64,000 nt of DNA, taken from assembly GCA_947474005.1 (NCBI GenBank), contig CANJHI010000005.1:1-64000 (forward strand). The letters run 5' to 3'. Both the position numbers and the translations under genes were made by a program. The DNA comes from Alphaproteobacteria bacterium (GTDB lineage: Bacteria; Pseudomonadota; Alphaproteobacteria; Reyranellales; Reyranellaceae). The notes beneath the pieces were generated by a model, which did no database searches, was not told the DNA's origin, and saw only the letters and a list, made by a program, of their open reading frames with translations. Shown piece after piece: positions 1-64,000 of this stretch (positions within the stretch are counted from its first letter, which is position 1; every line of letters begins with the position of its first letter).

Positions 1-1086
1 CGGCATCGCGACACGGCCGACCGGCGGCATGGCCGGGCGGCTGAGCGCCGGCTGACCGGTCTGCATCGGGCGGCTCATGTCGAGCGACAGATAGTTCGGC
101 GCCGGCTGCTGTGCGGCCATGGCGGAGATCCCGGTCGAAACCACCGAGACACGCATGCGACCCTGCATCGTTGCGTCGAAGGTCGAGCCGAAGATGATGT
201 TGGCGTCGGCGTCCACTTCCTCGCGGATGCGGTTGGCCGCCTCGTCGACCTCGTGCAGCGTCATGTCGAGGCCGCCGGTGATGTTGATGAGAACGCCCTT
301 GGCGCCCTTCATCGAATGATCTTCCAGCAGCGGGTTGGAGATCGCCGATTCGGCGGCGACGCGGCTGCGGTCCGGCCCCTCGGCCTCACCGGTGCCCATC
401 ATCGCCTTGCCCATCTCGCCCATCACGGTGCGGATGTCGGCGAAGTCGAGGTTGATGAGGCCCGGCATGACCATGAGATCGGTGACGCCGCGCACGCCCA
501 TGTGCAGCACGTCGTCGGCCATCTTGAAGGCGTCGGCGAAGGTCGTCTTCTCGTTGGCGATCTTGAACAGGTTCTGGTTGGGAATGACGATCAGCGTGTC
601 GACCACCTTCTCCAGTTCCAGGATGCCCTGCTCGGCCGACTGCATGCGGCGGCGGCCCTCGAAATGGAACGGCTTGGTGACGACGCCGATGGTGAGGATG
701 CCCTGCTCGCGCGCCGCGGCGGCGATCACGGGAGCGGCGCCTGTGCCGGTACCGCCACCCATGCCGGCGGTGACGAACACCATGTTGGCGCCATCGAGAA
801 GCTGGAGGATCTCCGGCAAGGCTTCCTCGGCTGCCTGACGACCGACTTCCGGCCGGGCGCCCGCACCCAGGCCCTGGGTGATGGTGATGCCGAGCTGTAC
901 CCGCCGATCGGCGAGCGACTGACCGAGCGCCTGCGCATCGGTGTTGGCGACGATGAATTCCACGCCTTCGAGCGCGGCGCTGATCATGTTGTTGACGGCG
1001 TTTCCGCCTGCGCCGCCGACACCCACGACGGTGATACGCGGCTTAATCTCTGACTCCTTTTGGGGGAGGCTGAGGTTGATTGTCAT
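1..1086 (-). CDS. ftsZ: Cell division protein FtsZ (partial, C-terminus beyond left edge)
   Basis: Reverse-strand translation from ATG at 1086: [47 protein letters not shown]..., the FtsZ N-terminus; missing from the ORF track because its stop lies outside the window; adjacent to ftsA. Confidence 0.97.
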
Positions 1087-1232
1087 TCGGCTTTCTCCAC
1101 GCAAACGAGGGGGGTATCTGCTCGGAGTAGCGACGCGGACCCTTTTGACTAAAGACCCTTCCTCGCCACCGGCTTTTTTCTTGTCGTTATCTACAGCCTG
1201 TAGGAACTTTTACGTCCCACACAACATATTGC

Positions 1233-2468
1233 CTAAAAGTTGTCTCTAATCCAACTGCCAATGCGGCCGATGCGACTCGCCTGAGCTTCCGTCGACGCCG
1301 GCTGGGCCTGCGCCGTGGCGTGATGGTGAAGAGCATACGACAGCAGGCCTGCGGCGGCAGAAAATGCCGGCCCGCCGGTGGAATCCGCCAGCCCGGCGAG
1401 GCGCAGCGGCGCCCCGGTGCGGACCTTCTTGTTGAGAATCGCCGCCGCGACCTCGGGAACGCCGTCGAGCTGGCAACCGCCGCCCACCAGAACAGCCCGT
1501 CCGCCGGCCAACTTATCCACACCGCTGGCCTCGAGTCGGCTGCGCACGAGTTCGAACGTCTCCTCGATACGCGGGCGAATGATGCCGACCAGGATCGACC
1601 GCGGAATGTGATTGGGCCGGGTGCGATCCTCCTCGCCGATCAGCGGCACGTCGATAATGTCGTACTCGTCGTTGGGCTTGGCGACGGCCCGGCCGATCTG
1701 GGTTTTCATCCGCTCGGCATGGGCGAGCGGCGTCGACAGGCCGCGGGCGATGTCGCGCGTCACATGCTCGCCGCCGACCGGAATCGAATCGACGTGAACG
1801 AGGTGGCCTTCGTAGAAGACGGCGATCGACGTGGTGCCGGCTCCCATGTCGATCAGCGTGACGCCGAGGTCGCGCTCGTCGGAGACCAGCGAGCTGAGCC
1901 CGGCCGCGTGGCTCGCCACGACCCGCTCGGCGATTTCGAGATGGGCGCGACGCACGCAGACCTGAAGATTGCGCATCGCGCCGCTTGCCGCCGTGACGAG
2001 ATGGACGTCGACGCCCAGCCGCTCGCCGAACATGCCACGCGCATCCCGGACGGGCGTGCCGTCGACCGAATAGCCGATGGCGGCGGAATGGATGATGTCG
2101 CGATCCCCCGTCTCGGCGGGAAGCTGGATGTGCTGCTGGACACGGCGGACATCACGCTCGCCGATCTCATGATGGCCGATGGCCACCTCCAGGCTCTGGT
2201 TGTGCGAGGCAGCCGATCCGCCGCTCACGCCCACGATCACCTCGCGGACGTGCTCGCCGCACATCTCCTCCGCGGTCGACACCGCCGAGGAGATCGCGCG
2301 GGTCGCTGCCTCCATGTCGACGATGTTGCCGGAGCGCATGCCCAGCGCCGGCTGATGGCCGATGCCGACCACCCGGAGCCCCTGTCCATCGACGCGTGCC
2401 ACGAAACAAACGACCTTGTTGGTTCCGATGTCGAGCGCCGCAATAACGCCGTTTCTTGCCTTGGCCAC
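1233..2468 (-). CDS. ftsA: Cell division protein FtsA
   Basis: 411 aa; actin-fold ATPase motifs (ALDIGTNKVVCFVA, DMGAGTTSIAVF), between ftsQ and ftsZ. Confidence 0.96.
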   Translation of the reverse strand: MAKARNGVIAALDIGTNKVVCFVARVDGQGLRVVGIGHQPALGMRSGNIVDMEAATRAISSAVSTAEEMCGEHVREVIVGVSGGSAASHNQSLEVAIGHHEIGERDVRRVQQHIQLPAETGDRDIIHSAAIGYSVDGTPVRDARGMFGERLGVDVHLVTAASGAMRNLQVCVRRAHLEIAERVVASHAAGLSSLVSDERDLGVTLIDMGAGTTSIAVFYEGHLVHVDSIPVGGEHVTRDIARGLSTPLAHAERMKTQIGRAVAKPNDEYDIIDVPLIGEEDRTRPNHIPRSILVGIIRPRIEETFELVRSRLEASGVDKLAGGRAVLVGGGCQLDGVPEVAAAILNKKVRTGAPLRLAGLADSTGGPAFSAAAGLLSYALHHHATAQAQPASTEAQASRIGRIGSWIRDNF

Positions 2469-2511
2469 GATGTCCCCCGTCTCTACGCGTACACTTTAGG
2501 TTTCATTCACT

Positions 2512-3393
2512 TCACACCGGACCCTGCAGCGTATCCGCACCCGGTCCGCGTTTCCTGAGATAGAGCTTGTCCGGCAACCTGAGATCGACGACGCCAAACT
2601 CGCGCGACAGCAACTTGTGTTGCCCGTCGAGCTTGGCGAGTTGCTGGAGGGCGGCAACCGCATCCTCCTCGGGCAGCCAGATCTCCACGCCATTGCTCAG
2701 AACCAGATTCCAGCGCCGCTGGCCGACCCACACGGCGGCGCGTAGCTGGCGGGCCACGGCCGGCTCGTAGGCGAGCAGCAGCAGCAGTTCGCCGACATGC
2801 TCGGGCGCGCCCGGCCCGCCCAGCAGCAGCAGCGACTCGGCACCGGGCGGCATGCGGCTCGCCTTCACGGTGCGGCCATTGCGGTCGATCAGGGTGTACT
2901 CCGTGCCGTTCTGCCAGAGGGCGACGGCGCGGCGCTCGCGCAGGACCACATAGAGCGTGTCCGGCAGGCGCCGCTCGACGGTGGCGCCCGCCACCCAGTC
3001 GATCGCCTCGAGGCGCTGGCGGGACGCCTGCAGGTCGACACCCAGCAGCGAATCGCCCGGCTTGACGTTGAGGGCAGCCAGAATGGCGCTGCGCTCGACA
3101 TAGTCGCGGCCCTCGACAGTGACGTCGGCCAGCTTGAACGGCGTGATCGCCCCCACGACGCTGCGCGAGACCGCATCGATCCGGGACTGGACCTCGACCA
3201 GCCAGCCCTCGCGCCAGGCCCACCAGCCACCGCCCCCGCCGCAGCCGAGGAGCAGGACGGCGATGCCGAGCAGGAGCGGCTGGCGCCACAGCGGCCGGCC
3301 GGTCTTGCGCATCGGCCCGCGCTTCTTGCGGCGATCGTAGTCGCGGCGATTGGCCGTGGGTTTGGTCGCCGTTTTCCTGGGGGCGGCGCTCAC
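2512..3393 (-). CDS. ftsQ: Cell division protein FtsQ
   Basis: POTRA/FtsQ-like protein with N-terminal TM; GTG start at 3393 inferred from 4-nt overlap with ddl stop; dcw position. Confidence 0.9.
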   Translation of the reverse strand: MSAAPRKTATKPTANRRDYDRRKKRGPMRKTGRPLWRQPLLLGIAVLLLGCGGGGGWWAWREGWLVEVQSRIDAVSRSVVGAITPFKLADVTVEGRDYVERSAILAALNVKPGDSLLGVDLQASRQRLEAIDWVAGATVERRLPDTLYVVLRERRAVALWQNGTEYTLIDRNGRTVKASRMPPGAESLLLLGGPGAPEHVGELLLLLAYEPAVARQLRAAVWVGQRRWNLVLSNGVEIWLPEEDAVAALQQLAKLDGQHKLLSREFGVVDLRLPDKLYLRKRGPGADTLQGPV

Positions 3394-4322
3394 GACGGAC
3401 GCCTCGCATGATCGATCATCCAGGTCATGAGTTCGGACCACGAGATGCCGGCCCATTTCGCCTGCTCCGGCGCCAGCGACAGCGGCGTCATGCCGGGCTG
3501 CGTATTGAGTTCGAGGATGACCAGCCCCGACGTGCCGGGCTTCGAATCGTCCCAGCGGAAGTCCGCGCGACTGAGGCCATTGCAGCCAAGCTCCTGATAC
3601 GCCGCGAGCGCCCACTGCTTTGCCGCCTCATAGACGTCGGCCGGTACCGGCGCCGGCACGAGATGCTCGGTAATGCCGTCGGTGTACTTGGCTTCGTAAT
3701 CGTAGAAGCGGGTGCGCGGCCGGAGTTCGGTCACCGCGATCGGCGTGTCGCCCATCACCGCGACCGTGAGCTCGCGGCCCGGCACGAACTTCTCGACCAG
3801 CACGCGCTCGCCGAACGCCGCCTCGGCGGCCTCGACCGCGGCGAGGTTGTCGCCATCGCGCACGATATGGACGCCGATGCTGGAGCCCTGGTCGATCGGC
3901 TTCACGACATACGGCCGCGGCATCGGATCGCCCGCGGCGAGCGACCGGCGCTCGATCACGCGGCCGTCGGCAACGCGCAAGCCAAGCGAGGCGAAGACGT
4001 GTCGTGCCAGTGGCTTGTCCATGGCGATCGCCGAGGCGAGCACGCCGGAATGCGTGTAGGGAATCGCCATGATCTCGAGCACGCCCTGGATGCAGCCATC
4101 CTCGCCATAGCGGCCGTGCAGGGCGTTGAACACGACGTCCGGGCCGCCGCCTGCAGCCGGCCGCAGGAATTCGACGAGTGCGCGCAGATCGCGCTTCACG
4201 TCGTATTCGATGACCTTGTGGCCGCCTTCGCGCAATCCCTCGGCGCAAGCCTTGCCACTCACCAGCGAGACCTCGCGCTCGGGCGACCAGCCGCCCATCA
4301 GGACTGCGACGGTGCGCGTCAT
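3390..4322 (-). CDS. ddl: D-alanine--D-alanine ligase
   Basis: [23 protein letters not shown]... ATP-grasp ligase; start trimmed to ATG at 4322 overlapping murB stop. Confidence 0.95.
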   Translation of the reverse strand: MTRTVAVLMGGWSPEREVSLVSGKACAEGLREGGHKVIEYDVKRDLRALVEFLRPAAGGGPDVVFNALHGRYGEDGCIQGVLEIMAIPYTHSGVLASAIAMDKPLARHVFASLGLRVADGRVIERRSLAAGDPMPRPYVVKPIDQGSSIGVHIVRDGDNLAAVEAAEAAFGERVLVEKFVPGRELTVAVMGDTPIAVTELRPRTRFYDYEAKYTDGITEHLVPAPVPADVYEAAKQWALAAYQELGCNGLSRADFRWDDSKPGTSGLVILELNTQPGMTPLSLAPEQAKWAGISWSELMTWMIDHARRPS

Positions 4323-5236
4323 GCGCCCTCCCCGATACGTCGAATTTCCCACTCCAGTTGCACGCCGCTTTGCGCAAGGACGCGGCGGCGGACTTCCTCG
4401 CCCAGCGCCTCGATGTCGGCCGCCGTCGCCGATCCGAGATTGATGAGGAAGTTGCAGTGTTTCTCGGAGACCTGGGCGTCGCCGAGGCGCAGGCCACGGC
4501 AGCCGGCGCCGTCGATCAGTTCCCACGCCTTGTGGCCGGGCGGATTGACGAAGGTGGAGCCACCGGTGCGGCTGCGCGGCTGGGACTCGGTGCGAGCGGC
4601 ATCGATCTCGGCGATGCGCCGCGCGATCGCGAGCTGGTCGCCTGGCGTGGCACGCAGCCGGGCCGAGGTGAAGATCCAATCGGCTGGCGCGGCGCTGTGG
4701 CGGTAGCTGAACCCCAGTTCGGCCGCGTCGACGCGATGGACCGCGCCGGCACGGTCGACGGCCTCGGCCGAGACGAGGACCTGCGAAAGCTCGCCGCCGT
4801 AGGCGCCGCCGTTCATGGCAACGGCACCGCCGATCGTGCCGGGAATGCCGCTCAGGAATTCTAGGCCCGCCAGGCTGTGCTCGCGCGCCGTCAGGGCGAC
4901 ATTGAGATCGAGCGCGCCCGCGCCGCTCACCACTTCATGACCTTCGACCGAGACAGCGGTGAAGCTGCGCATCAGCCGGATGACCACACCCTTCACACCG
5001 CCGTCGCGTACCAGCAGGTTCGAGCCGACGCCCAACACTGTGACCGCAACATCATTTGGCAACGACGCCAGGAACGACGACAGGTCCTCGACGTCGGCCG
5101 GCCGGAACAGCACCTCGGCCGGCCCGCCGGTGCGGAACCAGGTCTGCGGACCGAGCGGTGCGTCGGCCACGAGCCGGCCCCGCGGCTTGGACAGCCGATC
5201 GATCAAATGGGGGCGAGCGGTCGCGAGCGCCATCAT
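4319..5236 (-). CDS. murB: UDP-N-acetylmuramate dehydrogenase
   Basis: 305 aa, FAD-binding motif [22 protein letters not shown], dcw synteny. Confidence 0.96.
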
Positions 5237-6702
5237 GCCGCCGATCCAGGATCGTTGGCGTTGGCGATGGGCCGAGGACCGGCCTGCTCGGCAGCGAGCT
5301 GCTGGATCTGCCCGGGCAAGGCGTGCGCCCAGGCCGTGATGTTGCCGGCGCCGAGACAGACCACGACGTCACCCGGCCGCGCGGCCTGCCAGATCAGTCC
5401 GGGCAGGTCGCCCGGCGCGCCGAGCGGCGTCACGTCCCTATGTCCGGCGCGCTGGGCCAGATTGACCAGCATGTCGCGGTTGACGCCCTCGATCGGCGCC
5501 TCGCCAGCGGCATAGACGTCGGCGATGATCACCGCGTCGGCATCCGAGAAGCAGGTCGCGAACTCGTTCTTGAGCGAGGCCAGCCGCGAATAGCGGTGCG
5601 GCTGCATGACGGCGATGACCCGGCCCGACCCGCCGTAGGCCTGACGCGCCGCGCGCAGGACGGCGGCGATCTCGACAGGATGATGGCCGTAATCGTCGAT
5701 CACCGTGATGCCGTGCGCCTCACCGGTCTTGGTGAAGCGCCGCTTGACGCCCGCGAACGATCCCAGCGCGCGGCGGATGATGTCGTCGGACAGCCCCATC
5801 TCCTGCGCCACGGCGATGGCTGCGAGCGCGTTCTGCACGTTGTGCTGGCCGAACATCGGCAGGCGCAGGCCACTGATGATGCGCGACTCGTTGGTCGTGC
5901 GGTGCTCGACCATGACATCGAAATCGGCACCGCTGCGGTCGAGCCGCAGGTTGATCGCCCGCACGTCGGCATTGGCGCCGATACCGTAGGTGACGATGCG
6001 CCGGTCGGCGACGCGTGGGATCAGCGCCTGGACCTCGGGATGATCGGAGCACAGGACCGCGAAACCGTAGAACGGGATGTTCTCGACGAAGCGCACGAAC
6101 GCCTCGCGCAGCGCATCGAAGGTGCCGTAGTGATCGAGATGCTCGGGATCGACGTTGGTCACGATGGCGATGGTGGCGGGCAGGCGCAGGAACGAGCCAT
6201 CGGACTCGTCGGACTCCACGACCATCCAGTCGCCGCCACCCAGCCGCGCATTGGTACCGTAGGCGTTGATGATGCCGCCGTTGATGACCGTCGGATCGAG
6301 CCCGCCGGTGTCGAGCATGGCGGCCACCAGCGACGTCGTCGTGGTCTTGCCGTGGGTGCCGCCGACGGCGATCGACCATTTCAGGCGCATCAGCTCGCCC
6401 AGCATCTCGGCGCGGCGCACGACCGGCAGCAGGCGCGCACGCGCCGCCATGACCTCGGGATTGTCCTTCTTCACAGCACTCGAGACGACGATGACCTGGG
6501 CGTTCGAGATGTTGTCGGCGCGGTGGCCGATCGCCACCTTGATGCCGAGATCGTTCAGCCGGCGCGTGTTCGCGCTCTCGGCAATGTCACTGCCCTGTAC
6601 CGGATAGCCGAGATTGTGCAGCACCTCGGCGATGCCGGACATGCCGATGCCGCCAATGCCGACGAAGTGGATGAGACCAATATCGAGCGGCAGCGCCCTC
6701 AT
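5233..6702 (-). CDS. murC: UDP-N-acetylmuramate--L-alanine ligase
   Basis: [33 protein letters not shown]..., [11 protein letters not shown]-loop; start trimmed from longer ORF. Confidence 0.96.
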
Positions 6703-7823
6703 GCGGCGACTCCTGACGGCGAAAGGGAGGGAGTGGCGATCAGCTCGCCGACGAGATCGGCCAGCCGCGCCGCGGCATCTGGCCGGCCGGCGGCGTGCGC
6801 CGCCGCGGCCATGTCGACCAGCCGCTGTGGCGCCTCGAACAGCGCGCGCAGATGGCCAGACAGCGTCTCGGCAGTGAAAGTCGCGTGATGCATCAGCACA
6901 GCAGCACCGGCCGCTTCGAGCGCCCGGGCGTTCACGACCTGATGCTGGTCGGTGTGGAAGGGATACGGCACGAGGATCGACGGCCGACCGACAGCGGCAA
7001 GCTCGGCCACCGTCGAGGCACCCGATCGCGCGATCACCAGATGCGCGCCCGCCAGCCGTTGTGGCATGTCGGCGAAGAAGGGCGCCAACTCGGCCACGAT
7101 GCCGCTCTGGGCATACATCGCACGCACGCGCTCGATATCCTCGGTCCGGCACTGCTGCACCAGACGCAGGCGGGCTCGCAACGCCGCTGGCAACGACAGG
7201 ATCGCCTGCGGAATGACTTGGCTGAACGACGCCGCGCCTTGGCTGCCGGCGAACACGAGAAGGTCGATGACGAGATCAGGGCCCGGCGCGCGATAAGGCG
7301 AGCCGCGCAACACGCGCACGGCGTCGCGCACCGGATTGCCGACCATTCGCGCACGCGGATCGCTTTCCAGGCCGCGGGTTACCGGGAAGGAGGTCGCCAC
7401 CTTGGAGACGCCGCCCAGCACCCAGCGGTTGGCCTTGCCGAGCACGGCGTTCTGTTCATGCACTATCGCCGGCGTGCGGCGCAGGCGGGCCGCGATCATC
7501 GTCGGCACCGAGGCATAGCCGCCGAACCCGACCACGGCGGCCGGACCGATGCGGCCGAGCGCGCGCCAGGCGTCGAACAGGCCAAGCCCGAGCGAAAACA
7601 GTGCCATCAACCGCCGCCGCAGCGAGCCGGTCGGGCTTGCCGAACGGATGTAGTGGATCGGCCGGCGTGACAGCGCGCCCTGCCACTGCCGGCCGCGCGC
7701 ATCGGTGACGAGCGTAAACGGCAGGCCGCGCGCCTCGAGCTCGCCGGCCAGCGCCTCGGCGGGGAACACATGCCCGCCGGTGCCGCCGGTCGCCAGGACC
7801 ACGGGGCGCAGCTCAGCCATCAC
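6699..7823 (-). CDS. murG: Undecaprenyldiphospho-muramoylpentapeptide beta-N-acetylglucosaminyltransferase
   Basis: 374 aa, [22 protein letters not shown]-terminal motif. Confidence 0.96.
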
Positions 7824-8947
7824 ACGGCCTCCCGGAGGCCGGCATGCTCACGCGTCAGCGACAGCATCATCCCGACACAGATCGCCATGGCCAGCGCCGA
7901 GGAGCCGCCGTAGGAGATGAACGGCAGCGTCATGCCCTTGGCCGGAATGAGTTGGATGGTCGAGGCCATGTTGATGGCGGCCTGCAGACCGAACTGCACG
8001 GCGAGCCCGGTGGCGGCCAGCGTGATGAAGAGGCTGGTCTCCTTTGACGCGCGCGACATTGAGCGCAGCGTCACGAAGGCGAACAGGCCCAGGATCAACA
8101 GGCAGACCACCAGGCCGAATTCCTCGCCGGCGACAGCCATGACGAAATCGGTGTGGGCGTCCGGAAGCTGCGCCTTCACCGTGCCCTCGCCCGGACCGCG
8201 CCCGAACAGGGAGCCGTTCATGAAGGCCTCGAGCGATGTATTGACCTGATAGTTGTCACCCGACGAGGGATCGAGAAATCGGTCGAAGCGGCTGCGTACG
8301 TGGTTGAACATGAAGTAGGCGCCGACCAGCGCGCCGCCGGCGCCGATCGCACCGAAACCCGCAACCCACATCGGCAGGCCGACGACGAAGAGCTGGACGC
8401 CCCAGACCGCCGCCACGACGACGCTCATGCCGAGGTCTGGCTGCATGATGAGCAGCCCCAGCACCCCTCCCACCAGCAGGGTCGAGAGAAAGTAGCCCGG
8501 CGCACGCCGCTCGGTGCGGCTCTGCGCCAGCAGCCAGGCCGAGATCACGGCAAGGCTGGGCTTGGCGAATTCCGAGGGCTGCAGACTGGAAAGACCGGGC
8601 ACCGAGATCCAGCGGCGCGCGCCCTTGATTTCGACGCCGATGATGAAAGTGGCCGCCAGGAGCACGACGCTGCCGCAGAATACCAGCAGGGCGAGCCGTC
8701 GGATGTGTCGCGGCGAGGCCAGCGATATGGCCAGCATCACCATCAGCGCCATCGGCAGGAAGATGAACTGGCGCTTGGCGAACATGAAGGAGTCGGCGCC
8801 GATCCGTTCGGCCGCCGGCGGCGATGCCGCCAGCGTCAGCATCACGCCGAAGGCCATGATCGCGAGGATCGCGCCCAGCGACCAGCGATCGACGGTCCAC
8901 CACCATTGACCAATGACACTGCGGTCGTCGCGTGGAACCTGGATCAT
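7820..8947 (-). CDS. ftsW: Peptidoglycan glycosyltransferase FtsW
   Basis: 375 aa SEDS family polytopic protein, PFISYGGSSALA motif. Confidence 0.96.
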   Translation of the reverse strand: MIQVPRDDRSVIGQWWWTVDRWSLGAILAIMAFGVMLTLAASPPAAERIGADSFMFAKRQFIFLPMALMVMLAISLASPRHIRRLALLVFCGSVVLLAATFIIGVEIKGARRWISVPGLSSLQPSEFAKPSLAVISAWLLAQSRTERRAPGYFLSTLLVGGVLGLLIMQPDLGMSVVVAAVWGVQLFVVGLPMWVAGFGAIGAGGALVGAYFMFNHVRSRFDRFLDPSSGDNYQVNTSLEAFMNGSLFGRGPGEGTVKAQLPDAHTDFVMAVAGEEFGLVVCLLILGLFAFVTLRSMSRASKETSLFITLAATGLAVQFGLQAAINMASTIQLIPAKGMTLPFISYGGSSALAMAICVGMMLSLTREHAGLREAV

Positions 8948-10344
8948 GCCGCTTTCCCCAAACGCTGAGCGCCCGGCAGCGCCCGCGCCATGGCACGGAA
9001 CGCATCACCGCGATGCTCGTAACTCTTCCATTGATCCCACGATGCGCAGGCGGGCGAGAGCAGAACCACCGATGGTCCCCCACCTGGTCCAGTGGCTTCG
9101 CGCTGCGCGCGCGCGTGCGCCGCATCGAGCGCCGACTGAAGATCGCCGCAACGGCTATAGGGCAGCTTGCCTTCGAGCTGGCTGGCGAACAGGTCGCTCG
9201 CCTCGCCGATCAGGAAGGCATGGCGGATCCGGTCGAAGTAGGACACGAGCGGCGCCACGCCGCCCTCCTTCGCCTGACCACCGAGAATCCAGTAGATGTC
9301 GCGATAGCTCGACAGCGCGCGCGCGGTCGCATCGGCGTTGGTCGCCTTGCTGTCGTTGACGTAGACGACGTTGCCGGCCGAAGCTACGCGCTCCTGGCGG
9401 TGCGGTAGCCCGGGATAGCTGCGCAGCCCCGAGACGATCTTCTCGCGCGGGACGTCGAGCCAGCGGCACGCTGCCCAGGCGGCGGCCGCGTTCTGGGCAT
9501 TGTGGTCGCCCGGCAGCGTCGGCACGTCGGAAAAGTTGAAGGTGTAACCATCGGCGTCGATCAGCATGCCGGCTCGATACGAGATGCCACCGGCCACGGG
9601 CCTGTCGAGCGCTACGGGTACGCAGGCGATGCCGGACCGGGCGGCGATCTCGCGCTCGACCACACGGGAGGGCTCGTCATCTGTGCCAATCACGGCGCAG
9701 TCGCCAGGCTGCTGTCGGGCAAAGATGTTCTGCTTCGCCGCGACGTAGCCCGCCATGTCGCCGTGACGGTCGATGTGATCGGGCGTGACGTTGAGCCAGA
9801 TGGCGATGTTGGCGCGAAACGTCGCGAGCAATTCGAGCTGATAGGAGGAGAGTTCGAGGACATAGATGCCACCCGTGCCGAGCGGCGCCAGGTCGAGCGC
9901 GCCGCGGCCGATGTTGCCGCCAACCTCTGAGCGCATCCCCGCCTCCTCGAGGATGTGGCCGATCAGCGCCGTCGTCGTCGACTTGCCGTTGGTCCCGGTG
10001 ATGGCGACGAACTGCGCCTTGGGCTCGGCGCGGGCGAGCAGTTCGACGTCGCAGAGGATCGGCTTGCCCGCGGCGCGCGCAGCCACGGCGACCGGATGCG
10101 GCTCGGGCAGACGGCTCGGGATGCCCGGGCTGATGATCAACGCGTTGGCACGGGACCAATCAATGGCGGTCGGGTCGACGAGCGTTACGCCCATGCCCGC
10201 GGCCTGCTCGCGCGACGACGCATTGTCGTCCCAGGCGACACACTCGATCCCTGCCGCCGCGAAGGCGCGCACGGTCGCCAGGCCGGAGCGCGCGAGCCCC
10301 AGCACGACGAACGACGAACCCTTGAGGACGGCGAGATCGATCAT
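8944..10344 (-). CDS. murD: UDP-N-acetylmuramoylalanine--D-glutamate ligase
   Basis: 466 aa, GTNGKSTTTALIGHIL, dcw synteny. Confidence 0.96.
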   Translation of the reverse strand: MIDLAVLKGSSFVVLGLARSGLATVRAFAAAGIECVAWDDNASSREQAAGMGVTLVDPTAIDWSRANALIISPGIPSRLPEPHPVAVAARAAGKPILCDVELLARAEPKAQFVAITGTNGKSTTTALIGHILEEAGMRSEVGGNIGRGALDLAPLGTGGIYVLELSSYQLELLATFRANIAIWLNVTPDHIDRHGDMAGYVAAKQNIFARQQPGDCAVIGTDDEPSRVVEREIAARSGIACVPVALDRPVAGGISYRAGMLIDADGYTFNFSDVPTLPGDHNAQNAAAAWAACRWLDVPREKIVSGLRSYPGLPHRQERVASAGNVVYVNDSKATNADATARALSSYRDIYWILGGQAKEGGVAPLVSYFDRIRHAFLIGEASDLFASQLEGKLPYSRCGDLQSALDAAHARAQREATGPGGGPSVVLLSPACASWDQWKSYEHRGDAFRAMARALPGAQRLGKAA

Positions 10345-10348
10345 CCAC

Positions 10349-11440
10349 TCACCTCAGCTTCAACGTGGCGAGGCCGGCCATCGCCAGGATGGCGGCGATG
10401 ATCCAGAACCGGAAGACGATCGTGGGTTCGGCCCAGCCCTTCTGCTCGAAATGATGATGGAGCGGCGCCATGCGGAAGACCCGGCGGCCGGTCCATTTGA
10501 AGGACAGGACCTGGACGATCACCGAGATGGTTTCGAGCACGAAGAGGCCGCCCACGATGGCGAGCACGATCTCGTGCTTGGTGACCACGGCCACGGCGCC
10601 CAGCGCGCCGCCGATGGCGAGCGAGCCCGTGTCGCCCATGAAGACCATGGCAGGCGGCGCATTGAACCACAGGAAACCCAGGCCGGCCCCGACGAGCGCC
10701 GAGAGCAGAACCGCGAGTTCGCCGGAGCGCGGGATATGATGAAGAAAGAGGTAGTTCGTCAGGATGATGTTACCGACCACGTAGGCGATCAGGCCGAACA
10801 CCGCCGACGCCATGATCACGGGGCCGATCGCCAACCCGTCGAGGCCATCCGTCAGATTGACGGCGTTGGATGCCCCCACCATCACAAGGCCGCCGAACGC
10901 CACGAACCCCACGACGCCGAGAGGCAGCAGCACATCCTTCAAGAACGGAAATGCCAGCATGTAACGCAACGGAGTCGGCGAGGACTGCGCAATCAGGTAG
11001 GCCGCGATGCCAGCCACCACGATCGAAAAGGCGAGCTTCACCTTGCCCGGTACGCCCTTGGAATTGCGCTTGGTGACCTTGAGGAAGTCGTCCCACAGTC
11101 CGATCGCGCCGAACGCCAGCGTGACACCAAGCACGATCCAGACATATCGGTTGGCAAGATCGGCCCACAGCAGCGTGGCGGTGGTGAGCGTGATCAGGAT
11201 CAGCAGGCCGCCCATGGTGGGCGTGCCCTTCTTGGTCATGAGGTGGCTGGCGGGGCCGTCGTCCCGGATCGGCTGACCCTGGCGCTGCTTGCTGCGCAGC
11301 CAGCGGATCAAGGCGCCGCCGATCAGGAAACTCAACACCAGCGCCGTCAGGAATGCGCCAATCGAGCGGAACGTCAGGTAACGGAACAGGTTGAACGGCC
11401 CGAACACGTCCGCCAACGGATACAACAGATTGTAGAACAT
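10349..11440 (-). CDS. mraY: Phospho-N-acetylmuramoyl-pentapeptide transferase
   Basis: 363 aa polytopic; [13 protein letters not shown] and APLHHHFE motifs. Confidence 0.97.
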
Positions 11441-11443
11441 TCC

Positions 11444-12856
11444 CTAGTGTCCCGCCTCGCCGCCGCTTGTCGCCACGATGGCGTCCACGACGATCTTCAT
11501 TTTCGATCCCAGTGAACCCTTGACCGCGATCACGTCACCGGCCCGAAGTGCCGCGGCGACATCACCCGCGAGCGCTACCGAGTCGGGCCGATGCACACCA
11601 CGCTGTGCCGGCGCCAGGCGCCGCCACAAAGCCTGCATGTGCGGCCCGCACAGGAACACCTGTGCCGCTCCGCTCGTCGCCACGGCATCGGCCAGATCCG
11701 CGTGATAGGCATCGGCATCGGCGCCCTCACCCAGCTCACGCATGTCGCCCAGCGCCAGCATCCGCCGGCCTCCGGGCTTGGGCGCGGTACGCGACAACAC
11801 AGCGAGCATCGCGCGGACCGACACAGGGTTGGCATTGTAGCTCTCGTCGAGCAGTTCGACTGCACCTGACCCGAACTTCAGCATCCGGCGCGCGCCGCGT
11901 CCCGGCGATGCCTTGACACTCGCCAGCGTCGCCGACGCCATCGCCACGTTGGCGCCAAGCGCCTCGACGACGGCAAGCGCCGCCACGCTGTTCAGCGCCC
12001 AATGTTCGCCCGCCGCGCCCAGTCGATACTCGATCCGGCGGCCGTGGATCAAGGCTGTAACGTCGCTGCCAGAATCATGCAGGTCGCAGGCGAGAAGTCG
12101 AGCCTCGGCCTGCCCGCTGCGGCCGAAGCCGACAATGCGGGAAACACCGAAGCGCCGGGCGTGATCCGAAAGGCGGTTATAGTGGCGGCTATCGCGATTG
12201 AGCACGGCGACGGCGCCTTCGGCCATGCCGGCAAACACGCAGCCCTTCTCGTCGGCGATCGCCTCTTCGCTGCCCATGTGTCCGATATGGACTGCACCCA
12301 CGTTGGTGATCACGCCGACATGCGCCTCGACCTGGCGGGCCAGCGGCTCGATCTCGCCGGGGTGATTCATGCCAATCTCGAAGACACCGTAACGCGCCTC
12401 GCGCGGCAGCCGCGCCAGGCTGATCGGAACCCCGACATGGTTGTTGTAGCTTGCCACGCTGGCCGAGGTCGCCGCCTGGGCCGACAGCATGGCGCGCAAC
12501 GCATCCTTGGTGCTGGTCTTGCCGACCGAACCTGTGACGCTCGCGATGCGAGCCTTGCTGCGGCGGCGGCCGGCACGGCCAAGATCGACCAGCGCCTTCA
12601 TCGTGTCGGGAACGCGGATCAACGTGCCCCGAGCACCCTCGACCTCACGCGAGACGACAGCCGCGGCAGCACCGCGCGTCAACGCATCAGCCACGAAGCC
12701 GTGGCCGTCGCTGGTCTCTCCCGCAAGCGCAAAGAAGATGTCGCCCTTGCCGACGGCACGGCTGTCGAAGGTCACGCCGTCCGCCTCGAAGGGCGCGACG
12801 GCTGCGATCGGTGACAGCGCCGCGACGACTTCGTCGGAAGTCCAGAGGGCGCTCAT
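11444..12856 (-). CDS. murF: UDP-N-acetylmuramoyl-tripeptide--D-alanyl-D-alanine ligase
   Basis: 470 aa Mur ligase; GSVGKTSTKDAL, DESYNANPVSVRAML. Confidence 0.95.
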   Translation of the reverse strand: MSALWTSDEVVAALSPIAAVAPFEADGVTFDSRAVGKGDIFFALAGETSDGHGFVADALTRGAAAAVVSREVEGARGTLIRVPDTMKALVDLGRAGRRRSKARIASVTGSVGKTSTKDALRAMLSAQAATSASVASYNNHVGVPISLARLPREARYGVFEIGMNHPGEIEPLARQVEAHVGVITNVGAVHIGHMGSEEAIADEKGCVFAGMAEGAVAVLNRDSRHYNRLSDHARRFGVSRIVGFGRSGQAEARLLACDLHDSGSDVTALIHGRRIEYRLGAAGEHWALNSVAALAVVEALGANVAMASATLASVKASPGRGARRMLKFGSGAVELLDESYNANPVSVRAMLAVLSRTAPKPGGRRMLALGDMRELGEGADADAYHADLADAVATSGAAQVFLCGPHMQALWRRLAPAQRGVHRPDSVALAGDVAAALRAGDVIAVKGSLGSKMKIVVDAIVATSGGEAGH

Positions 12857-14340
12857 GTCAGCGCCTTCCCTGGCGCGGAGAGTCCTGCAAGCTCGCGTGC
12901 GACTTCGGCGTCGTCGAAATGGTGCGTGACGCCCTTCATGGTCTGACCGGTCTCATGACCCTTGCCCGCGATCAGCAGCAGGTCGTCGGCACTGCGGAGG
13001 GCCGCCATGCCGGTTTCGATGGCGACATGCCGGCCGTCGGCGATCTCGGTCCAGTTCCTCCGGTCGGCTGCAATGCCGCGCAGGATCTCCGCCCGGATCG
13101 CTTCGGGCTCCTCGCTGCGCGGGTTGTCGTCGGTGACGATGGTGAGATCGGCGAGCCGGGTGGCGATCTCGCCCATGACCGGCCGCTTGCCGCGGTCGCG
13201 ATCGCCGCCGCAACCGAACACCACGACGAGCTTGCCGCGCGCGAAGGGACGGAGCGTGCGCAGCACGGTCTCCAGCGCCTCCGGCTTGTGGGCGTAGTCG
13301 ACGTAGACGGGCGCACCCGACCGATGACGGGCCACAAGCTGCAGGCGGCCCGGCGCGCCTGTCAGACTGCCGAGCCCGGCCACGGCCCGCGCCGGATCGC
13401 CGCCCGTCGCCACCACGAGGCCAAGAGCCGCGAGCGCATTGGATGCCTGGAAGCCACCGACCAACGGGAGGTCGATCTCATGGCGCGTGCCCAGCACTTC
13501 CATCGTCAGGTGCTGGCCGGTCGACGTCGGATCGTCGGCCAGCAACCGGATGTCGCGGCCCGTCGTGCCATAACTCCAGAAGCGGATGCCGCGCCGCACG
13601 CAGATCGTGGACAGTGCCTCGGCGCGATCGCTGTCGGCATTCACGATCGCCGTGCCGCCGGACGGCAACAGGCTGTCGAACAGTCTCGCCTTGGCGGTGA
13701 AGTAGGCATCCATCGACGAATGGTAGTCGAGGTGCTCGTGCGTGAGGTTGGTGAAGGCCGCCGCCGACAGCTGGACGCCATCGAGGCGATGCTGGTCGAG
13801 ACCGTGGCTCGACGCCTCGATCGCGAGATGGCCAACACCCTCGCTCGCAAGCGTGGCCAGGTCCTCGTGAAGCTGGACGGGATCGGGAGTCGTGAGGCCG
13901 GCCTCACGCGTCAATCCCGGCGAGACGATGCCGAGCGTTCCGACGCTTGCCGCTTTGAGACCAAGCGATGTCCAGAGCTGGCGCACGAAATGAACGGTCG
14001 AAGACTTGCCGTTGGTGCCGGTGACTGCGGCGATGGTTCCGGGCTGCAGGCCGGCGAACGCCGCCGCCATCAACGCCACGCGACGGCGCGGGTTGGCATC
14101 GCGTACGACGACGATGCCGGGATCGAGGGCCGGCAACGGCGCGCCGGAAGCGGCGAGGATCGCCACCGCGCCGCGCCCCACTGCATCAGCGACGAACGCC
14201 GCGCCGTCGTGATGCGCTCCCGGCAGCGCTGCGAAAAGGTAACCGGGCTGGACCTTTCGGGAATCGAGAGTCAGGCCGGCAAGAACGGGATCGCGCGGCG
14301 GCGCGGGAACGGTCGCGGTTTCATGTGCGCTGCGGCGCAT
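12853..14340 (-). CDS. murE: UDP-N-acetylmuramoyl-L-alanyl-D-glutamate--2,6-diaminopimelate ligase
   Basis: GTNGKSSTVHFVRQL, DNPRSEEP motif typical of DAP-adding enzyme; start trimmed to MRRSAHETATVPAPP. Confidence 0.95.
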   Translation of the reverse strand: MRRSAHETATVPAPPRDPVLAGLTLDSRKVQPGYLFAALPGAHHDGAAFVADAVGRGAVAILAASGAPLPALDPGIVVVRDANPRRRVALMAAAFAGLQPGTIAAVTGTNGKSSTVHFVRQLWTSLGLKAASVGTLGIVSPGLTREAGLTTPDPVQLHEDLATLASEGVGHLAIEASSHGLDQHRLDGVQLSAAAFTNLTHEHLDYHSSMDAYFTAKARLFDSLLPSGGTAIVNADSDRAEALSTICVRRGIRFWSYGTTGRDIRLLADDPTSTGQHLTMEVLGTRHEIDLPLVGGFQASNALAALGLVVATGGDPARAVAGLGSLTGAPGRLQLVARHRSGAPVYVDYAHKPEALETVLRTLRPFARGKLVVVFGCGGDRDRGKRPVMGEIATRLADLTIVTDDNPRSEEPEAIRAEILRGIAADRRNWTEIADGRHVAIETGMAALRSADDLLLIAGKGHETGQTMKGVTHHFDDAEVARELAGLSAPGKALT

Positions 14341-14344
14341 GAGC

Positions 14345-16207
14345 TCACTCAGCCGCAACGCGACGCACTCCCACCGCGGGGGCGGACGCGGTCTGCGCTG
14401 GGCCGGGTCGCACGGGCAGAGCCTTGCGCTGCTCGGATCCGCGATGACGCGCGTTCGCGGGCGCGAACTGAGGCGGCACCACCGGCGCGGGCACCGGAGT
14501 CGAGGCGATCTCGAGAGGCGGCAAGCCTTCCTTGAGGTCTCCCGGCAGGATGCCGTACAGCGAGACGATACCTTCGATGATCGCCTTGACCGACGGCGCA
14601 GCCACCCAGCCGGCCGTGGCATAGCCGCCGGTCTCGGGAAGGCCCTTCGGCTCGTCGAGCGAGACGCAAATGACGAATTTCGGATCGTTCATGGGAAACA
14701 TGCCAACGAACGAGCTGATTAGGGCTTTTTGGCGGTAGCCTCCCCGCGACGGCTTTTCGGCCGTACCGGTCTTGCCACCGACCTCGTAGCCCGCGACGTT
14801 GGAATTCTTGCCCGTGCCCTCGACCACGTTCAGCCGCAGCAGTTGGCGCAGGCTCAGCGACGTCTTGGTCTGGATCACGCGCCGGCCCGGATCGCTGGCA
14901 GCGTTCCGCTTCACCAGGCTGGGCTGATAGAGGATGCCGCCGTTGACCACCGCCGCCGACCCCGTCACGAGGTGCAGCGGCGTCACCGAGATGCCGTGCC
15001 CGAAGGCGATGGTCATGGTGTTGATCTTCATCCAGTGGCGCGGGTAGAGCGGAGCCGCCAATTCGGGAAGCTGGGTCGTCAGCGCCTTCAGGAAGCCGAT
15101 CTTGTCGAAGAAGGCGCGCTGGGTCTCGGGACCCATCTCCACCGCCATCTTGGCCGAGGCGATGTTGGACGAATACTTGAAGATCTCCGGTACCGACAGC
15201 GGGCGACGCTGGGCATGGTCGTCGTTGATCGTGAAGCGGTCGATCTTGATGGGCGAGGTCGCGTCGAAGACGCTGGTCATCGTCACCCGGCCCGTGTCGA
15301 GCGCCATCGCCGTATTGAAGATCTTGAAGGTCGAGCCCTGCTCGTAGACGCCGAGCGTGGCGCGGTTGAACAGCGCCTCGTTGGTCAGCGTCTTGGTGCT
15401 GTTGGGATCGAATGTCGGCAGCGACGCCATGGCGAGGATCTCGCCGTTGGTCGCATCCATGACGATGGCGGTGGCACCGATCGCCGAGAATTTCTGGGCG
15501 GCGCGTGCGATCTCGCGCTCGACCATGCGCTGCAGCCTGAGGTCGATCGACAGCTGTACAGTCTCGCCACTCTGCAGCTGCTGGTCGAAGTAGCGCTCGA
15601 CTCCGGCCAGTCCTGCATTGTCGACGCTGGCGTAGCCCATGATGTGCGCTGCGGCCGACCCCTGCGGGTAGATGCGCCGCTCCTCGGCCTGGAATTCGAG
15701 GCCGGGAATACCGAGACGATTGACGAGGTTGTGCTCGCGCGGGCTGAGGCCGCGCTTGACCCAGACGAAGGTCTTGTCGCCCTCGAGCTTTTCCCTGACG
15801 TCGTCGTACTTCAGGTCCGGCAAGGCGGTGACGATCTTGCGTGCCGCATCCTGGGGATCGAGCAGCAGACGCGGATTTACGAAGGCCGACATCACCGGCA
15901 CCGACGTCGCGAGCACCGCGCCATTTCGATCGACGATGTCGGCGCGCTCCGACTGGATCGAACCACCGCGCGCCGCCACGCGCTGAGTCGGCTCGGCCCC
16001 GTCGCGCAGCAGCGAGACGTAGCCCATGCGCAAGCCGACCGCGACGAACGCGATCGCGAAGATCGCCGAAGCGATGACGAGCCTCTGCCGGGCCGTTTCC
16101 TGCGCATCGCCCTTGAGGCGATCCTGCGGCGACCCGTAACGCGCGCCGGCCGCCGCGTTTACCGCGGCGGCCGGGTCGGGCGAGCCAGACTTGCGCCACA
16201 GCCTCAC
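14345..16207 (-). CDS. ftsI: Peptidoglycan D,D-transpeptidase FtsI (PBP3)
   Basis: 620 aa; EQGSTFKIFNTA (SxxK), YSSNIASAKMA (SxN), GGKTGTAEKP (KTG). Confidence 0.95.
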   Translation of the reverse strand: MRLWRKSGSPDPAAAVNAAAGARYGSPQDRLKGDAQETARQRLVIASAIFAIAFVAVGLRMGYVSLLRDGAEPTQRVAARGGSIQSERADIVDRNGAVLATSVPVMSAFVNPRLLLDPQDAARKIVTALPDLKYDDVREKLEGDKTFVWVKRGLSPREHNLVNRLGIPGLEFQAEERRIYPQGSAAAHIMGYASVDNAGLAGVERYFDQQLQSGETVQLSIDLRLQRMVEREIARAAQKFSAIGATAIVMDATNGEILAMASLPTFDPNSTKTLTNEALFNRATLGVYEQGSTFKIFNTAMALDTGRVTMTSVFDATSPIKIDRFTINDDHAQRRPLSVPEIFKYSSNIASAKMAVEMGPETQRAFFDKIGFLKALTTQLPELAAPLYPRHWMKINTMTIAFGHGISVTPLHLVTGSAAVVNGGILYQPSLVKRNAASDPGRRVIQTKTSLSLRQLLRLNVVEGTGKNSNVAGYEVGGKTGTAEKPSRGGYRQKALISSFVGMFPMNDPKFVICVSLDEPKGLPETGGYATAGWVAAPSVKAIIEGIVSLYGILPGDLKEGLPPLEIASTPVPAPVVPPQFAPANARHRGSEQRKALPVRPGPAQTASAPAVGVRRVAAE

Positions 16208-16755
16208 CGACGTCCTCCATCATTTCGCGAGAGGATTTCATCGATCGAAGCCGCGACGCTCTGGTTGTCGCCTACCGGACCCGATGTTGCCGGCTCTTGG
16301 ATTGAGGCCGGTCGAGGGGGCGTCGTGGGTCCGGTGGAACGCCCTGGAGGGGGTGCGGAGGCCGGCGAGGGGCTGCCGGCCTCCGCTGCGACGCGACCAC
16401 CACCGGGCAAAGTCGACGAGGGGACGTCGTTGCCCGTACGTGGGGGGGAAGGGAGTGGTGGATCGCGCCGCGGGGGGACAGATTCGGATTTGAGCGAGTC
16501 GAGCCGGATGACCTGCTTGATCGAGGCCTGCTCGAGCTTGAGATGTTTCAGGGCGAGCTTTTCGATGCGCTCGGCCTCGTTGAGGTGAGCCCATTCGACC
16601 CGCAGAATGTGCGTGGCCTGCTGGCTCTCGACGATCTTGTAGTTGGTGCGGTCGATCCGCTCCTCGAGGTCCTGCACCTTGTACTTGACGGTGAACAGGC
16701 CCACCGCCGTGGCAACGGCGGCGATCGACCAGAAGACGAGCCCGCGATGGATCAT
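16204..16755 (-). CDS. ftsL: FtsL-like cell division protein with extended proline-rich C-terminus
   Basis: Short TM plus coiled-coil ([24 protein letters not shown]) between rsmH and ftsI; unusual Pro/Gly-rich tail. Confidence 0.85.
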
Positions 16756-17696
16756 GCGCGGCCTCCGGGAACGCCGAGCTTCTCGGCGACACGCAGACGG
16801 GCCGAGCGGGCGCGCGGATTGGCGGCCACTTCGGACTCCGTCGGCAGCACCGGCCTGCGCGTGAGGTCGCGCAGCGTGGCCTCGCGTTCGATGGCGCGCG
16901 GCGGCGCATGGCGCGACGGGCTGGGCGTGCGACCGGCGCGCGCGCGCACGAATTCCTTGACCGCGCGGTCTTCCAGCGAATGGAACGACACCACGGCGAG
17001 GCGGCCGCCCGGCGCCAGGACGGACTCGGCCGCGGCGAGGCCGCGTTCCAGTTCGCCCAGTTCGTCGTTCACGGCAATACGCAACGCCTGGAAGGCTCTT
17101 GTCGCGGGATCGCTCTCATCCTTCGCCGAGGGACCCACGGCGCGGCGCACGATCTCGGCCAATTCGCCGGTCGTCTCGATTCGCTTGATCTTGCGGGCCT
17201 CGACGATGGCGCGCGCGACCCGACGGCTGCGGCGCTCCTCGCCGTAACGCCAGAAGATGTCGGCGAGTTCCACCTCGTCCGCCTCGTTCACGAGGTCCGC
17301 CGCGGACGGGCCGCGCTTCTCCATGCGCATGTCGAGCGGGCCATTGCCGCGAAAGGAGAAGCCGCGTTCGGCGCGATCGAACTGCATCGACGAGACACCG
17401 AGATCGAGCGTCACGCCATCGACATCCTCGACGCCTTCGGCCGACAACAGTTCCGCCATATCGCCGAAGCGACCCTCGATCAGCCGCAGCCGCGGCGCGT
17501 AACGCTCGGCCAACGCCTGGCCGGCGGCAATCGCATCGGGATCGCGATCGATGGCGATTACCCGGCAGTCGGCGCGATCCAGCATCGCGGCGGTGTAACC
17601 GCCGCCGCCGAAGGTGCCGTCGACGTAGCGGCCGCCATCGCGCGGCTCGAGTGCATCGATCACTTCAAGGGCGAGCACGGGAACATGTCCGCTCAT
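16752..17696 (-). CDS. rsmH: 16S rRNA (cytosine(1402)-N(4))-methyltransferase
   Basis: [39 protein letters not shown]; start trimmed to overlap mraZ stop. Confidence 0.96.
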
Positions 17697-18172
17697 GCGT
17701 CGCTCCCGCCGAGGCTGCGCACGAAGGCCGCCATCTTGTCGCGGTCGCCGTCGCGGCGGGCCTGCCAGCGCATGGGATTCCACATCTGGAACTTGTCGCC
17801 CTTGCCGACCAGCATGACGCCCGCATCGGCTTCCAGCGCCTGCGCGAATTCCGCCGGCATGGAAAAGCGGCCGTCCGGCTCCATCGCGATGGTGCGGGCG
17901 CTGGCCGAGAGATAGCCGGCAGGGTCGAAGGCCTCGTCGTCGAGCGCCACCTTGAGCGACCCCTTGGGACCGAGCGCCTCGGCGCGCAGCCGCTCCAGCA
18001 TGGCGTCGAAGCCCGCGCGCGAGTTTCCGTTCACGACGCCCGGTACGTTGGGTGAGTGATAGAGGACGAAGGCACCGCGGTCGTCGGCCGGCAGCTCGTC
18101 GCGGAAGGCTGCGGGCAACAACACCCGGCCTTTTTTGTCGAGCTTGATCAGGATTTCGGACCGAAAGGCCAC
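17693..18172 (-). CDS. mraZ: Transcriptional regulator MraZ
   Basis: 159 aa, two AbrB-like halves ([30 protein letters not shown]). Confidence 0.95.
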
Positions 18173-18218
18173 GACCCCTGTCCCCCTAAATCCACGGCAG
18201 GTGCCCCACGCCCCTGCG

Positions 18219-18266
18219 TTTCCCTGCTTACGGGATGATATGGGATATCATGGGATATTCAGGGAA
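18219..18266. promoter_or_regulatory. Putative MraZ-binding repeats: four GGGAT/GGGAA units at 10-bp period
   Basis: GGGAT at 18232, 18242 and 18252, GGGAA at 18262, flanked by TTCCCTG/CAGGGAA; located 60-95 bp upstream of the mraZ start; MraZ is known to bind tandem TGGGN-type repeats. Confidence 0.65.
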
Positions 18267-18312
18267 GCAATGTTGAAAAGCAGGATTCGGTGAGGAATCT
18301 GAAGACGTTAGC

Positions 18313-18328
18313 CACAATATGTATTGTG
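18313..18328. promoter_or_regulatory. Palindrome CACAATA-TG-TATTGTG, putative operator upstream of mraZ
   Basis: Perfect 7-bp inverted repeat with 2-bp spacer; additional CACAATA half-site at 18346-18352. Confidence 0.4.
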
Positions 18329-18384
18329 CACCATTGGCCGAAAACCACAATAGGTTGAGAATTTGCCCGATTCGAGCAACAAAG

Positions 18385-18810
18385 GCGGGTCAGACGGCCT
18401 GTAAGCCGGGTTCTGTCCACGCCCCCGGCAAGCCGGGGACGATGGATGGCCATTCCTCTGGGACGTCCGTTACCGAACGCCTCGCGCGACCGACCCGGAC
18501 GACGACGCGGAAACACCGCTGCCGGTTGCCCGGCATGTCGCCCCTATTTGGTCTTGCTCCCGGTGGGGTTTGCCATGCCGCTTCCGTTGCCGGTCGCGCG
18601 GTGGGCTCTTACCCCACCGTTTCACCCTTGCCTGGCTGGTTTACCGCTCGAAAGCGGGCCAACCCGGCGGTCTGTTTTCTGTGGCACTTTCCCTGGGGTC
18701 GCCCCCGCCGGACGTTATCCGGCACCGTGTCTCCGTGGAGCCCGGACTTTCCTCACCATCGCGGTTGCCCGCGACAGCGCAGCCATCCAGCCGTCTGACC
18801 CACGGCCCTA
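18385..18810 (-). ncRNA. rnpB: RNase P RNA component (class A)
   Basis: Minus strand has GGTGAGGAAAGTCCGGGCTCCAC near the 5' end, GGGTGAAACGGTGGGGTAAGAGCCCACCGC, and GACAGAACCCGGCTTACAGGCCGTCTGACCC near the 3' end: conserved bacterial RNase P RNA blocks; ends approximate. Confidence 0.95.
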
Positions 18811-18811
18811 G

Positions 18812-19501
18812 CTAGGCGGCTCCCCCGACCTGGTCAAGCAGGCCGGCCAGCCGCGTCCGCGTCTCGGGGTCGGCCATGCCGTCGACTTGGGTCGGCCGGA
18901 AATGCCGCTGGAAAGCTTTCACGATGTCTTTGGGGGGCACTGCGATTGGCGGCGCATAGCCGAAGCGCTGGAGGGCCTTGTGGAAGTCGCCGTCGAGAGG
19001 CCGTCCCCCGGCTCTCGGCCAGAGCCCGACACCGGCGGCGGCCAGGTCCATCCACGGAAAGCGAAGGCCGGGATCGATCTTCCGCTTGGGTGCGATGTCG
19101 GAATGGCCCACGATATTGCGTGGTTCGATCGTCGGATGGCGCGCCATAATGCCCTTGCAGAGTTCAATCAACGCCGCGATCTGGCGCGGCGGATAGTCGT
19201 GGCGATCGCCGTGCAGGTTCACGATCTCGATACCAATCGACGTGGTGTTGAGCGCCTCGCGACCGCGCCAATGCGAACGGCCGGCGTGCCAGGCGGTGCG
19301 ATCCTCCGGCACCAGGCGATAGGCTGTGCCGTCCTCCGCCAGGACATAGTGTGAACTAACGCGATGCTCGCGCGCACCATCGCAAAGGATGTCGAGCGAC
19401 TCCTGCAGCGGCAGTTCGGTGTAGTGCAGGACCAGGATATCGACGACCACACCATCGGGCCGCGGCGCGTGATTGGGCGACGGCTGGTCGACGATGTTCA
19501 C
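18812..19501 (-). CDS. N-acetylmuramoyl-L-alanine amidase (AmpD/AmiD type)
   Basis: 229 aa; VLHYTELP, SSHYVLAEDGTAYRLVPEDRTAWHAG, VGHSDIAPKRKIDPG; C-terminal peptidoglycan-binding-like region. Confidence 0.92.
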   Translation of the reverse strand: MNIVDQPSPNHAPRPDGVVVDILVLHYTELPLQESLDILCDGAREHRVSSHYVLAEDGTAYRLVPEDRTAWHAGRSHWRGREALNTTSIGIEIVNLHGDRHDYPPRQIAALIELCKGIMARHPTIEPRNIVGHSDIAPKRKIDPGLRFPWMDLAAAGVGLWPRAGGRPLDGDFHKALQRFGYAPPIAVPPKDIVKAFQRHFRPTQVDGMADPETRTRLAGLLDQVGGAA

Positions 19502-19503
19502 GG

Positions 19504-20217
19504 TCAGGCGGCAACGAGGCCGCGTTGGCGCCGCAGGCGGTCGTAGGCGTCGTTGATCAGCGCGAGCTTACGGGTCGCCATGGTGATCGCCTCCTCCGGC
19601 AGGCCCTGGGCGATCAGCCGGTCGGGATGATTGGCGCGGACCTGGCGCAGCCAGGCGTCGCGGATCTGCTCGTCGGTCGCGATCGGATCGATGCCCAGAA
19701 TGATGCAGGGCTCGCATTCGACGACGCCCGATGCCGCGGCCTTGGCGCGCTCGAAGCGGGCGCTGTCGAGGCCGAAGATGCGCGCCACCTTGGCGAGATA
19801 GTCGGCTTCCGCCACATCGACCTTGCCGTCCGCGCGCGCGATGCTGAAGAGGCCCTCGATCACCCCTTCGAGGATTTCGGGTGCGTCGGGGAAGAGATCG
19901 GCCACCTGACGCGCGTAGGTCTCGAAACCTGCGACATCGCGCTTGGCGAGATCGAAGAAGCGCTCAACGTTGCGCTCCTCGCCGGGCGGTATCTGGAAGA
20001 ATTCGCGGAAGGCCGCGACCTCCACGTCGGAAACCTCTCCGTCAGCCCGCGCCATCTTGGCGCCAAGTGCGATCACGCCGATGGTGAAGCCGATCTGGCG
20101 CAAGCCGGGATGCACGCTCTCATCCGTCTCGGGCGGCGCCATGCCAAGCAGCGCGCCGATCGGCCCGCCGATCCCGAGTTGTGCCGCCTTGTCCGCAATG
20201 ATGTCCCAGATCCTCAT
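19504..20217 (-). CDS. TerB-domain / DnaJ-domain (DjlA-like) protein
   Basis: 237 aa; acidic TerB helical domain and C-terminal J domain with HPD motif (RANHPDRLIAQGLP). Confidence 0.88.
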   Translation of the reverse strand: MRIWDIIADKAAQLGIGGPIGALLGMAPPETDESVHPGLRQIGFTIGVIALGAKMARADGEVSDVEVAAFREFFQIPPGEERNVERFFDLAKRDVAGFETYARQVADLFPDAPEILEGVIEGLFSIARADGKVDVAEADYLAKVARIFGLDSARFERAKAAASGVVECEPCIILGIDPIATDEQIRDAWLRQVRANHPDRLIAQGLPEEAITMATRKLALINDAYDRLRRQRGLVAA

Positions 20218-20227
20218 GTCCGCTCGC

Positions 20228-20958
20228 TTACAACATCAGGGAACCGATCGCCACGCCGACCAGGAGACAGAGGGCGAGGCGCCGGTAGAAACGTTCGCTC
20301 GCCAATGGAAACAGCCGCCCACCAATGATACCGCCCAAAATGACCGCCGGCGCCAGAAAGAGGGCCTGCACGCCCGTATTCCAGCCGATCAGGCCGCGCG
20401 AAGCGAACATCGCCGTCGCCGCCAGGTCGACGAAGACGAAGTAAGTCGTGAGGTTGGCCCGCACGCGCGTCACCGTCTCCTGGCCGGCGAGATAGTAGAA
20501 AGCGATCGGCGGACCTGCCATGCCCGATAGGCCGTTGAGGAAGCCGCTGACGGCACCGGCAGCGAGTGTCGTGGCCGGGCGCGGCTGGCCAGGATAGCGC
20601 CAGCCACTCGCCAGCAACGCTACGGCCGTGAGCACGATGGCGGAAATCGCCCAGCGCATTGGCTCAGGATCGGCGAGCGTCAGCACGAAATTACCGGCCG
20701 GCACGAAGACCACAGCACCAACCATGAGCAACGCGATCCGGGGCCAATCGACATACCGCACCACGGACGGCAACAGCGGCAGGACGACTGCGATCTCGAG
20801 TATCAGGCAGAGCGCGATGCCGACCGCCGGCCCATAGAGGGCGGAAAACACCGGAGTCATCACCATCGCCGCGCCAAAACCGGCAAAGCCCCGCACTATG
20901 CCTGCAATGCAAGCAACGGCTGCGGAAACGAGGAAGGAAAGAGCCAACAGATCAGGCA
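20228..20958 (-). CDS. Sulfite exporter TauE/SafE (TSUP) family membrane protein
   Basis: [36 protein letters not shown]... polytopic; start trimmed from a 969-aa ORF whose N-terminal part is antisense to uvrB. Confidence 0.88.
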
Positions 20959-21007
20959 TGCGGAGGGCCACGCTAGCATTGCCGGAACGCAGGCCGCGCA
21001 TCATATA

Positions 21008-23209
21008 ATGGAGGCCATGCCCCCAAAGAATCTCGCAGTCGCGACCGTGCCGCTCCTGATGCCGTACATCCAGCGGCGGCCGGAGCTCGAAAGCGACGCC
21101 CGGCCCTTCAAGCTGGTGTCCGACTACACGCCGGCGGGCGACCAGCCCGAGGCGATCAAGCAGCTGATCGCCGGCGTCGAGAGTGGTGAGCGTGACCAGG
21201 TGCTGCTGGGCGTCACCGGCTCGGGCAAGACCTTCACCATGGCCAATGTCATCGCCTCGCAGGGTCGGCCGGCGCTGGTAATGGCGCCGAACAAGACACT
21301 GGCGGCGCAGCTCTACAGCGAAATGAAGGGCTTCTTTCCGGACAACGCGGTCGAGTATTTCGTCTCCTACTACGACTACTACCAGCCCGAAGCCTACGTC
21401 GCGCGGACCGACACCTATATCGAGAAGGATTCGTCGATCAACGAGCAGATCGACCGGATGCGCCATTCCGCCACGCGTGCGCTGATGGAGCGCGACGACG
21501 TGATCATCGTGGCCTCTGTCTCCTGCATCTACGGCATCGGCCCGCTCGAGAACTATCAGAAGATGACCTTCCGCCTGCACAAGGGCCAGAAGATCGACCG
21601 CAACACATTGGTGCGCCGTTTCGTCGAACAGCAATACAAGCGCAATGACAACGCCTTCCAGCGCGGCACCTTCCGCGTACGCGGCGACACGGTCGACCTG
21701 TTCCCGGCCCATTATGAGGACAAGGCGTGGCGCTTCGAGATGTTCGGCGACGAGATCGAATCGATCACCGAGTTCGATCCGCTGACCGGCGACAAGACGA
21801 TCACCCTGTCCGACATCATCGTCTACGCCAACAGCCACTATGTGACACCCAAGCCGACGATGCAGAAGGCAATCGACCAGATAAAGGTCGATCTCAAGCA
21901 GCGGCTCGACGAGTTCAACCGCGCCGGCCGCTTGCTCGAGGCGCAGCGGCTCGAGCAGCGCACGAATTTCGACATCGAGATGATGGAGACGACCGGCGCC
22001 TGCGCCGGCATCGAGAACTACTCGCGCTATCTCACGGGCCGCAAGCCGGGCGAGCCCCCCCCTACCCTGTTCGAGTACTTCCCCGAGCACTCGCTGCTGA
22101 TCTGCGACGAGAGCCACGTCACCGTGCCGCAGATCGGCGGCATGTTCCGCGGCGACTTCAATCGCAAGAGCGTGCTGGCCGAGTTCGGCTTCCGCCTGCC
22201 CTCGGCGATCGACAACCGGCCGCTGAAGTTCGAGGAATGGGAGGCGCTCCGTCCGCAGACGACCTTCGTCAGCGCCACGCCCGGCCCGTGGGAGATGGAA
22301 CGCACGCAAGGCACCTTCATCGAACAGGTGATCCGCCCCACCGGCCTGATCGATCCGACGGTGATCATTCGCCCGGTCGAGAAGCAGGTCGACGACCTGA
22401 TCGCCGAGTGCAAGGACTGCGCGAAGAAGGCGCAGCGCGTCCTGGTGACGGTGCTGACCAAGCGCATGGCCGAGGATCTCGTCGAGTATCTGCACGAGGC
22501 CGGCATACGCTGCCGCTACCTGCATTCGGACATCGACACGCTGGAGCGCATCGAGATCATCCGCGATCTCCGGCTGGGCGCCTTTGACGTACTGGTCGGC
22601 ATCAACCTGCTGCGCGAGGGCCTCGACATCCCGGAATGCGCGCTGGTGGCCATCCTCGACGCCGACAAGGAGGGTTTCCTGCGCTCGCCGACGTCGCTGG
22701 TGCAGACGATCGGCCGCGCCGCGCGCAACATCGACGGTCGGGTCATCCTCTATGCCGACAGGATGACCGACTCGATCAAGTACGCGATCAGCGAGACCGA
22801 CCGCCGCCGCGCCAAGCAGACCGCGTACAACGAGGCCAACGGCATCACGCCGGCGTCGATCAAGAAGAACATCGGCGAGATCCTGCAGTCGACCGCCGAG
22901 CGCGACCACTACACGGTCGACACCGGCGTCTCGGGCGACGTCCATCTGGTCGGGCACAATCTGCGCACCCACATCGCCGACCTGGAAAAGCGCATGCGCG
23001 ACGCCGCGGCCAACCTCGAGTTCGAGGAAGCCGCCCGCATCCGCGACGAGATCCGCCGGCTCGAAGTCAACGAACTGGAACTGCCCGGGCAGGCTGCAGG
23101 CGCCAACGTCGGCGTTCACCTGGGCAAGATGCAGCATTCCCGGGTCTTCCGCGGCGTGCGCACCGGTTCCGGCGCCGGCGGCCGGCCCGGCCGCCGCAGC
23201 GGACGCTGA
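21008..23209 (+). CDS. uvrB: UvrABC system protein B
   Basis: 733 aa; [37 protein letters not shown]-terminal UVR motif. Confidence 0.98.
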
Positions 23210-23220
23210 GCGGGAAAAAC

Positions 23221-24072
23221 ATGCGCATCTCGTTGAAGCCGCTGATCGCGGCCCTGTTCGCCTTCGCCGTCGCCACGCCGGGGTGGGCGCAAGGGTCGCC
23301 GCGCGAGGAGGTCATCCGCATCCCTGCCGCCAGCGGCGCAATGTTGGTCACCACCGTCTTGCGGCCAGCGGGCGAGGCCCGGCGGCCGCTGGTGGTCATG
23401 AACCATGGCTCACCGGCAGACAGCGCGCAGCGGCCCAAAATGGAGCGCGCGCGCTATTCAACGATTTCCTCGTGGTTCGTTTCACAAGGTTACGTCGTCG
23501 CCCTGCCGATGCGCCGGGGCTATGGCGAAACCGGCGGCGCCTGGGCCGAGAACTACGGCAAATGTGACAGTCCCGACTATTACGGCGCCGGCCTGCAGGG
23601 CGCAGCCGACATCAGGGCGACGATCGACTTCATGCGCGGCCAGCCGTTCGTTGCCCCCGACCGTACCATCGTCGTCGGCCAGTCGGCCGGCGGCTGGGCA
23701 ACGGTGGCGCTCTCCAGCCTGAACCCGCCGGGCGTGTCGGGCATGGTGAACTTCGCGGGCGGTCGCGGCGGCCACATGAAACTGCCAGGCGGCGGGCTCG
23801 GCAACTGTGCGCCCGACGCGCTCGTCCAGGCCGCGGCCAAGTACGGGGCCACGGCGCGCACGCCGATGCTTTGGATCTATACCGAGAACGACAGCTTCTT
23901 CGCGCCGGCCCTCGTTAAGCGGATGGTTGCCGCCTACGATGCGGCTGGCGGCCGAGCAACCTTCCGGCCGGTCGGCGCGTTCGGCCGCGACGGTCACCAA
24001 CTGGCGGGCAGCGAGAGCGGCGCGCCGATCTGGCAGCCGCTGGTCCAGAACTTTCTCGCGAACCTGAAGTAG
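23221..24072 (+). CDS. Secreted alpha/beta hydrolase (dienelactone hydrolase-like)
   Basis: Signal peptide MRISLKPLIAALFAFAVATPGWAQ; GQSAGG nucleophile elbow. Confidence 0.8.
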   Translation: MRISLKPLIAALFAFAVATPGWAQGSPREEVIRIPAASGAMLVTTVLRPAGEARRPLVVMNHGSPADSAQRPKMERARYSTISSWFVSQGYVVALPMRRGYGETGGAWAENYGKCDSPDYYGAGLQGAADIRATIDFMRGQPFVAPDRTIVVGQSAGGWATVALSSLNPPGVSGMVNFAGGRGGHMKLPGGGLGNCAPDALVQAAAKYGATARTPMLWIYTENDSFFAPALVKRMVAAYDAAGGRATFRPVGAFGRDGHQLAGSESGAPIWQPLVQNFLANLK

Positions 24073-24145
24073 GCGTGGACCCTTCCGTGCCTCGCCTGAA
24101 CGGGGTTTGTTTGTTCGGGATCGGTGTTCGGCTACGATCCTCAAG

Positions 24146-24643
24146 TCATTGACCCAGAACTAAAATCGCCGCGGCGCCTGGCACAGAATTCAGGCCTGTC
24201 GCTCTCGAAATGCGTGTGCCGCAACGAAGCGCCCGCGTGCTATGGCCCCAGGCCTTCTTGCTTGTGGACGCCTTTTTCTTCGCTTTGGCCTGATTGTAAT
24301 CGATCGCGGCACGGACGAGATTTTTCAGAGCCGGCCCATCGATCTTGTCGCCCTCGAAAACGTCGATCGCCCGCCACACCTTGCCGCCGAAGCCGGCGTT
24401 GAAGAGCTTGTCGGGATCCGGGAGGCTGGCGCCATGGGCGAAGGTCAGCTTCACCTTGTCCTTGTGGGCGTTGCCGACCGCGATGATGCCGCCACGCGAC
24501 CACACCGGGCTTCCCATCCACTTCCATTCCTCGATGATCTCCCGGTCGGCCGCCACGATGGCCTTGCGGAGGCCGGCGAGCGTCTTGCCCCGCCAGTCCG
24601 TGAGTTTTGCGATCAGCCGGTCGATGTTTTCCGATGGAGTCAT
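24146..24643 (-). CDS. DUF1801-family protein
   Basis: IDRLIAKLTDWRGKTLAGLRKAIVAADREIIEEWKWMGSPVWSRGGIIAVGNAHKDKVKLTFAHGA; start trimmed to ATG at 24643. Confidence 0.8.
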   Translation of the reverse strand: MTPSENIDRLIAKLTDWRGKTLAGLRKAIVAADREIIEEWKWMGSPVWSRGGIIAVGNAHKDKVKLTFAHGASLPDPDKLFNAGFGGKVWRAIDVFEGDKIDGPALKNLVRAAIDYNQAKAKKKASTSKKAWGHSTRALRCGTRISRATGLNSVPGAAAILVLGQ

Positions 24644-24657
24644 TGGATGCCTCGCCT

Positions 24658-25068
24658 TCACTCTGCCCGCGCCAGGACCTGCTCCAGGGTCGCAAAGAAC
24701 TTCGGCCACCCGTACTTCGCACCCTGGTAGGCCTGCTGCTGATCCGGCCGGAAGCCCGTCTGCTCCATGCGCAGGTGGGTCCCCGTGCTCGAAGGGGTGA
24801 GAGTCCAAACGACGACACTCTCGAGACCATGGGCCTCCCACGTGTAGGACAGCGTCTTGTTCGGCTCGACGGCCCGGACCTGGCAGTCGACAGCGCCCCA
24901 GTCTGCGCGAAAATTGAAGCTGTGCCCGACGACAGGCTTGAAGTCGCTCTTCATGAGCCACTCCTCGATCAGGTGTGGTTGGGTGAGCGCGCGCCAGATC
25001 TTTTCCGGCGGATGAGGTATCTCCCGTTCGACAACGACGGAGAGCGTTTCGGTCGCGGCGTCACTCAT
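24658..25068 (-). CDS. SRPBCC (AHSA1/START-like) family protein
   Basis: MSDAATETLSVVVEREIPHPPEKIWRALTQPHLIEEWLMKSDFKP; overlaps arsR by 4 nt. Confidence 0.88.
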   Translation of the reverse strand: MSDAATETLSVVVEREIPHPPEKIWRALTQPHLIEEWLMKSDFKPVVGHSFNFRADWGAVDCQVRAVEPNKTLSYTWEAHGLESVVVWTLTPSSTGTHLRMEQTGFRPDQQQAYQGAKYGWPKFFATLEQVLARAE

Positions 25069-25388
25069 TGGTCCATCCTTTTGAGCAGATCTTCGAGGTG
25101 GTCGAATCGGCTTTGCCAGAACCCGGCCATTTGGCTTGTCCAGTCCATCAGCGGGGCCAGGGCGCCGACTTGCGCGCTGTAGTGCGTCTGGCGGCCTGCG
25201 TGGCGGTCGCGCACCAGCCCGGCCTGCTTCAGGATGCCGAGATGCTTGGAAACGGCCGGTTGCGAGATCCCGGCCCGAGCCGTCAGAGCCCCGACCGTCG
25301 TCTCTCCTTCGCGGCACAGTCGTTCGAAAAGAGCCCGCCGGGTTGGGTCGGCGAGGGTTCGGAAGAGCACGTCATGAGCGCTTGGCAT
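25065..25388 (-). CDS. ArsR-family winged-helix transcriptional regulator
   Basis: 107 aa; LADPTRRALFERLCREGETTVGALTARAGISQPAVSKHLGILKQAGLV. Confidence 0.92.
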   Translation of the reverse strand: MPSAHDVLFRTLADPTRRALFERLCREGETTVGALTARAGISQPAVSKHLGILKQAGLVRDRHAGRQTHYSAQVGALAPLMDWTSQMAGFWQSRFDHLEDLLKRMDQ

Positions 25389-25407
25389 TGGAGATCAATA
25401 ACCCATT

Positions 25408-25470
25408 GGATATATATAATCCTATAACCGCCGAGCTATGTATGAGTCAACCCGTAAGGCACTGACTCAT
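25408..25470 (-). promoter_or_regulatory. Putative promoter/operator of the arsR operon
   Basis: Minus strand TTGACT (25445-25450), 18-bp spacer, TATAGG (25421-25426); GGAT-N7-ATCC inverted repeat (25408-25422) and ATGAGTCA...TGACTCAT (25442-25470). Confidence 0.45.
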
Positions 25471-25752
25471 CCCATGATCCCTATCTCTATAGCTTTGTCC
25501 GCCTTGTGCGCTTCAGCGCGAGTGGCGGCGCTCCCGGATCGGCATCCTTGAATACCATGCCCGTTGGTTATGCATTATGCGAATCTCAGCTCTCGCACAC
25601 CGAAGAGCCGGTGGCACAGTCCAAGCGCCATCCTACAGGAAACATAGCCTATTTCCTGCTTAATCTGCAATCTTACTTCTGCATGCCTGCCCCAACCTGA
25701 AGCGATCTCTCGCACTCGATCGGCACGCGCTGGGCATCCCTGACGGCGACCC

Positions 25753-26529
25753 TCATCCCTCCGGGCTGATCGCGCTCTCATGCCAGCGGCGCAGCAGCAG
25801 GTATGACAGCAGCGACAGCAGCAGGTAGATCGCGATGCCGGCGGCCGAGATCAGCACCAGGGCGGCGAACATGCGCGGGATCCTGAGCTGGTAGCCTGCT
25901 TCGAGAATGCGATACGCAAGCCCCGATGCGCTGCCGCCGGTACCGGCCACGAACTCGGCCACCACAGCGCCGATCAGCGCCAGCCCGCCGGAGATGCGCA
26001 AGCCTCCCAGGAAGTACGGCAGCGCCGCCGGCAGCCGCAGATGGATCAGGGTCTTCCATCGGCCCGCGCTGTAGAGCTCAAAGAGCGCCAGCAGATTATG
26101 GTCGACCGAGCGCAGGCCGAGGATGGTGTTGGACAGGATGGGAAAGAACGCCACCAGCCAGGCGCAGATCAGCAGCGACAGATCGACGTTGTTGGCCCAG
26201 GCGATGATCAGCGGCGCGATGGCCACGATCGGCGTCACCTGCAGGATGATGGCGTAGGGAAAGAGCGACAGCTCGACCCAGCGCGACAGCGAGAACAGGA
26301 TCGCCAGCAGGCCGCCCACGATGACCGCGGCGGCGAGCGCCTCCAGCGTTATTTCGAGGGTGACGACGAGCGCCGGCGCGAGCATGCCCCAGTCGTCGAT
26401 CAATGTCCGTGCGACCAGGATCGGCCCCGGCAGGACATAAGGCGGGATTTTCGCCACCCGCACGACGGCCTCCCACAGCACGAGCATCACGATGCCCATG
26501 ACGACGGGTGCAGCGATGCGGGCGCTCAT
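25753..26529 (-). CDS. ABC transporter permease (NitT/TauT type)
   Basis: 258 aa; BPD_transp_1-like polytopic protein, LPAALPYFLGGLRISGGLALIGAVVAEF. Confidence 0.9.
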   Translation of the reverse strand: MSARIAAPVVMGIVMLVLWEAVVRVAKIPPYVLPGPILVARTLIDDWGMLAPALVVTLEITLEALAAAVIVGGLLAILFSLSRWVELSLFPYAIILQVTPIVAIAPLIIAWANNVDLSLLICAWLVAFFPILSNTILGLRSVDHNLLALFELYSAGRWKTLIHLRLPAALPYFLGGLRISGGLALIGAVVAEFVAGTGGSASGLAYRILEAGYQLRIPRMFAALVLISAAGIAIYLLLSLLSYLLLRRWHESAISPEG

Positions 26530-26596
26530 GGAGCGCCCTCCCCCGTTAGGGGGAGAGGTTGGGTGAGGGGGCCGCGCGAAGGTGCTCGCAGGCTAC

Positions 26597-27337
26597 TCAT
26601 GCCGCCATCGCCTCGGCGAGATGGCCCGAGACCAATCGGCAATGGGCGGCGTAGTCGGGCGAAGTGCGGAAGGCTTCGGTGCGCGGGTATGGGGCTGCGA
26701 CCGCGAGGTCGGAAACGATGCGGCCCGGCCGCGCCGCCATCACGGCGATGCGCTGCGACAGGAACACCGATTCGAACACCGAGTGCGTCACGAACACGAC
26801 CGTGAAGCGGCTCCGCTCCCACAACGCCAGCAGGTCGGCGTTCAGCCTGTGGCGCGTGATCTCGTCGAGGGCGGCGAAGGGCTCGTCCATCAGCAGCAGT
26901 CGCGGCGCCGTCACCAGGGCGCGCGCAATCGACACGCGCATTTTCATGCCGCCCGAGAGTTCGCGCGGCCAGGTCCTCTCGAAACCCGCGAGCCCGACAT
27001 GGCCCAGCGCCTCGGCCGACCGCGCGTCGCGCTCGCTCCGTCCCACGCCGCCGAGCTTGAGCGGCAGGGCGACATTGGCAAGTGCCGTCGCCCACGGCAT
27101 CAGCGTCGGCTCCTGGAAAACGAAGCCGATGTCGGGCTTGCCGGCGGGCCAGTCGATGGCGCCTGCGCTGGGCGGCGCGAGCCCGGCGATGAGGCGCAGC
27201 AAAGTGGACTTCCCGCAGCCGGACGGTCCCAGCACGCTCAGGAATTCGCCGGCCTCGATGTCGAGCGAGATGCCGTCCAGAGCCTGGACGCCGTTGGCGA
27301 AAGTCTTGGAGACGCCGCGGACCGAGACCAGCGGCAT
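26597..27337 (-). CDS. ABC transporter ATP-binding protein (NitT/TauT type)
   Basis: Walker A GPSGCGKSTLL, signature LSGGMKMRVSIARAL, Walker B LLLMDEPFAALDE; start could be TTG 27364. Confidence 0.93.
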   Translation of the reverse strand: MPLVSVRGVSKTFANGVQALDGISLDIEAGEFLSVLGPSGCGKSTLLRLIAGLAPPSAGAIDWPAGKPDIGFVFQEPTLMPWATALANVALPLKLGGVGRSERDARSAEALGHVGLAGFERTWPRELSGGMKMRVSIARALVTAPRLLLMDEPFAALDEITRHRLNADLLALWERSRFTVVFVTHSVFESVFLSQRIAVMAARPGRIVSDLAVAAPYPRTEAFRTSPDYAAHCRLVSGHLAEAMAA

Positions 27338-27350
27338 CGAGCCAGCCGCA

Positions 27351-28220
27351 TCAGGCCGGAGCAAGGGTCAGGTCGAGCCTGGCGGTCCACACCGGCATCG
27401 GCAGAGTCTCGCGCGCCGCAAGATGGGCCGGCAGGTCGGACCGCTCCTTGGTCCGGACGAATGGCAGGACGAGACCGCCGCGCACGCCGAACACGGCGTC
27501 GCCGTCGAGATGCGCGTCGTCCTCGGGGAAGAACTCGGTGATCAGCGGCGGATGATTCGGCGCCTGGATGATCATGTGCAGATGCGCCGGCCGCCAGGCG
27601 TCGCGGCCCAGTACGCGCAGCATGTCGCCTGCGGGACCATCATCGGGCACCTTGTAGGAGACCGGGCGCACCGTCGTGAAGGCGAAGGTGCCGTCGTCGG
27701 CAACCTTGAGCCGGCCGTGATAGTTGGTCGGCGACTGGTCCTTGTCCTGCTGGGCATAGAGGCCGTTGCCGGCGTTTTGCCACAGCGCCAGAACCGTGCC
27801 CTTGGCCGGCGCGCCTTTCTCATCGCGTATCCGGCCGCTCACCACCAGCGGCTCACCCGTCTGCCCGCGCCACATGTCGCCGCCATTGGCCAGCTCCGGG
27901 GCGCCCTCGATGTGGAACGGCCCCAGCACCGACGACTGAGTGCCGGACGGCGCGGCATTGATCATGTCGATCAGGGACGACACGCCGAGCAGATCGGAGA
28001 ACAGGATGTACTCGTTGCGCTTGTCGTCGGTGAACTTGGTGGCGCGGGTGAGCGCGTCGATCGCCGCTCCCCACTCCGCCTGGGTCACCTTGTTCTCGCG
28101 CACGAAGCTATGGAGATGACCCGCCAGGCCGACCAGCAAGGTGCGCGCCCGTTCCGACGGCGCGTTGCGGCAATAGTCGGCGAAGGCCTGGGTGATGGTG
28201 GTCGGCGTCAGATTGCGCAT
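27351..28220 (-). CDS. Intradiol ring-cleavage dioxygenase (catechol/hydroxyquinol 1,2-dioxygenase-like)
   Basis: 289 aa; SSVLGPFHIEGAPELANGGDM, RPAHLHMIIQAPNHPPLITEFF. Confidence 0.9.
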   Translation of the reverse strand: MRNLTPTTITQAFADYCRNAPSERARTLLVGLAGHLHSFVRENKVTQAEWGAAIDALTRATKFTDDKRNEYILFSDLLGVSSLIDMINAAPSGTQSSVLGPFHIEGAPELANGGDMWRGQTGEPLVVSGRIRDEKGAPAKGTVLALWQNAGNGLYAQQDKDQSPTNYHGRLKVADDGTFAFTTVRPVSYKVPDDGPAGDMLRVLGRDAWRPAHLHMIIQAPNHPPLITEFFPEDDAHLDGDAVFGVRGGLVLPFVRTKERSDLPAHLAARETLPMPVWTARLDLTLAPA

Positions 28221-28238
28221 GGGGTATCTCCCGCCCGG

Positions 28239-28847
28239 CTAGCGACTCGTTCTCAGGAGTTGATCGTAGTCGGCCCGCAACAGGGCGAACAGCAGGTGAT
28301 CGGCCCATTGCCCGTTGATGCGCAGATACTGGCGCGCCAGCCCCTCTTCGTGGAAGCCGACCTTGGCCAATACCCCCTTCGACGGTTCGTTGTGCGGCAG
28401 GCAGGCCGCCTCGAGGCGGTGCAGCCGGAGTTCGTCGAACACGAACGGCAGGGAGGCGCGGAGCGCGTCGGTCATCAGGCCCTGGCCGGCGTAGGGCTGG
28501 CCCATCCAGTAGCCGACCGCGGCAGCCTGGGCGACGCCGCGCCGCACGTTGCTGAGATTGATGCCTCCCACGAGCCGGCGGGTGTCATTGGTGAAGACGA
28601 ACAGCCCGAAGGCCTCGCCCGCCCGCCATTCGCGCACCTGCTGGCGCAGCCGTCGGCGGAAATGGTCGCGGCCGAGCGAATCCTCCGGCCAGGTGGGTTC
28701 CCAAGGTGTGAGAAAAGCCCGGCTGCGGGCCCGCAATTCGGCCCATTCCGCCCAGTCGTCCATGCTCGGCGCGCGCAGAAAGACCCGCCGGCCGGCGATC
28801 CGGGTCATCCCCGACAAGGATAAAGGGACATCGGCGAAACGGAACAT
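28239..28847 (-). CDS. GNAT N-acetyltransferase (RimJ/RimL-like)
   Basis: 202 aa; VGYWMGQPYAGQGLMTDALRASLPFVFDELRLHRLEAACLPHNEPSKGVLAKVGF. Confidence 0.9.
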   Translation of the reverse strand: MFRFADVPLSLSGMTRIAGRRVFLRAPSMDDWAEWAELRARSRAFLTPWEPTWPEDSLGRDHFRRRLRQQVREWRAGEAFGLFVFTNDTRRLVGGINLSNVRRGVAQAAAVGYWMGQPYAGQGLMTDALRASLPFVFDELRLHRLEAACLPHNEPSKGVLAKVGFHEEGLARQYLRINGQWADHLLFALLRADYDQLLRTSR

Positions 28848-29013
28848 CTTGGCGCCATAGTAGCGTAGGTTTAGAATTGTTACATGTTTTCCGAGGCTTG
28901 ACGTAGGAAATTGAGACCGTCGGTCGCGGCTTCCGCGTCAATTGTCCCATCTGGCGGCGGCAAATCGGCGTATTAAATAGAAGGCTTGATTTCACGAGGT
29001 CAGGATCTCGACC

Positions 29014-29874
29014 ATGGCAAATGAGTCTCCCCGGGGCGTTGGACAAAAGGGTCGGTTCTACCTGACCAAGAACATCTGGCTGCCGCAGGAGCCGCTCGAG
29101 AACTTCAATCTCAGGCTCTCGGACATGATCGTGCGCCGCATGCCCAAGCTGCCGCTGAGCGGCGAGGACGCCATGCGTGCGTTCCCGATCCTGGGCGAAC
29201 TCAAGAAGAGCCACGACAAGATCAAGGCCGATCTCAGCTACCTGCTGAGCCACCACGAGGAAATCCCGGCCCTGCACGAGGTCCATCCTCGCGACCTCTA
29301 CGTCCCCGGCCGCGCCTGGCGGACCTTCCTGCTCAAGCTCTGGGGCCACGACGTCAAGGAAAACGCCGCCGCGGTGCCCGATACGCTCGAGGCGATCAAC
29401 CGGATCCCCGGCGTCCACACGGCGCTCTTCAGCATCCTGCACGGTTTCGCCGAAATCGAGCCCCACCGCGGGTCGGCCGCCGGCGTCGTCCGCTTCCACT
29501 ATCCGTTGATCGTGCCAACCGAGCCCGAGAAGTGCTGGATCGAGATCGGCGGCCACCACTTCTTCTGGAAGGAAGGCGAACCGCTGGTGTTCGACGACAC
29601 TCGCGAGCACTGGGTGAAGAACCAGACCGACCAGACCCGCGTCGTGCTGATCATCGACTTCAATGCCAACATGCCATTCCCGGTGAACCTCTACACCGGC
29701 CTGCGCTACAACCTCGTCCGCCGCAGCGCCGAAGTGAAGAAGGTCATCGAGCGCGCTTCGATCGGCGTGCCGCCGCGTAACCAAGCAGCAGCACAAACAG
29801 GCGGCGGCCTGATCAGCGGCGCCCGCAGCACAACGGCCGTCCCCGCCGGCGCCCGCAGCGACGAGCGGCATTAG
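29014..29874 (+). CDS. Aspartyl/asparaginyl beta-hydroxylase domain protein
   Basis: 286 aa; EPHRGSAAGVVRFHYPLIVP...FDDTREHWVKNQTDQTRVVLIIDF. Confidence 0.88.
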   Translation: MANESPRGVGQKGRFYLTKNIWLPQEPLENFNLRLSDMIVRRMPKLPLSGEDAMRAFPILGELKKSHDKIKADLSYLLSHHEEIPALHEVHPRDLYVPGRAWRTFLLKLWGHDVKENAAAVPDTLEAINRIPGVHTALFSILHGFAEIEPHRGSAAGVVRFHYPLIVPTEPEKCWIEIGGHHFFWKEGEPLVFDDTREHWVKNQTDQTRVVLIIDFNANMPFPVNLYTGLRYNLVRRSAEVKKVIERASIGVPPRNQAAAQTGGGLISGARSTTAVPAGARSDERH

Positions 29875-29919
29875 TCTTTCCGACAAGCATCGAATCTTCC
29901 AAGCTGGCCGACAATATGA

Positions 29920-30022
29920 CCTCATGCTGAGGAGGCCACGGAGTGGCCGTCTCGAAGCATGGGCTACAGCGCGACTGATCCCTACCCTTCGAGACGGCGC
30001 TGCGCGCCTCCTCAGGGTGAGG
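29920..30022. repeat. Palindromic repeat element with a hairpin in each arm
   Basis: CCTCATGCTGAGGAGG-[CCACGGAGTGG]-CCGTCTCGAAG ... CTTCGAGACGG-[CGCTGCGCG]-CCTCCTCAGGGTGAGG; arms complementary at 14/16 outer positions. Confidence 0.7.
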
Positions 30023-30047
30023 TGTGCTTGTGTCAGCCGGAAAGACG

Positions 30048-31316
30048 CTAAGCCGCTAGCCTTGCGGCGATGCGGTCGATCGTTTCCAGTCCGTCGATCG
30101 GGCCGAGGGCGGCCAGGGTCAGTTCGCCCTTCAGCAGGCGTCGGGCGACGCGGCGCACGGCGTCCTGGTCGACCGCCTCGATGCGGGCCACGATCTCGGC
30201 ATAGGGAATCGTCCGGCCATGCACGATCAGGTGGCGGGCCGCCTGCTCGCAACGCGCCCCGCTCGATTCGAGGGCCATCAGCGTGCCGGCCTTGATCTGG
30301 TTGCGCGCGCGGATCAGCTCCTGCTCGTTCAGCGTGTCGGCCACGCCGACGAATTCCTCGCACACCGCCGGCACCAGCTCGGCGAGGTCGTCCTCGCCCG
30401 TGCCGGCATAGATGCCGAACAGGCCGCCGTCGGCATAGGCCGTGTTGAAGCAGTGAATGCCGTAGACCAGGCCCCGCTCCTCGCGGATGCGCTGGAACAG
30501 GCGCGAGGACATGCCGCCGCCGAACAGGGTCGAATAGATGGCGAGCGCGAAATAGTCGGGATCGCGATAACCGATACCCTCGCAGCCCAGCACGAGGTGG
30601 GCCTGCTCGAGCACGCGGGTCTCGCGGCCGTCGCCGCCGACGTAGCGCAGTGGCGTGGGCGCAATGGCGTTGGCCGGCGTGCGCGGCACCGAGCCGAAAT
30701 ACTTCTCGGCAAGGTCGACGATGTGGTCGTGCTCGACCCGGCCCGCCGCCGACAGCACCATGTTGGAGGCGGTGTAGTGGCGGGCGAGATAGGCGAAGAG
30801 ATCGTCGCGGCCGATCGCCTCGACCGATTCGGCCGTGCCCAGCACCGGCCGACCGAGCGGCTGGCCGGGCAAGGCTGTCTCCTGGAACTGGTCGAAGATC
30901 AGGTCATCAGGCGTGTCGAGCGCCTGGCCGATCTCCTGCAGGATGACGCCGCGCTCACGCTGCAGCTCGTCCGGATCGAACACCGAATTTCGCAGGATGT
31001 CGGAGATCATCTCGACGCCCAGCGCCACGTCTTCCTTGAGGACCGAGGCGTGGTAGGCGGTCATCTCGCGGCCGGTATAGGCATTGAGACTGCCGCCGAC
31101 GTTCTCGATTTCCTCGGCGATGGCGCGGGCGCTGCGTGTCCTGGTGCCCTTGAAGGCCATGTGCTCGAGCATGTGCGCCATGCCGTTCAGCTCGGCGCTC
31201 TCGTGCCGCGTCCCGCAGGCGACCCAGATTCCGAGGGAGGCAGACTCGACCTCCGGCATCGCGTCGACGGCAATGCGCAGGCCGTTGCCGAGGGTGGTGA
31301 CCTTGACGTCGCTCAT
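30048..31316 (-). CDS. M16-family zinc peptidase (mitochondrial processing peptidase-like)
   Basis: HxxEH motif in MAHMLEHMAFKGT; start trimmed to MSDVKVTTLGNGLRI overlapping thrC stop. Confidence 0.94.
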   Translation of the reverse strand: MSDVKVTTLGNGLRIAVDAMPEVESASLGIWVACGTRHESAELNGMAHMLEHMAFKGTRTRSARAIAEEIENVGGSLNAYTGREMTAYHASVLKEDVALGVEMISDILRNSVFDPDELQRERGVILQEIGQALDTPDDLIFDQFQETALPGQPLGRPVLGTAESVEAIGRDDLFAYLARHYTASNMVLSAAGRVEHDHIVDLAEKYFGSVPRTPANAIAPTPLRYVGGDGRETRVLEQAHLVLGCEGIGYRDPDYFALAIYSTLFGGGMSSRLFQRIREERGLVYGIHCFNTAYADGGLFGIYAGTGEDDLAELVPAVCEEFVGVADTLNEQELIRARNQIKAGTLMALESSGARCEQAARHLIVHGRTIPYAEIVARIEAVDQDAVRRVARRLLKGELTLAALGPIDGLETIDRIAARLAA

Positions 31317-32755
31317 GACCGCACCTTGGCGCGGACAGGAGCCTGTGACGTTGCTCGGCGTTCGTCGATCATCGCCTTGAGTGCCTCCACATCGTTGGGT
31401 AGTCCATCGAGACGCTCGGCTCGGTCCATGAGGTCGCCCAGCCTCGCCGGCAGCTTTGGCCGCTCGCCGGTGGCCTTCTCGACGGCGTCCGGGAATTTGG
31501 CGGGATGCGCGGTGGCCAGGACCACCATTGGAACCGAGGTATCGCGGCGGTGCTGCTGCGCCACGGCATAGCCCACCGCGGTGTGCGGATCGATGGTCTC
31601 GCCGAAGCACCTGTAGCAGTCGGCAATGGCGGCCAGCGTGGCGGGCTCGTCGACGCGGCCGGCATCGAACAGTTGGCGCACGCCAGCGAGCGCGTTGGCG
31701 CCGACTTTCAGCGTGCCGGTGCTGCGGAAAGCGGTCATGGCATCGGCCAGGGTCACACCGTTGCGGTCGTAGAGATCGAACAACAGGCGCTCGAAGTTGC
31801 TCGACACCTGGATGTCCATGCTGGGGCTGTAGGTCGGCACGACCTCCGACATGGTCATGACGCCCGTCTCGAAGAAGCGCGCCAGGATGTCGTTGCTGTT
31901 GGCGCCGACCACGAAGTGCGACACCGGAAGGCCCATCTGCTTGGCGGCGTAGCCCGCATAGACGTTGCCGAAGTTGCCGCTGGGCACCGTGAAGGCCACG
32001 GGCCGGTCGGGCGCGCCGAGTTTCAGGGCGGCCCAGAAGTAATAGACGATCTGCGCCATCACGCGGGCGAAGTTGATCGAGTTCACCGCCGTCAGCGCAT
32101 GACGGTCGCGGAAGGCGAGATCGTTGAAGCAGGCCTTGGCGAGATCCTGGCAATCGTCGAACGTGCCCTGGATGGCGATGTTGTGGACGTTGGGCGCCAA
32201 TACCGTCGTCATCTGCCGGCGCTGAACCTCGCTCACCCGGCCGTGCGGGAAGAGCATGAAGATGTCGATCGTCTTGCGATCGCGCACCGCCTCGATGGCG
32301 GCCGAGCCGGTGTCGCCCGAGGTGGCGCCGACGATGGTGGCGTGCCGGTTTCGGGCGGTGAGCGTGTGGTCGAGCATGCGGCCGAGGAGCTGCAGCGCCA
32401 CGTCCTTGAAGGCGAGCGTCGGGCCGTGGAACAGCTCCATCAGATGCAGCCCTGAATCGCCCAGCGGCTTCACCGGCGCCACATCAGGCGTCTCGAACGA
32501 CGCATAGGCTTCGGCGATCAGGCGGCGGAAGGTCGCCTCGTCGAACGTGTCGCCGACGAAGGGCCGCATGATGCGGAAGGCCAGCTCGGTGTAGCCGAGG
32601 CCCTTCATCGCGGCGATCTCGGCCTTGCTGAATTGCGGCCATTCGGCCGGCAGATAGAGGCCGCCGTCGCGGGCCAGACCCGCGAGCATGATGTCCTCGA
32701 AGCCGAGCGGCGCGGGTTCCCCCTGCGAGCCGTGGCGGGTGCTGATGTAACGCAA
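31313..32755 (-). CDS. thrC: Threonine synthase
   Basis: 480 aa; MRYISTRHGSQGEPAPLGFEDIMLAGLARDGGLYLP; PLP motif FHGPTLAFKDVALQ. Confidence 0.96.
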   Translation of the reverse strand: MRYISTRHGSQGEPAPLGFEDIMLAGLARDGGLYLPAEWPQFSKAEIAAMKGLGYTELAFRIMRPFVGDTFDEATFRRLIAEAYASFETPDVAPVKPLGDSGLHLMELFHGPTLAFKDVALQLLGRMLDHTLTARNRHATIVGATSGDTGSAAIEAVRDRKTIDIFMLFPHGRVSEVQRRQMTTVLAPNVHNIAIQGTFDDCQDLAKACFNDLAFRDRHALTAVNSINFARVMAQIVYYFWAALKLGAPDRPVAFTVPSGNFGNVYAGYAAKQMGLPVSHFVVGANSNDILARFFETGVMTMSEVVPTYSPSMDIQVSSNFERLLFDLYDRNGVTLADAMTAFRSTGTLKVGANALAGVRQLFDAGRVDEPATLAAIADCYRCFGETIDPHTAVGYAVAQQHRRDTSVPMVVLATAHPAKFPDAVEKATGERPKLPARLGDLMDRAERLDGLPNDVEALKAMIDERRATSQAPVRAKVRS

Positions 32756-32793
32756 AATGAAGCTCCGGTTACGCGGCCGTCATGCCAGGTGGG

Positions 32794-33045
32794 TTATGCC
32801 ACTTGGCGGCAGGCCTCGTGGTCCTTGCGGACACGCTTGGTGGAGGCTGGATTCTTGGCCAGCATCTTCTCGGGGCGGGTCGGGCGTTTGACCAGATCGC
32901 CGCCGCAGTTCGGGCAATGACCGCCCAGACGAGTTCGCGCGCAGTCCGTGCAGAATGTGCACTCGAAGGTGCAGATCAAGGCATCGGACGCGCCGTTGGG
33001 CAGGTCTTTGTCGCAGCATTCGCAGTTAGGGCGCAGGTCGAGCAT
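32794..33045 (-). CDS. DUF1272 zinc-ribbon-like protein
   Basis: 83 aa; LRPNCECCDKDLPNGASDALICTFECTFCTDCA...CPNCGGDLVKRP. Confidence 0.88.
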   Translation of the reverse strand: MLDLRPNCECCDKDLPNGASDALICTFECTFCTDCARTRLGGHCPNCGGDLVKRPTRPEKMLAKNPASTKRVRKDHEACRQVA

Positions 33046-33054
33046 GGCTCTCTC

Positions 33055-34557
33055 TTACGCCGAGAGGTAACGGCTTTCCAGATGCGCCTTGAAGGCAGCA
33101 ACGCCCAGGCCCGAGCCGGTGGCGGCCGTCAGGATCTCGTCGGTCCCGGCAATCGAGCCCTTGCTGTGAACATTGGCCCGCAACCAGCCCAGCAGGGGCG
33201 CGAAATCACCCCTTCCGATGGCTTCCAGCAGGCCCGGCACGGCCCGGCGGGCGGCGGCGAAAAGCTGAGCCGCCGCCAGGGCGCCCATCGTGTAGGTCGG
33301 GAAATAGCCCCAGCCGCCATCCGGCCAATGGATGTCCTGCAGGCAACCCAGCGCATCGTCGGGCGGCACCACGCCCAGCAATTCACGCATACCGTCGTTC
33401 CAGGCGCCCGGCAGGTCGGCCAGCGCCAGATCGCCCGCCAGCATCGCGCGCTCCAGCCGGTAGCGCAGCATGACGTGCAGCGGATAGGTCACCTCGTCGG
33501 CGTCGACGCGGATGAAGCCCGGCGCGACGCGCGTGTAGAGGCGATGGATGTTGTCTTCCGTCCAGGCCGGTCCATCCTTGCCGAAGGCCGCACGCATGCG
33601 GGGGGCGGCGAAGTCGATGAAGGACCGGCCGCGGCAGGCCTGCATCTCCATCAGCAGCGACTGGCTTTCGTGCAGCACCATGCCGCGCGCGTTGCCGACC
33701 GGCTGACGCCGCCAGTCGCGCGGCAGGCCGGCTTCGTAGAGGCCGTGCCCGGTCTCGTGCAGGGTGCCCATCAGGGCGCGGGCGAAATCGGCCTCGTCGT
33801 AACGCGTGGTGATGCGCACGTCGTCGGCGGTGCCGCCGGTGAAGGGATGGGCGGAGACGTCGAGCCGTCCATGATGAAAATCGAAGCCGATGATGCGGAT
33901 CAGCTCCTCGCCCAGCCTGCGCTGGGCATCGACCGGGAAAGGTCCGTCGAGGTCGAGCGGCGCTGGGGCACTGCGCTGGCGTTCGAGAACGCGGCCGAGC
34001 AGCTCCGGCAGGAAAGCGCGCAGTTCGCCGAACAGCACGTCAACGCGCGCTGCGCGCCCGCCGGGCTCGAATTCGTCGAGCAGCGCGTCGTAGAGCGACG
34101 TCCCGAGGGCGGCAGCCTTGGCCTCGCCGACCCGGCGCATGATCGTCAGCACTTCGGTGAGCGTGGGCAGCAGTGATTTGAAATCGGCGTTCGTCTTGGC
34201 CGTCCGCCAGGCATGCTCGCAGGCATTGCAGGCGCGTGAACGGGCCTCGACGAGATCGGCCGGCAGGGCGCTCTCGTGCACCCACGACCGGCGCATCTCG
34301 CGCAGGTTGGCCGCCCGCCAGGGATCCAGCGCGCCCTTGCCCTCTTCCGCCCGCGACAGCAGGTCGGGCATGTCGGCGGCGGAAATGATCTCGTGGGCGA
34401 TGACACCCAGGGTCGCGAGCTGATCGGCGCGGTCTTCGCTGGCGCCGTCGGGCATCATGGTCGAGCGATCCCAGTTCAGAATCGCGCCGGCGCGGTTGAC
34501 CGCGCTCATGCGCGCGAAGCGGCGCTCGAGTTCGGCATAAGGGTCATTGGTGATCAT
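33055..34557 (-). CDS. Carboxypeptidase M32 (Taq-type metallocarboxypeptidase)
   Basis: 500 aa; HETGH in GTLHETGHGLYEAGLP. Confidence 0.94.
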   Translation of the reverse strand: MITNDPYAELERRFARMSAVNRAGAILNWDRSTMMPDGASEDRADQLATLGVIAHEIISAADMPDLLSRAEEGKGALDPWRAANLREMRRSWVHESALPADLVEARSRACNACEHAWRTAKTNADFKSLLPTLTEVLTIMRRVGEAKAAALGTSLYDALLDEFEPGGRAARVDVLFGELRAFLPELLGRVLERQRSAPAPLDLDGPFPVDAQRRLGEELIRIIGFDFHHGRLDVSAHPFTGGTADDVRITTRYDEADFARALMGTLHETGHGLYEAGLPRDWRRQPVGNARGMVLHESQSLLMEMQACRGRSFIDFAAPRMRAAFGKDGPAWTEDNIHRLYTRVAPGFIRVDADEVTYPLHVMLRYRLERAMLAGDLALADLPGAWNDGMRELLGVVPPDDALGCLQDIHWPDGGWGYFPTYTMGALAAAQLFAAARRAVPGLLEAIGRGDFAPLLGWLRANVHSKGSIAGTDEILTAATGSGLGVAAFKAHLESRYLSA

Positions 34558-35297
34558 GGCTTCTTCGTCCGGCCGGCGATCGTGAGCCGGCCGTTCTCCC
34601 AGTGATAGGCCAGATAGACGCCGGCCATCGCCAGCGCGATCAGGAACCAGGTGATGGCGTACTGCAGGTGGTCGTTGGGAATGTCGAGGCGCGTCTGGCC
34701 GCCGATCGGCACGCCGCCCGGATTGGGCGCCGCATCGGCGTCGAGGAAGAAGGCGTCGAGCTTGGGATCGGACGGCGCGCCTGCCATCCGGCGCATCAGC
34801 GGCACGTCGACGTGAAACCAGACGTTCTTGTCCGGCGCGTTTTCAGGTGCGAACTGCCGGCGCTCCTGGTTGCGGCGCACGATGCCGGTGAGTTCGACGC
34901 GGCCGGGAACCTGGCCTTCGGCCCGCTTCGCCGGCTCCTTCTTCTCCGAGGGAATCCAGCCGCGATCGAACAGCACGATCTTGCCGTCGTCGGTCTTGAA
35001 GGCCGTCACGAGCTGGAGCCCGACCTTGTTCTTGAGGCTGCGCGCGGCGAGATGGAATTCCTTGTCGTGCAGGAACGATCCGGCGACCTTCACGCGGCCG
35101 TACTCATGGCGTAGCGGGTCACCCTTGAGCAGTTCGTCGAGCGGGAGCGGCGCCGCCGCCTGGTTCGCGGCCATGCGATCGAGGATATCGCGCTTCCACT
35201 CGCGGCGTTCCATCTGCCAGACGCCCAGCGTCAGCGACAGCACGAGGATCGGCAGCGAAATGAGCGTTGGCCACAGGGCCGGCCTCAAGCTGATCAT
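34554..35297 (-). CDS. SURF1-family cytochrome oxidase biogenesis protein
   Basis: 247 aa; GVWQMERREWKRDIL, LFDRGWIPSEKK, NDHLQYAITWFLIALAMAGVYLAYH. Confidence 0.93.
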   Translation of the reverse strand: MISLRPALWPTLISLPILVLSLTLGVWQMERREWKRDILDRMAANQAAAPLPLDELLKGDPLRHEYGRVKVAGSFLHDKEFHLAARSLKNKVGLQLVTAFKTDDGKIVLFDRGWIPSEKKEPAKRAEGQVPGRVELTGIVRRNQERRQFAPENAPDKNVWFHVDVPLMRRMAGAPSDPKLDAFFLDADAAPNPGGVPIGGQTRLDIPNDHLQYAITWFLIALAMAGVYLAYHWENGRLTIAGRTKKP

Positions 35298-35307
35298 CCC
35301 GGTTTCC

Positions 35308-35670
35308 TTATTCGTCGAGCGCGGTCGAGCGGTGCGTGTATTGCTGGGCGACCAGCAGCGCCTTCAGGACGCGCAGAAACCACACCGCCAGGCCGAAGGT
35401 GAGCGGTCCCCAGATCAGGACGTGCAGCCACCACGGCGGCTCGTAGCGGAACTCGACCCAGAAGACGAGGATCATGATGATGGCGCCCAGCCCCAGGATC
35501 ACGAACACAGCCGGCCCGTCGCCGGCGTCGTTACCGCGCAGGTCGAGATCGCACACCGCGCAGCGGTCGACGATGGTCAGCAGGCCGCGGAACAGCCGGC
35601 CGCGGCCGCAGCGCGGGCAGGCACCGCGGAGCGCGACGTCGGGCGGCGATTGACGCGGCCACTCGGCCAT
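35308..35670 (-). CDS. DUF983 membrane protein
   Basis: 120 aa; CPRCGRGRLFRGLLTIVDRCAVCDLDLRGNDAGDGPAVFVILGLG. Confidence 0.9.
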   Translation of the reverse strand: MAEWPRQSPPDVALRGACPRCGRGRLFRGLLTIVDRCAVCDLDLRGNDAGDGPAVFVILGLGAIIMILVFWVEFRYEPPWWLHVLIWGPLTFGLAVWFLRVLKALLVAQQYTHRSTALDE

Positions 35671-35689
35671 CTCGGGCTCCCCAAAAGGC

Positions 35690-35716
35690 GAACCGCCGGG
35701 GAGCGCCCGGCGGTTC
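35690..35716 (-). terminator. Perfect 11-bp hairpin between ctaE and DUF983
   Basis: GAACCGCCGGG-GAGCG-CCCGGCGGTTC followed on minus strand by GCCTTTT; weak U-tract. Confidence 0.5.
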
Positions 35717-35739
35717 CAAGGATAGTCCGCTTCAAGCGG

Positions 35740-36618
35740 TCAGTGCAGCGCGATCGGCGCCTTGCCGGCGCCCCACCAGTAGATGCAGAAGAACAGGAAC
35801 AGCCACACCACGTCGACGAAGTGCCAATACCAGGCGGCGGCCTCGAAACCGAAATGCTGCTTGGGCTTGAACTGGCCGTCCATCGCCCGGAACAGGCAGA
35901 CGAGCAGGAACGTCGTGCCGACGAAGACATGGAAGCCATGGAAGCCGGTCGCCATGAAGAAGGTCGACGAATAGATGCCGTCGCGGAAGCCGAACGGGGC
36001 GTGCATGTATTCGTAGAGCTGGATGCTCGTGAAGCAGACGCCCAGTACGACCGTGAGGATCAGGCCGCGCACGGCATCGCGCTTGTTGCCTTCGACGATG
36101 GCGTGATGCGCCCACGTCACCGTGGTGCCCGAAAGCAGCAGGATCAGCGTGTTCATCAGCGGCAGATCGAACGGCGCGATGATGCTGATGCCCTTGGGCG
36201 GCCAGACACCTCCGGTCGCCTCGGCGCGGACCGGCATCTCGGGCGAATTGGGATAGAGCGACGCGTCGAAGAACGCCCAGAAGAAGGCGGCGAAGAACAG
36301 GATCTCGGAGGCGATGAAAAGGATCATGCCGTAGCGCAGGCCGAGCTGGACCACCGCGGTGTGATAGGTACGCGATTCGACGATGACGTCACGCCACCAC
36401 CACCACATGACGGCGAAGATGACGAGGAAGCCCGGCACCACGACCCACCACTGGACCACCTTGACGATGCTCTCGACGCCCTTGCCGAGCATGTCGGGAT
36501 GCATGCCCAAGGCAGCGCCCATCGCCAACATCAGCGCGCCGATCGCACCGATCGCCGGCCACGGGCTGGGGTCGACGAGATGATACGGATGCTTCGGTGT
36601 GCCTTCGGCCATATTCAT
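35740..36618 (-). CDS. ctaE: Cytochrome c oxidase subunit III
   Basis: 292 aa; MAEGTPKHPYHLVDPSPWP, FHGFHVFVGT, AAWYWHFVDVVWLFLF. Confidence 0.97.
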   Translation of the reverse strand: MNMAEGTPKHPYHLVDPSPWPAIGAIGALMLAMGAALGMHPDMLGKGVESIVKVVQWWVVVPGFLVIFAVMWWWWRDVIVESRTYHTAVVQLGLRYGMILFIASEILFFAAFFWAFFDASLYPNSPEMPVRAEATGGVWPPKGISIIAPFDLPLMNTLILLLSGTTVTWAHHAIVEGNKRDAVRGLILTVVLGVCFTSIQLYEYMHAPFGFRDGIYSSTFFMATGFHGFHVFVGTTFLLVCLFRAMDGQFKPKQHFGFEAAAWYWHFVDVVWLFLFFCIYWWGAGKAPIALH

Positions 36619-37208
36619 CCACCCTTTCCGGTTCCGTTGGCGGGGTTGCCGCCGAGCAATATCTTCGCCCGCTCCGTCTTCGCCTCATAGAAAGTGTAGG
36701 AGAGCGTGACGGTGCGGACGTTGTCGTAGCGCCGATCCTTGTCCATCTCGGGATCGACGAAAAATACCACCGGCATGTCGAGCGACTGGCCGGGCTTCAG
36801 CAACTGCTCGGTGAAGCAGAAGCATTGCAGCTTGTTGAACCACGGACCCGCGGGCTCGGGCGTCACGTTGTACACCGACGTGCCGACGATCGGCCGCTGC
36901 GAGACGTTGGTCACGCGATAATGGACCAGCCGCTCCTCGCCGAGGCGCACCTTGACCTCGCGCTCCAGCGGCTCGAAGCGCCAGGGCAGGTTGGGATCGA
37001 CGTTGGAATCGAAGCGGACCTTGACGGTGCGATCGAGCAGCGGTCGCTCGCCCTGCTGGGCCACGACCGGCGTGCCACCGAAGCCGGTGGTGCGGCAGAA
37101 CAGGTCGTAAAGCGGCGAGGAAGCATAGGCGAGACCGACCATGCCGACCGTGACGGCGATCAGCCACCCCGCGAGCCGGGCGTTCTTGCGGCCGGCGTCA
37201 GCGCTCAT
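36615..37208 (-). CDS. ctaG: Cytochrome c oxidase assembly protein CtaG/Cox11
   Basis: VGLAYASSPLYDLFCRTTGFGGT; KLQCFCFTEQ copper motif; start trimmed to MSADAGRKNARL. Confidence 0.95.
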   Translation of the reverse strand: MSADAGRKNARLAGWLIAVTVGMVGLAYASSPLYDLFCRTTGFGGTPVVAQQGERPLLDRTVKVRFDSNVDPNLPWRFEPLEREVKVRLGEERLVHYRVTNVSQRPIVGTSVYNVTPEPAGPWFNKLQCFCFTEQLLKPGQSLDMPVVFFVDPEMDKDRRYDNVRTVTLSYTFYEAKTERAKILLGGNPANGTGKGG

Positions 37209-37357
37209 GCCTTGTCTCCCATCCGCACGATGGTGAGGGCGAAGAACAGCACGACCATCACGATCAGGAATCCGGCCACGACCAGATTCTTGCCGCGCTG
37301 GCGGCGGTGCAGATCGGTGTCGCCGGGGCGGCGGTCTTCGACCATGGCCTCGCTCAT
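37205..37357 (-). CDS. Small single-TM protein (CoxF-like, cytochrome oxidase assembly locus)
   Basis: 50-aa ORF below track cutoff: MSEAMVEDRRPGDTDLHRRQRGKNLVVAGFLIVMVVLFFALTIVRMGDKA; ATGA overlaps with both ctaB and ctaG. Confidence 0.82.
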   Translation of the reverse strand: MSEAMVEDRRPGDTDLHRRQRGKNLVVAGFLIVMVVLFFALTIVRMGDKA

Positions 37358-38298
37358 CCGACGAGATGCTCAAGGAGCCGCCCGACGAGCCGGTCGAGCG
37401 GCAGGGCCGCGAACAGGACCGCAAGATAGAGCAGCGAGAAGCGGAACATGCGGCGCGCCGCGCCGAAGGCCGTCACGTCGTCGGCGGTGCGCCAGACGGC
37501 AACGGCATGGCCGATGAACACCACGGACAACGTCAACGCAACGGCCGCGTACGCCCAGCCAACGGCACCCAGCAGCGTGGGCGCCAGCGCCACCGGCGTC
37601 AGGATCAGCGTATAAATCAGCATCTGCCGCTTGGTCTCGCGCGGACCGGCGACGACCGGCAGCATCGGCACGCCGGCGTTGCGGTAGTCGTCGCTGCGAT
37701 AGAGCGCCAGTGCCCAGAAGTGCGGCGGGGTCCACAGGAAGATCAGCAGGAAAAGCGCAATGCCCACCGCCGAGACGTCGCCGGTGGCGGCGGCCCAGCC
37801 GATCATCGGCGGGAAGGCGCCGGCAGCGCCGCCGATCACGATGTTCTGCGGCGTGCGGCGCTTCAGCCAGATCGTGTAGACGAAGACGTAGAACAGGATG
37901 GCCGCCGTCAGTAGTGCCGCAGCGACCAGATTGGTCGCCACCGCCATCAGCAGGACGGAGAAGATCGACAGCAGCACGCCCAGGCCCAGCGCATCGTCAG
38001 GCGCCACCCGGCCGGCCGGCAGCGGCCGGTTGCGCGTACGCGCCATCAGGGCGTCGAGGTCGCGCTCGTACCACATGTTTATGGCGCCGGCGGCGCCGGA
38101 CCCCAGCGCGATCGCCAGCACCGCGAGTGCGGCGGTAAAGGGATGGATATGGGTCGGCGCGATCAGCACGCCGACGAGGCCGGTGAAGACGACCAGCGAC
38201 ATCACGCGCGGCTTCAGCAGATCGACGTAGTCGCGCACGCGTGCGGGCGCGGCGACGCCATCGATGCTGCCTGTGAAAGTGTGTGCGGTGTCGCTCAT
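37354..38298 (-). CDS. ctaB: Protoheme IX farnesyltransferase (heme O synthase)
   Basis: 314 aa; NMWYERDLDALMARTRNRPLPAGR. Confidence 0.96.
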   Translation of the reverse strand: MSDTAHTFTGSIDGVAAPARVRDYVDLLKPRVMSLVVFTGLVGVLIAPTHIHPFTAALAVLAIALGSGAAGAINMWYERDLDALMARTRNRPLPAGRVAPDDALGLGVLLSIFSVLLMAVATNLVAAALLTAAILFYVFVYTIWLKRRTPQNIVIGGAAGAFPPMIGWAAATGDVSAVGIALFLLIFLWTPPHFWALALYRSDDYRNAGVPMLPVVAGPRETKRQMLIYTLILTPVALAPTLLGAVGWAYAAVALTLSVVFIGHAVAVWRTADDVTAFGAARRMFRFSLLYLAVLFAALPLDRLVGRLLEHLVG

Positions 38299-38358
38299 GA
38301 GCCTTTCAAGGCGAAGGCGCCTCCCTCTGATTCTTTGGGGGGCGCCTCCGCTCCAGTC

Positions 38359-40002
38359 CTAGTGGTGTGCCGTCGGAGAGATGTGCGGCAGCTCCTCGAA
38401 CGTGTGGAACGGCGGCGGTGAATCCACCGTCCATTCCAGCGTCGTGGCGCCCTCACCCCAGTAGTTGGCGCCGACCTTGCGGCCGTACATCATTCCGCCG
38501 AACACCACGAAGACCAGCCAGAAGATCGTGGCGCCGAAGGAGAGGAATGCGCCCATCGACGAGACGTAATTCCAATGCGACATCGCGTCGGGATAGTCGA
38601 CGTAATGGCGCGGCATGCCGGCGAGGCCGGAGAAGTGCATCGGAAAGAACGTCAGGTTCACGCCGATGAAGGTGGCCCAGAAATGCACCTGGCCGGCCCA
38701 TTCCGGATACTGCCGGCCCGTCATCTTTCCGAACCAGTAGTAGAAGCCCGCGAACATGCCGAACACCGCGCCGAGCGACAGCACGTAATGGAAGTGCGCG
38801 ATCACGTAGTAGGTGTTGTGCAGCGCGTAGTCGACGCCGGCATTGGCCAGCACGACACCGGTGACGCCGCCCACGGTGAACAGGAAGATGAAGCCGATCG
38901 CCCACAGCATCGGCACTTCGAGCCTGATCGAGCCGCCCCACATGGTGGCGATCCAGCTGAAGATCTTCACGCCTGTCGGCACCGCGATCACCATTGTCGC
39001 CGCCACGAAGTAGGCGCGCGTGTCGACGTCCATGCCGACCGTGTACATGTGGTGCGCCCACACGACGAAGCCCACGACGCCGATCGCCACCATCGCATAG
39101 GCCATTCCGAGGTAGCCGAAGATCGGCTTCTTCGAGAAGGTCGAGATGATGTGGCTCACGATGCCGAAGGCCGGCAGGATCATGATGTAGACCTCGGGAT
39201 GGCCGAAGAACCAGAAGAGGTGCAGGAACAGCGTCGGGTCGCCGCCGCCGGCCGGATCGAAGAAGTGGGTGCCGAAATTGCGGTCGGTCAGCAGCATGGT
39301 GATGGCGCCGGCCAGCACCGGCAGGGCCAGCAGCAGCAGGAACGCCGTCACCAGGATAGACCAGGCGAACAGCGGCATGCGGTGCAGCGTCATGCCCGGC
39401 GCGCGCATGTTCAGGATCGTGGTGATGAAGTTGATGGCGCCCAGGATCGAGGACGCGCCGGCAATGTGCAGCGAGAAGATGGCGAGATCCATGCCCGCCC
39501 CCTGTTGCACGGAGAGCGGCACGTAGATCGTCCATCCGGTGCCGACACCGCCGCCGATCAGGGCCGAGAGCAGCAGCAGCAGGAAGGCCGGCGGCAGCAG
39601 CCAGAAGCTGATGTTGTTCATGCGCGGGAACGCCATGTCGGGCGCCCCGATCATCAGCGGCACGAACCAGTTGCCGAAGCCGCCGATCAGGCCGGGCATC
39701 ACGACGAAGAACACCATGATCAGGCCGTGGGCCGTGACGATCGTGTTCCAGAAATGACCGTCCGGCGTGCCGTCGGGGCCCTTGAAGAACTGCACGCCCG
39801 GCTGCAGCAACTCGAGCCGCATGTAGACCGAGAAGGACGCGCCGATCAGGGCGGCGAAGATCGAAAACACCAGGTACATCGTGCCGATGTCCTTGTGATT
39901 CGTGCTGTAGACGTAGCGACGCCAACCGGTCGGGGTGTGGTGGTCGTCGTGCCCATGCTGATGAGCGTCGTGGTCGTGAGAGGCGCCGTGCGCGGTGGCC
40001 AT
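38359..40002 (-). CDS. ctaD: Cytochrome c oxidase subunit I (aa3 type)
   Basis: 547 aa; [21 protein letters not shown] region, [29 protein letters not shown]. Confidence 0.98.
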
Positions 40003-40026
40003 TATCGAGTCTCCTGCGGAGAGCGC

Positions 40027-40890
40027 TTAGCGGTTGGCGGGAGCGGTGGCGGAAGCGACGTCGGTCGCGGGCAGCAGCCCCGCCGACTTCTTCTTCTGCT
40101 CAACCCACTTGTCGAAGTCGGGCTTGGAAACGGCGCGGACTGCAATCGGCATGTACGAGTGGTTGTTGCCGCAGATCTGCGAGCACTGGCCGAAGTAGTA
40201 GCCTTCCTTGGTGACGTTGATCCAACCCTCGTTGAGACGGCCGGGGATCACGGTCTTCTTGATGCCGAAGCCGGGAACGGTCCAGCCGTGCATGCTGTCG
40301 GCCGCCGTGCCGACGATCCGGATCACGGTGCCGACCGGAACCACCATCTCATCGTCCACCGCCATCATGCGGGGCTGGCTGGGCTTCAGCTTGACGCGAT
40401 CGGCCTCGCTCAGGATGCGACTTTCGACGACGATGCCGCCCTGGTCGGGATAGTCATAGGACCAGTACCACTGGTGGCCGGTCACCTTGATCGTCATGGC
40501 CGCGTCGACCGCCTTGTCGCCGTAATAGAGCAGGCGAAACGACGGGATGGCGATCACGACGAGAATGAGGATCGGAATGATCGTCCAGGCAATCTCGAGG
40601 AACGTGTTGTGCGTGGTGGCGGTCGGTGTCGGGTTGCGCGAGGCGTGGAAACGCCACATCGCGTAAAGCAGGAGAAACGCCACGAAAACGGAGATCACCG
40701 TGATGATCACCAGCAGGATGTCGTGCAGCTGCTCGACCTTGACCATCAACGGCGTATAGGGCGCCGGAAAATCCATCTGCCATTCGTGCGGCACGCCGAT
40801 AACCGGCTGTGCGCTGGCGCTACCCGCGACGCCAAGTCCCGCGATCGCCGACAGAACTCCAAGAATGCCCCACACGCGCTTGCCGATCAT
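40027..40890 (-). CDS. ctaC: Cytochrome c oxidase subunit II
   Basis: 287 aa; GHQWYWSYDYPD, CuA motif GQCSQICGNNHSYMPI. Confidence 0.97.
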   Translation of the reverse strand: MIGKRVWGILGVLSAIAGLGVAGSASAQPVIGVPHEWQMDFPAPYTPLMVKVEQLHDILLVIITVISVFVAFLLLYAMWRFHASRNPTPTATTHNTFLEIAWTIIPILILVVIAIPSFRLLYYGDKAVDAAMTIKVTGHQWYWSYDYPDQGGIVVESRILSEADRVKLKPSQPRMMAVDDEMVVPVGTVIRIVGTAADSMHGWTVPGFGIKKTVIPGRLNEGWINVTKEGYYFGQCSQICGNNHSYMPIAVRAVSKPDFDKWVEQKKKSAGLLPATDVASATAPANR

Positions 40891-40906
40891 GCATCCGTCC
40901 CCTCAG

Positions 40907-40936
40907 CGGTCCCGAATCTCGCGAGATTCCGAACCG
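40907..40936. promoter_or_regulatory. 30-bp dyad upstream of ctaC (CGGT-N3-GAATCTCGCGAGATTC-N3-ACCG)
   Basis: 16-bp perfect palindrome plus symmetric outer tetranucleotides, 24 bp upstream of the ctaC ATG (core). Confidence 0.5.
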
Positions 40937-41193
40937 CAAAATCCCCCGCAATTCACAGCGGTTAGTACCAGATATAGCTCTGGCAGGTAACGGGTTTTCA
41001 CCCCTACTCGGTATGTGGCGGCCGGTCGCAGTTGCCCGCCCGAAGCGGTGGATATCGCTTCGCGATGCGGCTGCTTGTGGACCGTCCCGGCCACCGTCCT
41101 GGCCACCATCCTGGCCCTTGTGTTTCGGATACCTGCCAGTAATGTCCGCGCGCCCGCCATATCAAGGGCGCGGCTCAACTCGAGGATTTCGTC

Positions 41194-41739
41194 ATGCGTT
41201 TGGCGCTGACGCCGATTTTTGTCGCTGTCTTTCTCATGTTCGCAGGAGCGAGCTTCGCCATGGACAAGGAAAACACCCTCTACATCGACCTCAAGGACGG
41301 CCGCGTCGTTATCGAGATGCGCCCCGACCTCGCGCCCAAGCATGTCGCGCAGATCAAGAAGCTGGCGCGCGAAGGCAAGTACGACGGCGTCGTCTTCCAT
41401 CGCGTCATCGAGGGCTTCATGGCCCAGACCGGCGACCCCCAGGGCACCGGCAGCGGCGGCATGGGCGAGCTGCTGCCCGCCGAGTTCTCCAAGGAGCCGC
41501 ATGTCCGCGGCACCGTCTCGATGGCCCGCACCAGCGACCCCAACAGCGCGCGCAGCCAGTTCTTCATCGTGTTCAAGGACTCGAACTTCCTCGACGGCCA
41601 GTACACCGTGTGGGGCAAGGTGACCTCGGGCATGGAGTTCGTCGACAAGATCAAGCGCGGCGCCGGCCAGGGCGGCACCGTCCCGGCCCCCGCCGACAAG
41701 ATGATCAAGGTCCAGGTCGCCGCCGACGCGAAGAGCTAG
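41194..41739 (+). CDS. Peptidylprolyl isomerase (cyclophilin) with signal peptide
   Basis: 181 aa; VVFHRVIEGFMAQTGDPQGTGSGG, ARTSDPNSARSQFFIVF. Confidence 0.96.
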   Translation: MRLALTPIFVAVFLMFAGASFAMDKENTLYIDLKDGRVVIEMRPDLAPKHVAQIKKLAREGKYDGVVFHRVIEGFMAQTGDPQGTGSGGMGELLPAEFSKEPHVRGTVSMARTSDPNSARSQFFIVFKDSNFLDGQYTVWGKVTSGMEFVDKIKRGAGQGGTVPAPADKMIKVQVAADAKS

Positions 41740-41815
41740 AGACCACCTTAGATTAGATGTCAGGATATGGTGTTAAGATACTGATATAACTGATAAATAT
41801 CTATAGACTTGAGAC

Positions 41816-41845
41816 GCCCGGTGAAGAAATCCACCGGGCGTTTGC
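41816..41845 (+). terminator. Rho-independent-like terminator of the cyclophilin gene
   Basis: GCCCGGTG-aagaaatc-CACCGGGC followed by GTTTGC; short U-tract. Confidence 0.55.
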
Positions 41846-41963
41846 TTGAGGGCCGTACCACCCCAATGTAGGGAAAATCCTACCCTATTTCGGTTGAACC
41901 TGCAAATCTGTCTTCGCGACTCTGGACTGCCCACAGCGCATGGCTGTGACCAGCCGCTCCGGA

Positions 41964-42374
41964 TCAGGCCTCGCGCGTCACCGTGTGGTAGGCCTTCGAG
42001 ATGACCTGCCAGCGGCCGTCGACCTTGAGCAGGGTCAGGTAGTCGGTGAAGTAGCGCGGCGGGATCTGGCATTCGACCTTGGCGAAAGCCGTGGCCGGGC
42101 CGGAAAAGTCGATCGACACGATGCGATCGGCGCGCGGGCTGCCCTTGGATTTGGCCGACGGGCGGCTTTCCACCATCTTGAACCAGTCGGCGCGCGGCAT
42201 GTCGGCGGCCTTGCCGTCGCCGCCGGCGGCGTAGAGATGCGAGGCGGGGTGGAACGCCTCGCCCAGCTTCTTGGTGTCACCCTCGTGGAGCCCGTCGAAA
42301 TAGACTTGTAGGACCTTCTCGATCGCCGCGACGTCGGAACTCATCACTTCTTCTCCTTCGTTCAAATCGCCCAC
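41964..42374 (-). CDS. NTF2-like / putative lumazine-binding family protein
   Basis: 136 aa; VLQVYFDGLHEGDTKKLGEAFHPASHLYAAGGDG...WQVISKAYH. Confidence 0.75.
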   Translation of the reverse strand: MGDLNEGEEVMSSDVAAIEKVLQVYFDGLHEGDTKKLGEAFHPASHLYAAGGDGKAADMPRADWFKMVESRPSAKSKGSPRADRIVSIDFSGPATAFAKVECQIPPRYFTDYLTLLKVDGRWQVISKAYHTVTREA

Positions 42375-43364
42375 TCAAATTGCCGAGTTGGGGCTCACCA
42401 GGATCTTGCCGTTGCGTCCGCCCTTGTCGGCGTGCGCCAGCGCCTCCTTGATCTTGTCGATTGGATAGACCGTGTCCACCGGTGCGCTGAGCTTGCCGGC
42501 CATGACCTGGCTCGCGAGATCGGCATAGATCGCACGGATCTTTTCAGGCGTGCGCTTGGCGAGGCCGCGCCCCAGCATGAAGCCTGTCAGGCGAACGCCG
42601 CGATAGATGAAGTTGGTGCGCCCGACCTTCGGGTCCTCGCCGCTCATCGAGCCGTAGTGGACGACCGTGCCGTCCGTGCCGACGCTCGCCACGATACGGC
42701 CAGTCGCGGCGCCGCCAATCGCCTCGACGCCGAGCTTGATGTTGGCGTCGCCGGTAGCCTTGGCGACCCGGGCCGGGAGGTCATCGCCATCGACGATCAC
42801 GACATCGGCGCCCAGCGCCTTCAGTTCATCGGCGAGATCGGCGCGGCGCACAACATTGACGGTGCGCAGGCCGCGTTGCTTGGCCAAAACGATGAGCAGT
42901 CGGCCGACGGCCGAATTGGCGACATTCTGGATCACCCAGTCGCCGGCCGCGAGGTCGACGAAGTCGGACAGCATGAGCTGCGCCGTCGGCGGATTGATCC
43001 GCACCATGGCGGCCTGCCGGAGATCGATGCCGGCCGGCAGCGGGATGGCATCGTCGCCCTTCACACGGCGGCGCTGGGTCCAGTTCTCGCGCTGCAGGTT
43101 GATGACCAGGTCGCCTTTTTTGACATGCGTCACTGCCGAGCCGACCGCCGTCACGCGACCGACACACTCCGCGCCCGGCGTCGCCGGCAGCGGCGGTTTT
43201 AGCCGGTAGCTTCCCCGGCAGAAGCCCATGTCGGCGGGGTTGATGGGAAAGGCCAACACATCGAAGACAACTTCGTCGGGGGCCGGGTCGCCGACGTCCG
43301 GCACCTCGGCGCAGCGTGCGACCTCCCAGGGCGTTCCGTAGCTGTCGAGCACCACCTGCTTCAC
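42375..43364 (-). CDS. MDR-family zinc-binding-type oxidoreductase (2-enoyl reductase/quinone oxidoreductase-like)
   Basis: GTG start (VKQVVLDSYGTPWEVARC); VFDVLAFPINPADMGFCRGSY, PATPGAECVGRVTAVGS, NVANSAVGRLLIVLAK. Confidence 0.85.
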   Translation of the reverse strand: MKQVVLDSYGTPWEVARCAEVPDVGDPAPDEVVFDVLAFPINPADMGFCRGSYRLKPPLPATPGAECVGRVTAVGSAVTHVKKGDLVINLQRENWTQRRRVKGDDAIPLPAGIDLRQAAMVRINPPTAQLMLSDFVDLAAGDWVIQNVANSAVGRLLIVLAKQRGLRTVNVVRRADLADELKALGADVVIVDGDDLPARVAKATGDANIKLGVEAIGGAATGRIVASVGTDGTVVHYGSMSGEDPKVGRTNFIYRGVRLTGFMLGRGLAKRTPEKIRAIYADLASQVMAGKLSAPVDTVYPIDKIKEALAHADKGGRNGKILVSPNSAI

Positions 43365-43453
43365 GCCGTCCTCCGCGAGAATTTGCCCAGCCGCTTTGTT
43401 GGGGGGCCCACTTTGTTGGCCCGCCGATTGCTTATAAGGTGATTCGATAAGGG

Positions 43454-44917
43454 GTGAAATGCCGGATGGCCGCCAAGGCATTTGACGAAATGAATTCCGG
43501 GACATCGGGCCCGGGAGGGACTGATTCGATCCGTGCGCCCTATCGCGGTGTCGCCAACTGGCTCGCGCGCACGTCGCCCGAGCGGGTGGCGGCGACGCGC
43601 CACGAAGTCGACCTGTTCTATCGCCGCCACGGCATCACCTTCGGCGCCTATGGCGCCGTCGACGGCCATGAGGCCACGATCCCCTTCGATATCATCCCGC
43701 GGGTCATGGCCTGGGACGAGTGGGAATACTTGCATAAAGGTCTGGTGCAGCGCGTGCAGGCGCTCAACGCCTTCCTCGCCGACGCCTACGGCGCACGGGA
43801 TATCTGCCGCGCCGGCGTGGTTCCCGAGAGCCAGATCCTGATGAACGGCGAGTTCGTGGCGATGGCGCAGGGCCTCGCCCTGCCCGGCGGCGTGCATGCC
43901 CACATCGCCGGCATCGATCTCGTGCGCGTCGGCGAAAAGGACTTTTACGTTCTCGAAGACAACGTCCGCACGCCCTCCGGCGTCTCCTACGTTCTGGAGA
44001 ATCGCGAAGTCATGATGCGGCTGGCACCCGAGCTGTTCTCGGCCATGCGGGTGTTGCCGGTCGCCAACTATTCCGAGGAACTCCTGGCGACACTGCGGTC
44101 GGTGTCGTTCAGCGACGATGCCGAGCCCAATGTGGTGCTGCTGACGCCGGGCCATTTCAACAGCGCCTATTTCGAGCATGCGTTCCTGGCCGACGAAATG
44201 GGCATCGAGCTGTGCGAGGGCGCCGACCTGTTCGTCGACGAGGGCCGCGTCTACATGCGCACCCCGCGCGGGCCGCAGCGAGTCGACGTCATCTACCGCC
44301 GCGTCGACGATGCCTTTCTCGATCCATTGGCGATGCGACCGGATTCCTTCCTCGGCGTCGCCGGCCTTTTGGGCGCGCTGCGCGCCGGCCGGGTCAACAT
44401 CGTGAACGCGCTCGGCAACGGCGTAGCCGACGACAAATCGACCTACACCTACGTTCCCGAGATGATCCGCTTCTATCTCGGCGAGGAGCCGATCCTCTCG
44501 AACGTGCCGACCTGGCGCTGCGACCGGCCCGATGATTTCAAGTATGTGCTCGAGCACCTGCCGGAGCTGGTCGTCAAGGAAGTGCATGGCTCCGGCGGCA
44601 AGGGCATGCTGGTCGGGCCGACCTCGAGCAAGGCCGAGATCGAATCCTTCGCCGACCTGGTGCGGGCGCGACCAGACAACTACATCGCCCAGCCGACCCT
44701 GGCGCTGTCCACCTGCCCGACCTTCGTCGGCCAGGGCGTGGCGCCGCGCCACGTCGATCTCCGCCCCTACGTGCTGTCGGGCCGCAAGGTGACCATCATC
44801 CCCGGCGGCCTCACGCGCGTGGCGCTGAAGGAAGGATCTCTGGTCGTCAATTCGAGCCAGGGCGGCGGCACCAAGGACACCTGGGTGCTCGCGCCTGAAG
44901 CCGGCTCGGGTGGTTAG
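43454..44917 (+). CDS. Circularly permuted ATP-grasp type 2 protein
   Basis: 487 aa; FGAYGAVDGHEATIPFDIIPRV, LEDNVRTPSGVSYVLENR, VVKEVHGSGGKGMLVGP; start may be internal Met at 43466. Confidence 0.92.
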   Translation: MKCRMAAKAFDEMNSGTSGPGGTDSIRAPYRGVANWLARTSPERVAATRHEVDLFYRRHGITFGAYGAVDGHEATIPFDIIPRVMAWDEWEYLHKGLVQRVQALNAFLADAYGARDICRAGVVPESQILMNGEFVAMAQGLALPGGVHAHIAGIDLVRVGEKDFYVLEDNVRTPSGVSYVLENREVMMRLAPELFSAMRVLPVANYSEELLATLRSVSFSDDAEPNVVLLTPGHFNSAYFEHAFLADEMGIELCEGADLFVDEGRVYMRTPRGPQRVDVIYRRVDDAFLDPLAMRPDSFLGVAGLLGALRAGRVNIVNALGNGVADDKSTYTYVPEMIRFYLGEEPILSNVPTWRCDRPDDFKYVLEHLPELVVKEVHGSGGKGMLVGPTSSKAEIESFADLVRARPDNYIAQPTLALSTCPTFVGQGVAPRHVDLRPYVLSGRKVTIIPGGLTRVALKEGSLVVNSSQGGGTKDTWVLAPEAGSGG

Positions 44918-44935
44918 GTTCATGTGTCACTCGAC

Positions 44936-45008
44936 CATGAGCGCGCAGGATGCGCGCGGTCCGGAAGATCATGAGTCTTCTGGACCGCGAGCCTCCGGCT
45001 CGCTCATG
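44936..45008. repeat. 73-nt palindromic element with three hairpins
   Basis: CATGAGCG ... CGCTCATG ends enclosing GCGCGC-AGGAT-GCGCGC, GCGGTCCGGAAGA-tcatgag-TCTTCTGGACCGC and GCGAGCC-TCC-GGCTCGC. Confidence 0.75.
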
Positions 45009-45028
45009 CACGAGTGGGCGGTGCAGCC

Positions 45029-45961
45029 ATGCTGAGCAGCACCGCCAAGAATCTCTACTGGATGGGCCGCTACCTGCAGCGCGCCAAGTCGACGGCACGG
45101 CTGATCGAGGCGACGCAGCGCATGGCGCTGCAGTCGCGCGGCGAGGAAGCCGCCGGGGTGGCCGCCATCTTCGGCATGGAAGACGAGTTCCGCCAGACCC
45201 AGGAACAGGGCGGCCGCCTGGCCAGCCTCATCGACTTCCTGGTGGTGGACGAAAGCAACCCCTCCTCGATCGTGAGTTCGATCGCCGCCGCCCGCAGCAA
45301 CGCCCGCGAGGAGCGCAACAACATCACCGTCGACGTGTGGGAGAGCCTTAACGCGCTGTGGCTGGAGCTCGGCTCGCGCCTGCGCAGCGACCGCGCGACG
45401 CTCGATCGCGGCGCGCTGATCGAATCGGTGAAGAAGCAGGCGGTGATGATCTTCGGCGCCGCGCAGGTGACGCTCCTGCGCGACGAGGCCTATCACTTCC
45501 TCCAACTCGGCGCTTTCCTCGAACGGGCCGACAATACCGCCCGCATCGTCGACGTGAAATTTCACCTGTTGCGGCCCGACGGCGATCCGCATGCCGACAA
45601 GCCCGACTACTTCGCCTGGTCGGAAGTGCTCGCCTGCATCGGCGCGGTCCGCACCTATCGCCGCATCTATCGCAGTGCGCTCGATCCGGCGAAGGTCGCC
45701 GAGCTGATGGTGCTGCGCCGCGACGTGCCGCGCTCGGTGCACCATTGCCTGTGGATGGTCGACCTCAACATGCGCGAACTCGCCGATGCCTACGGCACGC
45801 GCGGCGAGGCCGACCGGCTGGCCGGCGAACTGCACACACGCCTGCGCTATGCGCGCATCGACAAGATCTTCGAGATCGGCCTGGCCAAATTCCTGGGCGG
45901 GGTACGCGACGACATCGCCACGCTGTCCGACGAAATCGGCAGCCAGTTCCTGCTGGATTGA
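45029..45961 (+). CDS. Alpha-E domain-containing protein
   Basis: MLSSTAKNLYWMGRYLQRAKSTARLIEATQRMALQ; follows ATP-grasp gene as in known families. Confidence 0.93.
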   Translation: MLSSTAKNLYWMGRYLQRAKSTARLIEATQRMALQSRGEEAAGVAAIFGMEDEFRQTQEQGGRLASLIDFLVVDESNPSSIVSSIAAARSNAREERNNITVDVWESLNALWLELGSRLRSDRATLDRGALIESVKKQAVMIFGAAQVTLLRDEAYHFLQLGAFLERADNTARIVDVKFHLLRPDGDPHADKPDYFAWSEVLACIGAVRTYRRIYRSALDPAKVAELMVLRRDVPRSVHHCLWMVDLNMRELADAYGTRGEADRLAGELHTRLRYARIDKIFEIGLAKFLGGVRDDIATLSDEIGSQFLLD

Positions 45962-45967
45962 ACGACC

Positions 45968-46786
45968 ATGCGGTTCGCCATCGAGCACACGACACGCTTC
46001 CAGTTCGACCAGCCGTCCGGCCATTCGATCCATGACGTGCGGCTCACGCCCAAGCCGGCGGCCGGCCAGCGCGTCGTCTCATGGCACATCGACGGGCCGG
46101 GCAAGCGCTCCGAATGGGTCGACGGCCACGGCAACCAGGTGACGACCTTCTCGGCGGCCTACCGGCACGACAGCGTCGAAATCACGGTGCGCGGCATCTA
46201 CGAATACAGCGGCGCCGACCAGTGGCTGCGCTATGTCGAGACGCCGACGCTTCCGGCGCCGTTCTGGCTGCGCAATTCAGGCCTCGCCCGCCACGATTCG
46301 AGCTTCGATCCGGTGATCGAGGGCCTCGCCGAGCGAGCAGCCGACCCCAGTCATCGGGTTGCGGTCCTGCACGAGGTGATGGACCGCATCGGGCGGCGCA
46401 TCGCCTACAAGACAGGCGTCTCCACCGTCGACACCACCGCCGCCGAGGCGCTGGCCCGTGGCGCCGGCGTGGCCCAGGACGATGCGCACGTCTTCATTGC
46501 CTGCTGTCGGCGGCTCGGCGTGCCGGCGCGTTATGTCAGCGGCTATCTGCGCAACGACGATCCCGAACTGCATGTCGGCCGCACCAGCCATTCCTGGGCC
46601 GAGGCCTGGGTTCCCGGACTCGAATGGGTCGGCTTCGATCCGGCCAACGCCATCAGCCCGCACGGCGACAGCCTCAGGGTGGCGGTCGGCCTCGACTATC
46701 ACGATGCCGCCCCGGTCAGCGGCCGGCGTGTCGGGTTCGGCGGCGCCAAGATGACCGTCGATGCGTCGGTTCGCGTCGTCGACTAA
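45968..46786 (+). CDS. Transglutaminase-like protein (nucleophile position appears to be Ala)
   Basis: 272 aa; N-terminal bacterial transglutaminase-like beta region, GAGVAQDDAHVFIACCRRLGVPARYVSGYL, SHSWAEAWVPGLEWVGFDPAN. Confidence 0.9.
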   Translation: MRFAIEHTTRFQFDQPSGHSIHDVRLTPKPAAGQRVVSWHIDGPGKRSEWVDGHGNQVTTFSAAYRHDSVEITVRGIYEYSGADQWLRYVETPTLPAPFWLRNSGLARHDSSFDPVIEGLAERAADPSHRVAVLHEVMDRIGRRIAYKTGVSTVDTTAAEALARGAGVAQDDAHVFIACCRRLGVPARYVSGYLRNDDPELHVGRTSHSWAEAWVPGLEWVGFDPANAISPHGDSLRVAVGLDYHDAAPVSGRRVGFGGAKMTVDASVRVVD

Positions 46787-46838
46787 AGCGTGTCGACCGA
46801 GGCTTAACGCCGGTACGGCACGAACCTACGAGAAATAG

Positions 46839-48140
<1,302 letters not shown>

Positions 48141-48176
48141 AGTCGTCCTGCTGGGCCGTCACCGGTTCATGCACTC

Positions 48177-48246
48177 TGTCATCCCGAGCGCAGCGAGGGA
48201 TCTTTGAGGCCATGAGTAAAGGTCCCTCGCTTCGCTCGGGATGACA
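48177..48246. repeat. Inverted repeat TGTCATCCCGAGCGCAGCGAGGGATC ... GGTCCCTCGCTTCGCTCGGGATGACA
   Basis: 26-nt arms matching at 24 positions with a short central loop. Confidence 0.85.
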
Positions 48247-48544
48247 GCTTTTCCGTAACCAACATCGTGCGCCATCTTCCCCGGAGGGCTCTGCCGTCAG
48301 AGGGGGAGGAAAGTTGGTTCTGAGTCTTCCCCCACCGGCAGATTGACTCCCCCCGGCGGGGGTGAAACGATTTCCATCGACAAAGGGCTTCGCTCCGATC
48401 GCGGCGTCGCGGGTTAACCTCCGCGTTCGTCTGACGGCCGAGAGTTAGTGAGAGCGACCGTTCGCGGACGCTGGGGCTGCCCGTCCTTCCGGAGACGCCA
48501 TCCGGAGCTTCTACGCGCATTTTCGCGAGAGGGAGGACGTTGTC

Positions 48545-50620
48545 ATGGCTGACATCAAAACCGAGACCATCACCGGCGGCAGGCCAGGTAGCGGCGCGCA
48601 TCGCGTGGTGGCGCTGTGCGGGCCGTATCTTTCGGGCAAGACCAGCCTGCTCGAGAGCATTCTCTACGCCACGGGGGCCATCGGCCGGCGCGGTTCGACG
48701 CGCGCGGGCACCTCCATCGGCGATGCCGCGGCCGAGTCGCGCAAGCGCGGCATGGGCACCGAGATCAATGTCGCCTCGGTCGACTATCTCGGCGATCAAT
48801 GGACCTTCCTCGACGTTCCCGGCTCGATCGAGTTCCAGCACGACGCCTTCGCAGCCCTTGCGGTGTGCGACGTGGCGGTCGTGGTGTGCGAACCCTCGCC
48901 CGAGCGCGTCGTGTCCCTGGCGCCGCTGCTGAAATGCATCGAAGACCGCCACATCCCGCACATCATTTTCGTCAACAAGATCGACTCGGCGGAAGCCCGC
49001 GTGCGCGACATGCTGTCGGCGCTGCAGTCGGTGTCGACGCGCAAGCTGGTCCTGCGCCAGGTGCCGATCCGCCGGCCGACCGACAACGGCGGCGAGGAGA
49101 CGATGGGCTACGTCGATCTCGTGAGCGAGCGCGCCTATCGCTACAAGAGCAGCGGCGCTTCCGATCTGATCGAGATGCCGGCCGAGATCCTGCCGCGTGA
49201 ATCGGAGGCCCGCCGCGAACTCCTGGAAACGCTCTCCGAGTTCGACGACACGCTGCTGGAGCAGCTCATCGAAGACATCGCGCCGGAGAAATCCCTGATC
49301 TACCGCGATCTCCACGACGAATTCGGCGCCGACAAGATCGTGCCGGTGCTGCTGGGTGCCGGCGATCGCGAGAATGGCGTGCGCCGGCTCCTGAAAGCGT
49401 TGCGCCACGACACCCCGTTCGCCGCCGAAACCGCCAAACGCCGGTCGCTCCCAACCAATGGAACAGCGGTCGCGGAATGCTTCAAAGTCTTGCATCAGTC
49501 GCATGCCGGCAAGCTCTCGCTGTGCCGGGTGTGGTCAGGAACGCTCACCGAAGGCCAGTCGCTCGGCGGCCATCGCATCGGCACGATGCTGCGGCCGTTC
49601 GGCCAACGCCTCGACAAGATCGCCGAAGCACGCAGCGGCGAGCTCGTGGCGCTCGCCAAGCTCGATGTGCTCTCGGCGGGCCATGTGCTGGGCGCGACCG
49701 GGATCGCCCCGTCGGCCGATTTTCCGGCGCCCGCGCCTGCGGTGTTCGTCCTGTCGCTTGCCGCCAAGAACCGCAACGACGAGGTCAAGCTTTCGGGCGC
49801 CCTGCACAAGATCGTCGAGGAGGATCCGTCGCTTGCCTTCGAGGCGCGCGGCGAAACCCATGAGCTGCTGATCAAGGGCCAGGGCGAGATGCATCTCAAG
49901 GTCGCGGTCGACAAGCTCGCCGGCCGCTACAACGTGGCCGTCGAGACCGCGGGGCCGCGCGTGGCCTACCGCGAGACCATCCAGGCCGGCACCCAGCAAC
50001 ATGCACGCTACAAGCGCCAGACCGGCGGCCACGGTCAGTTCGCCGACATCAAGGTCGAGATCCGGCCGCTGCCGCGCGGTTCGGGTTTCCGCTTCGTCGA
50101 CAAGATCGTGGGCGGCGTGGTGCCGCGCAACTTCATTCCCGCGGTCGAGGAAGGCCTGATCGATTACCTGAAGGAGGGCCCGCTCGGCCAGCCGATCGTC
50201 GATATCGAGGTCACGCTGGTCGACGGCCAGTACCATGCGGTCGACAGTTCGGAGATGTCCTTCAAGATGGCGGCGCGCATCGCCATGAGCGAGGCGATGC
50301 CGAAATGCCGCCCTGTGCTGCTGGAGCCGATCCTCAAGGTGACCGTCGCGGGGCCCAGCGAATCGACACCACGACTGCAACGGCTGATCTCGGGCCGGCG
50401 CGGCCAGTTGCTGGGCTACGACGCCCGCCCGGGTTGGGACGGCTGGGACGAGGTCTCGGCGCTGATGCCGGAGGCCGAGATCGCCGACATGATCGTGGAG
50501 ATCCGCTCGGTGACGCAGGGTGTCGGCACGTTCCGCACCGAGTTCGACCATCTGCAGGAAATCGCCGGACGGACCGCCGAGCGCATCGTCGAGGAGACCA
50601 GGAAGCACCAGGCCGCATAG
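48545..50620 (+). CDS. Elongation factor G-like protein (EF-G paralogue)
   Basis: 691 aa; GPYLSGKTSLLES P-loop, VNKID, domain IV RQTGGHGQFADIKVEIRPLPRG; G3 reads DVPGS. Confidence 0.9.
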   Translation: MADIKTETITGGRPGSGAHRVVALCGPYLSGKTSLLESILYATGAIGRRGSTRAGTSIGDAAAESRKRGMGTEINVASVDYLGDQWTFLDVPGSIEFQHDAFAALAVCDVAVVVCEPSPERVVSLAPLLKCIEDRHIPHIIFVNKIDSAEARVRDMLSALQSVSTRKLVLRQVPIRRPTDNGGEETMGYVDLVSERAYRYKSSGASDLIEMPAEILPRESEARRELLETLSEFDDTLLEQLIEDIAPEKSLIYRDLHDEFGADKIVPVLLGAGDRENGVRRLLKALRHDTPFAAETAKRRSLPTNGTAVAECFKVLHQSHAGKLSLCRVWSGTLTEGQSLGGHRIGTMLRPFGQRLDKIAEARSGELVALAKLDVLSAGHVLGATGIAPSADFPAPAPAVFVLSLAAKNRNDEVKLSGALHKIVEEDPSLAFEARGETHELLIKGQGEMHLKVAVDKLAGRYNVAVETAGPRVAYRETIQAGTQQHARYKRQTGGHGQFADIKVEIRPLPRGSGFRFVDKIVGGVVPRNFIPAVEEGLIDYLKEGPLGQPIVDIEVTLVDGQYHAVDSSEMSFKMAARIAMSEAMPKCRPVLLEPILKVTVAGPSESTPRLQRLISGRRGQLLGYDARPGWDGWDEVSALMPEAEIADMIVEIRSVTQGVGTFRTEFDHLQEIAGRTAERIVEETRKHQAA

Positions 50621-50715
50621 CCTGGCCTTGGGCTTGGCCTGCCCGCGCCTTCTCCTCCGGACGGGCTTGCTTCATATTGGCCCCGTGGGAAGGATTCCAC
50701 GGGGAGAACAATCGT

Positions 50716-51153
50716 ATGCTCGATAGACGGTCTTTTGTGTTGGGTGGCGTGGCGCTGGCCGCAACCTCGTTCGTGGCCCGCATTGCCACAGCCCAGGCCG
50801 GCCGGCCAATGCTGGTGTTCGTCGGCGACCAGACGTCGGAGGACTGCAAGACCTGGCGGACGCAGTGGGAACCGATCTTGGTCGCCTCCCCGATGTTCAA
50901 GAAGATCGACTACCGGGTGATCTATCCCGAAAAATCGTCGATGCTGGCCAAGCAGCAGACCTGGCCGGCCGATCTGCGCTGGCTGCTCGACACCTTCCTG
51001 ATGAGCCAGGTCGGCGTCCAGGAAGGCTTCGAGGTTCCCCGCTTCTTCCTGGTGCAGAACGGGCAAGTCACCTTCTCCACCTCCGGCAACAGCGGCTGGC
51101 GGGAAGTGATGTGGCCCACCCTCCAGGACGTGACGAGCGGACAACCGGGATGA
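50716..51153 (+). CDS. Tat-type signal peptide, thioredoxin-fold-like protein
   Basis: MLDRRSFVLGGVALAATSFVARIATAQA; PMLVFVGDQTSEDCKTWRTQW. Confidence 0.65.
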   Translation: MLDRRSFVLGGVALAATSFVARIATAQAGRPMLVFVGDQTSEDCKTWRTQWEPILVASPMFKKIDYRVIYPEKSSMLAKQQTWPADLRWLLDTFLMSQVGVQEGFEVPRFFLVQNGQVTFSTSGNSGWREVMWPTLQDVTSGQPG

Positions 51154-51159
51154 TGGACC

Positions 51160-51672
51160 ATGGCTAACGATCTGTTTCGCCGCCAACTGGGCAGCTACGC
51201 CTCGGTGCATCGCGACTCGCGCAACAAGGCGACGCACTTCGCCGGCATTCCCGTCATCGTCTTTTCGCTGTTGCTGCTGTTGTCGCTTTGGCGCTTCGAG
51301 CTCGGCGGCCGCGAATGGCCGGTGTCGCTGGCCGTGGCGATCGTGGCGCTGCTGGGCTGGATGGCGCTCGATCTCGGCATCGGCGTCATCATGGCGGTGC
51401 TGATGGCGCCGGCATGGTACGCAGCCGATACGCTTGCCGGCGCGCTGGGCGCGCCCTCCGCGGTCTGGACGGTCTTCCTCGTGCTGTTCGTCGGCGGCTG
51501 GGTGCTGCAGTTCCTCGGTCATCACTACGAGGGCAAGCGGCCGGCGCTCCTCGACAATATCTTCCAGGGCTTCATCGGCCCGATGTTCCTGGTGGCCGAG
51601 GCTCTGGTGGTGATGGGCTACCGCCACGATTTGGCCCAAGCCATGGGCGAGGGTGACGTCACGGTCCGGTGA
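51160..51672 (+). CDS. Mpo1/DUF962-family membrane protein
   Basis: 170 aa; YASVHRDSRNKATHFAGIPVIVFSLLLLLSLW, GWVLQFLGHHYEGKRPALLDNIFQGFIGPMFLVAE. Confidence 0.9.
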   Translation: MANDLFRRQLGSYASVHRDSRNKATHFAGIPVIVFSLLLLLSLWRFELGGREWPVSLAVAIVALLGWMALDLGIGVIMAVLMAPAWYAADTLAGALGAPSAVWTVFLVLFVGGWVLQFLGHHYEGKRPALLDNIFQGFIGPMFLVAEALVVMGYRHDLAQAMGEGDVTVR

Positions 51673-51739
51673 GCAAGGTTGATTTGCGGCATCCCCGAAG
51701 ACGCTGCATGACAGGCTGAGCGTAACAGGAGTTCGATGA

Positions 51740-52702
51740 ATGCTGATCAAGCGCACGCGCGGCTGGGAATTGCCGGAACGGCTGGCGACGCCGGAAAGCC
51801 ACTATTTGCAGCGCCGGACGCTGGTGCGCGCGATGGGTCTGGGTGCCGCATCGCTGGCGCTGCCCGCGGCATCATTCGCGCAGGACAAGTCCGCCGATCC
51901 GTCGGCCGGCCTCTATCCTGCCAAGCGCAACGACAAGTATGGCGTGCCGACACCGATGACTGCCGAGCGGCAGGCAACGACCTACAACAACTTCTATGAA
52001 TTCGGGACCGACAAGAGCATCTGGCGCGACGCCCAGAAGCTCGAGGTCCGGCCGTGGACGATCAAGGTCGGCGGCATGGTCGAGAAGCCGTTCGAGATCG
52101 GCATCGACGATCTGCTGGCCAAGATGACGCTCGAGGAGCGCGTCTATCGTCATCGCTGCGTCGAAACCTGGTCGATGATCGTCCCGTGGAGCGGCTTTCC
52201 GGTCCGTTCGCTGGTCGAGTTCTGCAAGCCCCTGGGCAGCGCCAAGTTCGTCGTCATGAAGACCCTGTCGAAGCCCGCGGTGATGCACGAGCAGCGCGAT
52301 CTTCTCTATCCCTGGCCCTACACCGAGGGCCTGGCGATGGACGAGGCCATGAACGATCTCGCCTTCATCGCCACCGGGCTCTATGGCAAGCCGATCCCCA
52401 AGCAGAACGGCGCGCCGCTCAGGCTCGTGGCGCCGTGGAAGTACGGATTCAAGAACGTGAAGTCGATCGTCAGCATCGATTTCACCGACAAGCGCCCGGT
52501 CACCTTCTGGGAGAAGCTGCAGTCCAGTGAATATGGTTTCTGGGCCAACGTGAACCCCGAGGTGCCGCATCCGCGCTGGAGCCAGGCGACCGAGAAGCCG
52601 CTGGGCAGCGACGCCCGCATCCCGACCCTGCTCTACAACGGCTACGCCGAGTTCGTGGCCGGCCTCTACACCGACCGCAAAGCGGAAAAGCTGTTCATAT
52701 AG
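51740..52702 (+). CDS. msrP: Protein-methionine-sulfoxide reductase catalytic subunit MsrP
   Basis: 320 aa; Tat-like leader QRRTLVRAMGLG, MocoBD YRHRCVETWSMIVPWSGFPV. Confidence 0.93.
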   Translation: MLIKRTRGWELPERLATPESHYLQRRTLVRAMGLGAASLALPAASFAQDKSADPSAGLYPAKRNDKYGVPTPMTAERQATTYNNFYEFGTDKSIWRDAQKLEVRPWTIKVGGMVEKPFEIGIDDLLAKMTLEERVYRHRCVETWSMIVPWSGFPVRSLVEFCKPLGSAKFVVMKTLSKPAVMHEQRDLLYPWPYTEGLAMDEAMNDLAFIATGLYGKPIPKQNGAPLRLVAPWKYGFKNVKSIVSIDFTDKRPVTFWEKLQSSEYGFWANVNPEVPHPRWSQATEKPLGSDARIPTLLYNGYAEFVAGLYTDRKAEKLFI

Positions 52703-52774
52703 CCTGCCACCTTTGCCTCGCCGCGCCGGCCCGCTACAACGGGCACCGGCCGACGGGGCCAAGGGAGGTCGTGG

Positions 52775-53752
52775 GTGAAAATCAACCGGCGTAGGACGCT
52801 TGTGGGAGCCGTCGCGGTGTCGGCGGCAGGATTGCCCCTGTCCCGACTGGCATCGGCGCAGGATTTCCCCAACAAGCCGATCAAGATCGTCGTCCCGTTC
52901 GCCGCCGGCAGCGCCACCGACCTCACGGCACGCGGCCTTGGCGCCAAGCTGCAGGATATCCTCAAGCAGCCTGTGATCATCGAGAACAAGCCGGGCGCCT
53001 CGGGCCAGCTCGGCGCCCAGGCCGTCGCGACCGCACCGGCCGACGGCTACACGCTGTTGATGGGCACCAACACCACCAACTCCGCCAACGGCGCGCTGTT
53101 CAAGAAGCTGTCCTACGATCCCGACAAGGATTTCGCCCCGGTCATCCGCTGCGTCACCGGCGTCAACGCGCTGGTCGTGAACAACGATGTGCCGGTGAAG
53201 ACCGTGGCCGAGCTGATCGACTACGCCAAGAAGAACCCGGGCAAGCTCAACTATGCCGAGGCCAGCGCCTCGCAGCGCCTGTCCGGCGAGATGTTCAACC
53301 AGCTGGCCGGCGTGAAGATCGAGCGCGTGCCCTACAAGGCAAGCCCCCAGGCGCTGGGCGACGTGGCCTCAGGCCAGGTGCAGGTCATGTTTCCCGATCT
53401 GCCGCAGGCGCTGACCCAGATCGAGGCGGGCCGCGTCCGTGGCCTCGCCGTGACTGGATCCAAGCGCACCACCGTGGCGCCCGACCTGCCGGCGATCGCC
53501 GAGACCGTGACCGACTATGTGCTGGTCTATTGGCTCGCAGTGTTCGCGCCGGCGGCGACGCCCAAGCCGATCCTGAAAACCCTGCACGATGCCATCGCCG
53601 AGGCGCTCAAGGACCCGGCCACGGCCAAGGCCATGACGCAGGGCCGCATGGAGATCTCACCGCTCGGTCTCGACGCGTTCGATGCCTTCGTGAAGAGCGA
53701 GACCGTATGGTGGACCAAGTCCATCAAGGCGGCCGGAATTGAGCCGGAGTGA
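52775..53752 (+). CDS. Bug-family tripartite tricarboxylate transporter substrate-binding protein
   Basis: 325 aa; FPNKPIKIVVPFAAGSATDLTARGLGAKL, VENKPGASGQLGAQAVA. Confidence 0.94.
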   Translation: MKINRRRTLVGAVAVSAAGLPLSRLASAQDFPNKPIKIVVPFAAGSATDLTARGLGAKLQDILKQPVIIENKPGASGQLGAQAVATAPADGYTLLMGTNTTNSANGALFKKLSYDPDKDFAPVIRCVTGVNALVVNNDVPVKTVAELIDYAKKNPGKLNYAEASASQRLSGEMFNQLAGVKIERVPYKASPQALGDVASGQVQVMFPDLPQALTQIEAGRVRGLAVTGSKRTTVAPDLPAIAETVTDYVLVYWLAVFAPAATPKPILKTLHDAIAEALKDPATAKAMTQGRMEISPLGLDAFDAFVKSETVWWTKSIKAAGIEPE

Positions 53753-53759
53753 GCAGGTC

Positions 53760-54521
53760 ATGAGCAAAGTCATCGTCGAGAAGAACGGCCCGGTCAAAAC
53801 CGTCTGGATGAATCGGCCGGAGAAGAAGAACGCGCTCGACAGCGAGCTGTTGGGCAACATGATCGAGGCGCTGCAGGCGCCGGTCGCGGCAGAGGATCGC
53901 GTACTGGTGATCCGCGGCAAGGGCGACGTGTTCTGCGCCGGCCTCGACATGGCCGAGCGCAGCAAGAGCGCCGGCGACGGCAAGGCGAGCGGCATCGAGA
54001 TCATGCTGCGCGCCGTCGAACTCTGCCCGCTACCGGTCGTGGCCGTGGTGCACGGCGACGCCATCGCCGGCGGCAACGAGCTGGCGCTGCATTGCGACCT
54101 GGTGGTGGCGAGCCAGAAGGCGCGCTTCGGCATGTCGCTGGCCCAGGTCGGCCTGGCGCCCAACTGGTTCCTGGCCAAGAAGCTGATGGAAGTGCTGGGC
54201 CCGGTGACGACGCGCGAAATGCTGCTGCTGGGCGATCCCCTGCCCTCGGCCAAGCTCTTTGCCCTGGGTCTGATCGCGCGCTGCGTGCCGGCCGATCAGC
54301 TCGAGGCCGAGGCCGCGAAGGTGATCGATCGCCTGGCCGCCAACGCCCCGCTGTCGCTCAAGGCCATGAAGATGCTGACTGTGCGCCAGCTCGAGTTCCG
54401 CGATGCCATCCCGCACGACGACGTGGACGCGGCTGTCCGCGCCGCGATGCAGAGCCAGGATGCGCAGGAAGGCATGAAGGCGCGGCTGGAAAAGCGCACC
54501 GCCAAGTTCAGCGGAAAGTAG
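53760..54521 (+). CDS. Enoyl-CoA hydratase/isomerase family protein
   Basis: MSKVIVEKNGPVKTVWMNRPEKKNALDSELLG; crotonase fold signature. Confidence 0.92.
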   Translation: MSKVIVEKNGPVKTVWMNRPEKKNALDSELLGNMIEALQAPVAAEDRVLVIRGKGDVFCAGLDMAERSKSAGDGKASGIEIMLRAVELCPLPVVAVVHGDAIAGGNELALHCDLVVASQKARFGMSLAQVGLAPNWFLAKKLMEVLGPVTTREMLLLGDPLPSAKLFALGLIARCVPADQLEAEAAKVIDRLAANAPLSLKAMKMLTVRQLEFRDAIPHDDVDAAVRAAMQSQDAQEGMKARLEKRTAKFSGK

Positions 54522-54537
54522 GAGAGGTAAGTAGCAC

Positions 54538-54876
54538 ATGTCGGTCCGGCTCCGCCTCGACAAACCGTGGCGACCGCTGACGCCGGAAGAAGCCGCGCGG
54601 CTGCCGGGCCAGCTCGGCGTCTACCAGATCGCCGATGCCGTGGGCGCCATTCTCTATATCGGCCAGGCCGGCGGCCGCTCGCCGTTCGGCCTGCGCAGCG
54701 AACTCGCACGCGAGGCAGAGGAGCGCGGCCCGGGCCGGCAGTTCCGCGTCGAAGTGAACATGCAGTATCGCAGCCGCTGGTTCGAATTGCTGATGGTCCA
54801 CAAGGCCGACCACGGCGAGCTGCCGCCCGACAATGCCAAAAACCCGCCGCCGCTGGGACGCTTGAGCCCGGCCTGA
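54538..54876 (+). CDS. Small GIY-YIG-like protein
   Basis: 112 aa; GVYQIADAVGAILYIGQAGGRSPFGLRSELAREAEE...RWFELLMVHKA. Confidence 0.6.
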   Translation: MSVRLRLDKPWRPLTPEEAARLPGQLGVYQIADAVGAILYIGQAGGRSPFGLRSELAREAEERGPGRQFRVEVNMQYRSRWFELLMVHKADHGELPPDNAKNPPPLGRLSPA

Positions 54877-54885
54877 GAGAGAGAC

Positions 54886-56052
54886 ATGGATTTCGAACCC
54901 AGCGAAGAACAGCAACTGCTGATCGACCAGGTCCGCCGCTTTGTGCGGGAAGAGATCATCCCGCTAGAAGCCAAGCTCGATCCGGACGCCGCCGAACTCG
55001 ACCCCGCCGATCATGCAAGGCTGGTCGAGAAGACCAAGGCGATGGGCCTGTTCGGCATCGACATCCCGAAGCAATACGGCGGTCCCGACATCGACATCGT
55101 GACCCGCGTGCTGCTGGCCATCGAGATGGCGCAGCATCGCGCCGGCCTCTACGTGCCCTGCTACGGCACCTTCGGCGGCGCGGGCCTCGCCCAGATCTTC
55201 GAGGCCAACGAGGACCAGAAGGAGCGCTACCTCTATCCGACGCTGCGCGGCGAGAAGAAGGCCTTCTTCGGCCTCACCGAGCCGTCGGGCGGCAGCGATC
55301 CGGCGCGCGCCATCCAGACCAGGGCCGAGCGCAAGGACAACGGCTGGGTGCTGAACGGCGCCAAGATCTTCATCTCCAATGCCGATCGCGCGCAGTACGG
55401 CATCGTCTTCGCCCGCACCGACGCCTCGAAGGGCCGCGCCGGCATCACCTGCTTCATCATCGATTCCGACACGCCGGGCTTCCATGTTCGCCGCGTCGTG
55501 CACACGCTGCGCTCGTCGCACTACGCGACCGAGCTCGAGTTCAAGGATTGCTGGGTCTCCGACCATCAGGTGCTGGGCGAAGTGAACAAGGGTTTCGCCG
55601 TCGCCAACGATCGCCTGACGCGCCAGCGTATCCCCTACGCCGCGGGCTGCATCGGGGTCGCCATCGCCGCCCATGAAATGGCGATCGAATGGGCCAAGAT
55701 GCGCTCGACCTTCGGCGAGAAGCTGGCCAACCGCCAGGCCGTGCAATGGATGCTGGTCGACAACGAGATCGACATCCGCACCGCCCGGCACTTCACGCTG
55801 GAAGCCGCCGAGAAGGCGCGGCGTGGACTGCCCTTCAAGATAGAGGCCTCGATCGCCAAGCTCACGGCCTCGGAAGGCGGTGGGCGCGTCGTCGACCGTT
55901 CTATGCAGATCCATGGCGGCATGGGCATGACCAAGGACCTGCCGCTCGAGCGCTGGTACCGTGAGATGCGCATCCGGCGCGTCGGCGAAGGCCCGAGCGA
56001 AGTGCAGCGCATGGTGATCGCGCGCGAGATCCTCGGCAGCAACCTGCGATGA
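54886..56052 (+). CDS. Acyl-CoA dehydrogenase
   Basis: 388 aa; FGLTEPSGGSDP, MQIHGGMGMTKDLPLERWYREMR. Confidence 0.95.
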   Translation: MDFEPSEEQQLLIDQVRRFVREEIIPLEAKLDPDAAELDPADHARLVEKTKAMGLFGIDIPKQYGGPDIDIVTRVLLAIEMAQHRAGLYVPCYGTFGGAGLAQIFEANEDQKERYLYPTLRGEKKAFFGLTEPSGGSDPARAIQTRAERKDNGWVLNGAKIFISNADRAQYGIVFARTDASKGRAGITCFIIDSDTPGFHVRRVVHTLRSSHYATELEFKDCWVSDHQVLGEVNKGFAVANDRLTRQRIPYAAGCIGVAIAAHEMAIEWAKMRSTFGEKLANRQAVQWMLVDNEIDIRTARHFTLEAAEKARRGLPFKIEASIAKLTASEGGGRVVDRSMQIHGGMGMTKDLPLERWYREMRIRRVGEGPSEVQRMVIAREILGSNLR

Positions 56053-57170
56053 GCGCGGGACCTCTCGCCGGCATCAAGGTTGTCGAGTTCGGCCAGAATC
56101 TCGCCGGCCCCTACTGCGGCCAGATCCTGGCCTTCCTCGGCGCCGAAGTGATCAAGGTCGAGCGCCCCGAGGGCGACGATGCGCGCAAATGGGGACCGCC
56201 GTTCATCGAAGGCGATGCAACGGGCTTCATCGCCCTCAACCGTGGCAAGAAATCGATCACCTGCGATCTCGGTGACCCGGCGCAGCGCGAGGCCCTGATC
56301 GAGCGCATCGGAACAGCCGACATCTTCGTGCACAACCTGCGGGCCGACGTGCCGGGCAAGTTCGGCTTCGACGGCGCCACGCTCACCAAACGCTTCCCGC
56401 GCCTGATCTATGCCGACCTTGGTGCCTTTGGTCACCTCGGCCCCTGGAAGGAACGCCCCGGGTACGAGCCGATCATCCAGGCGGTCGCTGGCCTGATCTC
56501 GCTGAATGGTGATCCATCAGGGCCGGAGGCACGCATCGGCGTGTCGATCATCGATCTCTCGACCGGCATGTGGACGGCGATCGGCGTGCTGGCGGCCCTC
56601 GCCAAGCGCACAGCGACCGGCCACGGTAGCCTGGTCAACACTTCACTGTTCGAGAGTGGCCTGATGTGGACGTCGAACCACGTCGCCGGCTGGTCGGTGA
56701 CGGGCAAGATGCCGCCGCGGCAGGGCACGGGCCATCCCTCGCTCACGCCCTACCAGGCGTTCGAATGCAGCGACGGGCCGTTGATGATCTGCCCGGGCAA
56801 CGATCGCCTCTGGCGCAAGTTCGCCGAAGCGCTGGGCCATCCCGAGTGGCCGGACGAGGCGCGCTTCAAGACCAACGTGCAGCGCGCCGAGCGGCGCGAG
56901 ATGCTGCTGGGGATGATCTCCGAGATCATGAAGAAGGAAAGCCGGGCCCATTGGTCGGCCAAGCTCGACGCGCTGGGCGTGCCCAACGGGCCGCTGAACG
57001 CGGTGCCGCAGGTGATGGAGCTTGCACAGGTGGCGGCACTTGCCATGTTCAGTCAGCCCTATGCCGGCTCGAACGCCCTGTTCCATGGCTTGCCCCTCAG
57101 CATCGATGGAGAGCGCGCCGGAGCTGCCGAGAAGGCGCCGAAAATCGGCGAGCACGACGGCAAGGTCTGA
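56049..57170 (+). CDS. CaiB/BaiF CoA-transferase family protein
   Basis: 373 aa; GIKVVEFGQNLAGPYCGQILAFLGAEVIKVERPEGDDARKWGPPF. Confidence 0.95.
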   Translation: MSAGPLAGIKVVEFGQNLAGPYCGQILAFLGAEVIKVERPEGDDARKWGPPFIEGDATGFIALNRGKKSITCDLGDPAQREALIERIGTADIFVHNLRADVPGKFGFDGATLTKRFPRLIYADLGAFGHLGPWKERPGYEPIIQAVAGLISLNGDPSGPEARIGVSIIDLSTGMWTAIGVLAALAKRTATGHGSLVNTSLFESGLMWTSNHVAGWSVTGKMPPRQGTGHPSLTPYQAFECSDGPLMICPGNDRLWRKFAEALGHPEWPDEARFKTNVQRAERREMLLGMISEIMKKESRAHWSAKLDALGVPNGPLNAVPQVMELAQVAALAMFSQPYAGSNALFHGLPLSIDGERAGAAEKAPKIGEHDGKV

Positions 57171-57173
57171 GCG

Positions 57174-58052
57174 TCAGCCCGCGAAGCTCAAACAGTACTC
57201 GCGGACGCGTTCAATGGGGATGCGGGCGTGGCTCTGGACGATGATGAACTTGCCGCCGGGATCCTTCCCATTGGGCAGCAATGCCTTTCGCTCGAAGTCC
57301 TCGGCAGCCCAGACGCAGGACTTTCGCGAAAACAGCTGCTCATCGGCGTAATAACAAGGGTCCCAGTGAGCATGATAGTCGAACAGGTTGCCCTTGAGTT
57401 CGGCCACGCTGGTGTAGAGCGAATATTCCGTCCACGGCACGGTGTTGATCTTGCGGCCGAGCCAGTAGCAAAGCGACGTGAGCCCATCGATGGGCCCGAG
57501 GCGGAAGTGCTGAAGGGTCTGCGCAGCCAGATCGCCATGGAGAATGTTCGGCGTAACCGACAGTCCGTGTGCCTCGGGGTCGAAGGGCACGCCCACGATC
57601 TTCGAGACATGGCGCCACCAGTCGTGATGCGCTTTCGGCTCCCAGCGCGACATCGCTACCCGGTCCTTGATGAAGGTCGTCTCATCGAAGTCGCCGACGC
57701 AGCAGACGTCGGAGTCCAGCGTCAGAAAGCCACCGAAACCCAGCATCGCCGGAACCTGGAGCTTCACGATCTGTTGGCGGTACCACCCCGTCATCAAATA
57801 GAAGCGGCTGCCGAAGGCAAAGAAATCGCCCTCGGAACGCACCGAGACGTCGAGATTGGGGAAACGCGGCAGGCTGCTGCGCAGTTCCTGGACGTCCGAG
57901 CGCGGTGCCACGATCAGGAGTTCGAAAGGCGACCGGCCGCGCCAATGGCGGGCCAGTGACTCGATCAGAAGTCCGGCCCGCCCAAGGTCATCGAGACGCT
58001 TCATACGTCGCAGAGCGAGAGGAAGGATGGCTTGGCGAACTTCGGTAAACAT
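57174..58052 (-). CDS. DUF6492-like putative glycosyltransferase
   Basis: 292 aa; LLIVAPRSDVQELRSSLPRFPNLDV, FLTLDSDVCCVGDFDE (DxD-type). Confidence 0.6.
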   Translation of the reverse strand: MFTEVRQAILPLALRRMKRLDDLGRAGLLIESLARHWRGRSPFELLIVAPRSDVQELRSSLPRFPNLDVSVRSEGDFFAFGSRFYLMTGWYRQQIVKLQVPAMLGFGGFLTLDSDVCCVGDFDETTFIKDRVAMSRWEPKAHHDWWRHVSKIVGVPFDPEAHGLSVTPNILHGDLAAQTLQHFRLGPIDGLTSLCYWLGRKINTVPWTEYSLYTSVAELKGNLFDYHAHWDPCYYADEQLFSRKSCVWAAEDFERKALLPNGKDPGGKFIIVQSHARIPIERVREYCLSFAG

Positions 58053-58173
58053 ATGCCCTGTCGGGGTGGAAGCTACAGAGGGCCCCTGCCCACATCCACA
58101 TCAATTGGTGTCGAGAGCCTCCATTTACCGCAATCAGCGGCATTTCGCCCTCGTTGCGGGGCCCGCCCAGGAC

Positions 58174-58202
58174 AAAAAAACGCCGGGCCAACGGGCCCGG
58201 CG
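58174..58202 (-). terminator. Strong Rho-independent terminator
   Basis: Minus strand CGCCGGGCC-cgtt-GGCCCGGCG followed by TTTTTTT. Confidence 0.9.
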
Positions 58203-58290
58203 AGTTAAACAGGGAGGCTTCACGTCTGGGAGACGTGGGATCAAACGGATCCCGAGTTTCGATAACGATCAGAACAAACTTTTCGTATCG
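58174..58290 (-). ncRNA. Candidate small RNA (or lysR 3'UTR-derived RNA); 5' end unknown
   Basis: Three consecutive hairpins on minus strand: GGGATC-CGTTT-GATCCC, CACGTCT-CCC-AGACGTG, then unpaired AAGCCTCCCTGTTTAAC and the terminator. Confidence 0.55.
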
Positions 58291-58406
58291 AAGACCTGAG
58301 GCAAACTTATTCCTCGCGAGGCGTATTGGTAGAGGCTAAGTGTGGAATACAGGGATGCGGGGAGCGCATGCCTTTCACTGCCTATGCAATCCTGCAGGTC
58401 TAAACA

Positions 58407-59297
58407 TCAGAATCGTGTCTCCGCGACCTTCCGCAGGAGGAAATCGCGGAATACGGCGATGCGTTTGGAGTGCCGCAGCTCCTCCGGGTAGGTGAAATAC
58501 ACATCGGTCGTACGGACATTGAGGTCCGGCAGGACATTCTCGAGCTTCGTCGACTCGCGGGCGAGGTAATCCGGCAGCGAGGCAATGCCGAGGCCCGATT
58601 CGACCGCCCGGAAGATGCCATAGACATTGTTGACACGCAGCACGACGACCCGGGCCGACGGGTCGACATTACCTTCGCGCAGGAGCCAATTGACGTCCTG
58701 GACCGGCGCCCGGGCATCCTCGCCGAAGATGATCAGGCGGTGCTGGTCGAGTTCCTCGACGGTCTTGGGCTTGCCGTACTTCTGGATATAGCCATGTGAG
58801 GCATAGACATGGCTGCGCACGGTCAGCAGGTGCCGCTGCACGAGCCCTGGCTGGCGCGGCATGACCATGCGGATCGCCACGTCGGCTTCGCGCATGCCGA
58901 GGTCGAGTTCGTTGTCGGAAAGCACGAGGCTGACGTCGATGTCGGGATACATCGCGATGAATTCGTGCATCTGGGCGGTGAGCCACGTCGAGCCGAAACC
59001 GACGGCGGCCGTCACCTTCAGGCGACCCGCCGGCTTGTCCTGGTTGGCGCGCAACAGCGCCTCGGCCGTATTCACCTTGCTCGCCATATCGCGCGCGGTG
59101 CGATAGAGCAGCTCACCCTGCTCGGTCAGGATGAGACCCCGCGCATGGCGGTGAAACAGCATGACGCCGAGCTGTTCCTCGAGCGCGCCGATCTGGCGCG
59201 AGATCGCCGACTGGCTGAGCTTCAGGGTTTCGCCGGCGTGCGTGAAGCTGCCGGCGTCGGCTACGGCCTGGAAGATCCGCAGCTTGTCCCAGTCCAT
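58407..59297 (-). CDS. LysR-family transcriptional regulator
   Basis: 296 aa; MDWDKLRIFQAVADAGSFTHAGETLKLSQSAISRQIGALEEQLGVMLFHRHARGLILTEQGE. Confidence 0.95.
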   Translation of the reverse strand: MDWDKLRIFQAVADAGSFTHAGETLKLSQSAISRQIGALEEQLGVMLFHRHARGLILTEQGELLYRTARDMASKVNTAEALLRANQDKPAGRLKVTAAVGFGSTWLTAQMHEFIAMYPDIDVSLVLSDNELDLGMREADVAIRMVMPRQPGLVQRHLLTVRSHVYASHGYIQKYGKPKTVEELDQHRLIIFGEDARAPVQDVNWLLREGNVDPSARVVVLRVNNVYGIFRAVESGLGIASLPDYLARESTKLENVLPDLNVRTTDVYFTYPEELRHSKRIAVFRDFLLRKVAETRF

Positions 59298-59357
59298 GAC
59301 ATCGCCTCCCTAAGGCGTTTGGCGTGGCGCGCCAAACGCCGATCCCTCATCGCCAGC

Positions 59358-60329
59358 CTATTCGGCAGCCTGCGCGACACGCGCCTCCCGGCTCGCCAAC
59401 CACTTCTCCGCCTCGAGCGCAGCCATGCAGCCGGTGCCTGCCGCCGTGACGGCCTGGCGGAAAATCTTGTCCTGCACGTCGCCCGCGGCGTAGACGCCCT
59501 CGACGTCGGTCGCCGTCGAGTCCGGCTTGGTGATCAGGTAGCCTTCGCTGTCCATGGCCAGCTTGCCCTTGAACAGCTCGGTATTGGGCGAGTGGCCAAT
59601 GGCGATGAAGACGCCGTCGGTGGTGAGTTCCTGCTCGACGCCGGTCTTGACGTTGCGTGCCCGTACGCCCGTGACCAGCGGCGCCGGCGCCTTCTCTCCC
59701 AGGATTTCCTGCACCGCATGATCCCACAGCACGGTGACCTTGGGATTCTTGAACAGCCGTTCCTGCAGAATCTTCTCGGCACGGAACGAATCGCGGCGAT
59801 GGACCAGTGTTACCTTCGAGGCATGATGCGTGAGGTAGAGAGCCTCCTCGACGGCGGTATTGCCGCCACCGACGACGACCACTTCCTTGCCCCGGAAGAA
59901 AAACCCATCACAGGTCGCGCAGGCCGAGACACCGCCGCCGCGGAACGTTTCCTCGGTCGGCAGCCCAAGCCATTTCGCCGTGGCGCCGGTGGATATGATG
60001 AGCGTATCGGCCTCGTAGCGGTCGCCCGAGTCGCCGAGACAGACGAACGGCCGGCGGCCGAGATCGACCTCGACGATGGTGTCGAAGAAAAGCTCGGTGC
60101 CGACATGCTCGGCCTGCTTCTGCATCTGCTCCATCAGCCAGGGACCCTGGATGACGTCGGCGAAGCCCGGATAGTTTTCGACATCCGTTGTGATGGTGAG
60201 CTGGCCGCCCGGCTGAATGCCCTGCACCAGCATCGGCTTCAGACTGGCACGAGCGGCATAGATCGCCGCCGTGTAGCCCGCGGGGCCTGACCCCAGAATA
60301 AGCACTTTACCACGATGAGTTGCTGCCAT
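59358..60329 (-). CDS. trxB: Thioredoxin-disulfide reductase
   Basis: GSGPAGYTAAIYAARASLKPMLVQG, CATCDGFFF redox motif; start trimmed to MAATHRGKVLI. Confidence 0.96.
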   Translation of the reverse strand: MAATHRGKVLILGSGPAGYTAAIYAARASLKPMLVQGIQPGGQLTITTDVENYPGFADVIQGPWLMEQMQKQAEHVGTELFFDTIVEVDLGRRPFVCLGDSGDRYEADTLIISTGATAKWLGLPTEETFRGGGVSACATCDGFFFRGKEVVVVGGGNTAVEEALYLTHHASKVTLVHRRDSFRAEKILQERLFKNPKVTVLWDHAVQEILGEKAPAPLVTGVRARNVKTGVEQELTTDGVFIAIGHSPNTELFKGKLAMDSEGYLITKPDSTATDVEGVYAAGDVQDKIFRQAVTAAGTGCMAALEAEKWLASREARVAQAAE

Positions 60330-60519
60330 GTGCGTCCCGCATCCCGCCATCCGCATATCTCTTACATATATGCAAACCTCGCCGCGGATGCACGACCTGA
60401 TGCACGTCCGAGTACGTTTTCCGCGCAATTGTTCACGAAGCATGCGCCAGTTCTCGCAACTTTATTGCGCAGATGGCATGGTTCTGGCATAGAGCGCGGC
60501 CAACGGAGGAACCTCGAAG

Positions 60520-60996
60520 ATGGCCCGCGCAAAGCTCGATCGAATCGACCGGCGCATTCTGAGTGATCTGCAGTCCAACGGTCGGATGACCAACGTCGAT
60601 CTGGCGGAGCGCGCCGGCATTTCCGCGCCACCGTGTCTGCGCCGGGTCCGCGCCCTCGAACGTGCCGGCATCATCAAAGGTTATCACGCTGAACTCAGCC
60701 CCGAGGCACTGGGCTACAGCGTCTCGGTCTTTGCCCTGGTCGGACTGAACAGCCAGGCTGAGGCCGACCTCAAGTCGTTCGAGGAGCTGATCGCCAGGTG
60801 GGACGAGGTCCGCGAGTGCCATATGCTCGCCGGCGAGGCCGACTTTCTGCTGAAGATCGTGGCAGAAACCTGGGACGAGTATCAGAAGTTCCTGACGACC
60901 CGGCTCACCTCGGCGCCCAACGTCAGCCACGTGAAATCGATGATGGTGTTTCGCACCGCCAAGCAGATGCCGGGGGTACCGATCCCCATCGAATGA
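60520..60996 (+). CDS. Lrp/AsnC-family transcriptional regulator
   Basis: 158 aa; LDRIDRRILSDLQSNGRMTNVDLAERAGISAPPCLRRVRALERAGIIKGYHAEL. Confidence 0.95.
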   Translation: MARAKLDRIDRRILSDLQSNGRMTNVDLAERAGISAPPCLRRVRALERAGIIKGYHAELSPEALGYSVSVFALVGLNSQAEADLKSFEELIARWDEVRECHMLAGEADFLLKIVAETWDEYQKFLTTRLTSAPNVSHVKSMMVFRTAKQMPGVPIPIE

Positions 60997-61025
60997 GGCC
61001 CCGTCGAATGAGAGAAGGACGGACC

Positions 61026-61412
61026 ATGGACGGAACTGCCGCGCCTGACGTGACTCTCGAACGCCTGCACGAGATCGCCGACGCTTTTGCCCGCCACGAC
61101 GTCGACGGAATTGTCGGCTTCTTTGCCGAGGACGGCGAATTCCGAAATGCCAAAGGGCCTCATCACTGGGGCCAGAGCTTCAAGGGCAAGGCCGCGATCC
61201 GCAGCTACTTCCAGCCCCTGTTCGCCGGCACCAGCGACGTCAAATGGCTGCACACCTGTGAATTCATCTGCGGCGACCGGGCGGTCACGGAGTGGCACCG
61301 CACCGCCACGCTCGCCAGTGGCGAGCGCCAGGAGTGGCTGGGCTGCGACCTCTACACCTTCCGCCGCGGCCTGATCGTGATGAAGGACACCTATATCAAA
61401 GTGGTCATCTGA
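61026..61412 (+). CDS. SnoaL-like/NTF2-fold nuclear transport factor 2 family protein
   Basis: LHEIADAFARHDVDGIVGFFAEDGEFRNAKGP...GKAAIRSYFQPLF. Confidence 0.85.
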   Translation: MDGTAAPDVTLERLHEIADAFARHDVDGIVGFFAEDGEFRNAKGPHHWGQSFKGKAAIRSYFQPLFAGTSDVKWLHTCEFICGDRAVTEWHRTATLASGERQEWLGCDLYTFRRGLIVMKDTYIKVVI

Positions 61413-61500
61413 CCCGGATTACCTCTTGCGGGGTACGCCGTGTATGGATAGGGTTCTATAAATACACGGCGTAGTCATAAACGGAGGAAGGTCGCGAGCC

Positions 61501-62067
61501 ATGAAGAATCTCTTCCAGGCGTCCCGGGTCCTGCTGCTCGACATGGCGTCGACGCTCTTCTTCCTCGCGGTGTATCTGGCGACCGGCAGCATCTTGCTGG
61601 CGGTGGCACTCGGCATGGCGCTGGGGATCGGCCAGATCGCCTGGGAACTCGTGCGGAAACGGCCCGTCGAGGCCCTGCAGTGGCTCAGCCTGGTGATCAT
61701 CCTGGTGTCGGGCTCGGCGACGTTCGTCACCAACGATCCGGTCTTCGTGATGCTGAAGCCGACCGTGATCTACGTCGTCGTGGGCATCGTGATGCTGAAG
61801 CGTGGCTGGATGACCCGCTATCTGCCACCGATCGCGCAGGCCACCGTGCCGGACCTCGGCATCACCTTTGGCTATGTCTGGGCAGGCCTGATGTTCTTCT
61901 CGGCCGCCCTCAACATCGTGCTCGCCCTCACGCTCGAACCCGCGACCTGGGCAGCGGTGAAGTCGTTTTGGGCGATTGGCAGCAAGCTCGCGCTGTTCGG
62001 AATTCAATATGCCGTGATGAAGTCGACCGGCGTCCGCCGCGCACGAGCGATGATGGCAGCTACTTGA
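61501..62067 (+). CDS. YciB/IspZ-like inner-membrane septation protein
   Basis: 188 aa polytopic protein; FVTNDPVFVMLKPTVIYVVVG. Confidence 0.75.
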   Translation: MKNLFQASRVLLLDMASTLFFLAVYLATGSILLAVALGMALGIGQIAWELVRKRPVEALQWLSLVIILVSGSATFVTNDPVFVMLKPTVIYVVVGIVMLKRGWMTRYLPPIAQATVPDLGITFGYVWAGLMFFSAALNIVLALTLEPATWAAVKSFWAIGSKLALFGIQYAVMKSTGVRRARAMMAAT

Positions 62068-62116
62068 ACCCAGACGCCCCAAGCGCGGGACACAAGTTCC
62101 GCGACCCAGGCGATGC

Positions 62117-62590
62117 CTATTTGAATTCGACGCTGACGATCTCGTAGGACTTCGCGCCGCGCGGTGTCTGGACCTCGACCTTGTCGCCGACGGTCTTGCC
62201 GATCAACGCCCGGCCGATCGGCGAGGTTACCGAGATGCTGCCCTTGTTGAGATCAGCCTCGTAGGGCCCGACGATCTGGTATTTCACCTTCTCCTCGGTG
62301 TCTTCGTCAGCCAATCGGACGGTGGCGCCAAACTTCACGATCTTGCCGGTGAGCTTGCTGAAGTCGATGACCTCGGCGCGCGAGATGATGCTCTCGACCT
62401 CGGCGATCCGGCCTTCGATGAAGCTCTGGCGTTCGCGGGCCGAGGTGTATTCGGCATTCTCCGAAAGATCGCCATGCTCGCGCGCCGCCGCGATCGCCTT
62501 GATGATCGACGGCCGCTCCACGCTCTTCAGGTGCTTTAGTTCATCCTCGAGGCTCTTCAGCCCTTCGGCCGTCGTCGGAACTCTTTCCAT
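62117..62590 (-). CDS. greA: Transcription elongation factor GreA
   Basis: [53 protein letters not shown]-terminal domain. Confidence 0.97.
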
Positions 62591-62703
62591 TGTCGGATCG
62601 TCCTCAATGAATCGCACGGCGTCAACGACCAACGAATCCCATCAAGGGACCGGCTGACCACAGATCAGCCGGAATCGCCCTCGCGGAAGGTCGGGAGTGA
62701 CGC

Positions 62704-64000
62704 CTAGAATGCGGTCTTGAAGTAGGATTGCAAGGGCGCGACGTCCAGAGGACCTGCGTGCAGCGCCGCGATGCCTTCAACCGACGCCTTGGCGCCGGCG
62801 ACCGTCGTATAATAGGCGATTTTGTGCATTAGCGCCGTACGCCGGAGCGTGAAGCTGTCGGTGAGCGCCGTCGCCCCGTCGACGGTATTGAAGACGAGCT
62901 GGATCTTGCCGTCCTTCATCAGGTCGACGATGTGCGGTCGTCCTTCGAGCACCTTGTTGACCCGCTCGGCCGCGATCCCGTGCTTGCGCAGGAAGTCGGC
63001 GGTGCCGCCAGTCGCCACCACGGTGAAGCCGAGATCGATCAACCGCTTGACCGGCTTCACCATAGCGGCCTTGTCCGGGTCCTTGACCGAGACGAAGACG
63101 AGGCCTTCGAGCGGGACCTTGCTGCCGGCCCCGAGCTGTGATTTGGCGAAGGCGCGGCCGAAATTCGTATCGAGGCCCATGACCTCACCCGTCGAGCGCA
63201 TCTCGGGGCCGAGGATGATATCGACCCCGGGAAAACGGGCGAACGGAAAGACCGCTTCCTTGACCGCAACGTGCTTGCCGCGCACCTTCTTGATCGCCAG
63301 GGACTTCAGCGACTCGCCGACCATGAGGCGGGCGGCGTACTTGGCGATGGGCTGGCCGGTCGCCTTAGCGACGAACGGCACGGTGCGGCTGGCACGCGGA
63401 TTGACCTCGAGGACGTAGACCTCGCCGTCCTTGACCGCATACTGCACGTTCATCAAGCCCACGACCTTGAGCGCCTTGGCCATCGCCTCGGTCTGACGCT
63501 CGATCTGGGTCAGGATCTTCGACGGCAGCGAATGTGGCGGCAGCGAGCAGGCCGAGTCGCCGGAATGGATCCCCGCTTCCTCGATATGCTCCATGATCCC
63601 CGCAACGAAGACGTTCTGGTCCTTGTCGGCAAGCGCATCGACGTCGACCTCGATGGCATCACGAAGATAGGAATCGATCAGCACTGGCGTATCGCCCGAG
63701 ACCTTCACGGCATCGCGCGTATAGCGCTCGAGCCCGGCCCGATCATAGACGATCTGCATGGCGCGGCCGCCCAGGACATACGACGGCCGAATGACGACCG
63801 GATAGCCGATCCTCTCGGCGACAGCGACAGCCTGCTCCTGCGATGTCGCCGTGCCGTTGTCGGGTTGGCGGAGTTTCAGTTCGTGGATCAGCTTCTGGAA
63901 GCGATCGCGATCCTCGGCCAGATCGATGGCGTCGGGCGACGTGCCGAGAATGGGAATGCCCACTGCTTCGAGAGGCTTGGCGAGCTTGAGCGGCGTCTGG
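62704..64000 (-). CDS. carB: Carbamoyl-phosphate synthase large subunit (partial; N-terminus beyond right edge)
   Basis: C-terminal half: [66 protein letters not shown]. Confidence 0.96.

Follow-up and report, generated by a model that had tools for sequence, protein, structure and literature searches.

A Putative LsrB-Activated Anti-Shine-Dalgarno Small RNA Gene Downstream of trxB and lysR in a Reyranellaceae Genome

In the window, i.e., the whole 64,000-nt stretch of DNA analyzed here, a gap of 354 nt separates lysR (58407) from the DUF6492 gene (58052; PF20102), and the locus raises the question of whether this gap harbors an independent small RNA (sRNA) gene or an RNA derived from the lysR 3′UTR, the two origins considered for a candidate sRNA in the initial annotation. 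Comparison with related genomes indicates that it most likely holds a real, deeply conserved sRNA gene within a conserved regulatory locus (Table 1), and that this gene most likely has its own LsrB-type promoter. It is quite probable that the trxB–lsrB/vtlR–sRNA locus encodes an LsrB-activated, trans-acting anti-Shine-Dalgarno (anti-SD) sRNA similar to AbcR1 and SorY.

Table 1. Features predicted at the trxB–lysR–sRNA locus (positions in the window).
Feature	Position	Strand	Basis
trxB, thioredoxin reductase	59358–60443	−	TIGR01292, 410 bits (cut-off 343)
lysR, assigned LsrB/VtlR ortholog	58407–59297	−	Best PDB match 9HH1
LysR-type operator dyad ATGC-N7-GCAT (T-N11-A)	58355–58369	−	Dyad recurs across genomes
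LsrB/VtlR box GCAT-N3-TG-N3-T (GCATCCCTGTATT), −61 to −49	58346–58358	−	Published consensus and position (PMC7486931, PMC8844928)
Weak −35-like CTACCA of putative activator-dependent promoter	58327–58332	−	Sequence; 17-nt spacing
−10-like TAAGTT, offset 60–65 from dyad	58304–58309	−	TA..T conserved across loci at the same offset
Predicted primary sRNA (~124 nt)	58174–58297	−	Start from conserved −10 spacing; end from terminator
Hairpin 1, GGGATC-CGTTT-GATCCC	58237–58253	−	Sequence and covariation
Hairpin 2, CACGTCT-CCC-AGACGTG, CUCCC in loop region (first anti-SD)	58221–58237	−	
Single-stranded AAGCCUCCCUGUUUAAC, main anti-SD seed (AAGCCTCCCTGTTTAAC at 58220–58204)	58204–58220	−	Unpaired in core fold
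Intrinsic terminator, 9-bp GC stem (58202–58181) and T7 (58180–58174)	58174–58202	−	Terminator search and covariation

Structure and Conservation of the RNA

The 68-nt core of the RNA folds at −29.7 kcal/mol (z = −5.96 against shuffles), and the 93-nt segment and the full 124-nt transcript have z-scores of −4.50 and −4.73, respectively, with no shuffled sequence as good as the full transcript. The 5′ 56 nt alone have an ordinary fold energy (z = −0.47 against shuffles) but are nonetheless fairly conserved within the genus. The initial annotation described three hairpins with perfect stems at 58174–58290. Every one of these elements was recovered on the minus strand, but hairpins 1 and 2 share the C at 58237, so their full 6-bp and 7-bp stems are mutually exclusive. 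The start of the element is probably near 58297 instead of 58290. The exposed CCUCCC motif was confirmed, as CCUCCCUGUU is unpaired in the core fold and lies directly before the strong terminator.

A plain DNA search showed that 45 of 48 genomes of the same genus carry the sequence, and it also matched the 3′ half (query positions about 61–127) in other orders. In an alignment of 45 sequences, double-sided changes occurred in 14 of the 17 tested pairs, and 84.4% of cells were paired compared to 79.5% in shuffles and 28–46% in slid controls; none of 500 shuffles attained any of the covariation measures. Double changes affect all five modelled pairs of hairpin 1 (63% of cells paired) and three of the six pairs of hairpin 2 (96% paired). 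The initial annotation had allowed for the possibility that the terminator alone would be conserved among relatives. The opposite was observed: the loop, the stems, and CCUCCC are also retained, and the helices covary with compensatory changes, which together strongly support a trans-acting alphaproteobacterial anti-SD sRNA. The seed AAGCCUCCCUGUUUAAC is almost invariant among relatives, although its invariance in alignment A1 is partly by construction because the loci were chosen by the seed word; the plain DNA search agrees on the conservation of CCTCCCTGTT.

The covariance model R2, built on loci chosen by the exact word [GA]CCTCCCTGT with no selection for the stems, matches 143 of 289 sampled alphaproteobacterial genomes across the class. 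These represent 109 of 223 genera, and each matched genome holds one to six copies. An R2 match and a LysR ortholog are both listed for 106 genomes, and in 82 of these the RNA is on the same strand and at most 600 nt downstream of lysR. Genomes with the RNA downstream of LysR relatives include Reyranella, Kiloniella, Tistlia, Magnetovibrio, and Sneathiella, among others. The RNA does terminate the lysR transcript, and its hairpins could in principle do no more than form and stabilize the lysR mRNA 3′ end, having no role in trans. This explanation is extremely unlikely, as the CCTCCCTGTT seed is retained in distant orders while the terminator stems vary, and additional copies of the RNA occur far from lysR.

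Copy number varies among the matched genomes. At the Sneathiella-like loci L085, L087, and L107, lysR is followed by the RNA in triplicate, arranged in tandem. Several R2 copies are also found in small-genome alphaproteobacteria (G283, G293, G062, G111, and G227), none of them adjoining a listed LysR ortholog.

Promoter and Operator

The initial annotation reported no convincing promoter, and a sigma-70 consensus scan of the locus likewise identified none. Comparison across genomes, and only this comparison, revealed an operator and a −10 element. Of 80 genomes, 58 carry the dyad ATGC-N7-GCAT in the interval from lysR to the RNA, and the other 22 lack an exact dyad; shuffles gave a mean of 0.34 and a maximum of 3. 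The dyad also occurs in 13 of 40 lysR loci lacking an R2 match, and most of these 13 have anti-SD words downstream. Alignment of 69 loci on the dyad yielded an extended operator, AG-N-Y-ATGC-N7-GCAT-R-N-C, together with another conserved TG. At offset 37 there is a T that hardly varies, and a −10-like TA..T occupies offsets 60–65. Compared to these 69 loci, the window operator is one base off the pattern (GCATC versus mostly GCATG/A), and the −35 region of Reyranella differs from the class consensus T-G-G. The conserved offset places the −10 element TAAGTT of the window at 58309–58304 and the predicted start at an A at 58297, and with this start the LsrB/VtlR box of the window falls exactly at −61 to −49. 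The published LsrB/VtlR box, GCAT-N3-TG-N3-T, is located at −61 to −49 of abcR1 (PMC7486931, PMC8844928). By eye, loci of Pleomorphomonas and Roseibium bearing the ar15 RNA have a similar box (GCAT-N3-AG-N3-T) and a similar −10 spacing.

Since a conserved operator and −10 element lie between lysR and the RNA, an independent gene is favored over a product of the lysR 3′UTR, while a processed or read-through form may also occur. Alternatively, RNase E may cut the RNA from the lysR (or trxB–lysR) mRNA with no promoter of its own being involved, as in the case of SorX. SorX provides a precedent for a 3′UTR origin, being processed from the mRNA of RSP_0847, a member of the OmpR family (PMC6238624), and it is also the best Rfam match of the window. 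Furthermore, the terminator search identified no additional terminator in the interval from lysR to the sRNA, and consequently any read-through from lysR must include the sRNA. However, an operator and −10 element at fixed spacing in most genomes would be needless for a purely processed RNA, and for SorY, relatives of which occur at the LysR locus in one family, transcription from a gene of its own has been reported (PMC8307010). A purely processed origin is thus considered unlikely.

Two genomes of the same genus carry a second LsrB-type dyad close to a ferredoxin-like gene (L344, G001:C174:8549; L328, G005:C165:15081), where a −10-like TATAA lies about one helical turn farther away.

The LysR Regulator and Proposed Mechanism

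The window LysR matches PDB entry 9HH1, a cryo-EM structure, with an E-value of 5.8e-94, compared to 3.5e-31 for the next structure. This entry is LsrB of A. tumefaciens (PMC11975290), and by sequence the window LysR is assigned as an ortholog of LsrB/VtlR. In A. tumefaciens, the gene order is trxB, vtlR/lsrB, abcR1, abcR2, and in S. meliloti abcR1–abcR2 likewise follow lsrB (PMC7486931). Given this order in rhizobia, the window RNA holds the position of abcR1.

The window LysR contains no cysteine, and therefore the thiol sensing proposed for the A. tumefaciens protein cannot apply to it. Cysteine-free LsrB orthologs account for 59 of the 81 compared, and where the A. tumefaciens protein has its redox cysteines, the compared orthologs mostly have V, I, or T.

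From the anatomy of the locus and homology to characterized systems (i.e., RNA structure with covariation, synteny, the operator, the −10 element, their spacing, and LysR homology), we infer the following mechanism. The LsrB/VtlR ortholog would bind the dyad at 58355–58369 and activate a weak promoter just 3′ of its own gene, and transcription from this promoter would yield an sRNA of about 124 nt with its 3′ end at 58174. The sRNA may present CUCCC in a hairpin loop and the single-stranded CCUCCCUGUU beside the terminator. These anti-SD words would pair with the SD regions of target mRNAs, probably with Hfq, and the pairing would repress translation, as for AbcR1 and SorY. AbcR1/2 (PMC8844928) and the ar8 RNA SisA (PMC12559287) act through anti-SD words of the CCUCCC type.

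Relationship to Known RNA Families

An Rfam covariance search, suggested in the initial annotation, revealed a resemblance to SorX and SorY but no match reaching a family threshold. The best match of the window was SorX (RF02784; 36.5 bits, E = 1.8e-6, gathering cut-off 46.6), for which the window locus is the only strong locus in the genome, and SorY (RF02651) scored 23.8 bits against a gathering cut-off of 111. Neither ar15 (RF02345, searched up to E = 10) nor suhB/ar8 (RF00519) matched the window. The RNA sits at the position of AbcR1, yet is of a sequence type below every Rfam threshold. An ar15 search of the 289 genomes gave no match and is uninformative, as its controls were also silent. 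Downstream of the LysR ortholog, on the other hand, Rfam ar15 was found above the cut-off in Pleomorphomonas (L113) and as weak calls at L108, L110, L101, L111, and L109; in the Roseibium loci L101, L109, and L111, R2 overlaps the sub-threshold ar15 matches. In family f24, three genera have SorY/SorX-type RNAs at this place after the LysR ortholog, including a SorX match above the cut-off (L266).

The closest parallels are AbcR1 and AbcR2 (ar15; Sinorhizobium, Agrobacterium, and Brucella), which likewise follow trxB–lsrB/vtlR, have an LsrB box at −61 to −49, and are about 120 nt in length. They also carry one anti-SD word in a hairpin loop, one single-stranded anti-SD word, and a terminator, equivalent to the CUCCC loop and CCUCCCUGUU of the window RNA. 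However, their anti-SD words (CUCCUCCC and UUCCCCUC) differ from those of the window, they form a tandem pair as opposed to a single copy, and the window RNA escapes their Rfam model and follows a LysR without cysteine. SorY of Rhodobacter resembles the window RNA in having CCUCCCUGUU adjoining the terminator and its own promoter, and SorY-type RNAs have the same LysR upstream in the three genera of family f24. SorY is, however, reportedly controlled by alternative sigma factors and is separated by the score given above. SorX of Rhodobacter shares the order AUCCC–hairpin–CCUCCCUGUU–terminator, but is derived from the 3′UTR of an OmpR-family gene, whereas the neighbor of the window RNA is a LysR gene.

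The MmgR/SisA-D RNAs (ar8) share CCUCCCU ahead of the terminator with the window RNA, and ar15 and suhB belong to one Rfam clan. Membership of the window RNA in ar8 is nevertheless very improbable, as the ar8 10-mer UUUCCUCCCU is absent from the window (AAGCCUCCCU), suhB has no match there, and the neighboring gene is different. Moreover, the genome encodes a separate true ar8/MmgR RNA (L269, G000:C99:9016-9088; 63 bits) adjoining a gene for FGase (N-formylglutamate amidohydrolase), and ar8 is located beside an FGase gene in other species as well (PMC12559287). The Cuckoo/CcsR RNAs have an anti-SD motif in common with the window RNA, and all of their hairpin loops contain CCUCCUCCC (PMC3927594). 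Membership in this group was rejected, as not all hairpin loops of the window RNA bear CCUCCUCCC.

We therefore hold that the window RNA should not be filed under ar15, SorX, SorY, or ar8, while judging from its anatomy it probably works like AbcR1 and SorY. AbcR1, the SorY-type RNAs, and the window RNA may well be descendants of one ancestral alphaproteobacterial module of LsrB, operator, and sRNA. Under such a single origin, which we find somewhat more plausible than separate ones, the regulator, the operator, and the anti-SD seed would have been kept while the remaining RNA diverged beyond single family models. Searches of an open-access literature library found no report of this RNA in Rhodospirillales. 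If the proposed reading is correct, the LsrB/VtlR–AbcR circuit, hitherto known chiefly from work on virulence and symbiosis in rhizobia and Brucella, would reach about half of the sampled alphaproteobacterial genera, including free-living Rhodospirillales, which suggests that its ancestral role was general nutrient-uptake or translation control, not host interaction. The interest of the locus lies in this breadth and in the joining of separately named RNAs with separate Rfam entries, and the operator can be tested in any of those RNA loci.

Potential Targets

AbcR-type RNAs bind Hfq and repress ABC-transporter mRNAs. Sites of the form ACAGGGAGG-N3-11-ATG were searched for in 15 genomes, with CTCGGGAGG as a control seed. 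The sites include several solute-binding proteins, three of them in the genome of the window, in addition to other genes. Transporters were not enriched, as solute-binding proteins (classed by reading) made up 6 of 27 sites compared to 5 of 20 with the control seed, and no target class is claimed because the control matches an equal share.

Within the locus, the SD region of lysR (59298–59320) carries AGGGAGGC, which is exactly complementary over 8 nt to GCCUCCCU of the sRNA; this complementarity is restricted to Reyranella and was not found outside the genus. As a guess from this pairing, the sRNA might exert feedback on lysR through its SD region.
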